Shown: one piece after another, positions 1 to 64,000 of the stretch | Layout: every line of letters starts with the position of its first letter | Position numbering within the stretch: the first letter of the stretch is position 1 | Source of the DNA: a virus | Reading direction: 5' to 3' (one strand) | Virus record (IMG/VR): IMGVR_UViG_3300046517_002304 | Span: 62,001-126,000 of that record | DNA length: 64,000 bases | Notes under the pieces: generated by a model | The model's database searches: none | Told to the model about the DNA's origin: nothing | The model's input: only the letters and a program-made list of their open reading frames with translations | Position numbers and translations under genes: made by a program

Positions 1-1577
1 TTTAACTTATTTACAGCAAGAAATGCCGCCAGATTTGTTATTCCCACACCTAGAGATCTTCTATTAACGGCAAAATTTTCTGCCGCCTTAACTGGGTATT
101 GCTGATGATCAATAACAGCGTCAAGTAATCGTACGATAATATCGCAAACTGATTCTAGTTCGTCAAAATCTTTTATTTTTAATAAATTAACTGCTGATAG
201 TATGCATACTCCAATTTCTGCATCTGGATCATCTATATGTTTTTGGGGCACTAGAGGCTGGAGAATCTCACAACACAAGTTTGTAACATTGATTTTGTCC
301 TTGAAACTATTGTGTGAATTAGCATGATCAACGTTTAGGGCATAAATTCTCCCAGTTTCCAATCGTTCGCGTACATATGCTTCCATGAACTCTTTTGCCT
401 TGACTTTTTTTCTAAATTGTAAACTTTCGTCTTTTTCGTACTTCTTATACAAATCGTCAAATTCAGGAAGACCAAATGCAGAATAAAGCCCTTTTGCCTC
501 ATGCGGAGAAAATAAGGTAATATAATCATCCGCAATTAATCTTTCATAAAATAATTTACTAAATGAAACGCAGTAGTCTAATTGTCTGACAGAGAATTCA
601 GCAGTTTTAGAATTATTTTTTAGTGTTATCATTTCCATGGATTCGTAGTGCCAGAATGGAAATGTGACGGTTGCGTTTGCTCCTCTAATTCCATTCTGGC
701 TGCATGACTTAACCGTTGCCTCAAAAATTTTAGCGTAAGGTATTACTCCAGTGTGCACTACTTCAGATTTGCGAATGGGAGATCCTATTGGGCGAATTCT
801 CCCAAGATTGATGCCAATCCCCGCTCGTTTACTGGAGTAGTAAGCGACAGACGTTGCCGCACTCATGATTCCTTCCATTGAATCATCAATATCGATTAAG
901 CAGCATGAACTGTACTGCCGAACTAGTGTTCTAACACCAGCCATTATTGGAGTTGGTAAATTAATTTTAAACTTACTGATATAATCATAGCACTTACGGA
1001 CATAATGTAGACGGCAATCTTCTGGATAATTTGCGAATAAAGTCATAGCAATTAATATGTTCGCAAACTGCGGAGTTTCGTGTAATGTTCCGGTAAGTCG
1101 GTCTTGGCACAAATATTTATCGACTAACTGCTGTAGTCCCGCATAAGTGAAATCATAATCCCTATCATGATTTACAAAGCGATTAATTTTATGAATTTCT
1201 GTTTCGGTATACTTTTCTAAAATAAACTTGTCGTAAATTCCCTTATTTACATTTTCTTGAATTTGCTCTAATAATCGGGGAGGTTCTTCGCCGCCCCAAA
1301 CTTCTTTCCTTACCCAGAATAAAAGTAAACGAGCTGCCACATATTGATATGAGGGAGCATCTTCTGATATCAAATTATTCGCTGATCGAATGAGCAAATT
1401 GTGAATTTCTTTAGTCGAAATGCCATCCACTAATTCCAACTTCGCCCCGACCTCAATTTCCGACACAGAAGTATCTGGATAACCATCACACCCCCAACTT
1501 AAAACCTTATGAATTTTCTCAATATCTAACTCTTCCAGCCGCCCATTCCTCTTCCTTACATTAATTTTTCCCGACAT
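1..1577 (-). CDS. nrdA: Class I ribonucleotide reductase, alpha (large) subunit, 3' end outside window
   Basis: Reduces ribonucleoside diphosphates to deoxyribonucleotides for phage DNA synthesis. It reads leftward from ATG at 1577 and leaves the window after 525 codons; E. coli NrdA has about 760. An N-terminal ATP-cone (about residues 4-95, VRKRNGRLEELDIEKIH) is the allosteric activity site. Active-site residues are visible: Cys225 in SSCC and Cys458 in VCILSAVNL form the redox pair, and NLCCE carries Asn433, the thiyl Cys435 and Glu437. The frame is uninterrupted, so no intron is seen in this part. The beta subunit is not in the window. Family assignment is secure. Confidence 0.97.
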   Translation of the reverse strand, partial: MSGKINVRKRNGRLEELDIEKIHKVLSWGCDGYPDTSVSEIEVGAKLELVDGISTKEIHNLLIRSANNLISEDAPSYQYVAARLLLFWVRKEVWGGEEPPRLLEQIQENVNKGIYDKFILEKYTETEIHKINRFVNHDRDYDFTYAGLQQLVDKYLCQDRLTGTLHETPQFANILIAMTLFANYPEDCRLHYVRKCYDYISKFKINLPTPIMAGVRTLVRQYSSCCLIDIDDSMEGIMSAATSVAYYSSKRAGIGINLGRIRPIGSPIRKSEVVHTGVIPYAKIFEATVKSCSQNGIRGANATVTFPFWHYESMEMITLKNNSKTAEFSVRQLDYCVSFSKLFYERLIADDYITLFSPHEAKGLYSAFGLPEFDDLYKKYEKDESLQFRKKVKAKEFMEAYVRERLETGRIYALNVDHANSHNSFKDKINVTNLCCEILQPLVPQKHIDDPDAEIGVCILSAVNLLKIKDFDELESVCDIIVRLLDAVIDHQQYPVKAAENFAVNRRSLGVGITNLAAFLAVNKL

Positions 1578-1681
1578 TTATTCTCAATCCTTCTTATTTT
1601 TAGATAAGGTATGTAAGTATAACATACTCAAATTTTATACTCTTGCCCGACATACATATATCGTGGATTATAGGACAACGC

Positions 1682-2515
1682 ATGAAAACTTTTTTAGAAT
1701 ATTTTCAACTATATGAAGACACATCAAATGATGTGCAGATGGCTTTCGGTGATGCCGAAAGTAAGGTAAAAAGTATATTCGCATACCTACACAAGGTTAT
1801 GATGAATACGTGGGGAAAACAGGCTCCATCGTGGGATGATCAATTAAAAAACAAGGTAATCGGTGAGCTACAAAACGTTATTGACAAGCTTAAAGGAAAA
1901 GTAAATAAAACCGAAGCATGTGATGCCGCAAAAATGGCAGTCAAAGAAAGCATTGTTTTGCTTGAAGGCGGCGCAATTCCAGATTGGATGCAAGGTATGG
2001 TGGGGCAGAATCGCACCGTTACAGTGGACCGTATGTTAAATGCGATGCAGGCCGAAGTAATTAAAATACTGCATAGTTTAAGAGACGAAGTACTAGTTCA
2101 GAAAGTTAGTAATGTTGCCGGTTCAGTTGAGAAAGTTGGCCGCAGAGTTTCTACAAATGCTTCTAAGAATATTCGCAATGTAGGAAAAAGTATTCAAAAT
2201 CAAATTTCGCAAGGCGTTAAAGTTCAGCAGAGCATGAGTGGAGCAGAAAGAAGTACCGCTAAATGGAATCTTGAACTACTTGCTTCCGCTCTACAGTCAA
2301 GGCCGGATATTAAGCTTTATTCTGGTGCATCTGGGACTAGACAGTTAAAGTTTGATCCTGCTGACCCTATACAAATGGCAAGTGTTCTAGACAAGGCTGG
2401 AAAAGAAAGAACATTTAGAATTAAAGTTAACGGAAAATATCATGACTTTGATATTACCCATGAAGGCGAAACAAGTAGGGTAATTGAAATGATTAAAGGT
2501 AACGAAGATGTTTAA
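1682..2515 (+). CDS. Leader-bearing (capsid-targeting-like) protein of unknown function
   Basis: Unknown 277-residue protein. The start is ATG 1682, preceded by AGGA seven bases upstream; the frame is also open from a TTG at 1643, but only the ATG gives the leader shared with 13 other genes. The leader MKTFLEYFQLYE ends in LYE, matching the [LI]xE site of T4-type prohead proteases. The body is mostly helical and Lys/Ser/Gln-rich (about residues 145-205 look coiled), followed by a compact C-terminal region with SGASGTRQLKFDP. It overlaps the next gene by 8 nt, so the two are probably translated together. Function not recognised; packaging in the head is inferred. Confidence 0.8.
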   Translation: MKTFLEYFQLYEDTSNDVQMAFGDAESKVKSIFAYLHKVMMNTWGKQAPSWDDQLKNKVIGELQNVIDKLKGKVNKTEACDAAKMAVKESIVLLEGGAIPDWMQGMVGQNRTVTVDRMLNAMQAEVIKILHSLRDEVLVQKVSNVAGSVEKVGRRVSTNASKNIRNVGKSIQNQISQGVKVQQSMSGAERSTAKWNLELLASALQSRPDIKLYSGASGTRQLKFDPADPIQMASVLDKAGKERTFRIKVNGKYHDFDITHEGETSRVIEMIKGNEDV

Positions 2516-2738
2516 GTTATGGTTAACAGAAGATAGCGACATTCGTATATCATGGCTTAGTGGCAACGGCAATACGATTAGAATTGTGTATCCTACTGGC
2601 GTATATGAATACGAAACTGATTATGGTCCAGTGGTTTTAGCTTCTGTTCGTAAGAACAAGTTCAAAACTGGGCAACTGGCCAGCGATCTGAAAAAGATGG
2701 TTGAAAGAGGCCATGCAACAGTTAAGAAAATACAGTAG
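2508..2738 (+). CDS. Small leader-bearing protein, weakly KTSC-like
   Basis: 76 residues. It begins inside the end of the previous gene, which implies coupled translation. The N-terminus MFKLWLTE then DSD is the shortest version of the shared leader, ending LTE. The body (TIRIVYPTGVYEYETDYG, then a Lys-rich helix) loosely resembles KTSC-type beta domains, which carry a Y-x-Y strand after an I-x-[FY]-x-x-G segment; I regard this as suggestive only. The last 17 nt overlap a convergent small gene. Confidence 0.75.
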   Translation: MFKLWLTEDSDIRISWLSGNGNTIRIVYPTGVYEYETDYGPVVLASVRKNKFKTGQLASDLKKMVERGHATVKKIQ

Positions 2739-2898
2739 ATTGTTTGATTATTCTGTATTTTATAAACTTATCGTTTTCTATTACACTTACTATTGCTATT
2801 CCGAAGCATTTTCTTAAAATAGGGTTTAAGAGTATTTTTAGTAAAGTCCTGTGAGCTACCGGCTTGCCATCTTCATATATTAGTCCAAGGTTAAGCAT
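2722..2898 (-). CDS. Small conserved phage-type protein (58 aa)
   Basis: 58 residues from ATG 2898, with no in-frame stop before the TAA at 2722. It contains DGKPVAHRTLLKILLNPILR, which resembles a motif I recall from small uncharacterised phage proteins (D-G-x-x-x-A-H-R-T-L-x-x-I-x-x-N-P-I-L-R). The C-terminal half alternates hydrophobic and basic residues like a beta strand pair. Its ATG lies only 9 nt from the ATG of the divergent gene at 2908, and its 3' end overlaps the convergent gene ending at 2738. Function unknown; the motif supports it being real. Confidence 0.7.
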   Translation of the reverse strand: MLNLGLIYEDGKPVAHRTLLKILLNPILRKCFGIAIVSVIENDKFIKYRIIKQSTVFS

Positions 2899-2903
2899 AT
2901 ATA
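2898..2903 (+). promoter_or_regulatory. TATATA element 4 nt before ATG 2908
   Basis: Reads TATATA-TCGC-ATG. The divergent ATG 2898 overlaps the element, so the two start codons are only 9 nt apart. Confidence 0.5.
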
Positions 2904-2907
2904 TCGC

Positions 2908-3219
2908 ATGATTCCGTTTAAGTTATTTATAAAAGAGTCTATCTCGGCCCGATTACACGCGGATCAAAAGACATCTGCTAATAAGGAATTAGATCATTTA
3001 TCATCAAAGTTATGGCCTAAAATCCCCTTCCTTATGATAGCCGAAATTTTGGGAAAGTATGAAATATCATTTGATCCTAGAAATATTACTAGGTCATTAG
3101 ATGGAGAAGTTGATTTAGACATACTGTATTCAGGACTTCCAGTTGTTAATTCAAAGTTGGTAATTGTATGGTATCATATGGGGCAAGGTTCATTTAAAAT
3201 TAGATCTTACTTGAAGTGA
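2908..3219 (+). CDS. Leader-bearing protein, paralogue of 9174-9491
   Basis: 103 residues. The leader MIPFKLFIKE ends in IKE. The rest is homologous to the product of 9174-9491: both have a helical first half with a Trp-x-x-Ile-Pro element, then a beta half with [YI]-[SN]-G-[LM]-P-V-x-N-S-x-L and W-Y-x-M-x-x-G, ending Y-L. Two diverged copies of an internal-protein gene are implied. TATATA lies exactly 4 nt before the ATG and no Shine-Dalgarno is visible. Function not recognised. Confidence 0.8.
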   Translation: MIPFKLFIKESISARLHADQKTSANKELDHLSSKLWPKIPFLMIAEILGKYEISFDPRNITRSLDGEVDLDILYSGLPVVNSKLVIVWYHMGQGSFKIRSYLK

Positions 3220-3234
3220 AAAATAATTTTTGAA

Positions 3235-3396
3235 TTAGCCGTAATAATCTGGATATTGTTTTTTTAGTTCAGCATAGCGATCTGCTTCACGCTTCATCCA
3301 TTCGGGCCATGCTTCTACTTCCTTTTTGACTAAGTCCATTTGTTCTTTAAGCCATCCTGGTTTTAGTCCTTCGTTGTACTTTATTTCACTTCGCAT
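3235..3396 (-). CDS. Small acidic/basic helical protein (53 aa)
   Basis: 53 residues from ATG 3396 to TAA 3235, without internal stops. It is Trp- and Lys/Glu-rich (GWLKEQMDLVKKEVEAW) and predicted to be almost entirely helical. The start codon sits 11 nt inside the end of the upstream gene (3386-3637), the usual spacing for translational coupling, so it is the third gene of the gp46 transcript. Function unknown. Confidence 0.65.
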   Translation of the reverse strand: MRSEIKYNEGLKPGWLKEQMDLVKKEVEAWPEWMKREADRYAELKKQYPDYYG

Positions 3397-3637
3397 TCTT
3401 CAAGTCCTCAAAAATTACATCTTCGTAATAAATTCTATGCTCTTGCATGGTAGCATTTTTTAAAGTATGCTTTGCTATAGCCTTACGTTTATTGTCGTAA
3501 TCAATTACCTCTATATTTTTCATTCCCTTCCATAGATTAAGGTCATTGACGGTGACTGGAAGCCAATTTTTATACTTGTCTAGTTCGGGTAAATCAGCAA
3601 CCACAGATTCTACTCCATTTATTTTTATAATCAGCAT
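3386..3637 (-). CDS. Small protein downstream of gp46
   Basis: 83 residues, starting 3 nt after the gp46 stop codon with a GAGG ribosome site inside the end of gp46. It opens with a short beta strand pair (MLIIKINGVESVVADLPELD) followed by WLPVTVNDLNLWKGM. No family recognised. Its position suggests a cotranscribed accessory to DNA recombination or simply an operon hitchhiker. Confidence 0.8.
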   Translation of the reverse strand: MLIIKINGVESVVADLPELDKYKNWLPVTVNDLNLWKGMKNIEVIDYDNKRKAIAKHTLKNATMQEHRIYYEDVIFEDLKNAK

Positions 3638-3640
3638 ATT

Positions 3641-5599
3641 CTATTCCTCTAATGTACTAAAGCCATCTTTCTTAGCAATAGTTATGGTTTCACAATTTTC
3701 TAATAAATCTAATAAGACTTGGTCGTGAGTGACGACAATTACCTGTCTTTCCGTGGCCAGTTCGCATATTAGCCTATACACTCCCTCAATGCCGTCTTTA
3801 TCAAAGAACGCCCCAACCTCATCTAGCATAACAATACTAGGCGAAGTTCCAGAAGATATTGACATAATATAGCTGAATGCTTGCGATATACTTAGGTCAA
3901 TCCTCTTTTTTTCTCCCCCCGACGTAGCGTTATAAGCAAATGCATCGCCGTCTGGTGGGCACCGTTCAATAACTTCATTTAGGTTATTATCAAATACAAC
4001 TTTTAACTTATCATTAATTAAAAAGTGCAGATAATATGCAATCTTATTATTAAGAGTTGGGATAATATCATCTAGAAGAACCTTTCTAATTCCATCTTCA
4101 CTAAATCCGTCTATCCAGAAATTATAGTAAGTTAACTCTTTGGTCGCGTCATCTATGTTCTGACTAATACCCGCTAGCTTTTTCTGACATTCGCTTAGTT
4201 CATTTCCTATAGTCTTAATAATTGACTTATACGGATTCCCGCCATTTAGCTCATGCTTGATAGAAAAAACTTTATCCTCTAGTGATGATATTTGTTCTTG
4301 GATTAAACGATTTTGATGACTTGTATCAGGCTTTTCTATTGAAATCAATTCTTTGATTCTTTGTTTAATAAGTAAAATTTTACCTTCTGTTGCCTTAACT
4401 TTATTCTTTATTTCTACCTGCATCGCCAATGCTTTTTGAGTATTATTTTTTGCGCCTTGGAACGTTGCTTGGCTTCCAGATAGAGCTATGCCGAGTGAGT
4501 CATTTTCATTTTCTAAGTCTTTTATGCCTTCTTTTTTATGGTTTAGAACCTTTTCGTAATTTTCTTTAGCCACAGTGCCAAAGCATATAGAGCAAGTGGC
4601 CCCTACTTGAAGGTTTTCTAACATATAAGCGTCTTTATTAATCTTTGCAATTTCTTTTCTGTTTCGCTCAATAGATGCTTCAATGGTTTTTACATGATTA
4701 TTGATGTCATTTTCTTTGCCTCTCATAATTTCTAATTTGTCATAAATTGCATTTATAGCAGTTAAACATTTTTCCTTACTGGCTTCGGCATCGGAAAGTA
4801 ATTGGCTATATTCCTTGATTTTTATTTGAGCGTTTTCGTATAACAGAATCTGATTTCCATCATCTGTTTGTAATATCTGCTGCTTCTTATTATCTAATAG
4901 CTTTTCTAATTCACTTAATTCTTGTGTTTTTTTGGTATTCCATATTGATTCTTGGTTAGTAAGTTGAGTTAACTTGTTCTGGTACGACTTTTCATTACCG
5001 AGTAGGTTTTCATAATGAATGCGCTGCTCTTTGATTGATGTGCTTACATTTTTGTATTCTTCCTTACTGATTTCGTAAAATTTATTATACTTGTCCAAAG
5101 CAAGGATGTTTTCTACAATTTTTCTTTTAGTGCTAGGTGGAGCAGAAAGAAAGTCATAGTTATTGTGCTGCCCAAAGCAAGCGATATTAACAAATGCATT
5201 ATAGCTTAATTTTATAATGTTCTCTAAGAGTTCTTGCGTAGCAGGAATACCGCCTAGAGTAAGCTCCTTGTCTTCTTTCCACAGCCTAAGAATATCGGGC
5301 TTTCTAGTTCTTAGAATTTTATAATCATCAAAACACAGTTCAACTTCTAATCCCTTTTTGTTTTTTTTGTTGATTATATCTGAATGAGATAGATTGCGAA
5401 TAGTTTTGCCGTATAAGGCGTAAACGATAGCCTCAAAGATACCGGATTTACACGAACCATTGCTGGTAGGCTCATCTTTGTCTACATCGTAATTTTTACC
5501 CTTTAGCAAGATAATATTACCGTGTTTAGTGAAGTCAACGAAAACAGGCTCTTCTCCGATAGAGAAGAAATTCTTAGCTTTAATAGATTTGATATGCAT
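3641..5599 (-). CDS. gp46: Recombination endonuclease subunit gp46 (Rad50/SbcC-like ATPase)
   Basis: 652 residues, SMC-like ATPase that with gp47 resects DNA ends for recombination-dependent replication. The Walker A region is unusual: a G-K at 34-35 and then SNGSCKSG at 46-53, with Lys51 in the expected place after a long insertion. Long coiled-coil arms flank a zinc hook, CSIC (Cys336 and Cys339). The ABC signature appears as TSGGEKKR and Walker B as VMLDE (Asp593, Glu594). It heads a three-gene leftward unit; upstream lies a 36-nt divergent promoter region containing mirrored TTATATCG and CGATATATAA elements. The partner gp47 gene lies at 7648. Confidence 0.95.
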   Translation of the reverse strand: MHIKSIKAKNFFSIGEEPVFVDFTKHGNIILLKGKNYDVDKDEPTSNGSCKSGIFEAIVYALYGKTIRNLSHSDIINKKNKKGLEVELCFDDYKILRTRKPDILRLWKEDKELTLGGIPATQELLENIIKLSYNAFVNIACFGQHNNYDFLSAPPSTKRKIVENILALDKYNKFYEISKEEYKNVSTSIKEQRIHYENLLGNEKSYQNKLTQLTNQESIWNTKKTQELSELEKLLDNKKQQILQTDDGNQILLYENAQIKIKEYSQLLSDAEASKEKCLTAINAIYDKLEIMRGKENDINNHVKTIEASIERNRKEIAKINKDAYMLENLQVGATCSICFGTVAKENYEKVLNHKKEGIKDLENENDSLGIALSGSQATFQGAKNNTQKALAMQVEIKNKVKATEGKILLIKQRIKELISIEKPDTSHQNRLIQEQISSLEDKVFSIKHELNGGNPYKSIIKTIGNELSECQKKLAGISQNIDDATKELTYYNFWIDGFSEDGIRKVLLDDIIPTLNNKIAYYLHFLINDKLKVVFDNNLNEVIERCPPDGDAFAYNATSGGEKKRIDLSISQAFSYIMSISSGTSPSIVMLDEVGAFFDKDGIEGVYRLICELATERQVIVVTHDQVLLDLLENCETITIAKKDGFSTLEE

Positions 5600-5625
5600 A
5601 CACTTATTATATCGCCAAAAAACGA

Positions 5626-5631
5626 TATATA
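5626..5631 (+). promoter_or_regulatory. TATATA element 4 nt before ATG 5636
   Basis: Reads CGATATATAACTT-ATG. In the same 36-nt gap the minus strand has CGATATAATAAGTGT-ATG for gp46, making an imperfect inverted repeat around CCAAAAAA. Confidence 0.52.
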
Positions 5632-5635
5632 ACTT

Positions 5636-5923
5636 ATGGACTTTTACAAGTTTCTTAGTTTAATAGAGGCTCCTGCTCCCATGCCTCCAGCAGGTGGCGC
5701 ACCTGGGCCAATGCCTAATGCTGGACCAATGCCAGCCGCTCCACCAGGTCAGCCACCGCAAGCAGGAGCACCCCCACCAGAGCCACCAGGACCGCCAGGC
5801 ACAGAGCCACCACCAGATGGGCAAGATCAGCCAGTTCCTGATGTAGAAGTGCCTACAATGGACGCCTGGAGCGTTTTAGACAAGTTTGTTAAAAATAGCA
5901 AGGGTAAGAAAGCTAAGCCATGA
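5636..5923 (+). CDS. Leader-bearing Pro/Gly-rich protein
   Basis: 95 residues. The leader MDFYKFLSLIE is followed by about 55 residues made largely of Pro, Ala and Gly (APAPMPP, PPGQPPQAGAPPPEPPGPPG), then a short ordered tail with TMDAWSVLDKFVK and basic residues. The low-complexity part should be disordered, as in small packaged head proteins or peptides. TATATA lies 4 nt before the ATG. It overlaps the next leader gene by 4 nt (ATGA). Function inferred only from the leader. Confidence 0.8.
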   Translation: MDFYKFLSLIEAPAPMPPAGGAPGPMPNAGPMPAAPPGQPPQAGAPPPEPPGPPGTEPPPDGQDQPVPDVEVPTMDAWSVLDKFVKNSKGKKAKP

Positions 5924-6774
5924 ACTTTAAGAGCTGGTTATTGACCGAAATGCCTATAACCAAGTTCCAGTTGGCTGGAGATTGGAGTGATAATGCGCCT
6001 ACTAGAAAATTTAAGAGGGCTGACATAGGAATATTGACAAGTTTAAAAGGCGTAGAAAAAATACATAAGAAATGGTCAAATACCAAAGATAATTTTGAAT
6101 TATATTTTGTTAGGTCTAAAGATGCATCAAAATACGAGCAGATAGGCGAAGTTGATCTGCAATGGGTAAAAGATAATTTGGGATTACACTTAGCTCCATC
6201 AGAAGACGCTATTACAGTTATATTTACCGGAAATGTTGGCGGCACAAATGCTATGCCTATGAGCGCTTGGATTATAGCACATCGTGTTGGCCAGGCTCTT
6301 ATGGGAAGAAAGACGACTCATGAAGTTTTTGCAGAGCATTTTGTAGAAAACGTAAAAAGAGATTTCCGGGATATTTTAGAATGTATTTATAACAGAAAAT
6401 ATGACGTAGAAAATACCCGGGATTATTCTGCTCGGAATAGAATGGAACAAAAAATACAAGATGACATAATTTTACTTGCACAATCCGTGGCAACAATGAG
6501 GTCTGCAAGAGAAAAGAAAATTAATACGTTTTATGAATTTTGCTATGAATTAGTAGCACAATATGTTATAACTGGTCACGTCAAATTTAATCCTTTGCCA
6601 AAGGAAGTTTTTACAGGAAGACTTTGGGGTAAAGAGAGATATAAGGCTAGCTCTGGAATAACCGAACAAGACATGGATGGCTGGAATCAACGTCTTAAAA
6701 CTATGTCAAGGGATTATGAATATTATCTTGATCAGACGTTTGGGAGTATGATTGGCAAAATATTTGTGATGTAA
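5920..6774 (+). CDS. Leader-bearing protein of unknown function (284 aa)
   Basis: The leader MNFKSWLLTE ends in LTE. The body begins with a beta-rich segment that includes AITVIFTGNVGGTNAMPMS, followed by AWIIAHRVGQAL and a long helical region (residues about 110-280). The MPM-x-x-WII-x-HR-x-G pattern is one I associate with uncharacterised phage proteins that have a conserved His-Arg helix; a second metal-binding His is not evident here (HRVGQ instead of HRxGH), so I do not claim an enzyme. Start overlaps the previous gene by 4 nt. Confidence 0.8.
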   Translation: MNFKSWLLTEMPITKFQLAGDWSDNAPTRKFKRADIGILTSLKGVEKIHKKWSNTKDNFELYFVRSKDASKYEQIGEVDLQWVKDNLGLHLAPSEDAITVIFTGNVGGTNAMPMSAWIIAHRVGQALMGRKTTHEVFAEHFVENVKRDFRDILECIYNRKYDVENTRDYSARNRMEQKIQDDIILLAQSVATMRSAREKKINTFYEFCYELVAQYVITGHVKFNPLPKEVFTGRLWGKERYKASSGITEQDMDGWNQRLKTMSRDYEYYLDQTFGSMIGKIFVM

Positions 6775-6777
6775 TTT

Positions 6778-7605
6778 TTAATCTCTGTATCGGTCGGCAA
6801 CTCTACTAATTGGCACTTGGAATTCTACTTGCGATTTATAATAATCTTCGGTATTTTTTTCACCAGTTATCATTTCTAAAAACTCAATCCATTTATCCCC
6901 GTTCCAAGAATAAACTCTACCCCAAGAATACTCTGGTTTTTGTAATTCTTGTATTACCTTTTGATTAAACTTGTACCCTTCTTCGCCGTCAAGAATTCCG
7001 AAACTACTATGTTGCATTAAGTCATGTAGGTAATTTAATATTATGTGCTCTACATTTGGCTGTGATTGTCTTTGAAATCTAGTTGATGTTTTATTTCCTG
7101 ATGGGCTGATGTCGGGAACCTTGCCTCTATTTGCTAGATTAATAAATTTCCTAATGGGAATCTCTGCATGGCTTTCTACTGGATATATTACTCCAGTAAT
7201 ATACTTTGGGGGAATGTCGCGCTTTACCATTGTTTGCAAATGACTTTCTCTATCCCATTTTTCTCTATCGTCTACATCTGGTTCTAGCAAAGATGCAGGA
7301 ACTTCTAAAATAAAAATTATTTCTTTTCCACCGAAATTCATTACTGCTTTGTGAGAGTACATGTCAGCTCGGCCAGATGAAAAAGTAAAAAATATTCCAG
7401 GGCTTGTATTTTTATAATTCATTCTTGTCTTGTCAAATTTTAGGCCACCCTGAACAATTTCCCAGAAAAACTTTGTGCTTGTTCCGTGATAAACAACAAT
7501 TTTTTTGTTGCCTAGTGATTTCTTAAATTCAGGCTTATCAAATGGATCATGAACGATTGATAAATCAATCGGAGATTCGGAAACAAGCCATTTTCTAAAA
7601 TTCAT
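6778..7605 (-). CDS. Leader-bearing ADP-ribosyltransferase-like protein (Alt-like role inferred)
   Basis: 275 residues from ATG 7605, which starts the leader MNFRKWLVSE; eight further upstream codons are open but lack the leader. Residues 35-150 look like the PARP/KptA-type ART fold: VVYHGTS (His40), a GGL element, then GIFFTF (residues 70-75) and a helix with ADMYSHKA (Tyr83). Glu144 in YPVE is a possible third catalytic residue. ART enzymes transfer ADP-ribose from NAD to host proteins; T4 packages one such enzyme, Alt, with the DNA. TAAATA lies 5 nt before the ATG. The fold call rests on motifs only, and it could also be a non-enzymatic ART-like domain. Confidence 0.65.
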   Translation of the reverse strand: MNFRKWLVSESPIDLSIVHDPFDKPEFKKSLGNKKIVVYHGTSTKFFWEIVQGGLKFDKTRMNYKNTSPGIFFTFSSGRADMYSHKAVMNFGGKEIIFILEVPASLLEPDVDDREKWDRESHLQTMVKRDIPPKYITGVIYPVESHAEIPIRKFINLANRGKVPDISPSGNKTSTRFQRQSQPNVEHIILNYLHDLMQHSSFGILDGEEGYKFNQKVIQELQKPEYSWGRVYSWNGDKWIEFLEMITGEKNTEDYYKSQVEFQVPISRVADRYRD

Positions 7606-7610
7606 ATAAT

Positions 7611-7616
7611 TATTTA
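7611..7616 (-). promoter_or_regulatory. TAAATA element 5 nt before ATG 7605
   Basis: Minus strand reads TAAATA-ATTAT-ATG, supporting the internal ATG 7605 as the start of the ART-like gene rather than the longer frame. Confidence 0.48.
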
Positions 7617-7647
7617 CTGTTCCCGGCACGATAAACTAGTACATAAT

Positions 7648-8697
7648 ATGAAACAAGTTTTAATCTTCAGCGATGCTCATATTTCTTTACACAAAGGTTC
7701 TTTGGACAGAATGCAAGACTGTCTGAACGCGCTGGAGTGGGTGTTCACAACCGCTAAGCAAAAAAATATTGACACAGTTATTTTTGTTGGTGATTTGTTT
7801 CAAGACAGGCAGAAAATACAGGTTATAGCATATCAAAAGACATTTGAGATACTTGAAAAACACAAAGACATTAACCTGTATCTTTTAATCGGCAACCACG
7901 ATATGTGGAACTCTGAGAGTAGAGAAATATCTAGTATTTTTCCATTGCGCGCCTTACCAAAGGTAAAAATTATAGATCAGCCGTGTTGTCTTAATATTAA
8001 GGGCGTTAACGTAGACTTTCTTCCATACACCAAGAATCCCAAAGAATGTGTGGAAAATAACTTTAAAGAAAAGTCAGACGTTTTATTCGGCCATTTGGCG
8101 ATTGACGGAGCATACTTAAATACCTTTTATAATACCGTGTCAGAAGTATCTGTTGAATATGAGGGGGATATGGTTAAGGTAGATGTCGGCGTATTTAATG
8201 GTTGGAAGAAAGTTTTACTTGGTCATTACCACGGCGCACAAAAAGTTAATGAGATAGTAGAATACATCGGCTCCCCACTTCAGTTAAACTTTAATGAAGT
8301 GTTTCAGAAGAAACACATTATTGCGATGGACTTGGACAACCTGTTCTGCGAATATATTGAAAACACCTTCTCCCCGCGACACCTAATCGTTAAAGAAAGC
8401 GAAATTGGAAACTATAAGCTAAAAGGTAATTTTGTTAGAATTGAATCTGATAACCTAAGTTCATCTAAAATAATTGATATTAAAAATAGCCTAAGCGGAG
8501 TTGTGTCAACGCTGGAATTTAAAGAAATCAAGTCCAATAAGCACAATGAATTAAAGACAGATCTGGATAAAGCTAAAAAGATATTGTCTGAAGGTGAGAT
8601 TGTTGAGAAGTATATTTCATTAGTAGAGACTAGTCTTGAGAAAGAAAAGCTAATGTTAATCGGCAGACAAATTATTCAAAAAGGAACAAGTAGTTAG
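7648..8697 (+). CDS. gp47: Recombination endonuclease subunit gp47 (Mre11/SbcD-like)
   Basis: 349-residue calcineurin-type metallophosphoesterase, nuclease partner of gp46. The metal-binding motifs occur in order: SDAH (Asp9, His11), GDLFQD (Asp49), GNHD (Asn83-His84-Asp85), FGHLAIDG and LLGHYHG. The C-terminal third is the capping region. It starts 42 nt from the divergent ART-like gene; ACGATAAAC in that gap is the only promoter-like element noticed. Its last 4 nt overlap the convergent gene 8694-9140. Confidence 0.94.
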   Translation: MKQVLIFSDAHISLHKGSLDRMQDCLNALEWVFTTAKQKNIDTVIFVGDLFQDRQKIQVIAYQKTFEILEKHKDINLYLLIGNHDMWNSESREISSIFPLRALPKVKIIDQPCCLNIKGVNVDFLPYTKNPKECVENNFKEKSDVLFGHLAIDGAYLNTFYNTVSEVSVEYEGDMVKVDVGVFNGWKKVLLGHYHGAQKVNEIVEYIGSPLQLNFNEVFQKKHIIAMDLDNLFCEYIENTFSPRHLIVKESEIGNYKLKGNFVRIESDNLSSSKIIDIKNSLSGVVSTLEFKEIKSNKHNELKTDLDKAKKILSEGEIVEKYISLVETSLEKEKLMLIGRQIIQKGTSS

Positions 8698-9140
8698 CTT
8701 TTTGGTCCAGTTTTCTGTTTTGGCGGATTTAACATCGGTAATTTAGCAGGCTCTTTTTCTAGGTTTCTCATAAATGGAACTACTTCTTTAGCAATTTCAG
8801 ATGCTGAAGTTCCAGTAATAGCCTTTGTTCCATGTACCGCGACAGATTTATTGCCGCGATTATAGAGTCCTTTAGAGATTACGAATTTACCAGTTCCTGC
8901 GTGATAAGATAGGATTCCCGCCCATTCTCCGTCGTCAAAGTGTCTAGTGGCAATTATAATTCTTTGTGGCTTCTCATCAAATACCTGTTTAATGTGAAAT
9001 CCTGCCGACTTCAGCGCCGCAGATACATACCCTAGAGTTAACTTGGCATAGCCTTCTAAAACTTCCGGAAGGGCAGTACGGTAATTAATATTGATACTAT
9101 ACCTATTTGAGTCTTCGTTTAAGAATTCGCTAAATTTCAT
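8694..9140 (-). CDS. Leader-bearing protein of unknown function (148 aa)
   Basis: The leader MKFSEFLNE ends in LNE. The body has an alpha/beta pattern: YAKLTLGYVSAALKSAGF helix, IIIATRHFDDGEWAGILSYH strands, and a tail ending in a Pro/Lys-rich segment. No catalytic motif is clear to me. The 33-nt gap to the divergent leader gene at 9174 holds TATTATATA-like elements on both strands and no Shine-Dalgarno for this gene. Confidence 0.78.
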   Translation of the reverse strand: MKFSEFLNEDSNRYSININYRTALPEVLEGYAKLTLGYVSAALKSAGFHIKQVFDEKPQRIIIATRHFDDGEWAGILSYHAGTGKFVISKGLYNRGNKSVAVHGTKAITGTSASEIAKEVVPFMRNLEKEPAKLPMLNPPKQKTGPKS

Positions 9141-9173
9141 TGTATATAATATGTATAACTATAGGATTAAACA

Positions 9174-9491
9174 ATGCAATTTTCTGACTATATTTCCATT
9201 ACAGAAGCAAAAGAAAACAACATACCATCTGGTGTAAAGAAGATTGTAAATGATCAGCTTCATCAGATTGGTACTAAGTATTGGAAGTCTATTCCTATGA
9301 AAGAGATAGATGCTATATTAAAGCAGCAGGGCATCACGTATCAGGACGATGGTTTCTTTTTAACGGGAAGAGATAGTCGGGACAGCTTTGAGCTTATATA
9401 TAATGGTATGCCCGTATCTAACTCTATGCTAATTTTAACTTGGTATAAAATGCCGTCTGGTAATTGGGAAGTTGTCGCATATCTAAGCTAA
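9174..9491 (+). CDS. Leader-bearing protein, paralogue of 2908-3219
   Basis: 105 residues. The leader MQFSDYISITE ends in ITE. It shares with the product of 2908-3219 a Trp-x-x-Ile-Pro helix start, an ELIYNGMPVSNSMLILTWY core and a Y-L ending, over nearly the whole length, so the two arose by duplication and have diverged widely. It is followed 1 nt later by another leader gene. Function unknown. Confidence 0.8.
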   Translation: MQFSDYISITEAKENNIPSGVKKIVNDQLHQIGTKYWKSIPMKEIDAILKQQGITYQDDGFFLTGRDSRDSFELIYNGMPVSNSMLILTWYKMPSGNWEVVAYLS

Positions 9492-9492
9492 C

Positions 9493-9843
9493 ATGGACTT
9501 TAAACACTGGGTAAATGAAGTTAAAACAATTCCTTTAGGAGATTGTTTTAGGTTTGCCACTATGCGGGCAGTTGAAATGATCGGCGATGGCATTATACCG
9601 CCAAAAGATATAGTTGTAGTTCATGCTATAGTACACCCTAGATGGGGCGGAAATCCATATCCTCATGCATGGATAGAATCTAGGGGCAAGTGCTGGGATT
9701 GGCAAATGCGTCAGACTAAAACGTATTCTATACCTGTCGCTGATTTCTATAAGGAATACAATCCTACAGAAATCAAGCGTTACACTGGTAATGAAGCGTT
9801 AAGAACTATGATTAAAACTGGCCATCATGGGCCATGGAATTAA
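9493..9843 (+). CDS. Leader-bearing protein with Cys-His-Asp (papain/transglutaminase-like) pattern
   Basis: 116 residues. The leader MDFKHWVNE is followed by LGDCFRFA (Cys18 at the start of a helix), VVVHAIVHP, then PHAWIES (His58) and KCWDW (Asp69), and it ends GHHGPW. The order Cys, then His in a strand before A-W-[IV]-E, then Asp is what thiol peptidases and transglutaminase-like enzymes show, and I recall similar phage proteins with HAWVE. A hydrolase or transglutaminase activity is a hypothesis. It follows the preceding leader gene by 1 nt, so they are likely one transcript. Confidence 0.72.
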   Translation: MDFKHWVNEVKTIPLGDCFRFATMRAVEMIGDGIIPPKDIVVVHAIVHPRWGGNPYPHAWIESRGKCWDWQMRQTKTYSIPVADFYKEYNPTEIKRYTGNEALRTMIKTGHHGPWN

Positions 9844-10203
9844 CTATAGAATTGTAACGCCAGAAACAGGTGCTTCTACTAATAGAACATCTTTTCCAGA
9901 CATTTGCTCATTTTGCTTAACTTGGCTCTTAACTTCACCAGTAGATGTAATTGTTGGAGGCTGCTCAAGGATAAGTGATTCCTTACCAGCGTTACTCAAA
10001 TCTTCAATTACCGAAATAGAGCCTCTCATTTGTTCGCGTAGGTAACTGTCCCCACGGAAGCACTGGCCTGGACCAATAATGCTCTTTCCGTCTGCCGAAA
10101 TTTTCGGTAGCATAATGTCTGCCTTAGTTGTGTTCTTCATAAGATACATTCCTGTTCCAATTGTTCTTGCTTTCATAGCCATAGCCTTTTCGTGTTGATT
10201 CAT
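9844..10203 (-). CDS. Small phage protein, probable virion or head-associated
   Basis: 119 residues. It contains MLPKISADGKSIIGPGQCFRG, reminiscent of short phage proteins with a P-x-x-x-x-F-x-G-D core, and a Gln/Lys-rich tail. It has a strong ribosome site (AGGAG, 8 nt before ATG) and a TAAATA element 15 nt upstream, the architecture that here marks probable abundant virion genes. Immediately convergent with the leader gene ending at 9843. Function not recognised. Confidence 0.72.
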   Translation of the reverse strand: MNQHEKAMAMKARTIGTGMYLMKNTTKADIMLPKISADGKSIIGPGQCFRGDSYLREQMRGSISVIEDLSNAGKESLILEQPPTITSTGEVKSQVKQNEQMSGKDVLLVEAPVSGVTIL

Positions 10204-10218
10204 ATAGATCTCCTGTAT

Positions 10219-10224
10219 TATTTA
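10219..10224 (-). promoter_or_regulatory. TAAATA element upstream of ATG 10203
   Basis: Minus strand CTAAATAATA, then CAGGAG and ATG; a short leader with ribosome site. Confidence 0.48.
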
Positions 10225-10287
10225 GGGTTCTTAACTAAAATAGTGCGAATTTTGGATATTTAATATATCAGGAGATAATATTTTACT

Positions 10288-10740
10288 ATGACAAATGTCA
10301 AGAATAATGAAAGTGCGGCCATAGCATCTCTCACCAATCATTTGGAGAATACACTTGACATAACCAACATGTTTGTTAAGATGCTACAAGAAGAAATGGT
10401 CATTAACGCAAGTTTTCGTGGAAAAGTAGACCAATCGCTCTCTAATTTAGAAGATTCATTAGAAACCATTCAAGAAGTAGTGATTGAAGGGAATGGCCAT
10501 TCGTTGGTGAGTAAAATTGAAAAACTAGAATATATCGTAGAGCAGATAGAAGACAATATTTTATCGATCAAAACTCAATTTTTGGCCGCGTCAGATGACA
10601 AAAGAGCGCATGAAGCCAAGAAAACTGAACGGTTTTGGAATATTGTAGCTACTAATAGTCCTGTGATTTTAACGTGGCTTGGTGTCGGCGGCTGGCTTCT
10701 ATTCCAGTTTTTTGCTAAAAAAGTTGAAGTTCTGCCTTGA
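10288..10740 (+). CDS. Coiled-coil protein with C-terminal membrane anchor
   Basis: 150 residues. Residues 1-110 are a heptad-rich helix (SNLEDSLETIQEVV, KIEKLEYIVEQIEDNIL); residues about 120-143 (NSPVILTWLGVGGWLLFQFF) form one membrane segment; the tail is short and basic. It has a good ribosome site (CAGGAG). The design suits an inner-membrane tethered rod, as in some spanin or superinfection proteins, but no family can be named. The stop codon overlaps the -35 element of the next promoter. Confidence 0.78.
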   Translation: MTNVKNNESAAIASLTNHLENTLDITNMFVKMLQEEMVINASFRGKVDQSLSNLEDSLETIQEVVIEGNGHSLVSKIEKLEYIVEQIEDNILSIKTQFLAASDDKRAHEAKKTERFWNIVATNSPVILTWLGVGGWLLFQFFAKKVEVLP

Positions 10741-10765
10741 TTTGATTTTGTATTTTTGCTAAAAT
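10737..10765 (+). promoter_or_regulatory. Host sigma-70-type promoter for the glutamine amidotransferase gene
   Basis: TTGATT at 10737-10742, a 17-nt spacer and TAAAAT at 10760-10765, with TGC just before the -10 (extended -10). Unlike the phage-type TAAATA sites, this should be read by unmodified host RNA polymerase early in infection. Confidence 0.7.
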
Positions 10766-10796
10766 GCGACTCCAAACTAAACACGGAGAACAAAGC

Positions 10797-11444
10797 ATGA
10801 AGTCCAAAGTACTTGTTGTAGGCGGCTCAATGAGCTATTACGAGCCATTTGAAAAATTTGGTAAAGCTGAGTCAAATATCAAGATATTGAATTATCACCC
10901 TGAACAGGTTCAGATGGCGATTTTCACAGGCGGGCAGGACGTAGACCCGCATTTTTACGGAGAAAAGAAATCGTCCCCGACGTATTCATCGCCGCAGAGA
11001 GACAGAGAAGAACTGGCTGCATTTACGAAATTGCGGGAGCTAAACATCCCTATGTTCGGCATTTGTAGAGGCTTACAGTTTTTATGTGCAATGGCTGGCG
11101 GTAAGGTTTGCCAGCATTTGGATGGGCATGGTTTTGGGAAGCATAATGCCTTGACAAATGACGGCAGAAGTATTATAGTAAATACTTTGCACCACCAGAT
11201 GATGCTTCCTGGCGATATTGAGCACATTGTTTTGGCTCATTCAGAACCACGGCTATCTAAATGTTATGTCGGCGGGAACGACGAGTTTATTGAAGTTCCA
11301 TATGAATATGAAGCTGCTTATTTCCCGGCGATTAATGCTGCTGGCGTCCAGTATCATCCAGAAATGATGCAGGATTCAAGTCCAGGATTCGCTTATGCCG
11401 TTGAACTTACAGAAAGACTTCTAGACGAAGATTTTGTTAAGTAA
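10797..11444 (+). CDS. Class I glutamine amidotransferase (peptidase C26 family)
   Basis: 215 residues. The start chosen is ATG 10797, preceded by GGAG; an in-frame ATG at 10764 would lie on the -10 box. It has the class I GATase layout: IFTGGQDVDP (oxyanion turn), GICRGLQFL with nucleophile Cys90, LHHQ, and GVQYHPEM with His187 and Glu189. Such enzymes remove ammonia from glutamine or hydrolyse gamma-glutamyl bonds (PuuD type). In phages similar enzymes occur with amidoligases, but no such partner is visible here. Its own sigma-70 promoter suggests early expression. Confidence 0.88.
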   Translation: MKSKVLVVGGSMSYYEPFEKFGKAESNIKILNYHPEQVQMAIFTGGQDVDPHFYGEKKSSPTYSSPQRDREELAAFTKLRELNIPMFGICRGLQFLCAMAGGKVCQHLDGHGFGKHNALTNDGRSIIVNTLHHQMMLPGDIEHIVLAHSEPRLSKCYVGGNDEFIEVPYEYEAAYFPAINAAGVQYHPEMMQDSSPGFAYAVELTERLLDEDFVK

Positions 11445-11477
11445 AAATTCGGAAACCCCAAGATAAGGAAAAACACG

Positions 11478-11969
11478 ATGAAACCATTTGGCGTAAACAA
11501 TCCCCCGAAGTGGCACAAGGTCTTCAGTAATTCTAGAGAACGAGCGTTTTTCGTTGGCTCGGACTCTAAGAGTGGCCTTGTAAGAGGTAAGTCGGGCGAA
11601 GGCAAGACTTTGACCTTCCGAAGCATCAAGATGCTTGCCAGTGAGTCTGGGTTGACCACAAAGCAGGTTGAGGAAATTATCCAGAAATATCAACCTTCTG
11701 GTATAGTTGTTAACAATCCCAAAAACCCAGAACAGTGGGGTTACTGGGAAAACGTGGAAGCGATTGAAGTGCCGAAGTCCATCGGCGACACTGATAAAGA
11801 AGACCGCGTTAAGAAGGCCGGTGGCACGACATTGAAGTCATCGGCAAACAAGCATGGTGGAGCTACCCCCGGTGCGGCTGTTCAGGGTGGCCCTGCTGGT
11901 AGCCCAACTGCTGGTGGTGCCGTTGCTCCTGCTCCGGTTGCGGCACCTGTTCCCGCTGCTGTTCCCTAA
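11478..11969 (+). CDS. Phage protein with Ala/Pro/Gly-rich tail
   Basis: 163 residues, preceded by an AAGGA ribosome site. Residues 1-100 appear globular: VFSNSRERAFFVGSDSKSG, then a helix-rich part SGLTTKQVEEIIQKYQPSG that reads like a winged helix, and PEQWGYWENVE. From about residue 115 the chain is disordered (GGTTLKSSANKHGGA, then Pro-Ala-Val repeats). Codons are more GC-rich than in neighbours, as in other presumed abundant proteins of this window. Function not recognised. Confidence 0.75.
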   Translation: MKPFGVNNPPKWHKVFSNSRERAFFVGSDSKSGLVRGKSGEGKTLTFRSIKMLASESGLTTKQVEEIIQKYQPSGIVVNNPKNPEQWGYWENVEAIEVPKSIGDTDKEDRVKKAGGTTLKSSANKHGGATPGAAVQGGPAGSPTAGGAVAPAPVAAPVPAAVP

Positions 11970-11970
11970 T

Positions 11971-12204
11971 TTACTTCTTCTTACTCTTCTTCCTGCCTAG
12001 TTCAACAGCGAGTGATCCCGTTGGAGATCTAGCTGCGGAGTAGAGTGGTGGGTAAATACTGTCGTCTCCATTTGGAGCGGCAGTTTCGGGCGGGTAGCCT
12101 TTAATTCCAGGAAAAGACGAAACGGTTCTAATGGACTTCTCTGTTAGTTCTGGAAGAGCGATATCTTTGTTCTCTGTTTCTGCCCACTGACTGAATGTAA
12201 TCAT
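11971..12204 (-). CDS. Leader-bearing small protein (77 aa)
   Basis: The N-terminus MITFSQWAE is a weaker match to the shared leader (WAE instead of [LI]xE). The remainder is Pro/Ser-rich with YPPETAAPNGDD and a basic tail GRKKSKKK. It has an AGGA ribosome site 12 nt upstream. Membership in the packaged set is less certain than for the others. Function unknown. Confidence 0.68.
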   Translation of the reverse strand: MITFSQWAETENKDIALPELTEKSIRTVSSFPGIKGYPPETAAPNGDDSIYPPLYSAARSPTGSLAVELGRKKSKKK

Positions 12205-12264
12205 CTTTATATAGTTCCTGTAATATGGTGGTTTACAAATTATATATCAATCTGGCAATCAAAA

Positions 12265-12981
12265 ATGCCTACGCAACTTGCCTACCCGCCGAACGATACC
12301 AAGATAGAAATCACCAAGATTAAAGGTGATTTGCTAGATAATAAAACTAGGCTAAAATGCAGATGCAGTTTTTGTGACAAGCATGTTGCCATATGTCATG
12401 AAAAAAAGACGGTTCATGACATAATAACATCAGGACGCGGATTTCACTGCTCTTTTTGCGTCAAGCATAATTTTTATACACGACAAAGCAAGCACATACT
12501 TGGCATGAGTTTTAGGGGCATAATTGCACAGTATTACTATTGTTTATATCGCAGTACGCCTACTAAGATGTACTTAAGTGAATTAAAGGAATATATTGAG
12601 CTGCACGAAAGACTTGGATCTAATAATCCCTTGTTTTTATATGATCCTGAGAGCTATTGCTGGTTTATAGATTTCTCAAAGGTCGGTCGGCATAAGAAAG
12701 AGCTGTCTCTTAAGTACGTTTTAGCCACAACAGCGGAAATATTGGCATCTTTTAATTTGTACAAATACTATCCTGATTTACAGGGATATCCACTATATCA
12801 AAAATTTCATGATGCTATTTTAGAGTTTTACTCTAAGCGTTCTAGGCCAGCAGACAAGCGAATACTTTCTCCTACGCTAATAAAGTGCGGGACTATTTTT
12901 TCTACTGAGGCTAAGGTGACCTTAGAAGATACTAGGGGTTTTTCTGCTCAAAATTTAATTCCTATGGATAAGTTTAAATGA
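12265..12981 (+). CDS. Zinc-ribbon protein of unknown function
   Basis: 238 residues. The N-terminal quarter has two Cys pairs of a zinc ribbon: CRCSFCDKH at about residues 32-40 and HCSFCVKHNF at about 65-74. The rest is helical and aromatic-rich (YYYCLYRSTPTKMYLSELKEYIELH is in the middle part) without a motif I can name. It ends with a 4-nt overlap (ATGA) with the first repeat protein, so it probably belongs to the same transcript as the three HRxDGPA genes. Confidence 0.75.
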   Translation: MPTQLAYPPNDTKIEITKIKGDLLDNKTRLKCRCSFCDKHVAICHEKKTVHDIITSGRGFHCSFCVKHNFYTRQSKHILGMSFRGIIAQYYYCLYRSTPTKMYLSELKEYIELHERLGSNNPLFLYDPESYCWFIDFSKVGRHKKELSLKYVLATTAEILASFNLYKYYPDLQGYPLYQKFHDAILEFYSKRSRPADKRILSPTLIKCGTIFSTEAKVTLEDTRGFSAQNLIPMDKFK

Positions 12982-13616
12982 TTAAATCCACCGAGGTAAT
13001 TGAATTAATACAGAGTGCCAAGCATCATTCTGAACGTGCTCATAATAGTCTTAAGCATGTTAGGGAACATTATAAGTCGCAGATAGGCTTTAGTATTTTA
13101 AGTACTCATACTTTTTGTCGTGGCCAGATTGCTTTGTCCAGAAGTATTTTGCGAACTCTTATGAAGAAGATAAATGAAAGTATACCTCAAAGTACTCCAA
13201 ATCAAGAGAACGGTGGTACGATTATTTGGCGTAATAAATGCGGCCAAAAACATAGATTAGATGGTCCCGCTGTTACGTTTTTAAATGGCACTAAAGAATG
13301 GTGGGCTAACGACAAGAGGCATAGGACAAATAATCCTGCTGTTATATTTTATAATCAAGATGAAGAATGGTGGGATAATGGGGCGCTACATAGAGTAGGT
13401 GGTCCAGCTATTCTTTATTCTAGCGGTAGAGAGGAGTGGTTTAATGATGGTGTATTACATAGGGTTAATGGCCCAGCATTGATCACAGCAAACGGAGTGA
13501 AAAAATGGTATTTTCATGGATTATTACATCGTACAGATGGTCCTGCTATAGATTGGGGCGACGGGCAAAAAGAATACTGGCTTAATGGGAAGAAAACAAA
13601 GGTCTTTTGTGATTAG
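12978..13616 (+). CDS. HRxDGPA (MORN-like) repeat protein, copy 1
   Basis: 212 residues. The first 65 residues are helical (IELIQSAKHHSERAHNSL). Then come five repeats of about 20 residues built as E-W-W-x-[ND]-G-x-L-H-R-x-D-G-P-A, each likely one beta hairpin. Such repeats resemble MORN-type repeats and occur in giant viruses, phages and bacteria; their binding partner is not known to me. Start overlaps the previous stop (ATGA). With the two following genes it forms a tight overlapping cassette. Confidence 0.85.
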   Translation: MIKSTEVIELIQSAKHHSERAHNSLKHVREHYKSQIGFSILSTHTFCRGQIALSRSILRTLMKKINESIPQSTPNQENGGTIIWRNKCGQKHRLDGPAVTFLNGTKEWWANDKRHRTNNPAVIFYNQDEEWWDNGALHRVGGPAILYSSGREEWFNDGVLHRVNGPALITANGVKKWYFHGLLHRTDGPAIDWGDGQKEYWLNGKKTKVFCD

Positions 13617-14418
13617 CATTACAAATACGATAACTACCTGCAAAGAACAGGTTTATACTGCACAGAGGCTTGTTAAAAATAATAGTAAATTAACAAGCTC
13701 TTTAACTAAAATACAAAGAGCCAAACAGTGTCATTTTCATATTGCGTTTGCAAGAACATCATTACTTAAATATGTACAGGCTTTAAAAGATAAGACGGAT
13801 AAGTCTAGTAAAAAAGTTGTGCATAATGACCAGAATGGAATTGAGTGGACTCTTAATGATGTTTTGCACAGAGATAATGGACCTGCTGTTGAGAATCCTG
13901 ATGGCCATCAGGAGTGGTGGTTTCATGGCGAGAGACACCGAGATAATGGTCCGGCAATTATAAGGTCCGATGGGAGCTGTGAATGGCTTATAAACAACAA
14001 AAGGCATAGGGGTGATGGATGGCCTGCTGTTACCACTGTAGATGGACATAAAGAATGGTGGATTAATGGCAGATTGCACAGAGTAGAAGGCCCAGCAGTT
14101 ATATTTGCTGACGGTGCGCAGGAATGGTATTATGGTAACAAATTACATAGAGTAGGTGGCCCTGCACGAATTACTTCTAGTAATGAAACACAATGGTTCT
14201 ACCATGGTAGGTTGCACCGAGAAGGTGGCCCTGCGATAGAACGAGAAAATGGCTATAAGGCATGGTATATGGATGGATTTTTTCATAATTTATCTGGTCC
14301 AGCTATAGAGCAGCCAGATGGATATAAAGAATGGTGGGTCAGTGGAAAACAGTTCCAAGAAAATGAATTTAATGTATTAACAAGCAAAGTTATCACAGAG
14401 GCAAAATCATGTCCATAA
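13609..14418 (+). CDS. HRxDGPA (MORN-like) repeat protein, copy 2
   Basis: 269 residues from GTG 13609, which overlaps the previous stop codon. An upstream in-frame ATG at 13585 would overlap more deeply; the GTG gives an N-terminus (ISITNTITTCKEQVYTAQ) parallel to copy 1. After about 65 helical residues there are seven H-R-x-x-G-P-A repeats, the last degenerate (HNLSGPA). It has more repeats than copy 1 and fewer than copy 3. Function unknown. Confidence 0.85.
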   Translation: MISITNTITTCKEQVYTAQRLVKNNSKLTSSLTKIQRAKQCHFHIAFARTSLLKYVQALKDKTDKSSKKVVHNDQNGIEWTLNDVLHRDNGPAVENPDGHQEWWFHGERHRDNGPAIIRSDGSCEWLINNKRHRGDGWPAVTTVDGHKEWWINGRLHRVEGPAVIFADGAQEWYYGNKLHRVGGPARITSSNETQWFYHGRLHREGGPAIERENGYKAWYMDGFFHNLSGPAIEQPDGYKEWWVSGKQFQENEFNVLTSKVITEAKSCP

Positions 14419-15848
14419 AAGGTAAGCTAGCCGATGTTCGTGCGATGGTACAAGCTATTAAAGATAATATTATCCTTGCAAAGCACGCAAAATTGTCTAA
14501 GGATGTAGATAGCTATTTCGCCCATAGTAGTAGCCAACTGCTTGTCCAAAGGATAGCAGTTGAAGAGATTAAAAAAGTAATTCAGAAGATGCCGATATGC
14601 TATGCATCTAAGAGCGGTGAAAAAAGATGGTTTTTAAATGGACAACTTCATAGAAAACGTGGTCCTGCTGTTTTATTAGCGAATGGCGAGCAATCATGGT
14701 ACTTACATGGCAGTCTTCACAGGCTAGATGGGCCAGCCTTAATTTATGCCGATGGAGGAAAAGAGTGGTGGTCATTTGGCAGAGAGCACAGGCTAGACGG
14801 TCCCGCTATTGAGCGTAATGGATGCGCTAAAGAGTGGTGGATAAACGGAGAGAAGTTAACCGAGTCAGAGTTTAAGTTAAGAAAAAAGGAACCCAAATAT
14901 TTAGACTGGACTTTGACTCCAACGCATATTTTAAAAATAGATGGAACTAGGGAATGGCGGTTGCATGATGAACTTCATAGGATAAACGGCCCCGCATTTA
15001 TCAGTAAAGCAGGCCACGAAGAATGGTGGCAAAAAGGGTTAAGGCATAGAGAAGACGGCCCTGCTGTTATATTTGTTTGTGGGGATAAACAGTGGTGGGT
15101 CAAAGGTCTTATGCATAGGGTAGATGGTCCAGCGGTTGAAAAGATTGATGGCACTAAAAGTTGGTACCAATATGGAGTGCTTCATAGAGAAGACGGCCCA
15201 GCTATTCAGTCCACTTGGAACAATGTCATTGTAACCAAAAATTGGTATTTAAATGGTAAGTTGTTAACAGAAGATCAGTTTAGAGCAAGAATTAAAACAA
15301 GGCCGAAAAGAAAAAGTAATGGACCGCTAATAGTTAGTGAAGAAAAGCCTACATTGAAAATTTCTGCGTTAGGCAATAAAGAGTGGCGATTGCGCAATGT
15401 GCTTCATCGTGAAGACGGTCCTGCGATAGAGCAGTTAGACGGTACTAAAAGTTGGTGGCGACATGGGAAGCTTCATCGTGAAGATGGGCCTGCATTAGAG
15501 TGCACACAGGGATTTCATGAATGGTATATTAATGGTCAGCAATTATCAGAGGAAGAGTTTAATTTAACTCTTAATCCTTGTAAAAAAGAAGTTCCGCAAG
15601 TGGGATTCTTCAGCAGAATTGCATCTACTGGTGCCACTGAGTATTATTTTAATGGAAGACTACACAGAGAGGGCGGTCGTGCGATAGAGTTTCCTGGCGG
15701 TGCTGGCGTTTGGTGCCTTTATGGTAATTGCGGGAGTAAAGAATGGTATGATAATGAAATAAAGAAAATAAAATCAGAACAACAAAAAGATGAGCAAAAC
15801 AAGAATGAATTAAACGCTATGCTTGAGAAGATCAATCAGGTTTTGTGA
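14409..15848 (+). CDS. HRxDGPA (MORN-like) repeat protein, copy 3
   Basis: 479 residues, ATG 14409 overlapping the previous stop. The helical N-terminus (VRAMVQAIKDNIILAKHAK) parallels copies 1 and 2. Ten H-R-x-x-G-P-A repeats follow in three blocks separated by basic linkers containing L-x-E-[DES]-[QE]-F, for example EKLTESEFKLRKK. The block structure suggests growth by duplication of repeat groups. The C-terminus is a Lys/Glu/Gln helix. The 3' end overlaps the convergent glycosyltransferase by 39 nt. Confidence 0.85.
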   Translation: MSIKGKLADVRAMVQAIKDNIILAKHAKLSKDVDSYFAHSSSQLLVQRIAVEEIKKVIQKMPICYASKSGEKRWFLNGQLHRKRGPAVLLANGEQSWYLHGSLHRLDGPALIYADGGKEWWSFGREHRLDGPAIERNGCAKEWWINGEKLTESEFKLRKKEPKYLDWTLTPTHILKIDGTREWRLHDELHRINGPAFISKAGHEEWWQKGLRHREDGPAVIFVCGDKQWWVKGLMHRVDGPAVEKIDGTKSWYQYGVLHREDGPAIQSTWNNVIVTKNWYLNGKLLTEDQFRARIKTRPKRKSNGPLIVSEEKPTLKISALGNKEWRLRNVLHREDGPAIEQLDGTKSWWRHGKLHREDGPALECTQGFHEWYINGQQLSEEEFNLTLNPCKKEVPQVGFFSRIASTGATEYYFNGRLHREGGRAIEFPGGAGVWCLYGNCGSKEWYDNEIKKIKSEQQKDEQNKNELNAMLEKINQVL

Positions 15849-17255
15849 TAATTCATTCACTACATCATCCCATACACCTATACTTCGTTGCCTAAACAAT
15901 TTAAAAGAATCGTACCATATAGTGCGATCCTTACCAAGGCTCCATCGCCAGTCTGGATGGAAAGGTAGCAATAGCCAGGTTGGCTTTCCTAGTGCTCCTG
16001 CTACATGAGCTACAGCCGAATCACAAGAAATGATTAAATCCATTTCTTGTATTACCCCTGCGGTTGTGTAAAAATCTTTCATATGATCTTGAACATTCAC
16101 GATGCTTAGATCCGCTACGCCTGCGCTAAGTTCGGCCATTCCTCTTCGTGGCCAGAAGCGAGAGTATAAGTCTTTCTGTAAACTGAAGACTTTTACGTTA
16201 GGGATTTTACATATTTCTTTGAAATATAAACAATTTAAAGAACGATTATGATCATTTTGATGCGCTGGACTACCCGCCCATGTTAAGCCTATTTTAAAAT
16301 TGTTTTTATACTTATTCCAATCTAATACACTTGGCGGTGCGGACAGGTAATTTTGTTTTGTGTCTATGCCGAAATAATGCGGCAAGGATAGCGCTGATAC
16401 GTGATAGTCAAAATCGTATTGTCTGTTTTTTTTGTCTCGCACCTCGTCAACTCCATCACAGGTTTTAAGCAAATCTATTAAATTGCCGGAGCATTCTAAG
16501 ATGGTATGTGCGCCAAGTTCTTTTAACTTAGCTGCGTATCTACAGAATTGAATTAAATCTCCAGACGCTTGCTCTGAATAAATGAGAATTCTTTTGCCAT
16601 TTAGGCTTTCTCCATTCCATTTTGGTCGTCCTGTTATCGGACTAATATGAGTAAAGTATTTCCACTTCCATTCCATTTCAGCAAAACATTTTTTCCATTC
16701 ACCTAATAACCCATAAAGTATTCCTAAGTTAAAGTGCGCTTTTGGAAGGTCGTCAACAGCTATCGCATCGCCGCAGTATTTTATTGCGTTATCTATATCA
16801 TTCAAGCAACTATAGGCATGGCCGATGCTTGTAAGTACGATACTAGTTTGCTTTACTTCTTTAAAATACTTAATAGCCGTAGCATAATCTTGTTTAATTT
16901 CATAGGCCAATCCTAAGTTAACTTTAGGTACATCTGATTTAGGATTGGCTATAATTGCTAATTCAAAACATTTAATAGCGTCGTCAGTGCAGCAAGCATC
17001 CAAGTAGACCATCCCTAAGTTATTGTGAAGGTGAAAATCATCTGGAAACCTTTGTATTAAATCATCAAATATTTTAATTGATTCATCATACCTAGCGGCT
17101 TTGTGTAAGAGCATCGCAGTAAAGTGCAAAGCGATATGGTTTTCTGGCTCTACTTTTAGGACTTCGCCGAATAAATGGTAGGCATCTTCATATTCTTCAG
17201 AATTAAAGAATCCAACCGCTTTATCATTAACTTGCGCCACTAATTCTTGAAGCAT
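15810..17255 (-). CDS. TPR-repeat glycosyltransferase (heptosyltransferase/GT9-like)
   Basis: 481 residues from ATG 17255; 27 upstream codons are open but precede the promoter-like GATATAAGA. Residues 1-195 are tetratricopeptide repeats (AIKYFKEV, NLGLAYEIKQDY, NLGMVYLDACC). The C-terminal half is a GT-B nucleotide-sugar domain with RILIYSEQASGDLIQFCRY, KIGLTWAGSP and the donor-site segment DLIISCDSAVAHVAGALG, then PTWLLLPFHPDWRW. This TPR-GT9 layout is common in bacteria. Likely substrates are virion proteins, host glycans or phage DNA; the sequence does not decide. Confidence 0.85.
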   Translation of the reverse strand: MLQELVAQVNDKAVGFFNSEEYEDAYHLFGEVLKVEPENHIALHFTAMLLHKAARYDESIKIFDDLIQRFPDDFHLHNNLGMVYLDACCTDDAIKCFELAIIANPKSDVPKVNLGLAYEIKQDYATAIKYFKEVKQTSIVLTSIGHAYSCLNDIDNAIKYCGDAIAVDDLPKAHFNLGILYGLLGEWKKCFAEMEWKWKYFTHISPITGRPKWNGESLNGKRILIYSEQASGDLIQFCRYAAKLKELGAHTILECSGNLIDLLKTCDGVDEVRDKKNRQYDFDYHVSALSLPHYFGIDTKQNYLSAPPSVLDWNKYKNNFKIGLTWAGSPAHQNDHNRSLNCLYFKEICKIPNVKVFSLQKDLYSRFWPRRGMAELSAGVADLSIVNVQDHMKDFYTTAGVIQEMDLIISCDSAVAHVAGALGKPTWLLLPFHPDWRWSLGKDRTIWYDSFKLFRQRSIGVWDDVVNELSQNLIDLLKHSV

Positions 17256-17288
17256 AATTTGTCTTATATCTCGCCGGTATATAATAGT

Positions 17289-17435
17289 ATGTGCGGATGC
17301 AAAGGGGGAAATCCAGTTAGAGTAATAAAATCTCAAGCCGAAGTTGAGCCTAGGATAGTGCGTTCACAGCAAGAAAAGAAAGAAGACAAACCAGGGGAAG
17401 AGCCAAAACCAAAAGTTAGAAAGTTATTTCTGTAG
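17289..17435 (+). CDS. Small MCGC-type protein, upstream copy (48 aa)
   Basis: Starts MCGCKGGNPVRVIKSQ at ATG 17289, with TATATAAT-like sequence 3-5 nt upstream; a longer frame from 17247 is open but lies across the divergent promoter. The body is Lys/Glu/Pro-rich (KKEDKPGEEPKPKVRKL). The MCxC start followed by a charged tail is something I recall in small phage proteins. Paired with the next gene, which has the same CGC start. Confidence 0.65.
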   Translation: MCGCKGGNPVRVIKSQAEVEPRIVRSQQEKKEDKPGEEPKPKVRKLFL

Positions 17436-17438
17436 GAG
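17434..17438 (+). promoter_or_regulatory. Ribosome binding site deciding an ATT start
   Basis: AGGAG overlapping the stop codon of the previous gene, 9 nt before ATT 17448. No ATG, GTG or TTG lies in the right frame at a usable distance, so this site points to the ATT codon. Confidence 0.5.
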
Positions 17439-17447
17439 ATTAGTGCC

Positions 17448-17651
17448 ATTTGCGGTTGTAATAAAAATAATAAGCCTTTTAATTTAAACAAAAGAGTTGT
17501 CTCCAGTCAGAGCAACCAAAGTTTTGTTTCTCCTCCTCGTCCACCGAATCCACAGGTTAGCGCTCAGTCTGCGGACAATCAGATGACGCCAGATAGAAGA
17601 AGAATTGAAAGGTTACAAAGAGAAGCAATCAGGAGATCATTAGGAAAATGA
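17448..17651 (+). CDS. Small CGC-type protein with predicted ATT start (67 aa)
   Basis: An open frame of 67 sense codons from ATT 17448 to TGA 17651. After the start it reads CGCNKNNKPFNLNKRVVSSQ, parallel to MCGCK of the gene just upstream. Support for the frame: an AGGAG site 9 nt upstream, the shared CGC N-terminus, a plausible basic C-terminus (RRRIERLQREAIRRSLGK) and an ATGA overlap with the next gene. ATT starts are rare (known for infC), so a start at ATG 17583 giving a 22-residue peptide is the main alternative. Confidence 0.5.
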   Translation: MCGCNKNNKPFNLNKRVVSSQSNQSFVSPPRPPNPQVSAQSADNQMTPDRRRIERLQREAIRRSLGK

Positions 17652-18418
17652 TAAAATACTTTATTTTGTTAGTTGTAATTTTTGCGGGGATTTGGTTTTG
17701 GACTCATTCAGAACAACCAAAAGCCATAGTTCCAGAAATTCCTTTTATAGAACCAGTAGTTGAGCAGGTTGTTGACACTCATATCGAAGATATAATTAAA
17801 GCAACAAATGAAAAAAGTAAACAAGTTAATTCTATAGTTGCCGAAGCTGAAGTTCAGGTTGATGGAATGAATGTCTCAGCAGAATTGTTTTATAAAAAAG
17901 AAAACAACTTTAGAATGTTGTTCTACGGAATAGTAAATTGTAATTTAGACATCGGCTCAAATGCAGATAACTTTTGGTTCTGGAGTAAGCAGTATGATAA
18001 AAATACTCTTTATTGGGCCAAGCACGAAGATTATAATAAGACAAGATTAAAAACTCCGTTCAACCCTATTTGGATTATGGAGTCCCTAGGATATCAAGAA
18101 GTTAGTGGAGATAAATTTAAAGAAGATGAAAAGTATATTAAGGTTTATAAAGACGTAGTAATTAACTTAAATCGTAAAGTTGTTAAAGCAGTTATGATTG
18201 ATAAAGCAAGATTATCCGTAGTTGGAACTTACATTTATGCTACAGATGGCTCTTTGCTTATAAGTAGCGAGTGGATTACACCCAGAAAGCTAGTCATTAA
18301 ATGGACGGAAGAAAATCAGAACATGACTATAGATTTTGGGAAGTGGCAAGAAAACGCTGCTGCCGATAATTTTAAAATGCCGTACAAGAAGAAAAAAGTA
18401 GATATGGGAAAGATGTAG
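17648..18418 (+). CDS. Exported/anchored LolA-like protein
   Basis: 256 residues. Residues 2-19 (IKYFILLVVIFAGIWFW) are a signal anchor or signal peptide without a lipobox. After a linker, residues 55-240 are beta-rich: VAEAEVQVDGMNVSAELF, FRMLFYGIVNCNLDIGSN, NFWFWSKQY, then PFNPIWIMESLGYQE and a C-terminal WITPRKLVIKW. The pattern fits the open half-barrel of LolA/LolB-like lipoprotein carriers. The combination S-N-x-x-x-F-W-[FY]-W and P-x-x-P-x-W-[IV]-M-E-x-L-G is one I recall from Planctomycetes proteins. Acts outside the inner membrane, perhaps altering the host envelope. Confidence 0.65.
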   Translation: MIKYFILLVVIFAGIWFWTHSEQPKAIVPEIPFIEPVVEQVVDTHIEDIIKATNEKSKQVNSIVAEAEVQVDGMNVSAELFYKKENNFRMLFYGIVNCNLDIGSNADNFWFWSKQYDKNTLYWAKHEDYNKTRLKTPFNPIWIMESLGYQEVSGDKFKEDEKYIKVYKDVVINLNRKVVKAVMIDKARLSVVGTYIYATDGSLLISSEWITPRKLVIKWTEENQNMTIDFGKWQENAAADNFKMPYKKKKVDMGKM

Positions 18419-18440
18419 TTAAAGTCCCTGTCTTAATCAT

Positions 18441-18451
18441 ACGATAAAGTA
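18441..18451 (+). repeat. ACGATAAAGTA promoter-like repeat, copy 1
   Basis: The 11-mer recurs at 19421-19431. Both copies precede genes for small membrane proteins (starts 18470 and 19436), so it may be a shared promoter element of a class other than TAAATA-N4-ATG. Confidence 0.4.
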
Positions 18452-18469
18452 TTATTAAGGAGACATCGT

Positions 18470-18589
18470 ATGAAAACATTTTTAAAATTAGCTGCTGTTA
18501 TGATCATTATTTTTGCCGCCTTATTTGGCCTTTATGCCGCGCTCATGTTTACTATAGCAAGCAACATTGGTTGGCAGCTTCTAAATTAG
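18470..18589 (+). CDS. Small membrane protein (39 aa)
   Basis: ATG 18470 is preceded by a strong AAGGAGA site. After MKTFLK the chain is almost wholly hydrophobic (LAAVMIIIFAALFGLYAALM), one membrane helix, ending in a short polar tail NIGWQLLN. ACGATAAAGTA at 18441-18451 is a likely promoter element and is repeated at 19421 before another membrane protein gene. It could be a holin-like or envelope-stress peptide; nothing decides. Confidence 0.65.
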   Translation: MKTFLKLAAVMIIIFAALFGLYAALMFTIASNIGWQLLN

Positions 18590-18615
18590 GATGATAATAT
18601 GACACTAGAAGAAGG

Positions 18616-19131
18616 CTAGTCGCCGTCCCAGTCCCGGTCCATTCCCATAGTTTTTCCCTGTACCATTCGTTTCCAGTAATCTTCACTAGATTCATGGTCT
18701 TGGAAGTCTAGCGGATTACTGGTTCCAACTTCATCTTTGACCCTTCTTACCATATCTTGATAATTAGTGAACGTAAATTTTATGTCAGGGTCATTCCGGT
18801 CCTCTTTGGTGTCCATTCCATAGATTGCAGCTTCAAGTTCTTCTAATTGCGTGTATGCGTCCGAGTCCATTTCTGCATATAGATCAACTTGGCATGATCT
18901 TTCATGATAACTGCCCCAAGACGTATCTCTAAGAATGATTTGCTTGCCCTTTAGTAATTCCCATGTTTTAGGATTTTTAACATACCATTCCCATTTAGCT
19001 ACTGTACGCGGGTCTTTGGCAGGAACTTCTGGCATGTCTCCATATCCATGGTGGCCAGAAGTAAATCCTCTAATTTTTAGAAGATGTACATAGAAGGGCG
19101 TAGCTGATTCTAAAAACGTTCGGAAATTCAT
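18616..19131 (-). CDS. Leader-bearing protein of unknown function (171 aa)
   Basis: The leader MNFRTFLE is followed by SATPFYVHLLKIRGF. The body is Trp-, Asp- and Tyr-rich with WEWYVKNPKTWELLKGKQI, RDTSWGSYHERSCQVDLYAE and a helix with LEELEAAIYGM. It ends with an acidic DRDWDGD tail. Start overlaps the stop of the upstream leader gene by 4 nt, so the two form a pair. Function not recognised. Confidence 0.75.
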   Translation of the reverse strand: MNFRTFLESATPFYVHLLKIRGFTSGHHGYGDMPEVPAKDPRTVAKWEWYVKNPKTWELLKGKQIILRDTSWGSYHERSCQVDLYAEMDSDAYTQLEELEAAIYGMDTKEDRNDPDIKFTFTNYQDMVRRVKDEVGTSNPLDFQDHESSEDYWKRMVQGKTMGMDRDWDGD

Positions 19132-19400
19132 GATAATTCTTTATTGCTCTTAATTTTTTCTATAATTTCCTGTAGTAAAGCGATTGTAACCGGGCTAACA
19201 TGCCCATTGCTACCAGCAATACGTAAAGCGTCAGTAAGTTCCTGTAGTGCGTTTTTTGCTTTCTTCCTAAGTTGTATTCCGGTTTGGGAGGACATAAGAT
19301 TGACATTCCAAAAATCTTGGTCGTTACTGGGTTGACGGGGCCTAGGCGGGGGAGGAATCTGAAAATCGGCTTCTTGTAGGTGTTGTTGGAATGTTTTCAT
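19128..19400 (-). CDS. Leader-bearing small helical protein (90 aa)
   Basis: The leader MKTFQQHLQE then A is the closest here to the T4 internal-protein leaders (MKTYQEFIAE then A in IPIII). A Pro-rich linker (FQIPPPPRPRQP) joins it to a helical C-terminal half with KKAKNALQELTDALRIAG and LLQEIIEKIKS. TAAATA lies exactly 4 nt before the ATG. Function unknown; a packaged internal protein is inferred. Confidence 0.78.
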   Translation of the reverse strand: MKTFQQHLQEADFQIPPPPRPRQPSNDQDFWNVNLMSSQTGIQLRKKAKNALQELTDALRIAGSNGHVSPVTIALLQEIIEKIKSNKELS

Positions 19401-19404
19401 AATG

Positions 19405-19410
19405 TATTTA
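19405..19410 (-). promoter_or_regulatory. TAAATA late-type element 4 nt before ATG 19400
   Basis: On the minus strand reads TAAATA-CATT-ATG. The identical 13-mer precedes the gp15-like gene at 39367. No Shine-Dalgarno is present between element and start. Confidence 0.55.
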
Positions 19411-19435
19411 TGGTTTTATGACGATAAAGTACTGT

Positions 19436-19723
19436 ATGAGAAATAAATGGCCTAAACCCAACTCATGGACGGAGTTTTTCTTTGGCTGGTTTGTGCGTCT
19501 TTCCCTTATAGCCGTTATTGGCGGCAGCATATGGGGCCTGAAGATAGCAGCGGATGCGGTATATCCTGAAACTGAAATGAGTAGAATTACCGAGCATATT
19601 GAGCGGTACGGCGGCCATTATGGCCAGTTAATTAGGACAGAAATAGCTTTTAGTAAAACTCGGGGAAGATATGTTATCAAGTATTATGAAATTGGTTATG
19701 AAATTGATGAATTAGAAAGGTAA
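19436..19723 (+). CDS. Small membrane-anchored protein
   Basis: 95 residues from ATG 19436. An in-frame ATG at 19418 would add six residues but lies upstream of the repeated ACGATAAAGTA element (19421-19431), so the later start is preferred. One membrane segment (about residues 12-34, FFFGWFVRLSLIAVIGGSIWGL) precedes a polar domain with ITEHIERYGGHYGQL and strands RYVIKYYEIGYEI. The polar part probably faces the periplasm. Function not recognised. Confidence 0.7.
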   Translation: MRNKWPKPNSWTEFFFGWFVRLSLIAVIGGSIWGLKIAADAVYPETEMSRITEHIERYGGHYGQLIRTEIAFSKTRGRYVIKYYEIGYEIDELER

Positions 19724-19727
19724 TAAT

Positions 19728-20162
19728 ATGACGCTACCAACAAAAGAACAGTTGGATACGATTAGACAAGATGCAATTCGCAAAGAAGCAGAAGAAAAAC
19801 AACGTAAATTAGACGAGCAGAAACTTGCGGTTGAGTTAGCAAGGCAGGAAATAATTATATCGGCCAGTAAAGATGCTCCCCTTAGAGCAGCGAAGTTGCC
19901 TGATTTAATTATTTCAGCGGCAGCTAAGGGCGATAAAAGTGTAGAATTAATTATAGATCAATCGGATAAAGGATGGACGGAGTATAGTGAGTTGGTCGCC
20001 GAATTAGTTAAAGAAGAGTTTAAATCCGAAACCGAATATAAGTTTGAAAATATTTTGGGAAATTATAGTTACAAAGATTATAAGATTGACGGCGATGGAG
20101 GACAAGGCGATGATTACGTTCGTGTTCGTTATTGGCCATGTTTGAAAGTTAGTTGGGAGTGA
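19728..20162 (+). CDS. Unrecognised protein with charged N-terminal helix (144 aa)
   Basis: Starts 4 nt after the membrane protein. Residues 5-50 form a long Lys/Glu/Gln helix (IRKEAEEKQRKLDEQKL). The middle is a helical AAKLPDLIISAAAKGDKS segment and the last 50 residues look like a small alpha/beta domain ending VRVRYWPCLKVSW. No family recognised. It may be cotranscribed with the gene before it. Confidence 0.7.
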   Translation: MTLPTKEQLDTIRQDAIRKEAEEKQRKLDEQKLAVELARQEIIISASKDAPLRAAKLPDLIISAAAKGDKSVELIIDQSDKGWTEYSELVAELVKEEFKSETEYKFENILGNYSYKDYKIDGDGGQGDDYVRVRYWPCLKVSWE

Positions 20163-20165
20163 GGG

Positions 20166-21827
20166 ATGATAAGAGAAGATTTATTAAGTAAGCCATATGC
20201 TGAATATAAGGCCAGTAATTATATTCAGTACGAGTGTGATTATTGCGGGAAGGTATTTGAGCGTGATAAGAAGTATAGAGAGCGCTCAGTTGCGTATGTA
20301 AATAAGGATAGTTGCGGAGACAAACCGTGTACGCAGAAGAAAAAAGAAGACGTATCTATGTTTAGATACGGTACTAAAAGCCCAGGCCAATCTCAAGAAG
20401 TTAAAGATAGGATAAAACAATCTAACATAGAAAAATTTGGCTGTGGATCTTATTTTGAAACTGATAAATTTAAAGAAAAAAGGAAAGAAACTCTAATAGA
20501 AAATTTTGGTGTAGATAGTCCGCTTAAATCGCCAGAGATTAGAAAAAAGATTGAAAAAACTTGCCTTGAGAAGTATGGTACAGAAAATTATTTCCAGACT
20601 GATGAATTTAAAAATAAGTCTAAAGAATCAAGCCAAGAAAAATATGGCACGGACTCACCTATGCAGCACCCAGATGTTCTGGCAAAAAGAGACGAAACAT
20701 GTATTGAAAAATACGGGGTGAAAAATTATACTCAAACCGATGAGTATTGGGAAAAAAGAAAAGCCAGTTCATTAGAAAAGTATGGGGTAGAGCATACCCA
20801 CCAACTTCCAGAAGTACAAGAGAAGATGAAGAAAACCTGTCTAGAAAGGTATGGTTTTACTAATTATGCGATGAGCGAAGAATCTAAACAAAGGTACATT
20901 AAAACATGTATGGAAAAGTATGGCGTTCCTAATCCTTTATGTTTAGAAGAAAATCAAGTTTATGGAAAAGCACAAAAGGAAATACAGGATTGGCTCCAAG
21001 CACTGGGATTAGTCTTTAAAAGTGATTACAGTGTCTTAAAGAAGAAGCAAATTGATTTATTTAATGATGATTTAAAATTGGGCATTGAATATTGTGGATT
21101 ATTTTGGCATAATGAAGTTTCCCCTACTCCGAGAGATAGCCGATATCATTATCGTAAATATAAGGCATGTAATGAAAACGGAGTTTCTTTGATTACTATT
21201 TTTGAGGATGAGTGGACTCTTAATAAAAATAAATGCAAAGATATATTAAAAGGAATACTTGGCATTTATGATATTCGCTTGTATGCTAGAAAATGCTCTG
21301 TATCTCTTATTGATAAAAAACAACTAAGAGATTTTTGTGAAGCAAATCACATACAAGGCTCTAACAAAAGGGCGATAGTTTGCTTCGGCTTATTTTATGA
21401 TCAAGAATTAATGGGCGTTATGTCTTTAGGTTATCACCCACGAAATACAATTAAGGATGTTATTGTACTAGACAGAATGTGTTTTAAGAACGGCATTCAA
21501 GTAGTTGGTGGAGCCAGTAAGTTATTTAAACAGTGCGCAACATGGGCTGTTAATAATAGTTATAAATCTATTGTCACATGGAGTGACAATAGATGGAGTG
21601 ATGGTAAGGTGTATGATATTTTGGGATTTGATTTAGATAAGAAGCTTCCTCCCGATTATAGTTATGTAAACTTACACAATGTTAGACCTGGAAGAACAAG
21701 CAAGCAATCGCAGAGAAAGCTTTTAACTGGATGCCCTAAAGATAAAACAGAGCACGAGTTTGCTTTGGAAAATGGCTTTGCCAGGATATGGGATTGTGGT
21801 AAGAAAAGATGGATTTTTAATCTTTAG
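20166..21827 (+). CDS. Free-standing homing endonuclease (Vsr/EDxHD-like) with KYG repeats
   Basis: 553 residues. Residues 15-50 hold a Cys pair (CDYCGKVFERDKKY). Residues 60-260 carry about nine degenerate repeats around E-K-Y-G-x-x-[NS] with K-x-x-[TS], a modular DNA-binding array. Residues 270-350 form a Vsr-type nuclease: KAQKEIQDWL, then KKQIDLFNDDLKLGIEYCG, FWHNE and FEDEW. A further domain follows (IVVTWSDNRW-like segment near residue 470). Such genes cut phage DNA lacking them and spread by repair. It lies next to the neck gene, with which it overlaps by 4 nt. Confidence 0.82.
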   Translation: MIREDLLSKPYAEYKASNYIQYECDYCGKVFERDKKYRERSVAYVNKDSCGDKPCTQKKKEDVSMFRYGTKSPGQSQEVKDRIKQSNIEKFGCGSYFETDKFKEKRKETLIENFGVDSPLKSPEIRKKIEKTCLEKYGTENYFQTDEFKNKSKESSQEKYGTDSPMQHPDVLAKRDETCIEKYGVKNYTQTDEYWEKRKASSLEKYGVEHTHQLPEVQEKMKKTCLERYGFTNYAMSEESKQRYIKTCMEKYGVPNPLCLEENQVYGKAQKEIQDWLQALGLVFKSDYSVLKKKQIDLFNDDLKLGIEYCGLFWHNEVSPTPRDSRYHYRKYKACNENGVSLITIFEDEWTLNKNKCKDILKGILGIYDIRLYARKCSVSLIDKKQLRDFCEANHIQGSNKRAIVCFGLFYDQELMGVMSLGYHPRNTIKDVIVLDRMCFKNGIQVVGGASKLFKQCATWAVNNSYKSIVTWSDNRWSDGKVYDILGFDLDKKLPPDYSYVNLHNVRPGRTSKQSQRKLLTGCPKDKTEHEFALENGFARIWDCGKKRWIFNL

Positions 21828-22714
21828 CCCACGAATACGCCCATAATATCACCGAAGCGATTCATCAATCTTTCTTCCCATGCTCTTTTCGCCTCTATAC
21901 CTTCTTGAAGCATAGATTGTCCGTTTAACATCATGCCGCCATTAGGGCCTGGTGGGCTTGGAAACTTGGACCAAATTCTTCCTAGCATAATCTGAGCAAA
22001 AGCCAGTGCTCCTTCTTGCATAGAAATTTGTACTTCTCTCCAGTCTTTACATTTTTGAATGTAATGAACTATGACTTGTTGAGTATGGCAAGGAATCGGA
22101 TATATCTTGAGGTGCCCTTGATCTCCTATAAATTCCCAAGAACCTATAGAAGAGCTAACTCTATTATACATTTGTTCGTATTGCTTATATAACACCCATT
22201 CGCTAGTATTACCCCAAACAGGGAACTGTGGTGTAAGAAACCCGAACGTACTATAAGATCCATACATAAATTCTAAAGGTACCGATCCCCCCAAATCTGT
22301 AGATGTATTAGATGGATTGCTTAGTTGTCTAAAAAATACATTTCTAACAAATCCTATGTCCGCTGGAAGCTCATATACTGATTTGCCAGGCATCGTCTGA
22401 AAGACGTAATATTGGAAAAACTCTCTTGGTGCCCATTCTTCTACGATTCTTAGAGACTCATCAACAGCTAAATCTAACTGCTGATCGCTCAACTCAATAC
22501 GAATTACTGGCGCTCCAAGCATTAAGAGCACGTAATCTTTAATTTGCTCCCTTACCTTATCTCGGTTTGGTCTTGCTGTAATATTTGTAGGACAAGGAAC
22601 TGGACTACCTACGCACCCTGGTCCGAACTCCATTTCTATATCACTAGGGCATTTGGCCGTATTACTACTAGATGGCATTGCAATGTAAAATAAGTTATCA
22701 GTACAGTTGGGCAT
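21824..22714 (-). CDS. Neck / head-tail connector protein (gp13-like)
   Basis: 296 residues. After a Cys-rich N-terminal extension (residues 1-45), the core starts with REQIKDYVLLMLGAPVIRIE and LDLAVDESLRIVEEWAPREF, a helix pair with the LGAPV-x-x-[IV]-x-[IL] motif I associate with T4-type neck or connector proteins. Then VYELPADIGFVRNVFF and KIYPIPCHTQQVIVHYI strands. Neck proteins seal the filled head and take the tail. The assignment to gp13 rather than another connector is provisional. TATATA lies 8 nt upstream of ATG. Confidence 0.6.
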   Translation of the reverse strand: MPNCTDNLFYIAMPSSSNTAKCPSDIEMEFGPGCVGSPVPCPTNITARPNRDKVREQIKDYVLLMLGAPVIRIELSDQQLDLAVDESLRIVEEWAPREFFQYYVFQTMPGKSVYELPADIGFVRNVFFRQLSNPSNTSTDLGGSVPLEFMYGSYSTFGFLTPQFPVWGNTSEWVLYKQYEQMYNRVSSSIGSWEFIGDQGHLKIYPIPCHTQQVIVHYIQKCKDWREVQISMQEGALAFAQIMLGRIWSKFPSPPGPNGGMMLNGQSMLQEGIEAKRAWEERLMNRFGDIMGVFVG

Positions 22715-22734
22715 GTTACTAATATATATTCAGC

Positions 22735-23040
22735 ATGAACACGCATTACATCAAAACCAAAAATAGTATTGCTCCTACTGATAATTTACATAAACTTACG
22801 TATGATATTCTCCAAACTGAAAGTCTAATGGATTTAGAAGTTGTTTATGTTGAAATGAGCAAATACTGTTGGCATAACAACTTGGTGTGTCCTTCGTATA
22901 TATCGGTTAAAGAATCGCTAGAGCGCCTTGTAGAGAGCGGTGTTACAGAACAGCTAACTCAACAGGATATTAAAGCCATGCTGTTAAACAAGAAAATAGC
23001 TATGTTTGATGACCCTTTAGATGCTTGGGGCGGGGTTTAA
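22735..23040 (+). CDS. Unrecognised small helical protein (101 aa)
   Basis: Starts 20 nt from the divergent neck gene; the shared gap contains AATATATATT, readable in both directions. The protein is helical (LHKLTYDILQTESLMDL, SVKESLERLVESGVTEQL) and ends DDPLDAWGGV. The layout helix-turn-helix around residues 55-85 could bind DNA, but no clear family emerges. Its stop overlaps the convergent zinc-ribbon gene. Confidence 0.7.
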   Translation: MNTHYIKTKNSIAPTDNLHKLTYDILQTESLMDLEVVYVEMSKYCWHNNLVCPSYISVKESLERLVESGVTEQLTQQDIKAMLLNKKIAMFDDPLDAWGGV

Positions 23041-23201
23041 ACTGTATAAACAGGACATGGCCTGCCACATTTAGGGCATTTGACCTTTTTGCCATTACAA
23101 GTTTCGCATCCATCCGCTTTAGTAAAGCTGTCAATATTCTGATGCACTTCTTTAAATCCACAATAATGGCAATGGACGATATAATTTTTATTCTCTTGCA
23201 T
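23037..23201 (-). CDS. Small zinc-ribbon protein (54 aa)
   Basis: Open from ATG 23201 to TAA 23037. It has three Cys pairs: CHYCG (about 11-15), CETCNG (about 32-37) and CPKCGRPC (about 43-50), a rubredoxin/DnaJ-like zinc-binding arrangement. The start lies 14 nt inside the end of the upstream gene, so translation is likely coupled. Role unknown; perhaps protein or nucleic acid binding. Confidence 0.65.
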   Translation of the reverse strand: MQENKNYIVHCHYCGFKEVHQNIDSFTKADGCETCNGKKVKCPKCGRPCPVYTV

Positions 23202-23924
23202 TGATTAGCTTCTTTAGAACGTATTCTTTACTAACAATTTGGATATCATCTAGGCTAGCTTTATCAAAAATTCTTTGATATGTTTTGCCGTGAAATAGTC
23301 CGTTTAAATTAGCTGCAAAAAAGTGCTTATACTTCATCATATCTGGACTAGGATTAATCATATTTGCGTAAATTACTCTACTGTTGTCTCCAGCTCCGTA
23401 AATATCGCCCTTCCACACAAAAAACATAGCAAATTGTTCGCTATCAACGATACTTCTAATTTGATTAACTCTATCATTGTCATGATATTCGTGTAAGGCG
23501 TCAATTTCATCAGACGTTTTACCAGCAATGCTTAAATTTGTAGGAACAATCATTTTTTTAACCGTAAGATGTCCCGAAGTTTTACTAAGAATTGGCCCTA
23601 GTTTGTCTGCATCACTTCCCATCGCCTTGCCGTCCATGCCGAAATAAACGTTAATAGGGCCGGTTGTAAAATCTAATGGAGTCTTTTTTGTAGAATTTCT
23701 AGAGCCCGAAATAGAAGTAGTTATACTAGGAGCGTTTGGGAGAACGTCTTCCTTTAAACTTTTTTTTTATGTTTTCTAGGGAAAAAGTCTCCCCTAGCGA
23801 CAAACATTGCGGGTCTTGGGAATGTTGCAATCGCGGCCGTAGTAGTTGTCCCGGCAGAAACGCCGGCAGGAGCAGCTCCTGCATCTTCTTTTAACTTTTT
23901 ATCTAACCATTCAGAAAACTTCAT
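23188..23924 (-). CDS. Leader-bearing protein split by a -1 frameshift at an A9 run
   Basis: Two overlapping frames: 23924-23754 encodes the leader MKFSEWLDKKLKE and an Ala/Thr/Pro-rich linker to ...RKHKKKV-stop; the downstream frame is open from the A run through ATG 23637 to the stop at 23188. At A9 (23768-23760) a -1 slip, or one extra A by transcriptional slippage, joins them into 245 residues with a good C-terminal domain (KGDIYGAGDNSRVIYANMI). A homopolymer sequencing error is the other explanation. Starting at ATG 23637 alone would lose the leader and 41 in-frame codons. TATATA lies 6 nt before ATG 23924. Confidence 0.65.
23760..23768 (-). other. A9 slippery run (frameshift candidate)
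   Basis: Minus-strand CAT-AAA-AAA-AAA-GTT-TAA. A -1 shift gives AAA-AGT-TTA-AAG and opens 190 further codons. See the gene entry at 23188-23924. Confidence 0.65.
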
Positions 23925-23973
23925 ACAAGGTATATATGAAACGGTTGATTCGGATTTTGGATATAGACATAAA

Positions 23974-24005
23974 AAAACAGCCGTGTAAATTTACACGGCT
24001 GTTTT
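23974..24005 (-). terminator. Rho-independent terminator after the fibre-like gene
   Basis: A perfect 32-nt palindrome (AAAACAGCCGTGTAAA and its complement) followed on the minus strand by a run of seven T. It lies 20 nt beyond the stop of 24025-25263. Confidence 0.85.
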
Positions 24006-24024
24006 AATTCTAACAATTTACTTA

Positions 24025-25263
24025 TTATAGGTCCGCACTTACTTCAAGGGCAGCGCTGGTAGCGTTACCGCTGTCAGCAAGATGAGCGCCGTGACCCGTT
24101 GTGAGTCCGGAAGCTACTGTGACGGCAATTAGCGCAGCAGTTTGACTGCCGGCCGAGCCGCTTACTGCTGTTGCAGCAGCCGAAGCTGACGCATCTGTTT
24201 GAACTGTCATATCAGCAACTAAGCCTTGGAACGCAACCGTTCCAGCGGCGATTTTATGCGAATATGGTAGTATAATTCTAGCAACTGTGGTTGAGTTAGC
24301 ATAACCGGCAGCATACACTTGGCTTGCGGCTGTTACACCAAATCGTTCAAAGAATCGCTTGCACATTGATAGTTCGGCGAAGTGAGGGCGAGGATACCAG
24401 TTAACTTCAACCGGTGAATTAAATAGTCCAGCCTGAGTAACCTTCATGGCAAATCCAGTTGCAGCAGTGTCCTGTGTCCAAACGAACACCATTAGGTTAT
24501 TGGCTGTTGCACCGACTTGTCCACCAACGATTAGATCGGTCCATGTATTTACGGCCGTTGGGGTTACTGCGGCAGAAACAGCGGTGACAGTTAGTGTAGT
24601 TCCAGAGAAAAATCCGCCGGAAGTATAGCTAGCTGAAGTCCAAGTATTAACGAAAGCAGAAGTGGCCGCGTCAGCAGTGCCTGTCCACTCAAGGATGGCA
24701 GCGCGAACTGGCTGAAGATTTGTAGCTTGGAAGCGGCACTGAAACGTAACGTAGTTACCGCGCATGTCAACGGTATCTTTGTTCTCAACAATCTGAGCGA
24801 CACCAAATCGCTGATTTGCGCCTGTTCCGATTGCGTTCTGTGTGACTAAGCAGCCGTACTCTGCGGCATCTCCAGTTGTTCGTGCAGCAGCAACACCGGT
24901 TGTCTGCGTAAGAACATACCAACGGTCAGCAATGTAAGTGTCTGTTGGGTTGCCGAATGCAACTGTGGCAGCAGCAGATGACAGCGTAGTGCCAGTAGAG
25001 CTGTTTAGAACGATAGCTGTATTAGATGTTAAGGATGAGACTGTTTTACCAGTGCTCACAGTAGTTCCGGTAACTGTCATGCCAGGACGAACGGTCGCCA
25101 CGACGTTTGTTAGAGTGCTTACTGCGGTGCTTGTAGTACCGGTTGTTACACCAGTTTGCGTGCCGCCTAGTGTAGTTCCGCGCTGCCATACATCAAATCC
25201 GCCGTTATGGAGAATGTTATTTGGTAGCATGCCGCGAGGATTGCTTAGAATTGTATTTGCCAT
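24025..25263 (-). CDS. Fibre/virion surface protein (NGGFDVWQRG family)
   Basis: 412 residues. It opens with ILSNPRGMLPNNILHNGGFD and VWQRGTT, then TDTYIADRWYV: the N-G-G-F-D-x-W-Q-R-G...A-D-R-W-Y pattern typical of phage tail-fibre or appendage proteins with a jelly-roll carbohydrate-binding-like fold. Residues 30-100 are a Thr/Ser/Val-rich insert. The C-terminus is Ala/Ser/Thr-rich. Codon use is GC-richer than in neighbours. It is a single-gene unit with TAAATA 35 nt upstream, an AGGAAA ribosome site and its own strong terminator, which implies high expression. Confidence 0.75.
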   Translation of the reverse strand: MANTILSNPRGMLPNNILHNGGFDVWQRGTTLGGTQTGVTTGTTSTAVSTLTNVVATVRPGMTVTGTTVSTGKTVSSLTSNTAIVLNSSTGTTLSSAAATVAFGNPTDTYIADRWYVLTQTTGVAAARTTGDAAEYGCLVTQNAIGTGANQRFGVAQIVENKDTVDMRGNYVTFQCRFQATNLQPVRAAILEWTGTADAATSAFVNTWTSASYTSGGFFSGTTLTVTAVSAAVTPTAVNTWTDLIVGGQVGATANNLMVFVWTQDTAATGFAMKVTQAGLFNSPVEVNWYPRPHFAELSMCKRFFERFGVTAASQVYAAGYANSTTVARIILPYSHKIAAGTVAFQGLVADMTVQTDASASAAATAVSGSAGSQTAALIAVTVASGLTTGHGAHLADSGNATSAALEVSADL

Positions 25264-25297
25264 TCTGTTTATTTCCTATAAAATGTTAGACTTAAAT

Positions 25298-25303
25298 TAT
25301 TTA
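25298..25303 (-). promoter_or_regulatory. TAAATA element upstream of the fibre-like gene
   Basis: Minus-strand TAAATA 35 nt before ATG 25263, in the context CTAAATAATTT, leaving a normal leader with AGGAAA. Confidence 0.5.
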
Positions 25304-25321
25304 GTGTGATCAGATCAAATT

Positions 25322-25726
25322 TTATCGTAGTGGCGGTGAATTTCCACCTAATCCGCCTAATCCTCCACTTGACATACCCCCCATACCTCCCATACCACCT
25401 CCGCTATCTGACATTCCTGGTGGAGGCTTTAAGAATAAGTCCATATTACTGCCGGTTATTGTGTAGATTTTTCCAGCATTTGAACTCTTTTCTTCATATG
25501 GGAAATGTCCAAACCCTAAGTCCTTAATTCTTAAAAAGTTTTTACCATAACCAATTATTTTGAATCTAGTAGGAGATTTAATTTCATCTATCTCTCCATT
25601 TGCGCTCTTAAGTTTCATTGGTGGGTTGATTACAATAAATTGTCTTAAAAAGTCAGATGGCGATACTTGTAGCTTTTTTTGAAAAGTGCCAAGCATGCTC
25701 TCATATAAAAACTGTTTAAATCCCAT
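25322..25726 (-). CDS. Leader-bearing protein with Gly/Met-rich tail (134 aa)
   Basis: ATG 25726 gives the leader MGFKQFLYE ending LYE; a longer frame from 25804 runs through the divergent neighbour and is rejected. Residues 15-105 are beta-rich (FIVINPPMKLKS, FKIIGYGKNFLRIKDLGFG). The last 30 residues are Gly, Met and Ser (GGGMGGMGGMSSGG). TATATA at 25731-25736 lies 4 nt before this ATG and 4 nt before the divergent ATG. Function unknown. Confidence 0.78.
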   Translation of the reverse strand: MGFKQFLYESMLGTFQKKLQVSPSDFLRQFIVINPPMKLKSANGEIDEIKSPTRFKIIGYGKNFLRIKDLGFGHFPYEEKSSNAGKIYTITGSNMDLFLKPPPGMSDSGGGMGGMGGMSSGGLGGLGGNSPPLR

Positions 25727-25730
25727 ATGA

Positions 25731-25736
25731 TATATA
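25731..25736. promoter_or_regulatory. Single symmetrical TATATA between two divergent start codons
   Basis: The 14-nt gap between ATG 25726 (minus) and ATG 25741 (plus) is 4 nt, TATATA, 4 nt. There is no space for a ribosome site or a second -10 element, so one hexamer probably serves both genes. Confidence 0.55.
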
Positions 25737-25740
25737 TTGT

Positions 25741-26400
25741 ATGACGCTACCCTTTGAGAATGATAGTAAAAGAAAATATACTTGCTTCTGTTGTGGTGTG
25801 GCATTTAACTTTAATGAGTTCGCTGATTATAAAGAACACATTATAAGTGAGCATGAAGAAGGCCGAGAATGGATTAAATGCCCTCTGGCACGGTGCGGAG
25901 CACCGGTAAGAGATATTCGTTCGCACTTTAAAATTTGTCATCCTGCTGATAAAATACCACATGATATGCAAATGAAAGTTATGGTATGGCGCGATTTTGG
26001 CAGCAAGAAGAGAAAGAAAATGCAGTTTGAGGAGGGATATTTAATATCGATCAAGAATCATGGGGCTGCAATGCATTACCGATCATCTTATGAAAAAAAG
26101 ATATATGAATGCCTAGAACAGTTGCCCAGAGTTGTATCTTATCAAGTAGAGCCATTTTATGTCGGCTATTTTTTTGGCTCTAAGAACAGGAAGTATTATC
26201 CAGACATACAAGTAAATTTTGCAGATAATTCCACAGAGATATGGGAGGTTAAGCCTAGTAAGCAAACCAGCTCAAAGCAAAACAGGGCGAAATGGGAAGC
26301 CTGCGAAGCCTATTGCTTGGTGAAGGGATGGAAGTTTGTTGTAAAAACAGAAAAAGGTATCGCAAACCTATTAATTGAAGTTGCGGATAATCAGGCGTAA
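25741..26400 (+). CDS. Zinc-finger plus TnsA-like PD-(D/E)xK nuclease (gp4-like head completion candidate)
   Basis: 219 residues. The N-terminal 65 residues hold a zinc finger: CFCCGVAF, then HIISEHEEGREWIKC and CGAPV followed by H-x4-H. The C-terminal 120 residues are a PD-(D/E)xK domain: YRSSYEKKIYECLEQ (helix with Glu), EPFYVGYFFGS, YYPDIQVNF (Asp) and EIWEVKPSKQ (Glu, Lys). The order Y-R-S-x-x-E, E-P-F, Y-[FY]-P-D and E-V-K-P matches T4 gp4 head-completion nuclease and TnsA as I know them. The zinc-finger fusion is an addition to that plan. It trims or protects packaged DNA ends if truly gp4. Confidence 0.65.
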   Translation: MTLPFENDSKRKYTCFCCGVAFNFNEFADYKEHIISEHEEGREWIKCPLARCGAPVRDIRSHFKICHPADKIPHDMQMKVMVWRDFGSKKRKKMQFEEGYLISIKNHGAAMHYRSSYEKKIYECLEQLPRVVSYQVEPFYVGYFFGSKNRKYYPDIQVNFADNSTEIWEVKPSKQTSSKQNRAKWEACEAYCLVKGWKFVVKTEKGIANLLIEVADNQA

Positions 26401-27362
26401 TCCCAAAGCTTTAGATCATCTATGAAGTATGGAGACCTAATGACTAGTTCATCTGTTGTTAAGTTTTCACATTCTATAGCGTCTTTGAATTTTTTAACTT
26501 TGTCGGATAGAACAATGCTAAATTGTTTTTTGCCATGTGATTTAGTAATTTTGCCATCTTTAATTACTTCCTGAAACCATTTTGTAGATTCTTCTGTCTT
26601 TGTTAGAAATAATCCGTTATATTCTGTATCTGGTTCATTAATTAAATATGCATCTTTCATTGCTTTGACGTACTTAACCGAATAGCCAAGTATCTTAGCC
26701 GCTGCGGTTATATTAAATTTTGTTGCTTCTAGGACGGTCAGTATATCCTTGCGACATAGATCAAATTTGCCTATTCCATTTATCAATTTATTAAACGTTT
26801 TAATAAATTTTCCTTTAGTACCGTTATTGACAATAACGTATTCAAATTGACTTCGCTTTAAGTTTGTTTCGCTGTCGTGGTTATAATAGATATCAAAATC
26901 CGGCCGTATTACGAATAAACACATGGCTCCTAGCTCTTTAAGCGTTTCATGTTCATTGACAAATCTAGCATCATCACACGTCCATAAGTCTTTATCATTA
27001 ATTTGTTTGGCAAATTCCTTGACATGAAAATTATTATCGTATTTACGGAGTATTTCGGTGCCTATAATTTGCATGGCATCTCTGATACTATTAAACGTTT
27101 TATCTTCATGATAAAGGGATTTTGTTGCTTTGACCATTTTAGCTAATTTATCTGCCGTTACCTTGTTCCATATTAACGGTTGAGCTAACTTCTGTTCCTT
27201 TTTCACTACATCTGTTAAATCCTTAGGATTTAGCTTATAGAGTTCACTGACTAAGGATTTTAGTTTATCGGCGAAACTAATTTTTTTATAGCCGAGTGGG
27301 ACTAACTGGTCTGCGAGGGTTGTTTTGCCAGCTTTGCATCTGGCAGATATGGAGATAATCAT
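26391..27362 (-). CDS. gp1: Deoxynucleoside monophosphate kinase (gp1-like) with C-terminal extension
   Basis: 323 residues from ATG 27362; the open frame upstream to 27431 overlaps the divergent gene. Phosphorylates dNMPs for DNA synthesis. P-loop: ISARCKAGKTTLADQL, then YKKISFADKLK with the F-A-D-x-L-K nucleotide-kinase signature, and IGTEILRKYDN. The first 215 residues match the family size; about 105 more contain FNITAAAKILGYSVKYVKAM, which resembles a helix-turn-helix, and a beta-rich tail. The extension may bind nucleic acid or regulate the enzyme. The 3' end overlaps the convergent gene by 10 nt. Confidence 0.82.
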   Translation of the reverse strand: MIISISARCKAGKTTLADQLVPLGYKKISFADKLKSLVSELYKLNPKDLTDVVKKEQKLAQPLIWNKVTADKLAKMVKATKSLYHEDKTFNSIRDAMQIIGTEILRKYDNNFHVKEFAKQINDKDLWTCDDARFVNEHETLKELGAMCLFVIRPDFDIYYNHDSETNLKRSQFEYVIVNNGTKGKFIKTFNKLINGIGKFDLCRKDILTVLEATKFNITAAAKILGYSVKYVKAMKDAYLINEPDTEYNGLFLTKTEESTKWFQEVIKDGKITKSHGKKQFSIVLSDKVKKFKDAIECENLTTDELVIRSPYFIDDLKLWDYA

Positions 27363-27393
27363 GATAATATAATCGTCATTACTATTATAGCAC

Positions 27394-27588
27394 ATGAAAC
27401 AAATTTGCGGAAATTGCCCTCTGTACAACAAAAAAGAAAAGACCTGCGAGGTGAGTGTAGTGCATAGAGGAGTGGTTTTAGAACTTATGTGCGAAGCGGC
27501 AGATGAATGCTACTGGATTAAAAATGACATTGCAATTAGTCAGATAAAAGTAGATTATGACGGGAATAAGCGAATTATTGCAGATTAG
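27394..27588 (+). CDS. Small Cys-rich protein (64 aa)
   Basis: MKQICGNCPLYNKKEKTCEV with Cys5, Cys8 and Cys18, and MCEAADECYW later, giving five Cys that may bind zinc or an iron-sulphur cluster. It begins 31 nt from the divergent kinase gene; TATTATAG precedes the ATG. C-x-x-C-P-x-Y is common in small metal-binding phage proteins. Function unknown. Confidence 0.65.
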   Translation: MKQICGNCPLYNKKEKTCEVSVVHRGVVLELMCEAADECYWIKNDIAISQIKVDYDGNKRIIAD

Positions 27589-28328
27589 ACGAAAATCTCT
27601 AGTGGTCCACGCTTGCTTTTTTGAGTAGTATCACCAAAAACCATAGTAAAACTTACATCATAAATGCCGCAATCCATTTCAGTTGTGTCCAATAAGTAAT
27701 ATCCTGTATTTCTATCTTTGAATGTCATAGCTGCGCTGTCAACTACAGTTCTTAAGTCTTCTTCTCTTGGAATACATTTTCCGCATCTTTGTACAATTGT
27801 AATCGTTATATCTGATACGATTGCCAAATTTTCGTAATACTGCTCTAATATGGTGCCTTTTGGGACATTTGGCTTAATTTCTACTGTAACATACTTAACT
27901 GAGCCTTTAGTAATTCTATTAGGCGAAAACCTGAAGTCAAAATCATAGACAAGAGGTTTGTCGGCAACCACCCATAAATTTGGATAAACAGTAAAGTTGT
28001 TTTCTATGGTAGCAGGACAATTACTAGTGTCATCGTAAATAACGCTCCATTGATCAATGTAATCACCGATAACGAATTGTGGTGTGGTGATGGCCAAAGG
28101 GATAGAGTATTTTCCTGTGTCGTCAAGAGATATGGTATTAACGTCTAAAGATGCGAATAGTGTGCGTCCATCCGGATTAATATCCGAAATAGCGGTTGGG
28201 TCTAAGTAGTAAACCTTTACCGCTTCAATTGACTTAAGATTAGTATATTGGTTTGAGTTGAAAACAAAAATTCTTAATTCAACTGTGTCGCCGATTACCA
28301 GATTTTGATTACGCTCTTTTGTAGCCAT
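27585..28328 (-). CDS. Probable baseplate-region structural protein (beta-rich)
   Basis: 247 residues, nearly all beta strand by pattern: NLVIGDTVELRIFVFNSNQY, AVKVYYLDP, DTGKYSIPLAITTPQFVIG, YIDQWSVIYDDT, NRITKGSVKYVTVEI and YDVSFTMVFGD. This looks like two Ig/FN3-like or immunoglobulin-type sandwiches. A Cys-x-x-Cys (CGKC) lies near residue 190. It follows the gp26/gp51-like hub genes on the same strand, so a baseplate or tail role is likely. TAAATA lies 4 nt before the ATG. Confidence 0.6.
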   Translation of the reverse strand: MATKERNQNLVIGDTVELRIFVFNSNQYTNLKSIEAVKVYYLDPTAISDINPDGRTLFASLDVNTISLDDTGKYSIPLAITTPQFVIGDYIDQWSVIYDDTSNCPATIENNFTVYPNLWVVADKPLVYDFDFRFSPNRITKGSVKYVTVEIKPNVPKGTILEQYYENLAIVSDITITIVQRCGKCIPREEDLRTVVDSAAMTFKDRNTGYYLLDTTEMDCGIYDVSFTMVFGDTTQKSKRGPLEIFV

Positions 28329-28332
28329 ACCA

Positions 28333-28338
28333 TATTTA
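28333..28338 (-). promoter_or_regulatory. TAAATA late-type element 4 nt before ATG 28328
   Basis: Minus strand reads TAAATA-TGGT-ATG with no ribosome site between. Confidence 0.5.
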
Positions 28339-28344
28339 CTATGG

Positions 28345-28500
28345 TTACTTCTTATTCATGGCTGCGATTTTCTTTTCTTCTTGGTCAATGAATTTCTTGA
28401 TTAGATATTTTCTCTTATAAATCGGCAAAAACATCATTTCGCTCGGCTGTATATGTAAATTAGAGGAGAAGAATAGCATTTCATCAAGAAGCTCATACAT
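28345..28500 (-). CDS. Small baseplate hub assembly protein (gp51-like)
   Basis: 51 residues, ATG 28500 five nt after the gp26-like stop. Sequence: MYELLDEMLFFSSNLHIQPS and then EMMFLPIYKRKYLIKKF with a Lys/Glu helix at the end. The FF-x-x-N-L-H-[IV]-x-P-S-E start and the R-x-Y-L-I-x-x-[FM]-I helix are features I associate with the small protein encoded beside gp26 in T4-type phages (gp51, a hub assembly catalyst). The position directly downstream of gp26 supports this. Confidence 0.6.
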   Translation of the reverse strand: MYELLDEMLFFSSNLHIQPSEMMFLPIYKRKYLIKKFIDQEEKKIAAMNKK

Positions 28501-28505
28501 CAAGC

Positions 28506-29570
28506 TTATGCTAGCGGAGTCATCTTCTTCCCCTTTGGGAAGAAAAAACTTAAATCCAATGGCAAATCAGATTCAAAATCTGATGTACATAATGGGCATT
28601 GAACTTTAACCTTAGTATTAACTCCAAATGGGGGGGTGAACACTAAATCTCTAATGAAATTAAAATCATTAGCGGGCAGATTTTTGATTAATGTATGAAT
28701 ACTAACCTGATCATTTATACCTTCAATATCTTGGATGTACAATGATAGCTTGAATGTCACTGTATCGGTTCCCGCAGCATTCCCGAATCCTTGCATTTTG
28801 CGGCTTTTATAGCTAGCAATAGATAGTTCATCTGAAATTCTAGGAAAACGATATGTAAATTTATATCCAGTTACTGGCAGAACTTCATTTAAAGACGCGG
28901 CAGTAAAATTATCTGGACACATTGTAAGCTGAACGTCTTGATCAAGGTCAATAGTTGTTGGAAATTTTTCACTACAAACGGCACAGGTCATTTCTGCATC
29001 CCAGTCCACGCCTAAAGAAATACCGCGTAAGAATATCATCAAGTAATAACGATCTTCCTGTAGGAAATTATCTGTGTTATACTTTTCTCTAAGACATCTT
29101 GTGAAAATCTCTGATAAGGCTGATCCTTTTCGTGCGATTCTTGGATTTGCTAGAATGTCTTCTTCGTCACCGGTCATAGAGCGAATGTTTAGAACGCCAT
29201 CGGTCGGACCATCTGTCCCATTATAAAATCGCCCTAGAGACGGCAGTGTAATTTTTTCGTATTTATGTGTATATTTTTGAGCACCAGCCAGTAGTTCTTG
29301 AAGCTTAGTTGTTCCTACCATTCCGGCCATTTGCGGACTGATTCCAGCTTGTGCAGCCTGCTCTACACTTAGTCCAGAAGTTGGCTGTGGCTGGCCTTGA
29401 TTAGCCATGTCCATTAGTTCACGAACCTGAGGGGGAATATTTCCCGACATTTTTGGCATGCCCCCAGCATGACTGTCTACTGATGAAAGTGACTTTTGAA
29501 AATTCTGTATAGCCTCAAAGTTAGGCACGCTACTTGATGGGATTTGTGGTTTAAATGTTTCGATAGGCAT
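28506..29570 (-). CDS. Baseplate hub protein of the T4 gp26 family with two zinc knuckles
   Basis: 354 residues. Residues 1-90 are a Gln/Ser/Gly-rich extension. The core follows the gp26 (T4_baseplate) plan: ITLPSLGRFYNG, LNIRSMTGDEEDILANPR, EIFTRCLREKYN and EDRYYLMIFLRGISLG, then CAVCSEKF and later CPLCTSDF as two Cys pairs. The C-terminus ends in SFFFPKGKKM. Acts in assembly of the central hub of the baseplate. Neighbours on the same strand fit a baseplate cluster. Confidence 0.72.
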   Translation of the reverse strand: MPIETFKPQIPSSSVPNFEAIQNFQKSLSSVDSHAGGMPKMSGNIPPQVRELMDMANQGQPQPTSGLSVEQAAQAGISPQMAGMVGTTKLQELLAGAQKYTHKYEKITLPSLGRFYNGTDGPTDGVLNIRSMTGDEEDILANPRIARKGSALSEIFTRCLREKYNTDNFLQEDRYYLMIFLRGISLGVDWDAEMTCAVCSEKFPTTIDLDQDVQLTMCPDNFTAASLNEVLPVTGYKFTYRFPRISDELSIASYKSRKMQGFGNAAGTDTVTFKLSLYIQDIEGINDQVSIHTLIKNLPANDFNFIRDLVFTPPFGVNTKVKVQCPLCTSDFESDLPLDLSFFFPKGKKMTPLA

Positions 29571-29602
29571 ATGAGTTTATCTTTCTTAAACTAAATTAGT
29601 TA

Positions 29603-29968
29603 ATGATTATTAATTTGTCAAACATAGAAGAAAAAATCTTACTTAATCATGAATTATTGAAATTGTTGGATGATGACTTTAGTAAAGTAATTAAAACATG
29701 GAAATTAAGCAGGACTTATAATAAGAATTTAGAGAAACAAGAGTCTCTAATTCAGTTTTTAAATCTGCTTAATGACAAGCATAAAAAAATACTATCTAAC
29801 TATTTTAATGATGTGGTGGATGTGGAACGAATAAGTAAAAATTTGACTTATGACGATAAAGTATCTATTGATGATTTGAGCGATTATTTCACAGAAAATA
29901 AGTTCCCGACCCGAGATTTCGCTATGTATAGAAACAAAGAACAAGTTTTTTTAACTTTTTGGAGGTAG
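29603..29968 (+). CDS. Unrecognised helical protein (121 aa)
   Basis: First of four rightward genes. It is strongly helical and charged (IEEKILLNHELLKLLDDDF, NKNLEKQESLIQFLNLL) with a less regular end (NKFPTRDFAMYRNKEQVFL). It starts 32 nt from the divergent gp26-like gene. No family recognised. The next gene begins 1 nt after its stop. Confidence 0.68.
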   Translation: MIINLSNIEEKILLNHELLKLLDDDFSKVIKTWKLSRTYNKNLEKQESLIQFLNLLNDKHKKILSNYFNDVVDVERISKNLTYDDKVSIDDLSDYFTENKFPTRDFAMYRNKEQVFLTFWR

Positions 29969-29969
29969 C

Positions 29970-30308
29970 ATGAATCTAGTATTATTTGTCTTAGCCGTAG
30001 TCGGGCTTACCAACATTATTGTGGAAAGTGAATTGTTTAGTGGATTAAAGGCATGGCTTCATGCTAGAGCAGAAAAATCTGTTATTATAGCTAAAATTGA
30101 TTACATGACTAATTGCTATCAGTGCAGCGGGTTTTGGTCTGGTTTTATTATATCCTTGCTATCTTTGGGATTTGATATAGTTCCCCATAATTTGTCTTAC
30201 TGCGGTATGTTTTTTATGTCTGTTATTGCTGGATGGGCCGGATCTTTGTGTGCGGTAGTGGGATTTTATGTTGTTAATAAATTAGAGAAATGGTGGGCAA
30301 AACCCTGA
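29970..30308 (+). CDS. Membrane protein of the DUF1360 type
   Basis: 112 residues with three hydrophobic segments: about 2-18 (LVLFVLAVVGLTNIIV), 50-67 (GFWSGFIISLLSLGFDI) and 75-103 (CGMFFMSVIAGWAGSLCAVV). Between the first two lies CYQCSGFWSG, the Cys-x-x-Cys-x-G-F-W-x-G signature of DUF1360 proteins, found in phages and bacilli. A GGAGG site precedes the start. Function of the family is not known to me. Confidence 0.72.
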   Translation: MNLVLFVLAVVGLTNIIVESELFSGLKAWLHARAEKSVIIAKIDYMTNCYQCSGFWSGFIISLLSLGFDIVPHNLSYCGMFFMSVIAGWAGSLCAVVGFYVVNKLEKWWAKP

Positions 30309-30679
30309 AATATCTAACTACACAAGATGTAAAACAAGCTCTTAAATCTGATTTTAGATTTAGAGAGCTGTTCCAAGAATATCAAGGCGAGATTAATGAG
30401 TTTATTCACAATCCATCTTGCCCATGTCATGCTCCATTACTAGATAAGATCATGAAGGAAAAAGGCAGACTGGAAAAATACTTTCCTGGTAAAATTATAG
30501 TTGCATATAATAATGTTCAGCCAAAAGTAGAAGAATTATGGAATGTAATTAATTGTAGCGTTTCAGAACTAGACGAAAAACTAAGGCGCTTACCACCGGG
30601 TCGCAAACAACTCACAATGGCAAGATATGAAGACCAAATAACGGTTGTGGTGAATATGTTAATTTCTATGCCGGTTTAA
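30290..30679 (+). CDS. Unrecognised phage protein with HNPSCPCH motif (129 aa)
   Basis: Overlaps the membrane protein gene by 19 nt. Helical protein with IHNPSCPCHAPLLDKIM near residue 40, which suggests a metal site, followed by a helix-rich region and a C-terminal LPPGRKQLTMARYEDQITV. I recall similar uncharacterised phage proteins carrying the N-P-x-C-x-C-H element but no function. Confidence 0.7.
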   Translation: MVGKTLKYLTTQDVKQALKSDFRFRELFQEYQGEINEFIHNPSCPCHAPLLDKIMKEKGRLEKYFPGKIIVAYNNVQPKVEELWNVINCSVSELDEKLRRLPPGRKQLTMARYEDQITVVVNMLISMPV

Positions 30680-30693
30680 GCCGATTAATATGT

Positions 30694-31572
30694 ATGAGTG
30701 AAATTCTACACATAGATGCACTAAAAGGATTCAAGAATTTGGCCGATGAATCCTTTGATATTGTTTTAACAGATCCTCCGTACAATATTGGGAAAGACTT
30801 TGGCAACAACAAGGATGATTTGAGCTTTGAAGATTACTTGGTATGGAGTAAAAAATGGCTAGATGAATCCGTGCGGTGTCTCAAGCAATCTGGCACCATG
30901 TACATTTATGGCTTTGATGAAATCCTTGCTCATATTTCTGTTATGCTGCCGGTTAGCAATGTCCGTTGGCTAACATGGTTTTACACCAATAAGACAGTCC
31001 CCCGCTGCAAATGGTTTAATAGAAGCCATGAAAGCATTATATGTTTTTGGAAGGACAAGGACCAACGTGTTTTTAATTTAGATAATGTACGCGAGCCATA
31101 TACAGATATATTTCTTAAAAACGCTGCTGGTAAAGTTAGAAAAAACACTAAGGGGAGATTTGGTACATCAGAAGGAACTATTTACACGGCCAATGAAAAA
31201 GGCGCAATGCCGCGTGATGTTCTAAGAATTGATGACGTGATTGAATGCGGTGCGTTAGCAGGAGGAAAGGGCAAAAGCGAAAGATGGTTTTACTCTAAGA
31301 GCAAACAAGAGGCTTTTCCAGGTACAGAAATGAAGCATTTTACTTCCGATGATATAATTCAACATCCAACTCAAAAACCATATGATTTAACAGAACGATT
31401 ATTAAAGGCCGCTATGCCTAAAGACGGGAACGTTTTAATTCCGTTCTTTGGAAGCGGGTCTGAAGGTGCGGTTTGTGATGATTTAAAATTAAACTATACC
31501 GCTTTTGAAATGAATGGCGATTACGTGGCTATGGCCAAGTCATTTTTGAGTAAAAGAACTAAGAAACATTAA
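30694..31572 (+). CDS. DNA methyltransferase, N6-A/N4-C type (DPPY)
   Basis: 292 residues. Catalytic motif IV is TDPPYNIGKDF near residue 26; the AdoMet-binding end motifs come later (HPTQKPYDLTERLL, then PFFGSGSEGAV near residue 257). The order catalytic first, AdoMet region last is that of beta-class enzymes of the N6_N4 family. The target-recognition part lies in the middle. It probably modifies phage DNA against restriction, with the methylases at 39404 and 61103. No restriction partner gene is adjacent. Confidence 0.87.
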   Translation: MSEILHIDALKGFKNLADESFDIVLTDPPYNIGKDFGNNKDDLSFEDYLVWSKKWLDESVRCLKQSGTMYIYGFDEILAHISVMLPVSNVRWLTWFYTNKTVPRCKWFNRSHESIICFWKDKDQRVFNLDNVREPYTDIFLKNAAGKVRKNTKGRFGTSEGTIYTANEKGAMPRDVLRIDDVIECGALAGGKGKSERWFYSKSKQEAFPGTEMKHFTSDDIIQHPTQKPYDLTERLLKAAMPKDGNVLIPFFGSGSEGAVCDDLKLNYTAFEMNGDYVAMAKSFLSKRTKKH

Positions 31573-31588
31573 TCTAATCACGCTAACC

Positions 31589-31594
31589 TAAATA
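31589..31594 (+). promoter_or_regulatory. TAAATA late-type element 4 nt before ATG 31599
   Basis: Reads TAAATA-TAGT-ATG in the 26-nt gap after the methyltransferase; no ribosome site is present. Confidence 0.55.
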
Positions 31595-31598
31595 TAGT

Positions 31599-32237
31599 AT
31601 GAGTACCGGAATGGGCCTTGGCCCTGTATTAAATCGAAATGATATAGAATTAAAGCGACAATTTCGCTGGATGCTTGAAGTTGGACAAGGTGGCAATGAC
31701 TCGGGCGGAATTGGCGGCATTGTAGGCAACGCAGTGAATGTTCTTCCTCCACTGGCATCTGAAAGACCATCTTTAAGTTTTAAAGAAATTGAGATTGAGC
31801 ATACTTCTGAAACTATCTTCATGCCTACTAAGGCTCAGTGGAAGCCATTAAAAGTTAAGGTATATGATGTAGCTACCAATCTAAAGAACAATATGGTCTT
31901 TGATTGGGTCGTTAGATTTTATAATGCTCAAAAAGCATCCTACAACTTTGTTTCTGCTCAGTTTGCGCAAAATTTTAAGAAGACAGTTAATCTTAGCCTA
32001 TACAGTGGACAAGGGTGTTGCCTTGAAAGTTGGCAGTTAGATGGCGCATGGCCTCGTGAAATTAACTTTGGCGAGTTAAATATGGAAAGCTCAGCAATTG
32101 TTACGATTGACATGGAGCTAAGATTTGATAGAGCATACGTCACAACGTTTAATGAAAATGGACAATATGTATCTGCTGGTAAGGGGTGCCTAGATTATAG
32201 AACCGGCGCTAATTGCCAGAATGGGTTTACTCAGTAG
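31599..32237 (+). CDS. Tail-tube-fold protein, paralogue of gp19 (tube initiator candidate)
   Basis: 212 residues. Homologous to the tube protein at 35164 along most of its length: both share an RQFRW/RKFRF start, a P-S-x-S-F-K-E-I-E-I-like strand, K-x-x-W-x-P-[LI]-x-V and a C-terminal W-x-L-x-x-x-W-P-x-x-INFG with S-x-x-V-x-I-[DE]-M. T4 has tube-fold paralogues gp48 and gp54 that cap the baseplate and start the tube, so this copy may have that job. It is on the opposite strand and far from the main tail cluster. Ends by overlapping the convergent glycosyltransferase. Confidence 0.72.
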   Translation: MSTGMGLGPVLNRNDIELKRQFRWMLEVGQGGNDSGGIGGIVGNAVNVLPPLASERPSLSFKEIEIEHTSETIFMPTKAQWKPLKVKVYDVATNLKNNMVFDWVVRFYNAQKASYNFVSAQFAQNFKKTVNLSLYSGQGCCLESWQLDGAWPREINFGELNMESSAIVTIDMELRFDRAYVTTFNENGQYVSAGKGCLDYRTGANCQNGFTQ

Positions 32238-33172
32238 TTATAAGTTTTCTTATTAACTAAATCTAATTCACATGCAGCGACCATCGCGGCTGGATATTCT
32301 TTATATTTTGATGTTTCTATAGGATATTCGTCTCTAATATCTCTTTTTGATCCATATGTTATCGCATTAACATAACATTCTTTTGCTTTTTCAAACCGAA
32401 AGAGCTTAAAGTAAAATATATCTCCTAAGTGGCACCAGTATTCGGCCATGTCTTGTTTTAAAGATAAACATGCCTGAATTTCTTCGGCTGACTTTTTGGG
32501 GCTATCCATATCATAAAAAACTTGCGCTCTACAATACCGAATTACTGCTAGAGAAAGCGGCTTGCCCTTCTCAAAAAATAAATACTTATCCGACATAGCG
32601 ATAAAATCGTTATATTTTTTATCCGATAGTGAAAGCATCGCAGAATAATAATAAGCGGAAGGCAGCAATGGTTTTTCACGACACCATTCATTTGCTATAT
32701 CTTTATATTCATAGTAATCACTTTCCCCGCCAGCAACCACACAATCAATAGTGTTCTTAACCGGAACATCTAGATGTTCAAATATAGGGTTTATAAATTT
32801 ATAATCTTTTTTCTTGTTCCATAATCTAACTGACTTGCTAAATGTTTTTTGATAAGCTATAAAAAAACTAGCATAATCATTTTCTAATTTTATATTTTCT
32901 ATTCCTGATTTTACATACTCATAAGGCTCAATATACATTTGCCAATCAGTCATAGTGCATTGTGATACCAAGTAGTTTCTAGCATCGCTGCGAGTAGGAA
33001 AATGTAAATCTATAACAGCAATATTATTATTTTTGCATATTTCCGTAGTGGCATCTTCGCTGCGTAAATCTCCGACCAACACTTCAATATCATCCATATT
33101 TACGGACTTTATTGCTCTTTCTATGGTTTTTTCATTATTATGCGTTAGTATTTGACAGGTAATTTTTTTCAT
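32231..33172 (-). CDS. Family 2 glycosyltransferase with TPR-like C-terminus
   Basis: 313 residues. The N-terminus MKKITCQILTHNNEKTIERA plus VLVGDLRSEDATTEICK is a GT-A nucleotide-sugar site (T-H-N-x-E-x-x-I-x-x-x-x-x-S). The acceptor-side aspartates are weak: WQMYIEPYE takes the place of the usual D-x-D segment, so activity is not certain. Residues 170-290 are helical pairs (YWCHLGDIFYFKLFRFEKA) like tetratricopeptide repeats. Possible role: glycosylation of virion or host surface. Convergent with the tube paralogue. Confidence 0.72.
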   Translation of the reverse strand: MKKITCQILTHNNEKTIERAIKSVNMDDIEVLVGDLRSEDATTEICKNNNIAVIDLHFPTRSDARNYLVSQCTMTDWQMYIEPYEYVKSGIENIKLENDYASFFIAYQKTFSKSVRLWNKKKDYKFINPIFEHLDVPVKNTIDCVVAGGESDYYEYKDIANEWCREKPLLPSAYYYSAMLSLSDKKYNDFIAMSDKYLFFEKGKPLSLAVIRYCRAQVFYDMDSPKKSAEEIQACLSLKQDMAEYWCHLGDIFYFKLFRFEKAKECYVNAITYGSKRDIRDEYPIETSKYKEYPAAMVAACELDLVNKKTYNY

Positions 33173-33289
33173 TATTTGCAGTATTTTAATAAATATCTAA
33201 CTCTATGCTCCATAACCGTACTATACTAGTTGGTAATTGTAAGAATTGAGCGAAAGAATTGACGGTTTCTCTAATTAAGGAATAATAAC

Positions 33290-33760
33290 TTGGCAGTAGA
33301 GTACTTAAAGAATTCTGAATTTGAAGCAATTATAAAAAGATTTCGTGCAGCAACAAGAACTAGGAAAAAAAAGAAGAAAGAATTTGAAGAGGCAAAAGCC
33401 AATCTTGCTAAAGCTTTTTTTCTTTTAAGTGAAAGATTATTTAAAGGATTTAAATTTCAATTAATTGATGTTGACGATGCCTTGCAAGAAGGGGTGATGA
33501 TAGGATTTGAAAAATTACATCATTTTGACAGCAGCAAAGGTAAAGCGTTTAGTTTTTTTACACAGATTATATTAAACCATTTTAAACAATTGTTCAGAGG
33601 CGCCAAGGGATACAATGAACTAAAGTTAAAGTATCAAGAACATTTGAAATCTAAAGATAAAAATATAATAAGTAGAAATGTTAAAGGCAAGCAGAAGTAT
33701 TATTACAAAGGCGACGGACTGTACAACCCACAAGACCATAATCCTAACGAAGAAGGATAA
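33290..33760 (+). CDS. gp55: Late transcription sigma factor (gp55-like)
   Basis: 156 residues from TTG 33290, preceded by AAGGA; no ATG start fits. Carries a sigma-70 region 2: LIDVDDALQEGVMIGFEKLH, FDSSKGKAFSFFTQIILNHF and then KQLFRGAKGYNELKLKYQEH. Region 2 reads the -10 element; T4 gp55 is likewise a minimal sigma that recognises TATAAATA. It is the likely reader of the TAAATA/TATATA sites of this window. The Lys-rich first 40 residues and a charged tail flank the domain. A gene of unknown function follows directly. Confidence 0.82.
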   Translation: MAVEYLKNSEFEAIIKRFRAATRTRKKKKKEFEEAKANLAKAFFLLSERLFKGFKFQLIDVDDALQEGVMIGFEKLHHFDSSKGKAFSFFTQIILNHFKQLFRGAKGYNELKLKYQEHLKSKDKNIISRNVKGKQKYYYKGDGLYNPQDHNPNEEG

Positions 33761-33762
33761 GA

Positions 33763-34029
33763 ATGCCAAGAATAGATAAGAATTTGAACCAGATTGAAGT
33801 TCAGGAGTTAATTCAGAAGTTGATTGATAATGGTATGAAAGATTTTATAGACATGATGCTTCTTCAAGAGCATGCTGTCTATACCCGTAAGGGAAGAATC
33901 AATAAAAGCTCTTGCGTAAGAGAGATGTCTAAGCATTCTAAAAAGCCGTTTAGGTCCAAGGACTTGGAAGATATTTTTATGAAGTGTCAGGAAATCCTAT
34001 TTAAAGACGTTATTGACACTTCAGAGTGA
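33763..34029 (+). CDS. Small helical protein directly after the late sigma gene (88 aa)
   Basis: Starts 2 nt after the sigma gene with an AAGGA site, so cotranscribed. Helical: IEVQELIQKLIDNGMKDFID, then VREMSKHSKK and a helix LEDIFMKCQEILFKD. It could be a transcription accessory such as the T4 late co-activator gp33, which is small and helical, but I see no diagnostic motif, so this is a position-based guess. The 3' end overlaps the convergent endonuclease by 20 nt. Confidence 0.65.
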   Translation: MPRIDKNLNQIEVQELIQKLIDNGMKDFIDMMLLQEHAVYTRKGRINKSSCVREMSKHSKKPFRSKDLEDIFMKCQEILFKDVIDTSE

Positions 34030-35083
34030 TGGGGCCGGTAATCTTGTTGATTTCTATTTTTACTTTGGGAATTTGAATATTGTTCTTATTTAGATAATCT
34101 ATGAAGGCATCGTAATCATAATGATCTTGTTTAAGTAGGTTATCTTTTGCGCTTAATGGCTGAATATTGTCAAGGGCATTGACTATTTTGGGATCAAATA
34201 TACCGATATCTAAAAATGCTACAACCGGAAAAATATGGTCAACGTGCCATTTATCGTTTTTGACGTTTGGCCAGTTGGGATGATTGGTTATATGATCCAC
34301 GAAATCTTGTCTAGTGTATCCTAAAATTTCAGCGGTTTTTCTACTGTCGCTATTCTTCATTTTATTAAAGAAGTGGCGAAATAGCTTGCGGTAACGGTTG
34401 ATTATGGTTCTTTTGAGTTTTACGGATTCTCTATCCGGGTTCCAAGTCCAGTGATTTTCTCCTTTAGTTTTTTCACCGGCTCTTTTTAAACCACATTTTC
34501 TACAACGATAGCCTCGTTTAAAATCATTTAGTCTTATTTCGGCTTTATTGCCACAAGAACATAGGTATGGCATTTTAGTCTGGGAATTTTTATATTCCGT
34601 AGCTAATAGAGTGCAGCCGTTGTCTAAGAAAAATTGTTGGGCGTGCTCCAGAGTACATCTTTGTTTGCCGGATCCTTTTTCAGTCCCGCATTTTTTACAC
34701 CTATGACCTTGTTGGAAATGTCCAAGTGTTATGGATGATTGGTTTCCGCAGGAGCAGATATAAGGCATGCTTTTTGTAGTATTAACATATTCGGTAGCGA
34801 GTAGTTTTCCGCCACCATCAGAAAATACTTTTTGTGCTTCTTCTAAAGTTCTTCTATTTGATGTCTCTCTTTTCTTTTGAGCACATTCTGAGCAACGCTG
34901 GCCTCTTAAGAAATTCCTCAATGTGATCTCAGATTCTTCGCCACATGTACATATGTACCACATATTCGTAGAGCTGTTTACATAGAAGTCAGCTAGTAAA
35001 GTACATCCTGCATCGCTGAATATTGATTGTACTTGTTCTAAATTGTATGTATTTCGTCTACCCATGTAGGTACTAATCGGCAA
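34010..35083 (-). CDS. HNH homing endonuclease with three zinc-binding repeats
   Basis: 357 residues. Residues 1-195 are three copies of about 63 residues: T-L-E-x-A-Q-x-[VF]-F-x-D-x-G, L-L-A-T-E-Y and M-P-Y-[IL]-C-S-C-G with a later C-x-x-C-G, giving four Cys per unit. The C-terminal domain has HVDHIFPV and NALDNIQPL, an HNH nuclease core (about residues 275-320). Homing endonucleases of this sort bind DNA through repeats and cut neighbouring genes. It lies between the late sigma region and the tail tube gene, just beyond the tube terminator. Confidence 0.85.
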   Translation of the reverse strand: MPISTYMGRRNTYNLEQVQSIFSDAGCTLLADFYVNSSTNMWYICTCGEESEITLRNFLRGQRCSECAQKKRETSNRRTLEEAQKVFSDGGGKLLATEYVNTTKSMPYICSCGNQSSITLGHFQQGHRCKKCGTEKGSGKQRCTLEHAQQFFLDNGCTLLATEYKNSQTKMPYLCSCGNKAEIRLNDFKRGYRCRKCGLKRAGEKTKGENHWTWNPDRESVKLKRTIINRYRKLFRHFFNKMKNSDSRKTAEILGYTRQDFVDHITNHPNWPNVKNDKWHVDHIFPVVAFLDIGIFDPKIVNALDNIQPLSAKDNLLKQDHYDYDAFIDYLNKNNIQIPKVKIEINKITGPITLKCQ

Positions 35084-35094
35084 TATACAAATAA

Positions 35095-35132
35095 AAAAAG
35101 AGTAATAAATATAAAAATTTATTACTCTTTTT
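35095..35132 (-). terminator. Rho-independent terminator after the tail tube gene
   Basis: A 16-bp stem (AAAAAGAGTAATAAAT with its complement), 6-nt loop, and a U run on the minus strand. It lies 31 nt beyond the tube stop codon. The stem is nearly symmetrical and may also act in the other direction. Confidence 0.82.
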
Positions 35133-35163
35133 CACAAAATTTGCTAAAGTTTTTGTTGCCGCA

Positions 35164-35730
35164 TCATGAACATGGGCTACAGGTTCCAACTGGAATAAAA
35201 CCTGGGCAATGAGATATGAATACGACGTTGCTGTATCTCATCGTCATTTCAATGTCTACGGTGTCGGATGATGCATAATCTACGTCACCAAAGTTGATGG
35301 ATTCTGGCCACATATTACCTAATCTCCACTCCTGTAAAATTTGTCCGCACCCATCGTAAAGATAAATTATTGCGGTGCCTTGATAGTCAGATGCTCGGCT
35401 TCCCATCGTTCTGCTAGCGTTCGTGAAATTATAGATCGACGCAAGCCACGAAAACATGGGGAACATATCGCTTACAGCCGCGTCAATGTAAGTTACGCTA
35501 ATTGGTTCCCAGCTCGCCTTACCTGAAATCCATGTCTTTTCATTTAGGTAATTAAGCTCCGTGGGTTCGATAGAAATATTGGGTAAGCCAGCAAGTCTAA
35601 CAAATGACGGGGGAACAACTGCGCCACCTGGTGCAATGACCGACATTTCAAATCTAAACTTCCTCGCAATGATTACGTCTGGTGAACCAAGTCTACCGAT
35701 GCCCATACCGGGCACGCCTAGTGCTGCCAT
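35164..35730 (-). CDS. gp19: Tail tube protein
   Basis: 188 residues, close to T4 gp19 (163). Forms the hexameric rings of the inner tail tube. Core pattern: RKFRFEMSV, IEPTELNYLNEKTW, GKASWEPISVTYID, a helix WLASIYNF and a C-terminal WRLGNMWPESINFGDVDY followed by TVDIEMTMRYSNV. It is directly downstream of the sheath gene on the same strand, the standard gp18-gp19 order. It has an AGGAGAG ribosome site and is followed by a strong terminator. Confidence 0.88.
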   Translation of the reverse strand: MAALGVPGMGIGRLGSPDVIIARKFRFEMSVIAPGGAVVPPSFVRLAGLPNISIEPTELNYLNEKTWISGKASWEPISVTYIDAAVSDMFPMFSWLASIYNFTNASRTMGSRASDYQGTAIIYLYDGCGQILQEWRLGNMWPESINFGDVDYASSDTVDIEMTMRYSNVVFISHCPGFIPVGTCSPCS

Positions 35731-35762
35731 ATTTTACTCTCCTAATTTAAAAATTTTTAAAA

Positions 35763-38072
35763 CTAAAAACTACCTGTTCTATTTACTGTGATGGTTGTGA
35801 AAATAAACTCTGCCGTTGGGGTTGGCTGAATTCCAATATTTGCACGTAACTCATGTCGGTCAATTACGTCAGGTGTGTTAAGCGTACTATCGCACTGCAC
35901 GAAGAATTTGCTAATTCCTGACTGTAGCTGAATGTTTGTAAGAATTCCGGTTGCAATTATTGTAAATCTGGTCTCAAGTTTCGCGTCATGCTGTTCAAAC
36001 AGTAGAACGCCCGCTTGCGCTTGTATTTGCTTCTTTGCGAAGAACAACATTCTGGTCGCGTTAATGCGGTTCAAGGCTGTTGGAAGTCGCTGTAGCGTCT
36101 TGTTTCCCCAGATAGCGAAGCCAACACCATTTCTGTTGATGATTGGATTAACCGCGTTCTGATTGCCATACATTGCGTTTCGTTCCGTTAGTGATGGGAA
36201 TGAGAACACGTCTTCAATGGAATCAACTCGGCCTCTAGTTTCACCAGCAGCCGCGTCCCAAGGACCATTGCCGACGTTGTCCGAAAACGCAAAAGTGCCA
36301 AGTGCTGGACCTGATGGGGGAACCCATACGTCAACGCCATTACTTAAGTCTGCGTATTTGCACCAAGGATAAAACAATGCAGCAGACTTGCTGTCAAATC
36401 TGTCACCATTTAATGGGTGAGCGCCGTTTTGCCATTGGACGATTTCTGTTGGTGATAGACCGAATGGAGGATCAACAAAGGCCATGCAGTCATCTCTGCC
36501 CTCTGCAACAGCAATAAGAGCGGTCGCGATTGATGTTGATGTGTGGCCAGGAACTGCTAGAAGATCAACGTTAACCTGATCTGCATCAGAGAATAACTGT
36601 AGTCCTGTTCCGGCTCCCGCGTCCCCGATCAGTAGAAGGTCTTGATTTTCTGGATCAGCAGGAATACCGTCTGTGCCGCCTGATAGATCATATGTGCCTG
36701 GTAGTGGAAGCGCGGCGACAGCCGTATTGTCCGTGACCGTAACATAATTACTAACCTGAGGAAGGTATGTGCCGATATAGAAATCACTTGTTGAATCTTT
36801 TGTTAGATTGCCGTAAGATTCAACTTGATTTCCGTTAGTATAAACTGTAAACGAGAAAGTTCCGTCACCGTTAGCGTTGTTCGCAATGGTAACGGATGTT
36901 AGGTTGCCCTCAATACCTGGCGAGTCAGCCTGTAGCGTGAAAGTTACATCACCGCTGGAGTTTGAGCTACCAGTGACGATACCATCAGTATAAGTGTTGT
37001 TATCTGTGGATGTTCCGCTTGGGCTGGTTCCATAAGCAGTTGTGTTAGAAAAACCAAAAATTGTATCGGTTGTGCTAGCAGATTTGACGAGAATAGCAGC
37101 ATCTCTACCAGAATGATTAGTAGTTAGCTTTAAGCTGTTGCTTACGGCACTTGCTGTAAAGCCGCCTGGGATATCTCCGTTGGTTATTGCGTCATTAATA
37201 AGCGTAACTATATCAGTAAGAGCGTTGTCCATTCCTTCAATGGAAGAGAAATCAATTACTTGAACAATGCCGTCAATAGCAGTGCTGTCTGTTCCGTCAA
37301 CTACAACCAGTAGATTAAGACCCGTTAATCCTGTAAAATCATAATCCCCATCAGTTGTGTAAACATTGTTTGGGTATTTTGTTGCGGTACCAGTAAGTGA
37401 CGCTGCTGTCATTAGGGTTCCCAGTCCGGTAACCGATGCTGGACCATACATTGAATTCTTAATAGAAACTAACTCTAGTGATGCTCCTATCCCATAAGAG
37501 AAAGTCGTTTGAACTGAAATTTTATTTGAGCCATTGACATAAAATTCAATTCCGTCTTGTGGAACTAGTTGTGAATTAAGGCTAAGCATTAGCTCACTTA
37601 CATTATAAGTTCCGGCTAGAGCAACTATGGTTTTAGAAGCCAGAATACCGTTTAAGCGCCATCTGAAAAATGAATCTACTGCGAAAACGTATGAACCAGC
37701 AGTGTTAGACTGAATTTGGACTTGGCCACCGGCCGCGTCAACGCTTACGCCAGCTAGTTGTGCTGATTCACCCGATACTGAGTTGTTATCTGCAACTCTG
37801 ACTAATATTACCGAGCTTGCGTTTTGCAAAACTATCTCGGCAGCATAAATCATGTGTGGGTCGCCAGACGCTGGGTAAGGATGACCAAACTTTGTGTATA
37901 AGTCAGCCCGCGAAGTCACAACTGTAGGCCGATTAATCGGACCCTTGGATGCGAAGCCTACCAACCCAATGTTATGAGGATTAGTGGTTGGCGGGAGTAA
38001 AGAATTATCAACTTCCCGCACGATAACTTGCGGACTGATTGTGTTGCTATCTGGAAATCCTGTTTGAGCCAT
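35763..38072 (-). CDS. gp18: Contractile tail sheath protein
   Basis: 769 residues, longer than T4 gp18 (659). The N-terminus has the sheath start: TISPQVIVREVDNS, GLVGFASKGPINRPTVV and SASVILVRVADN-type strand at about residue 95. The C-terminal conserved core has INRNGVGFAIWGNKTLQRL, RINATRMLFFAKKQI and a tail with RANIGIQPTPTAEFIF. The middle (about 110-470) is a Thr/Ser/Gly-rich surface region with beta repeats, which accounts for the extra length. Two TAAATA elements (54 and 95 nt upstream) and a GGAG site precede ATG 38072. Confidence 0.93.
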   Translation of the reverse strand: MAQTGFPDSNTISPQVIVREVDNSLLPPTTNPHNIGLVGFASKGPINRPTVVTSRADLYTKFGHPYPASGDPHMIYAAEIVLQNASSVILVRVADNNSVSGESAQLAGVSVDAAGGQVQIQSNTAGSYVFAVDSFFRWRLNGILASKTIVALAGTYNVSELMLSLNSQLVPQDGIEFYVNGSNKISVQTTFSYGIGASLELVSIKNSMYGPASVTGLGTLMTAASLTGTATKYPNNVYTTDGDYDFTGLTGLNLLVVVDGTDSTAIDGIVQVIDFSSIEGMDNALTDIVTLINDAITNGDIPGGFTASAVSNSLKLTTNHSGRDAAILVKSASTTDTIFGFSNTTAYGTSPSGTSTDNNTYTDGIVTGSSNSSGDVTFTLQADSPGIEGNLTSVTIANNANGDGTFSFTVYTNGNQVESYGNLTKDSTSDFYIGTYLPQVSNYVTVTDNTAVAALPLPGTYDLSGGTDGIPADPENQDLLLIGDAGAGTGLQLFSDADQVNVDLLAVPGHTSTSIATALIAVAEGRDDCMAFVDPPFGLSPTEIVQWQNGAHPLNGDRFDSKSAALFYPWCKYADLSNGVDVWVPPSGPALGTFAFSDNVGNGPWDAAAGETRGRVDSIEDVFSFPSLTERNAMYGNQNAVNPIINRNGVGFAIWGNKTLQRLPTALNRINATRMLFFAKKQIQAQAGVLLFEQHDAKLETRFTIIATGILTNIQLQSGISKFFVQCDSTLNTPDVIDRHELRANIGIQPTPTAEFIFTTITVNRTGSF

Positions 38073-38125
38073 GTGTATATTATCTCCAACTCAATAAATG
38101 TGCTATAGAGTATGTAGTTTTGAGC

Positions 38126-38131
38126 TATTTA
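38126..38131 (-). promoter_or_regulatory. TAAATA element, proximal promoter of the sheath gene
   Basis: Minus-strand TAAATA 54 nt before ATG 38072, in ATTAAATAGCTC. Leaves a normal untranslated leader containing the GGAG site. Confidence 0.45.
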
Positions 38132-38165
38132 ATTTGTTGAAGATTAACTTGATGTGGGATAAAGG

Positions 38166-38171
38166 TATTTA
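38166..38171 (-). promoter_or_regulatory. TAAATA element, distal promoter of the sheath gene
   Basis: Minus-strand TAAATA about 95 nt before ATG 38072, in CTCTAAATACC. A second late start would raise sheath and tube expression. Confidence 0.42.
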
Positions 38172-38192
38172 GAGGATTTGTGCTATGAAATT

Positions 38193-38426
38193 CTAAACAT
38201 GCCTGATCTTAATTAATTTTTTGGCCTCAAGCTGCTTGATGTGATCCGTCATTTTTTCGTCTGGAATAGTAATAACGTTTAATCCACCACCTATGCCGGG
38301 GATGTTAAGTGATTTAAAGGCCCTAGTAGTATTAACACACGCCTGTTGCTTTTTATTATAACTTCCTTGAGTAGATTTAACTAAAATTTGAATTGGCCCT
38401 TTGGTTTTATTGGTGATTTCTAGCAA
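38193..38426 (-). CDS. Small protein between tail completion and sheath genes (77 aa)
   Basis: Starts 7 nt inside the end of the gp15-like gene. Beta-rich with MLEITNKTKGPIQILVKS, RAFKSLNIPGIGGGLNVI and a basic C-terminal helix HIKQLEAKKLIKI. Small proteins of this build, with N-x-T-x-G-P-I-x-[IV], occur next to sheath genes in phages and may be virion components. No name can be given. Confidence 0.68.
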   Translation of the reverse strand: MLEITNKTKGPIQILVKSTQGSYNKKQQACVNTTRAFKSLNIPGIGGGLNVITIPDEKMTDHIKQLEAKKLIKIRHV

Positions 38427-39367
38427 TTTTTTAGCTCCTCTACTGATTTAATGTCTGTTGAAATTACTGCCTTAATGTCGTTTGGATCTACGGCATCTAC
38501 CATGTCTACTACCGTTTTAAGAACTGCCTTCTTGCGAATAATAGGTTGCGGTAGGTATGTTTCTGCCATAAGTGAAAACTGGTATTTAATTGTACGAAAC
38601 TCTGTATCTCCCACGTCTACGTTTAAGTTATTACTTATACTAGTCATGGTAACCGGGATTTCCCAATGTACGCCAGACACCTTAATATAAGTCATTTTAG
38701 GAATTATTAGTTTAATTTGTGTTAAAATTTGCATCATATCAGCGATATACGTGGTCCAAGCAGTTAATGTATACCCGATGTTAAGAGGAATACCTCTAGA
38801 AAAACTTAAAACTGTGTCTCGCTCAAACTGCTCATTAACAGTAGACCCTGGTTTGCCGTCTGGCCTAGGAAATGACCTAGTAACTTCTTCATAAGTATAT
38901 CTTTTTTCATCAAAGGTATACTCTGATGCATAAATTGACATGATAGGCAAAGGTATTCTATCGGCAATTAGAGAATTATCTTTTCTTACACTTGCTTGCA
39001 GAATTGCCGCCACTGCCTTTTCTTGCGTTCCCCAAATTATCGGCACCGTATGATCTTTGCCTTCTACATCTAAAACTATAATACTGGAGAATAAATCCTT
39101 CATTGCCATATCTGTACCGCGTAATGATTGAGGATAGCGATTAATCACACCACGGTCAGGGTCACTTGTATCGTTGATAATTTTACCAGACTGCATTGGC
39201 GAGCAATTTGCTCTTTTGCCTAATGAATCATCTTCAGTTGAATCTAAGAATGGAACGTTATTTAGATTTGGTCTGTTTAAAGGATCAGCAGGACTACATT
39301 TATTACGAAGCGGATCAGTTATAAATGATGGGATATCTGAAGGAAATTGACAAGGATTATCAGGCAT
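38420..39367 (-). CDS. gp15: Tail sheath stabiliser / completion protein (gp15-like)
   Basis: 315 residues. The segment AMKDLFSSIIVLDVEGKDHT corresponds to the M-x-D-L-F-S-x-I start of T4 gp15, and the rest follows its plan: VPIIWGTQEKAVAAI, IYASEYTFDEKRY, PLNIGYTLTAWTTYIADMMQ and KIKLIIPKMTYI-type strands, ending in FSLMAETYLPQP. gp15 caps the tail tube and sheath so the head can attach. An 80-residue N-terminal extension is Cys/Pro/Asp-rich. TAAATA lies 4 nt before the ATG. It opens the sheath-tube transcription unit. Confidence 0.8.
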   Translation of the reverse strand: MPDNPCQFPSDIPSFITDPLRNKCSPADPLNRPNLNNVPFLDSTEDDSLGKRANCSPMQSGKIINDTSDPDRGVINRYPQSLRGTDMAMKDLFSSIIVLDVEGKDHTVPIIWGTQEKAVAAILQASVRKDNSLIADRIPLPIMSIYASEYTFDEKRYTYEEVTRSFPRPDGKPGSTVNEQFERDTVLSFSRGIPLNIGYTLTAWTTYIADMMQILTQIKLIIPKMTYIKVSGVHWEIPVTMTSISNNLNVDVGDTEFRTIKYQFSLMAETYLPQPIIRKKAVLKTVVDMVDAVDPNDIKAVISTDIKSVEELKNC

Positions 39368-39371
39368 AATG

Positions 39372-39377
39372 TATTTA
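39372..39377 (-). promoter_or_regulatory. TAAATA late-type element 4 nt before ATG 39367
   Basis: Minus strand reads TAAATA-CATT-ATG, identical to the site at 19405-19410. The gap to the divergent methyltransferase is 36 nt. Confidence 0.58.
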
Positions 39378-39403
39378 CTGCTATTTGACGATAATATAGT
39401 GCT

Positions 39404-40153
39404 ATGATACTCAATACTTCGTGCGAAAAAGCATTTCCTATTTTTAAAGATAAAGCAGTGCAGTGCGTGATTACATCACCGCCATATTGCACAGGTAAAA
39501 AATATGAGGTCAAACAAACTTTAGATGAGTACCTTTCTTTTTATCCTCCGATAATAAAGCAGCTTAAAAGGATATTACATGAAACTGGAAGTATATTTTG
39601 GCAAGTCGGGAACTTTGTAGAAAATGGCGAGATATTCCCTTTAGATATTTATTTTTATAATATGTTTAAAGCAGAAGGTTTTCAGCTAAGAAATAGAATC
39701 ATCTGGCATTTTGGACACGGATTGCACTGCAAACATAGGTTTAGTGGTAGATACGAAACCATTTTGTTTTTTACTAAGTCAGATAATTACATTTTTAATT
39801 TGGACTCAGTAAGGATTCCGTCTAAGTATCCTAATAAAAAGCACTATAAGGGAGAAAAAAAGGGTCAACTATCAGGAAATCCCCTTGGTAAAAATCCATC
39901 TGATGTCTGGAGTATTTGTAACGTGAAGCATAATCATCCAGAAAAGACAATTCATCCCTGTAGCTTCCCAATGGAATTATGCCGTAGGTGTATTTTAGTC
40001 AGCACAAACCCAGGCGACATTGTTTTAGATCCATTTTGTGGCACCGGAGCAGCATGTATGGCCGCTAAAGGTCTTTATAGGGAATATTATGGTATTGATA
40101 CTTGTGAAGAATATTGCACAGTAGCAAAAGAAAGATTGGGCGAAACATGTTAG
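39404..40153 (+). CDS. DNA methyltransferase with TSPPY motif (beta class)
   Basis: 249 residues. Motif IV is TSPPYCTGKKY near residue 25, typical of N4-cytosine and some N6-adenine enzymes; the AdoMet motif near the C-terminus is IVLDPFCGTGAACMAA, with TIHPCSFPMELCRRCIL just before. IIWHFGHGLHCKHRFSGRYE holds the family's R-x-x-x-x-x-E region. It probably protects phage DNA. GACGATAATATAG precedes ATG. The next gene overlaps its stop codon. Confidence 0.86.
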   Translation: MILNTSCEKAFPIFKDKAVQCVITSPPYCTGKKYEVKQTLDEYLSFYPPIIKQLKRILHETGSIFWQVGNFVENGEIFPLDIYFYNMFKAEGFQLRNRIIWHFGHGLHCKHRFSGRYETILFFTKSDNYIFNLDSVRIPSKYPNKKHYKGEKKGQLSGNPLGKNPSDVWSICNVKHNHPEKTIHPCSFPMELCRRCILVSTNPGDIVLDPFCGTGAACMAAKGLYREYYGIDTCEEYCTVAKERLGETC

Positions 40154-40353
40154 TAAGAATTGGAAATGAAAGAGTTTCTTTGATCAACGATATTAAATTA
40201 CACGTTAATCAAGTTAGATTAGCGCGCATGGTAGACGCCGCGGTATCCGCAAGAAAACCACTTTATATCGACAATGTTGAACTAAGTGAATATGAACTTA
40301 AAATTATGCAGTGTGAATGGAAGGAAATAAATGAAACCACAAAAATTAATTAA
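40147..40353 (+). CDS. Unrecognised small protein (68 aa)
   Basis: ATG 40147 overlaps the methyltransferase stop; an in-frame ATG at 40114 would overlap more deeply and is less likely. Sequence starts MLVRIGNERVSLINDIKLHV, then a helix with RLARMVDAAVSARKP and YIDNVELSEYELKIMQCE. Cotranscribed with the methyltransferase. No function recognised. Confidence 0.65.
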   Translation: MLVRIGNERVSLINDIKLHVNQVRLARMVDAAVSARKPLYIDNVELSEYELKIMQCEWKEINETTKIN

Positions 40354-40471
40354 GGCAACATCTTCAAAAAAGAAGGACTACGTATTTGTTTCGCCACCTT
40401 TAGCCGAGGAAAAGGAAAAAGTTAAAGTTCCTCTAGTGTTATTGCCAGTTAAAGAAAAGGAAGAAAAATAA
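40331..40471 (+). CDS. Very small Lys/Glu-rich protein (46 aa)
   Basis: ATG 40331 with AAGGAAATAA just before, inside the previous gene. MKPQKLIKATSSKKKDYVFV then a Pro/Lys/Val-rich part ending VKEKEEK. It is the last gene of the rightward unit and stops 12 nt from the convergent sigma-like gene. Likely real because of the good ribosome site and coupling. Confidence 0.55.
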   Translation: MKPQKLIKATSSKKKDYVFVSPPLAEEKEKVKVPLVLLPVKEKEEK

Positions 40472-40483
40472 GCTACCTTAGAG

Positions 40484-40843
40484 TTATTGTTTGCTTTTGT
40501 TTTCTAGATGCTGACGATACCGCTCCTTTAACTCTGTATAGCTCTCATTTTTCTGCTTTCTTCTTACCTGACACAACTGGCAAAGCGCGATATGCGCTAT
40601 AAATGAATAAGCAAAGAATGGCGTAGCTTTTCCTCTTAGAGATTTAGATTCATAATACTCTATTTTTTCCATGCATACATTAATAATTTTTTCATAATCA
40701 TCTCGGCCAATGATCATTCTCTTATATTCCACCATGGATTCTGCTATTTCTTTTATGGCTTTTCTAAGGTTAGTATCATCATCTTTGTTGAAGTATGCTT
40801 TTATGTAATTTTTAAGCTGCCGCTCGGTTGGTGATCTTTTCAT
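40484..40843 (-). CDS. Second sigma-70 region 2-like protein (divergent gp55 paralogue)
   Basis: 119 residues. The C-terminal half aligns with the gp55-like protein at 33290: GKATPFFAYSFIAHIALCQL matches the GKAFSFFTQIILNHFKQL segment, followed in both by a basic stretch and Y-x-E-L-K-x-[RK]-Y-[RQ]-[QE]-H-L. The N-terminal half is helical and charged without the DVDDALQEG acidic part. It may read another promoter class or act as a modulator of late transcription. It begins 2 nt after the homing endonuclease stop. Confidence 0.6.
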   Translation of the reverse strand: MKRSPTERQLKNYIKAYFNKDDDTNLRKAIKEIAESMVEYKRMIIGRDDYEKIINVCMEKIEYYESKSLRGKATPFFAYSFIAHIALCQLCQVRRKQKNESYTELKERYRQHLENKSKQ

Positions 40844-40845
40844 AT

Positions 40846-41886
40846 TTATTTCCTGATATAAAGGTTTTGGGTTGTCTCAAGACATTGTTTTCTATTCACT
40901 ATTCTGCTAATGCCGCTACGATCCATCCCGGTAATTTTTGCTATTTTTCTTGCCGAATTGCCTTCATTCCATAAATTGATTACCTGTATAATATTATCTT
41001 TTGTAAATTTTCTTTTTGTTTTTAACTTACTATTAGGGTTATTGTTCTTACTACGAACAATCCGATGAATCGTTGTTCTACTAATAGAAAACTTTTGAGC
41101 CAGATCCTTGCATAGCATAGATTTTTTATTATATGCGTCAACAATAAAAGCAATTTGCTCTTGTTTTAAAGTAATGGGATCGTACTTATCTTTATTTATG
41201 ACCCCAGCATTTTCTATGCTTAGCTTACGGCTGAAACATTGAATTTTGCAGATAAATGGATGGATTCCAGAAATAAATGCCAAGTAATCTTTTTGTGATA
41301 TGTTGAGTGTTGGGTGGCCTAATTTATCTATGTGTATCGTAAAAGTTAAATTTAAGGATGATTTCAATTTTTCCGATAGAAATTTTACCTCGGAAACCTG
41401 AAAGCCATTGGTTGATATTCTAATCGCTTTTTTCCTTGGATTATTCGTTCCATCATCCATATACCAGTAAGATAAAACTTCCCAGTTCATCGGAATATCA
41501 GCGGGTACTATTTTTATTCTGCGACCCTGTTTATTATAAGCGTAATTTCCATCTGAATTTCGTAAGTACCATTTTTTCTCTAATTTAGTAAATTCTTCGT
41601 GGCATTTAGTTCTAAATCGCACAGAATAGAATGATTTGCTATAGTCTTTTCCTATTATTCCTAATCCAGGTTTATTTAAAACGCCCGGTACAGTTTCGTA
41701 GGACAGTTTACCATTAAAATCAGAAAAAGCAAGCTGTGCGTTCAAAACATATTCTTCGTGTTGTATACATTGTTTAAAGCTAAAATGAGAGTTCCATTTT
41801 GAATTTAGGACTTTTTCTAACATTCCATCGCCTAACATATGTCCAGTAATTCTATTAAGCTGCGATTCGGTTAATTTACTGTCCAT
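40846..41886 (-). CDS. LAGLIDADG homing endonuclease with helix-turn-helix tail
   Basis: 346 residues. Motif 1 is TGHMLGDGMLE (Asp20) and motif 2 is LSYWYMDDGTN (about residues 138-148), with the usual spacing for a two-motif monomer of the LAGLIDADG_2 type. Residues 245-340 hold two helix-turn-helix units, KDLAQKFSISRTTIHRIV and ARKIAKITGMDRSGISRIV. It sits directly upstream of the sigma-like gene, possibly inserted before it. Minus-strand TAAATA lies 3 nt before the ATG. Confidence 0.86.
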   Translation of the reverse strand: MDSKLTESQLNRITGHMLGDGMLEKVLNSKWNSHFSFKQCIQHEEYVLNAQLAFSDFNGKLSYETVPGVLNKPGLGIIGKDYSKSFYSVRFRTKCHEEFTKLEKKWYLRNSDGNYAYNKQGRRIKIVPADIPMNWEVLSYWYMDDGTNNPRKKAIRISTNGFQVSEVKFLSEKLKSSLNLTFTIHIDKLGHPTLNISQKDYLAFISGIHPFICKIQCFSRKLSIENAGVINKDKYDPITLKQEQIAFIVDAYNKKSMLCKDLAQKFSISRTTIHRIVRSKNNNPNSKLKTKRKFTKDNIIQVINLWNEGNSARKIAKITGMDRSGISRIVNRKQCLETTQNLYIRK

Positions 41887-41889
41887 ATA

Positions 41890-41895
41890 TATTTA
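41890..41895 (-). promoter_or_regulatory. TAAATA element 3 nt before ATG 41886
   Basis: Minus strand reads TAAATA-TAT-ATG before the LAGLIDADG endonuclease gene; no ribosome site is present. Confidence 0.42.
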
Positions 41896-41931
41896 TCGGT
41901 TAAATATAGACAAATACTTACTAAATAGTTT

Positions 41932-41937
41932 ATATTC
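41932..41937 (+). promoter_or_regulatory. TAAATA element upstream of ATG 41954
   Basis: TAAATA in CTAAATAGTTT, 16 nt before ATG, with a TAGGAA ribosome site between. The same CTAAATAGTTTA context is found at 50931, before another small highly expressed gene. Confidence 0.5.
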
Positions 41938-41953
41938 TTATTAGGAAATTACG

Positions 41954-42352
41954 ATGACGTTAGTGAGTCCTTTCCAAGGCCAAATTGCTCTTATGCAAAC
42001 TGCTTTGAATTATCAAGCAGGCAGCAACCTTACCTGCCATTTGTTTACTAACAATCATACTGTTGCAGATGCAGATACACTGGCGTCTTATACGGAAAGC
42101 AGTGCAGCCGGATACAGCCAAATTACGTTGACAGGCACGTCCTGGACAATTTCGAATATCAGCGGGACCGTTACGGCGACTTATCCAGCCGTTACATTTA
42201 GTTATAGCGCAGGGGAAACCGCTTACGGATATTACATCCTTCAAGACGTCATTCCTGTAATATCAGAGAACTTCTCTAGTAGCTTTGTAATACCGTCGGG
42301 CGGCGGAGCCATAGTTGTTGGTCCACGTATAACTTCAGCAGACCACTGCTAA
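41954..42352 (+). CDS. Small beta-rich virion protein candidate (132 aa)
   Basis: Thr/Ser/Ala-rich and beta-rich: ALNYQAGSNLTCHLFTNNHT, YSQITLTGTSWTISNISGTV, then SAGETAYGYYILQD and a Gly-rich end. It is the L-x-x-Q-x-x-L plus short jelly-roll type seen in small phage decoration or fibre proteins, but this is an impression. It has a TAAATA promoter with a short leader and a ribosome site, like 50972-51364, and sits alone on the plus strand beside the leftward adhesin locus. Confidence 0.68.
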   Translation: MTLVSPFQGQIALMQTALNYQAGSNLTCHLFTNNHTVADADTLASYTESSAAGYSQITLTGTSWTISNISGTVTATYPAVTFSYSAGETAYGYYILQDVIPVISENFSSSFVIPSGGGAIVVGPRITSADHC

Positions 42353-42355
42353 TTT

Positions 42356-42457
42356 TTAATTATTAAAAAAGCAAAAATATATTAGCATAATTACTTGGAC
42401 TGCCCAAAATCCTACTGCTATCGATGTCATGATTATATCAGACCGGTCAAGCTTCAT
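42356..42457 (-). CDS. Very small membrane protein (33 aa)
   Basis: ATG 42457 to TAA 42356. MKLDRSDIIMTSIAVGFWAV and a hydrophobic end VIMLIYFCFFNN form one membrane helix. GACGATATAGTTAAT precedes the ATG, similar to other promoter-like gaps here, and the gene fits the space between its neighbours. Could be chance; the hydrophobic pattern and promoter-like sequence favour a real gene. Confidence 0.45.
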   Translation of the reverse strand: MKLDRSDIIMTSIAVGFWAVQVIMLIYFCFFNN

Positions 42458-42488
42458 ATTAACTATATCGTCATTTCGTAAGAATATC

Positions 42489-45400
42489 TTAAACTTGTTT
42501 GCCGCATTCTATATTGGGAAGCGGGTCTGTAAAAGAACACCTGCCGGCCCGACGTTCGGCATCAACAACTTGTTCCTCTAGATATGCGGTTGCAATGGCT
42601 AGCGCATTAGATGGTGTGCATAGATCGTACTCATTCCAATTTCTGTTAAACGTATCGACATACATAATTAACCCTGCATCGTTGACGATTCTTACTTTTT
42701 TAATTGCCACTTTGTCTAGAACTCCAACTCTGGCCTGCCGGCAATCGTAAACAACAGAGCCAACCATGTATTTGGCGAAGTATCCATAGAAAACATCTAT
42801 GTCAGCACACCCACCGAAAATTAATCCACCAGTTCCATTAACTAATCTAAGAACGATTAGAATACACTCGCATGTCATATCGCAAAAAGCATTACGGACA
42901 ATTTGTCCAGATGAATGAATATTAGATGCACAAATTATGCTACATTGGTCTAATTCGCCTTCTTTACCTGATGCAGATAAGCCACAAGTACATGTAACAT
43001 GACAAGTTGCCATATGTTGAACATTAAAAGATATTGCAACAGCGGACGAGCAAGGCAAAACAAGAGCAATCTTATGGTCAACGTGACCTGTCGCATTGAA
43101 TGAACAAACATTCGTAAATGTTGCGGTTTCAACCAAGGGAAGAAATTGTTGTAAAGTGATTTGGCCCGATGGAACGAACGATCCTAACCCTAAGCCAAAC
43201 AATACGCTGTTAGTTGTAGTGTCATAAATTCCCTGAGTCTCAATTATTTCACCATATGTAAATGTGCTGTTGTAGCTGTAATAAAAGGATTCAGTTGACC
43301 ATGTTGTACCTCCGTCATTTGAATAGCTAAATGCCGGCTGTTGTGCACCAAATCTCCCAAAAAACATCAGTCGGCCAGTAGGCGTAATAATTAATGATGC
43401 TTCGCTTGGTAACGGAACATGAGTATTATTAAAGATTTGAATGGGCGACGACCATGTTGCTCCATTGTCAGTTGACACGGTTGTCCAGTAGCCCTTGTCT
43501 GCCGTAGTTAACGAATCGCCTCTAAGAACGCCGAAGATATTTCCATTAGCCTTCTGAACGAAAGCCATGAATCCAAATCTTTTGCCACTAGCAGAAGTAA
43601 CAATATGTTCATTCCCCCAGGTGGCTCCGTTATCCGAGCTGGTAACGACAGTAATTGCATCGTTAAGAGCTGTTAGGCCGATCAATAGATTGCCGTTTTG
43701 CAGCCTTAATGCCGGACCACATGGTGCGGCATCAGCAAATACACCACTAGTTATAGTAGCTAGAGCTGACCATGTTATAGAAAGATCATTATTGACAATG
43801 CCCTTAACGATCTTTGCGGTGTTATTGGAACCAGAATTTAACTGATCCACATATGAAACAAGAATGGTGCCATCAGTTAAGACCGCCACTCTGCCGTAGT
43901 CAAAGCTACGGCCGGTTGTAGGCGTTAAAATTGTGGTGGCTGCTGACCACGTTAGACCATTGTCTGACGACGTTCTAAATACTAGATTTGCACTAATTCC
44001 AGTGCCGTCACCGATATGATAGGTGCAAAGTAATCGCCCATCTAATAGTCGGCCCAGGCCAGCGCCATAATTATTCGCTCCGTCATTAACAGCATCTGAT
44101 GTATATCCGAATCTAATTTCTGGCCTGATACTAAAGATATCATTAAGATAATTTTGTATATAGACGTTTAAGTTGCGAACATCAGCCCCAGTCATACCCC
44201 TTCCAATGGATATCGCCGATACAGTAGATGTTGTTACGGAACTAGCCGAAGCCCCGGAACCCACTGTGCGGAATACTTCTGATGGCATTGATGCTGCGCC
44301 AGTGCTATGTAGAAGTGGTATGCCCGCATAATAGCCATAAACACTATTGCTAGCTACTCTAGTTGCTCCGAAAAGTCCTGTTTTTGTTACTAATCCAGTT
44401 GGCTCTAATGATGATGTTGAACTATCGCCAGCATTACAAGCCCATTGATACCTCGGCCCAGGAGTGTATACTTGGATATAATTTTTATCATCTAATGATG
44501 TGCCTAGAAGAAGCCCGTTATCACCACCGGGGGCCGTGGCACGCCATGCAAAAACTGACGCGCTGTTTAAGGCAAAATTTGGCGTGCCTACGGTTGGATT
44601 AAATGTTGTATTAATATATGAGCTATTTGTACCACTGCCAACGTATCCTGAATTAGTAGTGAACGTCAAACTTCCTACAACGCTTGAATTGAAAGAACTT
44701 TGTATTAGGTTTGTCAAAGCAGTTGCCGTATCTGCGGCGGCGTAGATATTTAAAATATCTATTTTAGACCAAACACCATCGGCATATAGTCCATCTATAA
44801 GTGTACTATATGCTGCTGCACGATTGGTATCTGGATAAGTGGCAAGACGATTAAGAAATTGTAAAGATTGCGGGGATGGTAAAGTAGCACTAATGCTAAG
44901 AGGAATAAATTGTTGGAACACAATTTGAGCCGCATTAAAATCGCCAACGGCTATAGCATACATCAGGGTCTGCGTAGATGCGTCGTAAAATCCTTGAGAA
45001 TATACGTAAGACCCAGTGAAAAATTGCCCTATTGTATAAATGGTGATTGGAGTGGACCATGTAATTCCACCGTCGTGAGAATAGACATACCCGACTGATG
45101 TATTTGGCGTATTTGAAACACTCGCAAAACGACTTACAAAAAACAAGTCGCCATTTGGCTCTCTTAATAATGCCGGCCTAGCTGGCTCTGGGGCGATAGT
45201 ATTATTGAAAATTTGAACTGGTATTGCCCAGGTGGCTCCATTATCTTTAGATGATGTCCTCCAGTATCCCTTACGAGATGGAGTACCTCCGTTATCATTG
45301 CGAATAATTCCGTAAATTATACCATTTGAAAATTGTATAAAATTTGATTCACTCCAGTCATCACCAGTTCCGTTCGATGTAATCTGAACATCGCCACCCC

Positions 45401-46664
45401 ATGTTAGTCCATCGTCAGCGCTGAAGGCTACATATGTTCCAGTAGACCCGGTAAACACATAGTAGGGGCACATCAGAGTTCCATTTGCTAGTTGCAAAAT
45501 TACTGATGTTGTATCTTTGTTAGTCCCTGAGCTAATAGCAATTCTAGATCCCCAGGTAATGGATAGATCGCCGTGAACCGTGCCTCGTATGACGTATGGA
45601 GTAGCCGTAGCTCCACTATTTGGCTGATCATTAAATGTCAGCAAAACTGTTTTAGCCGTACTAACCATGACTTCTATATCAATTAATGTTCTGCCGGATG
45701 CCGGTGTCATGATCGTTATTGGCCCAGACCATGTTACTCCGTTATCTGACGAAGTACGATATGCGACATATGCGTCCAGCCCGCCAGATCCGCCAGTTGA
45801 ATAAGCCATGAACAATCTGTTATCAGGAGCGGCTAAGCGGCACATACCAGGGGATTCATTGTTAGCTCCGTCATTAATAATGTCAGAACTAAATCCACGC
45901 TGAGGTATCGTACCGCAACCGATAATATCTGCCATATAATTGTTAACAGCAGAATACAGATTTCTCCAATCTGCACCAGTTAAGCTACTACCGCAACCAG
46001 CAACAGATACCTGACTGCTAGTACCGGCACCATTATCCGATAGAATTTTTACGGTTTGACCGGAAGTAAAACCAGTATTTGTTCCCGTAAACTGATTTGA
46101 GGCTACTCCATTTAAGTAAGCGTGACCATGCGTTGAGTCCTCAAGGTTTACTCCAAATAAACCTATATTAGACGCCATGTTAAATGTGCCGGTATTATCG
46201 GCGACATTCGCTATTCCATAATTAAATCTATGACTTGAGGTTGGGGTGCCAATGTAGGTGTTGCTTGGGGGGATGCCTATTAATCCACCGTTATCGCTAA
46301 CCGGGATTGTATTTTTCCAAACAAATAATGATGCACTACTTGTTTTGAAATTAGGCGAGCCAACTGTAGGATCAAAATTAGAATTAATGTAATCAACTGG
46401 AGTTGTCGCTGAGTTTGTGCCAGTATAACCAGCATCGGTAGCAAATGTAGGTGACCCTACTTTAGTTGCTCCGTAAGAGTTTTGAACTAAATTCGTTAAT
46501 GCGGTAGCTTCGTCTGCGGCAGAAAATACATAAAGAGCATCTAATTTTTGCCATACACCAGCATAGTACAAAGCGTCTATTAACTTTGCGTAAGCAGTTG
46601 AGCGCGGCAAATTTGGCTGTGTTGCCAGTCGGACAAGAAATTGATTAACTTGAGGCGATGTCAT
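42489..46664 (-). CDS. Tandem BNR/Asp-box (sialidase-fold) fibre protein
   Basis: 1391 residues. Two homologous halves of about 590 residues each. Each begins with a 60-residue helical element (Q-F-L-x-R-L-A-T-x-P), then a LamG-like jelly roll (to about 250 and 850), then a six-bladed propeller marked by four Asp boxes, S-x-D-x-G-x-T-W (about residues 306, 418, 475, 533 and 903, 1011, 1066, 1118). The sialidase Arg triad is not evident, so glycan binding or another hydrolase is as likely. The last 200 residues hold a Cys-rich repeat shared with the next gene upstream and a domain with YMVGSVVYDCRQARVGVLDK. Probably a tail spike or fibre. Confidence 0.78.
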   Translation of the reverse strand: MTSPQVNQFLVRLATQPNLPRSTAYAKLIDALYYAGVWQKLDALYVFSAADEATALTNLVQNSYGATKVGSPTFATDAGYTGTNSATTPVDYINSNFDPTVGSPNFKTSSASLFVWKNTIPVSDNGGLIGIPPSNTYIGTPTSSHRFNYGIANVADNTGTFNMASNIGLFGVNLEDSTHGHAYLNGVASNQFTGTNTGFTSGQTVKILSDNGAGTSSQVSVAGCGSSLTGADWRNLYSAVNNYMADIIGCGTIPQRGFSSDIINDGANNESPGMCRLAAPDNRLFMAYSTGGSGGLDAYVAYRTSSDNGVTWSGPITIMTPASGRTLIDIEVMVSTAKTVLLTFNDQPNSGATATPYVIRGTVHGDLSITWGSRIAISSGTNKDTTSVILQLANGTLMCPYYVFTGSTGTYVAFSADDGLTWGGDVQITSNGTGDDWSESNFIQFSNGIIYGIIRNDNGGTPSRKGYWRTSSKDNGATWAIPVQIFNNTIAPEPARPALLREPNGDLFFVSRFASVSNTPNTSVGYVYSHDGGITWSTPITIYTIGQFFTGSYVYSQGFYDASTQTLMYAIAVGDFNAAQIVFQQFIPLSISATLPSPQSLQFLNRLATYPDTNRAAAYSTLIDGLYADGVWSKIDILNIYAAADTATALTNLIQSSFNSSVVGSLTFTTNSGYVGSGTNSSYINTTFNPTVGTPNFALNSASVFAWRATAPGGDNGLLLGTSLDDKNYIQVYTPGPRYQWACNAGDSSTSSLEPTGLVTKTGLFGATRVASNSVYGYYAGIPLLHSTGAASMPSEVFRTVGSGASASSVTTSTVSAISIGRGMTGADVRNLNVYIQNYLNDIFSIRPEIRFGYTSDAVNDGANNYGAGLGRLLDGRLLCTYHIGDGTGISANLVFRTSSDNGLTWSAATTILTPTTGRSFDYGRVAVLTDGTILVSYVDQLNSGSNNTAKIVKGIVNNDLSITWSALATITSGVFADAAPCGPALRLQNGNLLIGLTALNDAITVVTSSDNGATWGNEHIVTSASGKRFGFMAFVQKANGNIFGVLRGDSLTTADKGYWTTVSTDNGATWSSPIQIFNNTHVPLPSEASLIITPTGRLMFFGRFGAQQPAFSYSNDGGTTWSTESFYYSYNSTFTYGEIIETQGIYDTTTNSVLFGLGLGSFVPSGQITLQQFLPLVETATFTNVCSFNATGHVDHKIALVLPCSSAVAISFNVQHMATCHVTCTCGLSASGKEGELDQCSIICASNIHSSGQIVRNAFCDMTCECILIVLRLVNGTGGLIFGGCADIDVFYGYFAKYMVGSVVYDCRQARVGVLDKVAIKKVRIVNDAGLIMYVDTFNRNWNEYDLCTPSNALAIATAYLEEQVVDAERRAGRCSFTDPLPNIECGKQV

Positions 46665-46670
46665 GTTTTA

Positions 46671-47762
46671 TTATTTAAACTTTTTATATACCTCTTTATA
46701 AATTACCGTAGACTGCGGATCAGGCTCTACAGTAGTATTTAGTATGCGATTCAATCTATCTAAAGGAACTTTAATTGTTGGAATTCTACTTATTTCGTTT
46801 GAAGTGACAGTAATTTTTTTATCTAAGATATAATGTATATTATCGCCAAGATATTCGGTAATTAAATGCTTTACTGGTCCAGTTCCCTTGATATAAACTG
46901 TTTCTCCGATGTGGAACCGTACGTAAACCAAATGATGGGCTATATTTTCATGAAGACGCAAAACACAGAAGCAGCTAATATTAAGCGATGCTCTGTACAC
47001 TATTTTTGCGGAAACTTCTATGAACGAAGATTCTGATAAATGGCAAGTACTTTTACTTATGTTTCTACCGGAAGAACTAAAATTAGACAAGCATATAATA
47101 TGATTAGTGCCTATGTGTGACACTTTTGAAGATGTTGTGATATTAGAATTACATAATACCCTACATGTATCATTATTTGCATTTTTTCCTAATGCCACAA
47201 TGTTGGAATTACAATTTATACTATTTGCCGCAACATGAGCCACGCCTGAAGATGTCGCGATATTAGAATTACACAACAATCTACATGTATCATTATTTGT
47301 ATTTTTACCCGATGCATTGATATTAGAGATACAAACTATATGGTCAGTGCCTATGTGTGATACTCTTGAAGATGACGCGATAATTGAGGAACAAGGTATA
47401 TTGGATGTTAAGCCGCGCAATATTCTGCTATTTCCGCTAATATTAGAAGTACATATAGCATTAGTTGAATCTAGATGAGCTACTTTTGCATTAGCGATTA
47501 TTGTAGAGTCACACCGTACATTAAGGCTAACTATGTAAACAACTTTTGTAGATAGAGTTATGTTAGAGCTGCAAACTATGTGGCAAGTTGCATTATGCAC
47601 AACGGCACAAGATGATGTAACATTAGAAGCGCTTATTTCATTTGTGGTCGTAATGCACGTTAGTTTAGCACTAGCATTAATATTAGATGAACAGACTAAG
47701 TTGGTGTTTCCAGCTTGAAGTAAGCCATTCTTAAAGAAAAATTGATAACGGTAACCTAACAT
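46671..47762 (-). CDS. Cys-repeat beta-solenoid-like protein
   Basis: 363 residues. From residue 20 to 260 it consists of about ten repeats of 22-24 residues on the pattern [ILV]-x-C-x-S-x-[IF]-x-x-S-x-[KRG]-x-x-x-x-x-x-x-x-x-x, for example IVCSSNITLSTKVVYI and INCNSNIVALGKN. Regular spacing of Cys, Ser and Ile points to a stacked beta-solenoid in which Cys may line up as a ladder. The C-terminal 90 residues form a separate domain (YVRFHIGETVYIKGTG). ATG overlaps the stop of the LamG gene upstream (TAATG). Likely a shaft or adaptor of the fibre complex. Confidence 0.7.
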   Translation of the reverse strand: MLGYRYQFFFKNGLLQAGNTNLVCSSNINASAKLTCITTTNEISASNVTSSCAVVHNATCHIVCSSNITLSTKVVYIVSLNVRCDSTIIANAKVAHLDSTNAICTSNISGNSRILRGLTSNIPCSSIIASSSRVSHIGTDHIVCISNINASGKNTNNDTCRLLCNSNIATSSGVAHVAANSINCNSNIVALGKNANNDTCRVLCNSNITTSSKVSHIGTNHIICLSNFSSSGRNISKSTCHLSESSFIEVSAKIVYRASLNISCFCVLRLHENIAHHLVYVRFHIGETVYIKGTGPVKHLITEYLGDNIHYILDKKITVTSNEISRIPTIKVPLDRLNRILNTTVEPDPQSTVIYKEVYKKFK

Positions 47763-50700
47763 TATTCTGTACCTACAATCAATCCTCTATCTCCAGCCAC
47801 AGGGGCAGTAGGTAGAGAAATATTAGTTGCAAAGGCTCCTCCTCCTGTATAGGAATTTAGTTTAATAGAAATGCCTTTTAGCGATCCTGTTGTAAATGCG
47901 AGTACTGATTTATTCCAGAACCCAGATGTTTCAGTTCTATTTGTGTTAACGGTATTTGTTGTGCTGCCAGCCGTGACAATAAATTCTGTAAATGCTCCGT
48001 CATCTCCTTGTGCGTTTCCGAATTGAAATTCTTTCACAACCCAAGATGGACTAGCGTTACTGTTATTAATTTGCGTTAAATATACTGTTCCTGGTGTTAG
48101 TGCAGTTGGATTTGTTAAGGCATAAGTCCATAAGCCGGTTGCTAGCGTTCCCCCAGCCGCCATTTGTTGTGACATAGTTGCCGATGGAGATACTAGTGAA
48201 TTAACCGTAAATTGATTTCTGGTAAAATCATACGCTCTAATTCCCCCGTCATTTTGTAGTTCGTATAGGTAAATGCTAGTTGGGCCTGCCGTTACGATGT
48301 TTCCGCTACTGTCAGTAAGCATTTGCCTGAATACAATCTGATTGGCTGTTTGCCTAACATCAACTCCCTTAAGATTGGTATTCGTAGGATTCGGGGTAAT
48401 TCCAAATTGAGCATAATTACTTAATCTTTTATTTTCTTCATTCAACGTCTTCTGGTAGCCAGACAATGAATCTAGGTAAACCTGCTGAATCTCTTGTGCA
48501 GATAAAGCCCTATTCCAGATTCTTACGTCATCTACGCTTGCCTGTATAACATTGCCACCAGTTTCAAATCCGATATTAAATGCTGAGTAGACAGGTACAA
48601 CAGTTGTTTGATCTGTAACTGGTGTTGCCGCAGACTTGCCGTTGTAATAAAGTAACAGTTTATTGGTTGCTCTATCTCTTACAAATACCACTTGCTGCCA
48701 TTGTCCTGTTATTATATTAGGTGCCGCAGATTGAACTGACGGATTTTGTGTGCCGTCATATAGTGACGCTCTCCATTTATTGTTATTAAGCGATGATATG
48801 GTGGCCCAGTAATCACTTAATGCAGCCACATTTGACGCAATTAGAATCATATTGTTAGCTATAGCAATAGGATTCACCCAGACAGACATAGTGAAGGAGT
48901 TTGATAGGCCAGTATTTATCGTACTAGTGATATAGCCAGCAGCACTACCCAGCCTCATTCTTCCAAAGCCACCTTGTCTAGTGTTAGATCTGAACCCATC
49001 ATCTATCCTAGACATATTAGTAAATGTGCCATGCTTATTATTGCCTGATATGTCAAACCAATTAATGCTACCTGCTCTACTTGGTGTGCAAAGGTACCAT
49101 GCTAGTAAGCCTTTATTAAGGGGGTTTCTTTGATTAATTAATTGTGTCTGACGTAGATTGTTTCTAATAGAAGTTTGGCTTGTGTTAGGTCCGTTTGTAT
49201 ATTTAACAATTTCCGATATAGCGACACCGAAATTAAGAGGATCTGTTATTCGTCGGTTTAATGTTTTTTGGTAGCCAGATAGGGCGTCTAAGTACACCTG
49301 CTGAATTTCTTGAGCAACGAGGGGGCGATTCCAGATTCTTACGTCATCAATGTAGCCGTTGAAGAAATTGCCTCCAGTAGGGTTCACTCCATTGCCGCCT
49401 TCTCCTATGAAAAAGTTATCCGCCTCTCCAGTAATCACTCCTGGCTGTACATTAAGTGGCGTTGATGCGAGTACCCCATCAATGAATAAGCTAAGTTTGG
49501 CTCCATCCATAACAGTAACGGCGTTGTGCCATTTATTATCATTAACGGTATTTTGACTAGTTACATCGGTATAGTTTGAGCCTGCTGTAGAAAAAATTTC
49601 AGCAGTTAACTTTTGAGATGTGCCTTTCCCGCCGACGACACCAATAATCAAGCGAAATTTATCAACAGTTGCTCCATTAGAATCTGTAATAAACATATTA
49701 TTTCCATTTGTTTTAAACCATACAGAAATTGTATAAATTCCTATGTTAAAACTTTGAGAAAATGGCACCGTTACATAACTGGTAAAGTTAGAATTAAATA
49801 ACATAGATCCAAAGCCACCTTGTCGTATGTTAGGTCTGAATCCTGCATTGACTAAACCTGCTCCGGCTGATACTAGTGTTCCATGATTTTTTCCGGCGAT
49901 GTCTTGCCATAGGGGTCCAGACATTCTGCTCGGCACACAAAGCCACCAGCTCACTAGCCCCTTATTAAGAGTACTTCGTGGATTTACTAATTGTGTTTGC
50001 TTTAAGTTATTTTTTATGGTCGGTTGGCTGGTGTTTGGGCCGTTAGGGTAATTGACAATGTTAACTGATCCATTCCAGATTCGCTTTGTTGTGCGATTGA
50101 TTAAGTTTGGATAGCCCTGCTGGCTGTTTTGATACATTTGATTAATTTCATTAGCATTTAATGCACGATTATAAACACGAACATCGTCAACGTATCCAGG
50201 AAACCAGGCGTTACTTGCCCCATAGATACCTATGTTAAATGGCGTTCCCACTGCTGGCGATGGACTACCAGTAGTACTGGATTTAACTGGCGTCTTTCCG
50301 TCTACGGAAATAAAGGTATTGCCACCGTCAAATCCAGCGGCAATAAAATGCCATCCGTTATTTAATCCAGAACTACCCCATGTGATGTTAGCCGGCGTAA
50401 GCCCATAGCAAAAGAATTGCGGTGCCAGGCTTTGACTGCCGAAGTAAATCATATAGCCATTTGTACCAGCTACTACTTTGCTGAATGGCACTAAGTTTGC
50501 TCCAGTTCCAGTAAGGTTACACCAGCAACTAATTGTGAATGGTCCAGCTAAATCTAGGTTTGGCTTTGCCCCCACCGAAACGCTTCCAGCGATACCATCC
50601 AGTAACATTGAGCCGAATCCGCCCTTACGGCTACTACCACGAAATCCATTTGTGGCTTGTGGCATTGTAGTAAGGGTTCCGTGATTACTTCCTATTAAGT

Positions 50701-50848
50701 CATACCATTTCACGCTCCCCGACCTGCTAGGCAACACTAACCACCAGCTAATTAATCCATTGGCAAGAGAATGCTTGCGATTGACTGGGTTTGGGAAGTC
50801 AATATTATTATTAGATATGGAGAATAACTGTGAGCTAATTAGGGGCAT
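47762..50848 (-). CDS. Fibre/adhesin protein with three LamG domains
   Basis: 1028 residues. Three concanavalin-like LamG domains (about 20-250, 285-530, 560-805) each have GFG-x-M-x-x-[DNG] and end in [VI]-D-D-V-R-[IV]-[YW]-N-R-x-L-x-x-x-E-I-x-Q-[MV]-Y. Linkers carry NYPNGPNTSQ and QTQL[VI]N. Residues 830-1028 are a C-terminal domain shared by the four LamG genes here (KEFQFGNAQGDDGAFTEF). LamG domains typically bind glycans. The N-terminus is nearly the same as that of the gene starting at 59648. TAAATA lies 4 nt before the ATG. It overlaps the next gene by one nt. Confidence 0.82.
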   Translation of the reverse strand: MPLISSQLFSISNNNIDFPNPVNRKHSLANGLISWWLVLPSRSGSVKWYDLIGSNHGTLTTMPQATNGFRGSSRKGGFGSMLLDGIAGSVSVGAKPNLDLAGPFTISCWCNLTGTGANLVPFSKVVAGTNGYMIYFGSQSLAPQFFCYGLTPANITWGSSGLNNGWHFIAAGFDGGNTFISVDGKTPVKSSTTGSPSPAVGTPFNIGIYGASNAWFPGYVDDVRVYNRALNANEINQMYQNSQQGYPNLINRTTKRIWNGSVNIVNYPNGPNTSQPTIKNNLKQTQLVNPRSTLNKGLVSWWLCVPSRMSGPLWQDIAGKNHGTLVSAGAGLVNAGFRPNIRQGGFGSMLFNSNFTSYVTVPFSQSFNIGIYTISVWFKTNGNNMFITDSNGATVDKFRLIIGVVGGKGTSQKLTAEIFSTAGSNYTDVTSQNTVNDNKWHNAVTVMDGAKLSLFIDGVLASTPLNVQPGVITGEADNFFIGEGGNGVNPTGGNFFNGYIDDVRIWNRPLVAQEIQQVYLDALSGYQKTLNRRITDPLNFGVAISEIVKYTNGPNTSQTSIRNNLRQTQLINQRNPLNKGLLAWYLCTPSRAGSINWFDISGNNKHGTFTNMSRIDDGFRSNTRQGGFGRMRLGSAAGYITSTINTGLSNSFTMSVWVNPIAIANNMILIASNVAALSDYWATISSLNNNKWRASLYDGTQNPSVQSAAPNIITGQWQQVVFVRDRATNKLLLYYNGKSAATPVTDQTTVVPVYSAFNIGFETGGNVIQASVDDVRIWNRALSAQEIQQVYLDSLSGYQKTLNEENKRLSNYAQFGITPNPTNTNLKGVDVRQTANQIVFRQMLTDSSGNIVTAGPTSIYLYELQNDGGIRAYDFTRNQFTVNSLVSPSATMSQQMAAGGTLATGLWTYALTNPTALTPGTVYLTQINNSNASPSWVVKEFQFGNAQGDDGAFTEFIVTAGSTTNTVNTNRTETSGFWNKSVLAFTTGSLKGISIKLNSYTGGGAFATNISLPTAPVAGDRGLIVGTE
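50055..50098. repeat. 44-nt exact repeat shared with 58813-58856
   Basis: Identical 44-nt block in the first-to-second LamG linker of two paralogues (encodes the RIWNGSVNIVN linker). Surrounding sequence is similar but not identical, so recent exchange or strong constraint is indicated. Confidence 0.75.
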
Positions 50849-50852
50849 ACTT

Positions 50853-50858
50853 TATTTA
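50853..50858 (-). promoter_or_regulatory. TAAATA late-type element 4 nt before ATG 50848
   Basis: Minus strand reads TAAATA-AAGT-ATG. The same AAGT-ATG junction follows the TATATA at 61091-61096. Confidence 0.58.
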
Positions 50859-50932
50859 ATGTTTATATCAATAATTGCCGAACATATATATTTTTGTATT
50901 TATCGTTGTTTCAAATTTACCTTTATAGTTAC

Positions 50933-50938
50933 TAAATA
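50933..50938 (+). promoter_or_regulatory. TAAATA element upstream of ATG 50972
   Basis: TAAATA in ACTAAATAGTTTA, 33 nt before ATG, with an AGGA ribosome site 10 nt before the start. Matches the site at 41932. Confidence 0.5.
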
Positions 50939-50971
50939 GTTTAGAACATAGTCTTATAGGAATGATATTTA

Positions 50972-51364
50972 ATGGCTACTAATAGTACACCACAGATTGC
51001 TTATATTTCAACAATTCAAGCTTTAACCGGCATTGCTGGTTCAAGCGCAATTACAGCCACATTGGTCAACGCGACTGCTGCCTGGGAAATTAGAGTACCG
51101 TTTCAGGGAGTTCAGGCATCAAACGTTTCTGCTGGACCAGAACTATGGGTCTACGAAGCGGTTGCGGGCGCGTCAGGTGCGGCACCTTTGTGGACGACTT
51201 TGCCACTTGTGTTCCCGATTCCCTTCCGAAGCTCAGGGAACGACACTCAAATTATTCGTTTGGACACTGGCTTATACCTCTTCGCCTTGTGTAGTGGTGG
51301 CCCAAACACCAGCAGTTGCGGTTGCTTGACTGCCCAAGTCATTACCGGCGTGCTTAACCAGTAA
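50972..51364 (+). CDS. Small, highly expressed virion protein candidate (130 aa)
   Basis: Beta-rich, Ala/Thr/Ser-rich protein (AYISTIQALTGIAGSSAITA, WEIRVPFQGVQAS) with CGC near the C-terminus. It is a single gene with its own TAAATA promoter, ribosome site and a strong terminator, and its codons are clearly more GC-rich than those of its neighbours. That combination fits an abundant structural protein, such as a decoration protein. It interrupts the leftward adhesin genes. No family recognised. Confidence 0.7.
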   Translation: MATNSTPQIAYISTIQALTGIAGSSAITATLVNATAAWEIRVPFQGVQASNVSAGPELWVYEAVAGASGAAPLWTTLPLVFPIPFRSSGNDTQIIRLDTGLYLFALCSGGPNTSSCGCLTAQVITGVLNQ

Positions 51365-51385
51365 GTTATTTATTATAAATTCATC

Positions 51386-51412
51386 AAAAAGCCCACAAAT
51401 TGTGGGCTTTTT
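51386..51412 (+). terminator. Rho-independent terminator after 50972-51364
   Basis: AAAAAGCCCACAA, short AT loop, and the complement ending in TTTTT. It is 22 nt after the stop codon and symmetrical enough to act in both directions. Confidence 0.86.
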
Positions 51413-51520
51413 GCATTTATGCATACTTTTCAATATTTTACTCATGTTATTCTGCTGTTTGCCGATAAGTACTGTTACAATATGTAAAAGCAATTAGTAT
51501 TTTAAAACAGAAAGAAAATC

Positions 51521-52891
51521 ATGCCATTTAAAGACCCAGATAAACGTAAAGAATACAACCGATTATACGAACTTAAGAATAAAGAAAAGCAAAACGAATA
51601 CAGAAAAAATTGGGGAGCCGCTAAAAGAAGGGCAGAAGGGAAACAGCAAAATGGCCTAAAGTCTTTAGCCGACTTTCCAGAAGTTGTGGCTAAATATTGG
51701 CATCCATTTAAGAATGGCACAAATAAACCAGAAGACTTTACGTCAGGCACTAGAACTAAAGTATGGTGTCAATGTAAAGAAGGGAAGTGGCCAGATGGCA
51801 CTCCTGCCGACGATCACGTATTTGACATGGAAGTACAAAAACTAACATCTGGATACGGTTGTCCATATTGCTGTGGTAAACGAGTTTGTAAATCTAACTC
51901 TTTTGGGGAATGTTGTCCAGAAGCAGCAGTATTTTTTGATGTTAATAAGAATGAAGGTAAAACACCATTTGATTTTACATATGGTTCAGGTCAAAAAATA
52001 CATTGTAAGTGTAATGCTGGAACTTGGCCAGACGGATCATATGCAGATGATCATGAATGGATAAGTACTCCATGCGATTTAAGAGCCGGATATTGGTGTC
52101 CTTGTTGTACGGGTAATAAAATAGTTTTGTCAAATTGTTTGGCAACTACGCATCCCGAAGTATCAAAAATGTTACATCCTACACTTAATGGAAATACGTC
52201 TGCTAAAGACATAACAAATGGTTCAGATAAGTTAATATGGTGGAAATGTCCTGATAAAGACCATGCTTGGGAAGCCACAATTAATTCTGTAGTACAAGGA
52301 CATGGTTGCGGGATATGTGGTGGTAAAAAAGTAGATAATACAAATTCGCTCGCAGCACTATATCCAGACGTAGCTAAAGAATGGCATCCTATTTTAAATG
52401 GAGACAGTAAACCAGAACATTTTACTTATGCTAGTGGCAAAAAGGCTTGGTGGGCATGTCCAAAAGACAAATGTGGATATGAATGGAGTGCTCAAATAGA
52501 CAGGAGAACAAGGAGAGGAGACGGTTGTCCTAAGTGCAATCAGTCGCATGGTGAAAAGGCCGTTGCCAAGCACTTAGATTTTCTAAAAATTAAATATGAA
52601 GTGGGATATAGAATTAAAGAATGTAAACTTATTAAATGCCTTCCATTTGATTTTTATTTACCTGATTTCAATATCTTAATTGAATACCATGGAAGACAAC
52701 ATTATGAACCATCGGCCTTCGGATCTAAACAAGAAAATGCGGCGGAATTAATGTTTGAAGCGGGCCAAAAAAGAGACGAAGCTAAAGAAAAATACTGTCG
52801 GGATAACAAAATTCCACTACTGATAATCCCATTTTGGGAATTTAATATTATCCCTAATGTAATCGATAACTTCCTAAAATCCAAAAATTAA
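51521..52891 (+). CDS. Homing endonuclease: zinc-ribbon repeats plus Vsr-like nuclease
   Basis: 456 residues. After a basic N-terminus (DKRKEYNRLYELKNKEKQ), residues 45-345 contain four treble-clef zinc units of the DUF4379 type, each with [FY]-P-x-[VA]-x-K, N-x-x-[KS]-P-x-x-[FI]-T-x-G-S, W-x-C and C-x-x-C. Residues 350-456 form a Vsr/very-short-patch-like nuclease: HGEKAVAKHLDFL, FDFYLPDFNILIEYHGRQHY and IPLLIIPFWEF. It stands alone between LamG genes and its stop overlaps the convergent LamG gene by 18 nt. Probably an invader of the adhesin locus. Confidence 0.85.
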   Translation: MPFKDPDKRKEYNRLYELKNKEKQNEYRKNWGAAKRRAEGKQQNGLKSLADFPEVVAKYWHPFKNGTNKPEDFTSGTRTKVWCQCKEGKWPDGTPADDHVFDMEVQKLTSGYGCPYCCGKRVCKSNSFGECCPEAAVFFDVNKNEGKTPFDFTYGSGQKIHCKCNAGTWPDGSYADDHEWISTPCDLRAGYWCPCCTGNKIVLSNCLATTHPEVSKMLHPTLNGNTSAKDITNGSDKLIWWKCPDKDHAWEATINSVVQGHGCGICGGKKVDNTNSLAALYPDVAKEWHPILNGDSKPEHFTYASGKKAWWACPKDKCGYEWSAQIDRRTRRGDGCPKCNQSHGEKAVAKHLDFLKIKYEVGYRIKECKLIKCLPFDFYLPDFNILIEYHGRQHYEPSAFGSKQENAAELMFEAGQKRDEAKEKYCRDNKIPLLIIPFWEFNIIPNVIDNFLKSKN

Positions 52892-55090
52892 TCCAGTATC
52901 GTTTCTAGACGGAGCAACTGGCAAAGCCGAACTTACCGTAAATGTGCCATTGCTAAAGGCAGAAACATGAGCAGACAACCCTTTACACGCTCCCGAAGTA
53001 AACCCTATAACCGATCCTACCCAGAAAGATGTAGCATCAGTTCTGTTGGTCGTTATTGACGTTGTGCTACTCCCTAGCCCCACTACAAACTCTGTAAATG
53101 CACCATCATCACCTTGTGCATTTCCAAACTGAAATTCTCTAGTCTGTGGAATACCCCCAGTAACGGAATTAGATACTTGGCTGATATAGATTGATCCAAC
53201 CGTAAATGCCGAAAGCTGATTGATAGCATAGGTCCAAATTCCAGTAGCCGTCGTTGCATTATTAATGGTCTGATGCTTCATATTATCTGTGGATTTAACA
53301 GGGGTTCCGACAATAAAGGCATTTGTACTAAAATCATAATTTCTTAAAGATCCATCGCTTTGTAGCTCAAATATAGAAATTGTAGTTGTGCCTGAAGAAG
53401 CTGGATTCCCACTGTCTATAAAAAAGTTACGGAATATAATTGCTTTGCTTGTTTGTCTAACGTCAATCCCCTTAACTCCAGAGTTAGATGAAATATAAAA
53501 GGGAAAATTTCTTTTTTCCACAACACGGTTTAATGTCTTCTGATAGCCAAGCAAAGAATCAAGATAAATCTGCTTAATTTCTTGTGCAGTTAATGGACGA
53601 TTCCATATTCTTGCGTCATCTACTAAGCCATTAAAAAAGTTAGATGCAGTGCCGCTAGCATTCGCGCCAATGCGTATCGGTAGACCTGCTGCTGTCGGAT
53701 CTACCGATTGCGGAGTTGATGCTATTTGGTTCCCATTTACATAGAGGTATAGATTGAGTCCATCCCATACCATACCGATATGCGCCCATTTACCTACTGC
53801 CCATCCATCGGGAAACTGTGTGTGGTTAGCCGATCCGGTATTATTCAATTCTACTTGCCACCGTGAAGCATTAGAAATAATGCCGAAACAATTTATGTCA
53901 TTCCAGATATTTCCCTTAGCAAATACTACGCCTCCTGTTGTCGATAGTGGTTTAGCCCATATTGATAAAGATCCAACGTGCGTAAGGTTAAGCGATGCTT
54001 TATCTGCTATTTCAACGTATGTCGCACTGCCGTCTAGTTGAATATACCCAAATCCGCCCTGTCTCATATTGGATTTAAATCCAGTTGTAGCTTGCGCCAC
54101 TCCAGAGAGCGTTCCGTGGTTCTGGTTAAGTAGGTCAAGCCACTTTGGCCCACCTATTTTGTTGGGTAAACATAACCACCATGCTATTAGTCCTTTGTTT
54201 AGCGGATTACGTTGATTTATTAACTGTGTTTGGCGTAAATTATTTATAATGCTTGGCTGGCTAGTGTTAGGGCCGTTAGGATAGTTAACAATGTTGTTGT
54301 TTCCGATATTGATTTTCTTAGTTGTGCGATTAATTAGATTAGGATAACCCTGTATTGAATTCTGATAGACTTGACTTATTTCCCTCGCCATCAACGCACG
54401 GTTATAGATGCGACAATCGTCTAATTGTCCACCGAAATTCCTGAGGTTTGAATTTCTGCCGAATGCTCCAGCCGTTTGTAGCGTTACATTTTTTCCAGCA
54501 TAACTAAATATGCCACTGTCGCTTTTGCCATTCAGGTAATAGATTACATTTAATCCAGCGTCCATTGTTACAGCAACGTGGTACCAGATACCTACCGTTA
54601 TTGCCGTTCTGCTAATGCCAACTGGATTGTAATCGCCTGATCGGCCCAGTGAAATAAAAGCTGAATTGCTGCCACCGCCGCCGTTATTCCCAAACTCCAT
54701 TCCCGCGTCACCGATACTATCTGCCGCGCAAAACCACGATTGTATTGTTGCCTCAGGAACTACCGAACGCTTAACCCAACAGCATAGCGTATAGATAGAC
54801 AATGCTGGAAATGTAACATTTATTGCGTCATCTACGCCGTCAAACTGAACGGCACCGAATGCACCGCGGCGAGTAGAGCCGCGAAAGCCACTTGCCCCAG
54901 TTGCCATGCTGGTGAGGGTGCCGTGATTAGCTCCTACTATGTCATACCATTTCACGCTGCCCGCCTTACTTGGTAGACAAAGGTACCAGGCCACTAGGCC
55001 AGACATAAGGGGATTCTTGCTGTTAATTAAGCTAGTTTGATTTATATTGTTGCTGGATACAACGAATGGTTTAGAATTTTTTAACAGCAT
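52874..55090 (-). CDS. Fibre/adhesin protein with two LamG domains (copy B)
   Basis: 738 residues. LamG 1 (about 25-245) and LamG 2 (about 280-525) each end in D-D-x-R-I-[YW]-N-R-x-L. The shared C-terminal domain follows (540-738; KGIDVRQTSKAIIFRNFF, then EFQFGNAQGDDGAFTEF and N-R-T-D-A-x-x-F-W). The N-terminus is more diverged than in copies A (50848) and D (59648). It reads leftward from TAAATA-CTAT-ATG. No signal peptide is present, as expected for a virion protein. Confidence 0.82.
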   Translation of the reverse strand: MLLKNSKPFVVSSNNINQTSLINSKNPLMSGLVAWYLCLPSKAGSVKWYDIVGANHGTLTSMATGASGFRGSTRRGAFGAVQFDGVDDAINVTFPALSIYTLCCWVKRSVVPEATIQSWFCAADSIGDAGMEFGNNGGGGSNSAFISLGRSGDYNPVGISRTAITVGIWYHVAVTMDAGLNVIYYLNGKSDSGIFSYAGKNVTLQTAGAFGRNSNLRNFGGQLDDCRIYNRALMAREISQVYQNSIQGYPNLINRTTKKINIGNNNIVNYPNGPNTSQPSIINNLRQTQLINQRNPLNKGLIAWWLCLPNKIGGPKWLDLLNQNHGTLSGVAQATTGFKSNMRQGGFGYIQLDGSATYVEIADKASLNLTHVGSLSIWAKPLSTTGGVVFAKGNIWNDINCFGIISNASRWQVELNNTGSANHTQFPDGWAVGKWAHIGMVWDGLNLYLYVNGNQIASTPQSVDPTAAGLPIRIGANASGTASNFFNGLVDDARIWNRPLTAQEIKQIYLDSLLGYQKTLNRVVEKRNFPFYISSNSGVKGIDVRQTSKAIIFRNFFIDSGNPASSGTTTISIFELQSDGSLRNYDFSTNAFIVGTPVKSTDNMKHQTINNATTATGIWTYAINQLSAFTVGSIYISQVSNSVTGGIPQTREFQFGNAQGDDGAFTEFVVGLGSSTTSITTNRTDATSFWVGSVIGFTSGACKGLSAHVSAFSNGTFTVSSALPVAPSRNDTGLIFGF

Positions 55091-55094
55091 ATAG

Positions 55095-55100
55095 TATTTA
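55095..55100 (-). promoter_or_regulatory. TAAATA late-type element 4 nt before ATG 55090
   Basis: Minus strand reads TAAATA-CTAT-ATG and overlaps the stop region of the upstream LamG gene. Confidence 0.55.
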
Positions 55101-57335
55101 CTGCACGCTTATGATAATCCCTCTATCCCCTACATTTGGTGTACTTGGCAAACTAGCCGATAATGTAAATGATCCCCCTGAATATGAAGATACTTTTGCA
55201 CTTTTACCTTTAAGGCTTCCTGTAGTAAATGCTATTTCAGCACTATTCCAGTAGCCTGATGCTTCGGTGCGATTAGTGTTTAATACCGTCAAGCTATTGT
55301 TTGGTTTGGCGACAAACTCTTGAAAGAATCCATCGTCACCCGGTTGGTTTCCGAATTGAAATTCTTGTGCCTGCCACATTGGGGACGCATTAGAATTGTT
55401 AAACTCAGCTATGTACATGGCTCCATTTGTAAACGCTTGTGTATTAAATAAAGCATAGGTCCACATGCCAGTATTGCCTTGTTGCTTTGCCGTTATCGAT
55501 GGACTACTTAATGTTCCGTAAGAAAAAGTGTTGGTAGACCAATCATATTGTTTTAAATCGCCATCAGATTGAATTTCAAAAAGATAAATTTGTGTTGATC
55601 CTGTTGTGACGGCCGCACCACTATTGTTTAGCATACATGATCTTAAAACAAGTTCAGTATTAGTTTGAACAATATCAATGCCTTTGAATCCTGAATTTTT
55701 GTTCGCAGGAAAATAGCCAAACCTAGATGTATGGTTTAGTAAACCTGGATAGCCTTGTAATGAATTAAGGTACATTGCCTGAATTTCGCTTATATTTAGC
55801 TTACGATTATAAAAGCGAACGTCATTAATATTGCCTTTAAAGAAATAGTTTGCATTACCTGAACTTTGTGCTGCCCCGATCATGGTTGGTGTTGTAAAAC
55901 TATTAATATTTGCGAATGTTCCAGCAGTCACATTTGAATCGTCTACACGAGCGCCATTTAAATATACTTGAATCGCTGCTGTTGTAGTTCCTCCGTTGTA
56001 GGATGCCGCAACATGATGCCATTTGTTTGTCGGTAGAGTGCCGCTGTAGTAACGTCCTATAAATGCTCCATTAGCATCGTCGTAGCAGATCAATGCCAGT
56101 TGTGAACCATTATTTGCATTGAAGTTAAAAATATACTCTTTTGCCACGCCAACGCTATCTTTATATTTTGCAAGAATGGTAGGTGCTCCGCCAGTAGTAT
56201 TAAAAGAGCTGGCATTGACCCATGCCGATACTGTGAATGCTCCACTGGGATGTAGAACATTTCCAGCATTAGCATTGAACGCAGTGTTGTCAAATAGTAA
56301 TGAACCAAATCCACCTTGATGTGTAGTAGGTCTAAATCCATTAGCGGTAGAATTAACTCTCACTAATGCAGCATGATTCTGTCCTACTATATCTAAGAAT
56401 GCGCTGCTGCCCAGTTTACTCGGTAAGGCTAGCCACCAAGCCGATAAGCCATTTGCCAAAGCATGTTTTCGGTTTACTAATTGTGTATGCCTTAGATTAT
56501 TCTTGATTGTTGGTTGACTAGTGCTAGGGCCATTCGGTGATTGGACAACGGCAAGAGGCCCAATGTTCATTTTGCGAATCGTACGATTGATCAATCCGGG
56601 GTATCCCTGTTGGCTGTTGTGATACATTTGAGCAATTTCTATTGCGCTTAATCCGCGATTATAAACTCGTACATCATCCATATTGCCATTAAAATGATTA
56701 GTGGCACTCCCTCCCTGGAAATAACCAAGCTGATAGTCTAATCCACTAGAGTAGGTTCGTGTAATAGTAACAGAGGTATCTTGTTTTCCGTTTACATACA
56801 AAGTCATGGTTGTAGATAAATATGTAACGGCGACATGATACCATTGATTTAAAACGAAAACTGTATTTGATATTATATCATCAGCGACGTTTACTTTGCC
56901 GAAATGTAGTTTTGAGTCAGATCCGGCAACGTAAAATTCATAACCATTAGCAGGCCCGGAAATAATATTATTGTTTCTAGCGACTATTACTGTTTGATAA
57001 ATCCATGCAGATATAGTTAATGGTGCTCCAGTAATATTAAGAATGGCAGGACTACCAAGATCTGCTGCCGTAGTTACACCGTCAAATAGTAGTGAGCCAA
57101 AACCGCCAGGGCGACTACTACCACGGAATCCGTTAGAAGATGGAAACACACCAGTAAGCGCTCCATTATTTCTATATCCAGAAATATCATGCCACTTAGC
57201 ACTTCCCATTCTGTGTGGCAAACATAACCACCATCCCACAAGACCCTTTGCTAGAGGATGCTTGCGATTAACTGGATCGGATTGATTGACGTTGTTTTGA
57301 GCAACGGCAAAAGGATTAGATATCGTTATCGGCAT
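55098..57335 (-). CDS. Fibre/adhesin protein with two LamG domains (copy C)
   Basis: 745 residues. LamG 1 (about 20-250) and LamG 2 (about 290-535), each with GGFGSLLFD and a closing N-D-V-R-F-Y-N-R or D-D-V-R-V-Y-N-R motif. Linker: VQSPNGPSTSQ. The C-terminal domain (545-745) is the shared one, here with EFQFGNQPGDDGFFQEF. It follows copy D by 12 nt and precedes copy B by 7 nt, so the three may be cotranscribed while also having own promoter-like elements (TAAAATACATATAAT before the ATG). Confidence 0.82.
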   Translation of the reverse strand: MPITISNPFAVAQNNVNQSDPVNRKHPLAKGLVGWWLCLPHRMGSAKWHDISGYRNNGALTGVFPSSNGFRGSSRPGGFGSLLFDGVTTAADLGSPAILNITGAPLTISAWIYQTVIVARNNNIISGPANGYEFYVAGSDSKLHFGKVNVADDIISNTVFVLNQWYHVAVTYLSTTMTLYVNGKQDTSVTITRTYSSGLDYQLGYFQGGSATNHFNGNMDDVRVYNRGLSAIEIAQMYHNSQQGYPGLINRTIRKMNIGPLAVVQSPNGPSTSQPTIKNNLRHTQLVNRKHALANGLSAWWLALPSKLGSSAFLDIVGQNHAALVRVNSTANGFRPTTHQGGFGSLLFDNTAFNANAGNVLHPSGAFTVSAWVNASSFNTTGGAPTILAKYKDSVGVAKEYIFNFNANNGSQLALICYDDANGAFIGRYYSGTLPTNKWHHVAASYNGGTTTAAIQVYLNGARVDDSNVTAGTFANINSFTTPTMIGAAQSSGNANYFFKGNINDVRFYNRKLNISEIQAMYLNSLQGYPGLLNHTSRFGYFPANKNSGFKGIDIVQTNTELVLRSCMLNNSGAAVTTGSTQIYLFEIQSDGDLKQYDWSTNTFSYGTLSSPSITAKQQGNTGMWTYALFNTQAFTNGAMYIAEFNNSNASPMWQAQEFQFGNQPGDDGFFQEFVAKPNNSLTVLNTNRTEASGYWNSAEIAFTTGSLKGKSAKVSSYSGGSFTLSASLPSTPNVGDRGIIISVQ

Positions 57336-57347
57336 ATTATATGTATT

Positions 57348-59648
57348 TTATTGACTACCTATTATGACGCCGCTATCGCCGATAGATGGAGTGCTTGGAA
57401 GACTTGTTTTTAAAGTAAACGACCCGCTTGTGTAAGATAGTACTCTTGCCGATATGCCTCTTAAAGATCCGGTAGAAAATGCTATTAAAGAGTTGTTCCA
57501 AAAACTTGTCGCTTCTGATCGGTTTGTCTTAATAGTTAAATTGGTTGAGCCTGGAGTAATAATAAATTTTACGAATGCTCCGTCATCGCCCTGAGCATCG
57601 CCGTATTGGAATTCTTTTGCTTGTACAGCAGGAAAGGCGTTTGTATTTGTGATCTGCGAAATATAAACAGACCCTACATTAAATCCTTGTAGCTGAGCCA
57701 AAGAATATGTCCAGATACCCGTGTTAAATGTTCTATTATTAGTGGTCCTATGAACCATATTAGCTTGTGATTTAACTACTGATCCAGTGGTAAATGCATT
57801 ATTATTAAAGTCAAAAGTTTTGATAGATCCATCTGATTGAACCTCATAAATAGACATCAAGGTATTGCCTGATGTGACCTGATTGCCATTTAGATCCACT
57901 AAGAGTGTTCGTATTACTAATTGTTTAGATGTTTGCTTGACATCTATGCCCTTGATACCTAGGTTAATCGGGGGTGAAATAAATCCTGAATTTGCGTATG
58001 TATTTAATCTTGTGCTGATTTTGCCTAACGTCTTCTGATAGCCAGATAAGCTGTCTAGATAAACCTGCTGAATCTCTTTAGGTACCAGATCCCTCCCGTA
58101 AATTCTAACGTCGTCAATTCTTCCGCTGAATGTACTAGCTTCATTGAAAGCAAACGCACCGATTCTGATATTTCCCGATGTTGTGTCTATTGCTCCCATT
58201 GATGCATTAGAGTTACTCGCGTTGAATACACCATTGATATATAACTCGCCGCTAGTCCCCCGCTTGATTAATGCAACGTGATACCAAGTATTCGGATTAA
58301 TGATCGTTTGAGACTGAGGTACAGTTGAGTTGCCAGAACCGTCTCGCAGCACAGCAGATAATTTATTAAAACCCCCGCCGCTCTGGCCTAAGCCAAGATC
58401 TAATCGTGCGGTTCCACCAGCGCTCGCCATTGCAAATATACATTGTCCTGCACCTATAGCACTTGAATTAAACCAAGCCATTGCGGTGATATTGCCGTTT
58501 GTATTATTAGCTGGCGATAGCTTCGCCATATTTCCGCCGATTAAAACATCGTGCAATACTGTTGCGTCAAATTGCACAGAGCCAAAGCCGCCTTGTCTAG
58601 TGTTAGGTTTGAATACTAAAGCAGGATCTCCGAATTTGCCATGAAACGTATTGAGTAAGTCAAACCATTTGCCTGCGCCCATTCTGCCGGGCACACATAA
58701 CCACCAGGCGAGCAATCCATTATTCAGACTGCTACGCCGATTGACTAACTGATTCTGCTTTAGGTTATTCCTGATTATTGGCTGGCTGGTGTTAGGACCA
58801 TTCGGATAATTCACAATGTTAACTGATCCATTCCAGATTCGCTTTGTTGTGCGATTAATTAAATTAGGATAGCCTTGTTGGCTATTTTGATACAGTTGAT
58901 TTATTTCATTAGCAGACAGTGCGCGATTGTAAAACCGCACATCGTCAACATTGCCGGCTAAGAAGGAATCTGCGATAACTCCACCTCTTTGCCTTGCTCC
59001 AATTGTTACATTGTCCCGATTAATAGGACCGCTTAACCATAGCCCATCATTAGAGTTTGTGACTGCTGTCGCTATTTCTTGCTTGCCGTCTACAAATAAT
59101 AAATACGCAGAACCGTTAGACATAACTGCAACGTGGTGCCATTTGCCATCGCCTATATTTGTTCCGCCTCTTACTCGCCTGTATCCATTTAGCGTGCTTT
59201 CCGCCTCAACTGTTATATTAGTGGTACTGACACCCGTAACAGCAAGCATGTAGAGATAGTTTGCGTTTCCCCCCTCATCTGCCGTTCCGCAGATATATCC
59301 TGATGCCGTGGAAGTATTGATCCATGCCGTTATTGTGCCGGTAAGCGTAGTTCCGCCAAAGTTAGCGATTGATTCGTATACGTAACCAGCCGTTCCATCC
59401 AGTAACATTGAGCCAAATCCACCCTTACGACTACTGCCACGAAATCCATTAGTGGCCTGAGCCATGCTGGTGAGGGTGCCGTGATTAGTTCCTACTATGT
59501 CATACCATTTCACGCTGCCCATTCTGGTAGGCAGGCAGAGCCACCAGGCGAGCAACCCATTTGCAAGATTATGCTTACGATTGACTGGATTAGGGTAATC
59601 AATATTATTAGCAGATATAGAAAACAACTGTGAGCTAATTAATGGCAT
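57348..59648 (-). CDS. Fibre/adhesin protein with two LamG domains (copy D)
   Basis: 766 residues. The N-terminal 90 residues are almost the same as in the three-LamG protein at 50848 (MPLISSQLFSISANNIDYPN). LamG 1 about 20-260, LamG 2 about 295-550, shared C-terminal domain 565-766 (EFQYGDAQGDDGAFVKF). LamG 1 itself differs from the one at 50848 after residue 90, which indicates exchange of domains under a common N-terminus, probably the attachment end. Confidence 0.82.
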   Translation of the reverse strand: MPLISSQLFSISANNIDYPNPVNRKHNLANGLLAWWLCLPTRMGSVKWYDIVGTNHGTLTSMAQATNGFRGSSRKGGFGSMLLDGTAGYVYESIANFGGTTLTGTITAWINTSTASGYICGTADEGGNANYLYMLAVTGVSTTNITVEAESTLNGYRRVRGGTNIGDGKWHHVAVMSNGSAYLLFVDGKQEIATAVTNSNDGLWLSGPINRDNVTIGARQRGGVIADSFLAGNVDDVRFYNRALSANEINQLYQNSQQGYPNLINRTTKRIWNGSVNIVNYPNGPNTSQPIIRNNLKQNQLVNRRSSLNNGLLAWWLCVPGRMGAGKWFDLLNTFHGKFGDPALVFKPNTRQGGFGSVQFDATVLHDVLIGGNMAKLSPANNTNGNITAMAWFNSSAIGAGQCIFAMASAGGTARLDLGLGQSGGGFNKLSAVLRDGSGNSTVPQSQTIINPNTWYHVALIKRGTSGELYINGVFNASNSNASMGAIDTTSGNIRIGAFAFNEASTFSGRIDDVRIYGRDLVPKEIQQVYLDSLSGYQKTLGKISTRLNTYANSGFISPPINLGIKGIDVKQTSKQLVIRTLLVDLNGNQVTSGNTLMSIYEVQSDGSIKTFDFNNNAFTTGSVVKSQANMVHRTTNNRTFNTGIWTYSLAQLQGFNVGSVYISQITNTNAFPAVQAKEFQYGDAQGDDGAFVKFIITPGSTNLTIKTNRSEATSFWNNSLIAFSTGSLRGISARVLSYTSGSFTLKTSLPSTPSIGDSGVIIGSQ
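58813..58856. repeat. 44-nt exact repeat shared with 50055-50098
   Basis: Second copy of the linker-encoding block described at 50055-50098, about 8.8 kb away in the same orientation. It could allow deletion or exchange by homologous recombination. Confidence 0.75.
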
Positions 59649-59658
59649 ACAGTATGTA

Positions 59659-61086
59659 TTATAGGTTACCGCCAGTTAGTATGCCGCGATTTATAGATGG
59701 ATTAGAATGTTGAAATACGCCCATATCTGGAAAACCAGTTTGAGTTAGACCAGGCATAGATCCCGGTATACCATGTCCACGAATTGCGGTCCCTTGATTA
59801 ACTATATTGTTTAGCGTAAAGTCGCCTGTAGACGCACTAGTAAATGGTGTCCCTGCTGTAATTACAATGTCAAGAGTATTAGTGTATGGTGAAACTCCAT
59901 TTATTGTATTGGTTGTTGTATCGTCAACGTTATTTCTATTAGCGGTTGTATTGCTATAATAAGCATTGCCGTCCCAGCCCCTGTCTGCCGAAGTGCCTGC
60001 TCCGATTGAGAAATTAAGACCATAACGACCGTTGTTTGCAAGAATATTGTTTTTTATAATTGTTCCGATTCCGGTATCAGTAGAGCCATAATTAATTCCG
60101 TCTTGTCCGCTTCCGTAAACCGTATTTCCTATAATTAAAGTATTGTCGGTGTCGGCAATCTGTATTCCATCTGTAGGTGATCCAGTATTATTTGTAACAA
60201 GATTACCTATTACTCGCCCGCGGGCTGACGCCACTCGTATACCCGCGCAAACGTTGTCGTGTACATAGCAGTTCATACAAGTATTCGCTGTTCCACCGAG
60301 AAGAATGGCTCTACCACCTCCTGAAGTTCCTCCTGTCACCTCGCAATCGCTACAACTAGCATCAGAACTAGTCATATTAATTCCAGTATTAATAAAATTA
60401 GAAACTTTGCAATTTCTTGCTCGGCAGTAAGCATTTAAAGTTATTCCGACAGAAGTCGCAAGAGATGAGCAGTTAACATTAAAATTATCAAACCATACAC
60501 CGGTACCTGTTGCATTTAATCCTGTTAATCCTGAGCTTGTGGATAAAACAATTGACACTATGCCCTTGTCGTTACGAGCAGAAGTATATCCTATTACTTT
60601 TGCTGCTGGCGCGGCGTTTGTCGGTGTAGTAGATGTAGCAAAAGTAAAACTGGCAGTGGTGGTGATTGCTCCCTCTGCCTTGACAAATATTTTATTAGAA
60701 GCGACATAGTTTGTGGCTGCTTGAGTTATTGTACGAAGTGCACCGCCGATTCTGAGTGTAACTCCGGTTCCTGTAGTTAGTCCTGTTGACCTGTCTACAG
60801 TAATAGATGTGGCCGAATTTCGTACGGTTATTTGATACCACGCGGCAACAACGTTTCCGGTGCCTCCGGTAACATACATTATGTTTCCGACTACATCTGT
60901 GCCGAAATTAGCTGTGCCACTAGTAATAGTAGTAGTTCCTGCCGTAACTCCATCCACTACATTGTATTGTGGGTTTGTTTGCTGGCTCCAATCAGTTCCG
61001 GTAGCTCCAGCAACGAAACCCCCGCCATTTATGTCGCTTCCTGTAACAGGGCGTACTTCCCATGCTGTATTTGCGCTAACTGCCAT
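59659..61086 (-). CDS. Right-handed beta-helix (pectate-lyase-like) virion protein
   Basis: 475 residues. The N-terminal 110 residues (AVSANTAWEVRPVTGSDING, GGFVAGATGTDWSQQ) are a collar domain seen in phage-encoded surface proteins. Residues 190-400 form short parallel-helix coils with N-C-x-x-x-x-N and I-x-x-N-T-V-x-G-x-x-x-x-G-I (CYVHDNVCAGIRVASARGRV, IGNTVYGSGQDGINYG). Such folds occur in tail spikes that bind or cut polysaccharide; catalytic residues are not evident. TATATA-AAGT-ATG marks its start and it heads the adhesin locus. Confidence 0.8.
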   Translation of the reverse strand: MAVSANTAWEVRPVTGSDINGGGFVAGATGTDWSQQTNPQYNVVDGVTAGTTTITSGTANFGTDVVGNIMYVTGGTGNVVAAWYQITVRNSATSITVDRSTGLTTGTGVTLRIGGALRTITQAATNYVASNKIFVKAEGAITTTASFTFATSTTPTNAAPAAKVIGYTSARNDKGIVSIVLSTSSGLTGLNATGTGVWFDNFNVNCSSLATSVGITLNAYCRARNCKVSNFINTGINMTSSDASCSDCEVTGGTSGGGRAILLGGTANTCMNCYVHDNVCAGIRVASARGRVIGNLVTNNTGSPTDGIQIADTDNTLIIGNTVYGSGQDGINYGSTDTGIGTIIKNNILANNGRYGLNFSIGAGTSADRGWDGNAYYSNTTANRNNVDDTTTNTINGVSPYTNTLDIVITAGTPFTSASTGDFTLNNIVNQGTAIRGHGIPGSMPGLTQTGFPDMGVFQHSNPSINRGILTGGNL

Positions 61087-61090
61087 ACTT

Positions 61091-61096
61091 TATATA
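61091..61096 (-). promoter_or_regulatory. TATATA late-type element 4 nt before ATG 61086
   Basis: Minus strand reads TATATA-AAGT-ATG, lying just beyond the stop codon of the Dam-type gene. Confidence 0.55.
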
Positions 61097-61102
61097 TGAA
61101 TC

Positions 61103-61867
61103 TTAAAAATTCATATATAACACCTCAGTTTTTTTCTTAGCCTTAGTATTATGAGCGCCAGTTCTGCATGTGCCGACACATTCCCGCTCTACTCTTCTCC
61201 ATTTAGAAAAATATTTATCCGCTTCTGGGTATTCTGATAAAATAACATTAGATGTTGCATCCATTAAAACAGCGACCATTTGCTGATAATTTACGCCAAA
61301 TTTGTACTCTTTTTCATGGCCCAAATACGGAGGGTCTACGTAAATTAATGTTTTTTCTTGCTGGTAAACTCTAAGTATAGTTTTTATTGCATCTTCTTGT
61401 AATATCTCACAAGATCTTAATCTAGCAGCGGCAGGAAGCACCCTTAGAAACCAATCCGCCCAAACCTCTTGTTTAGGCTTATGTGGGCAAGGAGATTTGT
61501 CTACAGCCCACGTAGACGTGTTACCATTGCCACAGTAAAACTGAACGCTTTTGGCCATGAATAATCTAGCATCTTCTAAGGTCTCCGGATCAACAAAGTC
61601 TCTCCAATTAGTATTACAGTATGGTGTAGCCCATAACATTGCAGCTAACTTTTCTGGCTCTTCTCTTATTTTTTTAAACACATTAATAATTTGACCGTCC
61701 ATATCATTTATAATTTCTATAAATGACCTTGGTTTCTCAAATAATACTGAACAAGATCCTACGAATGGCTCACAGTACGTTCTGTGTTCTGGAAAATGAC
61801 TCACAATCCATTTTGCTAGAGTGGATTTTCCACCATATTGCTTAACTGCGATTTTAATTTTTGGCAT
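61103..61867 (-). CDS. DNA adenine methylase, Dam/D12 class
   Basis: 254 residues. AdoMet motif I: QYGGKSTLAKWIVSHFP and YCEPFVGSCSVLFEK, then EIINDMDGQIINVFK; catalytic motif IV: IYVDPPYLGHEKEY (Asp-Pro-Pro-Tyr, about residue 175). This is the D12 (Dam, T4 Dam) order, alpha class, transferring methyl to N6 of adenine. The C-terminus (CVGTCRTGAHNTKAKKKTEV) is basic and recognised in family members. It overlaps no gene and starts 1 nt after the GT2 stop with an AGGAT site. Confidence 0.9.
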   Translation of the reverse strand: MPKIKIAVKQYGGKSTLAKWIVSHFPEHRTYCEPFVGSCSVLFEKPRSFIEIINDMDGQIINVFKKIREEPEKLAAMLWATPYCNTNWRDFVDPETLEDARLFMAKSVQFYCGNGNTSTWAVDKSPCPHKPKQEVWADWFLRVLPAAARLRSCEILQEDAIKTILRVYQQEKTLIYVDPPYLGHEKEYKFGVNYQQMVAVLMDATSNVILSEYPEADKYFSKWRRVERECVGTCRTGAHNTKAKKKTEVLYMNF

Positions 61868-61868
61868 T

Positions 61869-62564
61869 TTATCCTAATGAAAGTCCACAAACTTCTGTTT
61901 TTTCGCTTAGCTTTATCGCCGATTGATCGTAGTCTTTCAGAGATAGTTTTTTAATAGCCAGATGGTGCGTTTCAATCCTAGGATCAAAGTAAGCTTTTAC
62001 GCCGACCTGTTTGCAACGCCTAAAGAAAGAATGGTCCTCTGATAATGGATGAAGAATTGAAAAAGGCTCTTCATCTAGTTCTTTCTTGATTTTATCAAAC
62101 ACGCATCGCCTAACCATTAAGGCACCCGCTCCAGCAGATCCGATTTCCATAATTTCTGCATCGCCATCCCAGCCACCTACGGGTTGATAAAGATGATTTG
62201 TTGGATCTTCTAAGTACAATAATGGAGAATGTGGTGGACTTTTATAAGTATAAACGCCAACGATTACGTCAACTTTATGTGAGTCCATACGATGCAATAA
62301 TCTAGCACAAAGATCTGGATCAAACGCATGATCGCAGTCAGTGAAGAACAACCAATCTCCTTTAAAGTTTTTTGCTATTTCATTTCGCGCGGCGCAATGA
62401 TAGCTCATTCTGGTTCTCATATAATTGACATACTCGCCTTGCCTGCAAAGCATTTCTTGATTATATTGAATTAGATTTCCCCATGAATAGCAGAAATCCT
62501 CTAGAACAGCGGGTACGCCGCCCATATAAGCACAAGTTCCCAGACATTTATTTTTAAATAGCAT
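61869..62564 (-). CDS. Glycosyltransferase, GT-A fold
   Basis: 231 residues. The metal/nucleotide site is WLFFTDCDHAFDPDLCARLL (D-x-D near residue 78); earlier RTRMSYHCAARNEIAKN is the usual R-N-x-[IA] helix of this family. Later HPLSEDHSFFRRCKQ has the E-D-x-x-F-x-x-R acceptor motif, and FDPRIETHH the metal His. Short family-2-like enzymes like this are common in phages. Acts with the adjacent GT-B enzyme; the acceptor is unknown. An AAGGA site precedes ATG. Confidence 0.8.
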   Translation of the reverse strand: MLFKNKCLGTCAYMGGVPAVLEDFCYSWGNLIQYNQEMLCRQGEYVNYMRTRMSYHCAARNEIAKNFKGDWLFFTDCDHAFDPDLCARLLHRMDSHKVDVIVGVYTYKSPPHSPLLYLEDPTNHLYQPVGGWDGDAEIMEIGSAGAGALMVRRCVFDKIKKELDEEPFSILHPLSEDHSFFRRCKQVGVKAYFDPRIETHHLAIKKLSLKDYDQSAIKLSEKTEVCGLSLG

Positions 62565-62607
62565 TAATTAATTATCCTTAAATTAAAAGTAATTTCTTAC
62601 TAGTGGT

Positions 62608-64000
62608 TTAGCGTATTTTTTTAAATTTTTCTTTTAGGTCTTCGTTAGAAACAGCGATTTCTCCGATCCAAGCTTCATATTCATCTACAAACTTTTCCCA
62701 ATCAAAGTATTTTCTTGCCCAAGGCATTGACTTCTGTCTGATTGCTTCTTGCATTTGCGGATTATTTGCTAAATTCACAATAGCATGAGCATATCTTAAA
62801 CGAACTAACATATCTGACATAGGATCGCCCTCAATAATTATGCCGTTAGCAATGTTAGCTTCTAAAGCCCATAAATTATTTGTAACCGGGATTGCTCCTA
62901 AAGCTTGTACTTCCATGCACGAAATACACGATGTCTCCGTAAAGGTTGAACTATAGCACCAAATTCCACTCTTCGCTATTTCGCCCCAAAGGGTTGGCTG
63001 ATTAGTTCTTCCGTGAAAGTAAACGCCGCCTTGCTTTGACAAGTCAACAATTGTTTTCTTCATTGTTTCTTGAACACAAGATGGCTTACCAAATTTAAAT
63101 TCAAGTAAATCTGTGTCTAAAAACTCATCCATCGCTACGGTTTCTGTAGAAATTGCTTTTTTAGTTTTTTTCTGTTCGCCACCTATAACTTTGTTCCAGT
63201 TATCAAAACCATAATAAATATGAAGGCTTAGTTTTGGTTCGTATTCTTTCGCTCTGTTAAAAATATGAAGTAGTGCTTCCAACCCTCTGTCTGGTGAACT
63301 CATCCATATAATCCTATATGGATCTCTATTAGGCATATTGTCCACGGGAAAACTTTCATCTATAGCATCTGTCTTAATTCCATTAGAACTTAGAAAAACT
63401 CTATCAGCCATAAATGGGAAAGATGTTTTTAAATAATCCATGTGAACCGGACACAGTGCAAGAACTTTGCTTAGCTTATTAGTTCGCTCTGGCCGATAAG
63501 CGCCACCTGCTCCATCCCAATAAACAACGTCCTGTGCCACCATCCACAAAGTTTGGTTTCTTTGTTCTTTTAAATCTTTATCTGTGCTATAGGAAAGAAT
63601 GGCATCAAATCCCGCTTCTTTAACAGCGTTTAAAATTGCTGGCTGGTCGTCATAAATGATAGCGCATCCTAGCTCTTTCATTTTTTCTACTTTTCTAGTA
63701 GCAGCTTCATCCCAGCTTTTCCCGAACAAAACAACGTTAATGCTCGTATAAGGAACATTTGCTTCTTTTAACATCTTTTCATATTGTTCATTTGGCGGGA
63801 CTTCTTTTTCGCCAGCGGCGGCAATAATGTGAACTCCCTTTCCAGCGGCATAGGCATTTCTTGCCATTTGCCTAAGCTCTTCATTACATTCTAATGAACC
63901 GCCCCAGTCAAATGCTATATGGCTATGATTCGGGACTTCAATCGGCAAATTAAATTTATCCGCAGCACCAGGTGATCTGAATATAATCCACAGCCCCGGC
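62608..64000 (-). CDS. Glycosyltransferase (GT-B) with HAD-like insertion, 5' end outside window
   Basis: The frame is open to the right edge (codons read LWIIFRSPGAADKF before the first in-window start), so the N-terminus lies outside and the TTG at 63948 is not the start. In-window order: a strand LWIIFRSP, then about 115 residues resembling a HAD-type domain (HIAFDWGGSLECN, a long helix, VVLFGKSWDEAATRKVEKM, IIYDDQPAILNAVKEAGFDA), then the GT-B body: LWMVAQDVVYWDG, KVLALCPVHMDYLKTSFP, FLSSNGI, RIIWMSSPDRGLEALLHIF and SCMEVQALGAIPV. The HAD-like part lacks a clear D-x-D and may be structural. Confidence 0.78.
   Translation of the reverse strand, partial: PGLWIIFRSPGAADKFNLPIEVPNHSHIAFDWGGSLECNEELRQMARNAYAAGKGVHIIAAAGEKEVPPNEQYEKMLKEANVPYTSINVVLFGKSWDEAATRKVEKMKELGCAIIYDDQPAILNAVKEAGFDAILSYSTDKDLKEQRNQTLWMVAQDVVYWDGAGGAYRPERTNKLSKVLALCPVHMDYLKTSFPFMADRVFLSSNGIKTDAIDESFPVDNMPNRDPYRIIWMSSPDRGLEALLHIFNRAKEYEPKLSLHIYYGFDNWNKVIGGEQKKTKKAISTETVAMDEFLDTDLLEFKFGKPSCVQETMKKTIVDLSKQGGVYFHGRTNQPTLWGEIAKSGIWCYSSTFTETSCISCMEVQALGAIPVTNNLWALEANIANGIIIEGDPMSDMLVRLRYAHAIVNLANNPQMQEAIRQKSMPWARKYFDWEKFVDEYEAWIGEIAVSNEDLKEKFKKIR

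What the first reader, a model, noticed from the sequence alone, without database searches (positions are those of the whole stretch)
6778..7605. Candidate packaged ADP-ribosyltransferase, an Alt analogue of a different family
Seen: YHGTS, a GGL element and GIFFTF in the order used by PARP/KptA-type ART domains, behind a leader MNFRKWLVSE. Known: T4 Alt is a packaged ART (R-S-E type) that modifies host RNA polymerase at injection. Inference: this phage evolved the same strategy with an H-Y-type ART.
Basis: partly seen in the sequence, partly recalled or inferred. Interest (0 to 1): 0.78.

Follow-up and report, generated by a model that had tools for sequence, protein, structure and literature searches.

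The report
Capsid-tagged PARP-like ADP-ribosyltransferase in megaphage
A 511-kb T4-like phage encodes a PARP-type ADP-ribosyltransferase that carries the same kind of short N-terminal tag that T4 uses to load proteins into its head, so it is probably injected into the host with the DNA; the same tag-plus-enzyme design recurs in other large phages.

Summary
The 275-aa ORF has H40-G-T-S, G54-L55 and G70-I-F-F in the order and spacing of PARP/KptA domains. The fold is well supported: Pfam PARP E=1.8e-4 (its 46%-identical ortholog passes the curated cut-off), all 42 PDB profile hits are PARPs or KptA, and an AlphaFold model from 33 sequences has only ART-superfamily chains among the 50 best PDB folds listed. 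H40, F72, Y83 and Q124 are conserved in the ortholog, and an H-Y-Q active site is likely. Packaging is inferred, but on more than a recalled leader. M-x-F-xx-W-L has the Y4/F7 spacing that targets T4 IPIII. It starts 18 of 123 genes here against 1 of 561 internal Met. In a T4 test stretch it picks ipII and ipIII plus one spurious ORF. The phage has T4 gp21 protease and gp23 capsid. A second ART in this phage has the same leader and a TATAAATA late-promoter box; its KptA has neither. Leader-plus-ART also occurs in KVP40 and about ten other phage records. Not shown: NAD use, presence in virions, the target. Packaged HY-type ARTs were already predicted (Iyer 2022), so this is a new variant of a known kind.

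The parts
6778..7605 (-). CDS, 275 aa: leader + H-Y-type ADP-ribosyltransferase domain + helical C-terminal region
7576..7605 (-). Leader MNFRKWLVSE (residues 1-10), T4 capsid-targeting-sequence-like; F3/W6 have the spacing of IPIII Y4/F7; V8-S9-E10 is a possible gp21 site
   Evidence: M-x-F-R-K-W-L conserved in ortholog L109
7177..7515 (-). ART core (residues 31-143), modelled mostly at pLDDT 81-92 (one loop about 61)
7486..7488 (-). His40, catalytic His of the HGT motif
   Evidence: invariant
7390..7392 (-). Phe72, at the position of the canonical catalytic Tyr
7357..7359 (-). Tyr83, second aromatic of the nicotinamide pocket (position of PARP1 Y907)
7234..7236 (-). Gln124, likely third catalytic position (strand 124-127, Q-x7-P)
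6781..7155 (-). C-terminal helical region (residues 151-275), no known family, conserved in ortholog; possible target-recognition part (inference)
7611..7616 (-). TAAATA, T4-late-promoter-like hexamer, 11 nt before the ATG
1682..2515 (+). Neighbour with leader MKTFLEYFQLYE, weak head-maturation-protease match
2508..2738 (+). Neighbour with leader MFKLWLTED (outside the strict motif)
2908..3219 (+). Neighbour with leader MIPFKLFIKES
5636..5923 (+). Neighbour with leader MDFYKFLSLIEA
5920..6774 (+). Neighbour with leader MNFKSWLLTE
8694..9140 (-). Neighbour with leader MKFSEFLNE; its ortholog is adjacent to the ART ortholog in another phage
9174..9491 (+). Neighbour with leader MQFSDYISITEA
9493..9843 (+). 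Neighbour with leader MDFKHWVNE
11971..12204 (-). Neighbour with leader MITFSQWAETE
3641..5599 (-). T4 gp46-like (SbcC) gene, no leader
7648..8697 (+). T4 gp47-like (SbcD) gene, no leader

Best explanation
The gene encodes a head-packaged effector. During late infection, residues 1-10 act as a T4-type capsid targeting sequence that takes the protein into the prohead core, where the gp21-type protease may trim it near E10. On infection it enters the next host with the DNA. Its PARP-like H-Y-[Q] ART domain then uses NAD to ADP-ribosylate (probably mono-) a host macromolecule. Shown: the ART fold (by prediction and homology), the conserved pocket residues, the leader and its recurrence, the T4-type protease and capsid genes, and the late-type promoter element. 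Inferred: packaging, injection, catalysis and target.
For: ART: PARP E=1.8e-4; ortholog L109, 46% identical, 26.8 bits against a cut-off of 26.7; profile against PDB gives only PARPs and KptA, best E=0.006; AF2 with 33 sequences pLDDT 76, core mostly 81-92; the 50 best PDB folds listed are all ARTs; best viral fold matches include phage G gp53 and the nt-1 homolog. Leader: 18/123 gene starts against 1/561 internal Met, Fisher p=2e-13; [LIV]xE near the leader in 9/18 against 13/104 other genes, p=7e-4; in the T4 test stretches the motif picks ipII, ipIII and one spurious ORF; IPIII targeting depends on residues 4 and 7 and processing on 8 and 10 (PMC9026906). Head genes: S77 protease E=1e-25, Gp23 E=5e-87. 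Second ART in this phage: leader MNFKVWLEA and TATAAATA; KptA of this phage: Shine-Dalgarno, no leader. Leader-plus-ART in other phages: 11/69 against 34/1824 genes, p=3e-7 with the looser motif. TAWATA exactly 10 nt before ATG in 15/122 genes, including tail genes, and near -10 in 8/18 leader genes.
Against: No virion proteomics. The leader motif was defined after seeing this genome, and other phage loci were picked by an ART motif. With the stricter leader motif the enrichment in other phages is weak (4/69 against 28/1824, p=0.03). The canonical Tyr is Phe (F72) and the third residue is Gln, so activity is uncertain. The ortholog leader (MEFRKWLEMAMD) lacks a clear [LIV]xE cleavage site. The leader is modelled with low confidence. 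PDB TM-scores are modest (0.25-0.58).
Confidence: 0.68

Rival explanations
1. It is an ART made and used inside the infected cell (ModA/ModB-like), and the leader is only an assembly or solubility tag without packaging.
For: No virion data. Leader cleavage site not conserved in the ortholog. The leader is not limited to known head proteins.
Against: Late-type promoter shared with structural genes. Leader spacing equals the mutationally mapped T4 CTS. In T4 such leaders mark injected proteins.
Confidence: 0.17
2. ART-fold protein that is packaged but catalytically inactive, acting as a binding inhibitor like T4 Ip1-3 (anti-restriction).
For: F72 and Q124 depart from H-Y-E. T4 Ip1-3 share only the leader and each blocks a different GmrSD enzyme (PMC12373910).
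Against: H40, Y83 and Q124 are retained at 46% identity. Q at this place recurs in relatives, and HY-[EDQ] is a recognised active clade (PMC9503650).
Confidence: 0.12
3. KptA/Tpt1-type RNA 2'-phosphotransferase used in tRNA repair.
For: The best Foldseek PDB hits are Tpt1/KptA.
Against: No PTS_2-RNA match. Only 39 residues precede H40, so there is no room for the N-terminal lobe. The phage has a separate full KptA, 141 bits, without leader.
Confidence: 0.03

Closest known systems
T4 Alt
   Same: ART gene in a T4-type phage; Alt is packaged with an N-terminal propeptide and injected
   Different: No sequence relation. Alt is an R-S-E type of 682 aa with a different propeptide; no Alt homolog found in this phage (no positive control)
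T4 internal proteins IPI-III (Ip1-3)
   Same: Short N-terminal CTS with aromatic residues spaced by three
   Different: IPs are small GmrSD inhibitors, not enzymes (PMC12373910)
KVP40.0290 family (Schizotequatrovirus; annotated hypothetical, or PARP catalytic domain in Vibrio phage 1.081)
   Same: HGT...GL...VFIT ART core; leader MKNLKSFMEE resembles IPIII MKTYQEFIAE
   Different: About 100 extra residues between leader and ART; different third catalytic position and C-terminus
PART (PARP), N4-ART and polyvalent-protein ARTs of phages (HY-[EDQ] clade)
   Same: Same catalytic class, and packaging already proposed (PMC9503650)
   Different: There packaging was inferred from MuF or portal fusion and gene neighbourhood, not from a T4 CTS in front of the ART
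KptA/Tpt1
   Same: ART fold, closest solved structures
   Different: No N-lobe and no family match; the phage has its own KptA

Membership tests
ART superfamily, H-Y-[EDQ] clade (PARP-like) | ART fold | tested here: met
ART superfamily, H-Y-[EDQ] clade (PARP-like) | Catalytic His in HG[TS] | tested here: met
   H40 invariant
ART superfamily, H-Y-[EDQ] clade (PARP-like) | Catalytic Tyr on the second strand | tested here: inconclusive
   F72 at the canonical place; Y83 at the second aromatic place
ART superfamily, H-Y-[EDQ] clade (PARP-like) | E/D/Q on the later strand | tested here: inconclusive
   Q124, conserved in ortholog and some relatives, on predicted strand 124-127; geometry not measured
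ART superfamily, H-Y-[EDQ] clade (PARP-like) | NAD-dependent activity | not testable with these tools
   needs assay
Pfam PARP PF00644 | Score over curated cut-off | tested here: not met
   21.5 against 26.7 bits for this protein; ortholog 26.8
T4-type CTS-bearing internal head protein | 10-residue leader with aromatic/hydrophobic residues three apart | tested here: met
T4-type CTS-bearing internal head protein | gp21 site [LI]xE at the leader end | tested here: inconclusive
   VSE here, no clear site in ortholog
T4-type CTS-bearing internal head protein | T4 gp21-type protease in the genome | tested here: met
T4-type CTS-bearing internal head protein | Present in virion | not testable with these tools
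   needs virion mass spectrometry
T4 Alt family | Sequence homology to Alt (R-S-E type) | tested here: not met
   HY-type motifs instead
KptA/Tpt1 | PTS_2-RNA profile match and N-terminal lobe | tested here: not met
   the KptA of this phage is a different gene

The most novel reading that the evidence does not exclude
T4's capsid targeting tag is a modular sorting code kept from T4 to 500-kb phages. It delivers a family of PARP-like ADP-ribosyltransferases (two in this phage) together with about twenty other tagged proteins, so the injected effector set of a T4-like megaphage can be read from sequence.
Probability: 0.45. Interest if true: 0.78.

Novelty: new variant of a known kind. Interest (0 to 1): 0.62.

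Why it matters
If true, the Alt strategy (inject an ART with the DNA) was reached with an unrelated ART clade by putting the T4 packaging tag in front of it. The same tag marks a cluster of unknown neighbours as candidate injected anti-defence or takeover proteins. It gives cultured phages (nt-1, KVP40) in which a PARP-like ART can be looked for in virions.

Tried and rejected
Single-sequence AlphaFold gave no usable model (pLDDT 39.5). Six-peptide, gp47 and alignment scans of viral contigs found no close relatives; degenerate DNA patterns did. A KVP40/Salicola alignment recovered only two KVP40-type phages. KptA identity rejected. T4 Alt homology rejected. The WGR-PARP of LR756511 (L035) was considered as an ortholog and rejected: different architecture and no leader. 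One fair-control test of leader enrichment with the stricter motif was weak and is reported as such. No special RNA fold around the start.

Full report
What is there. The window is 62,001-126,000 of a 511,233-base virus record. That record has a T4-type prohead protease (PF03420, E=1.4e-25) and a T4-type major capsid protein (Gp23, E=4.8e-87). The gene lies between gp46-like and gp47-like genes.

Fold. Pfam PARP matches residues 25-90 at E=1.8e-4, below its curated cut-off. Relatives found are KVP40.0290 and its Schizotequatrovirus family, Salicola phage SCTP-2 gp401 and Bacillus phage G gp53. A profile of these against all PDB sequences returns only PARPs and KptA. A degenerate DNA scan found an ortholog, L109, 46% identical over the whole length, and that protein passes the Pfam PARP cut-off. 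In the ortholog's contig it sits next to the ortholog of window gene 8694-9140, and the contig also holds tail genes homologous to window 27-42 kb. AlphaFold failed on the single sequence, but with 33 aligned sequences from fetched loci it gave pLDDT 76. The ART core, residues 31-143, is mostly at 81-92 in ten-residue blocks, with one loop near 61. The 50 best PDB folds listed are all ART-superfamily chains: Tpt1/KptA, Rhs toxins TreX/TreTu, PARP13/15 and others. TM-scores are modest. In the viral library the top named matches include phage G gp53 and the nt-1 homolog.

Active site. H40 is invariant. The PARP1 alignment puts the canonical Tyr position on F72 and the second pocket Tyr on Y83. 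The third position is most likely Q124: it is conserved with L109, starts predicted strand 124-127, and precedes I-P by the same spacing as Q in relatives such as L104 and L096. HY-[EDQ] is a recognised clade (PMC9503650). Activity is therefore plausible, not shown.

Leader. T4 ipII and ipIII begin MKTYQEFIAEA and ipI MKTFKEF. In IPIII the first ten residues suffice for packaging; targeting depends on residues 4 and 7, processing on 8 and 10, and gp21 cuts after [LI]xE (PMC9026906). The leader here, M-N-F-R-K-W-L-V-S-E, has F3 and W6 three apart. A motif M-x(1-2)-[FYW]-xx-[FWY]-[aliphatic] begins 18 of 123 genes in 108 kb of this genome, against 1 of 561 internal methionines. In 51 T4 ORFs it picks ipII, ipIII and one ORF in the tRNA region that is probably spurious. 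[LIV]xE is enriched at the leader ends (9/18 against 13/104). The leader genes cluster in this part of the window (seven within 14 consecutive genes, permutation p=0.009). The motif was defined after reading this genome, so the p-values are descriptive.

Internal contrast. A profile search of the whole record finds three ART-fold genes. They are this one; a second at G000:246,244-247,593 with leader MNFKVWLEA; and a canonical KptA without leader. The second ART has TATAAATA with TAAATA 10 nt before the ATG. This gene has TAAATA at -11. The KptA has a Shine-Dalgarno-like AAGGAAG and no such box. Genome-wide, TAWATA lies exactly 10 nt before ATG in 15 of 122 genes, at most 3 at any other position, mainly tail genes and leader genes. 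It lies within -13 to -8 in 8/18 leader genes against 15/104 others (p=0.006). This suggests late expression from promoters whose transcripts start near the AUG; that step is inference.

Other phages. Among ART ORFs fetched by motif, leaders such as MKTFKEFLIES (L098), MISFKQFISEA (L206), MKFSKYYSLVSE (L052), MISLKKLLIE (L203) and MRFYEILFEG (L219) precede the domain. With a looser motif 11/69 ART genes have a leader against 34/1824 other genes in the same loci (p=3e-7); with the stricter one 4/69 against 28/1824 (p=0.03). Several of these phages have Gp23 or S77 protease.

Judgement. The ART identity is about 0.95 likely, packaging about 0.75, catalysis about 0.75. RNAP as the target is a guess. 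Packaging of HY-clade ARTs in phage heads was proposed before from MuF fusions and gene neighbourhood (PMC9503650). T-even internal proteins have been found by their leader (PMC12373910). What is new here is the combination, a T4-type CTS in front of a PARP-like ART, its occurrence twice in one phage, and its recurrence elsewhere.

Noticed in passing
window and G000 pieces L010-L012; e.g. window 7611-7616: TAWATA hexamer exactly 10 nt before ATG in 15 of 122 genes, often without Shine-Dalgarno: looks like a T4-type late promoter giving leaderless or near-leaderless transcripts.
   Followed up: partly
L243:1117-2466 (G000:246,244-247,593 +): Second leader-bearing ART (449 aa) in the same phage with TATAAATA upstream.
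   Followed up: partly
window 9493-9843: Leader gene with LGDCFRFA...PYPHAWIE...CWD, resembling a papain/transglutaminase-like Cys-His-Asp enzyme; no Pfam match.
   Followed up: no
window 1682-2515: MKTFLEYF leader followed by a weak match to a head maturation protease PHROG (E=3e-4), besides the main gp21-type protease elsewhere.
   Followed up: no
L035:1411-3000 (LR756511.1): 595-kb megaphage encodes a full WGR-domain PARP with canonical GCYFAD and NNEWIIYD motifs, no capsid leader.
   Followed up: partly
L039:141-1890 (LR756508.1): Three consecutive genes with M[RQ]LKKLLVE-type or MVRLYRILKE leaders, the third an ART-like domain: a likely variant of the same tag in another megaphage.
   Followed up: partly
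L010:7483-7728: Small ORF joining a zinc-ribbon-like start to a fragment of the major capsid protein.
   Followed up: no
L010:7771-10607: Tandem paralogous pair (477 and 468 aa) with MRFRAYLESF/MRFSQFIESF leaders about 5 kb downstream of the major capsid gene.
   Followed up: no
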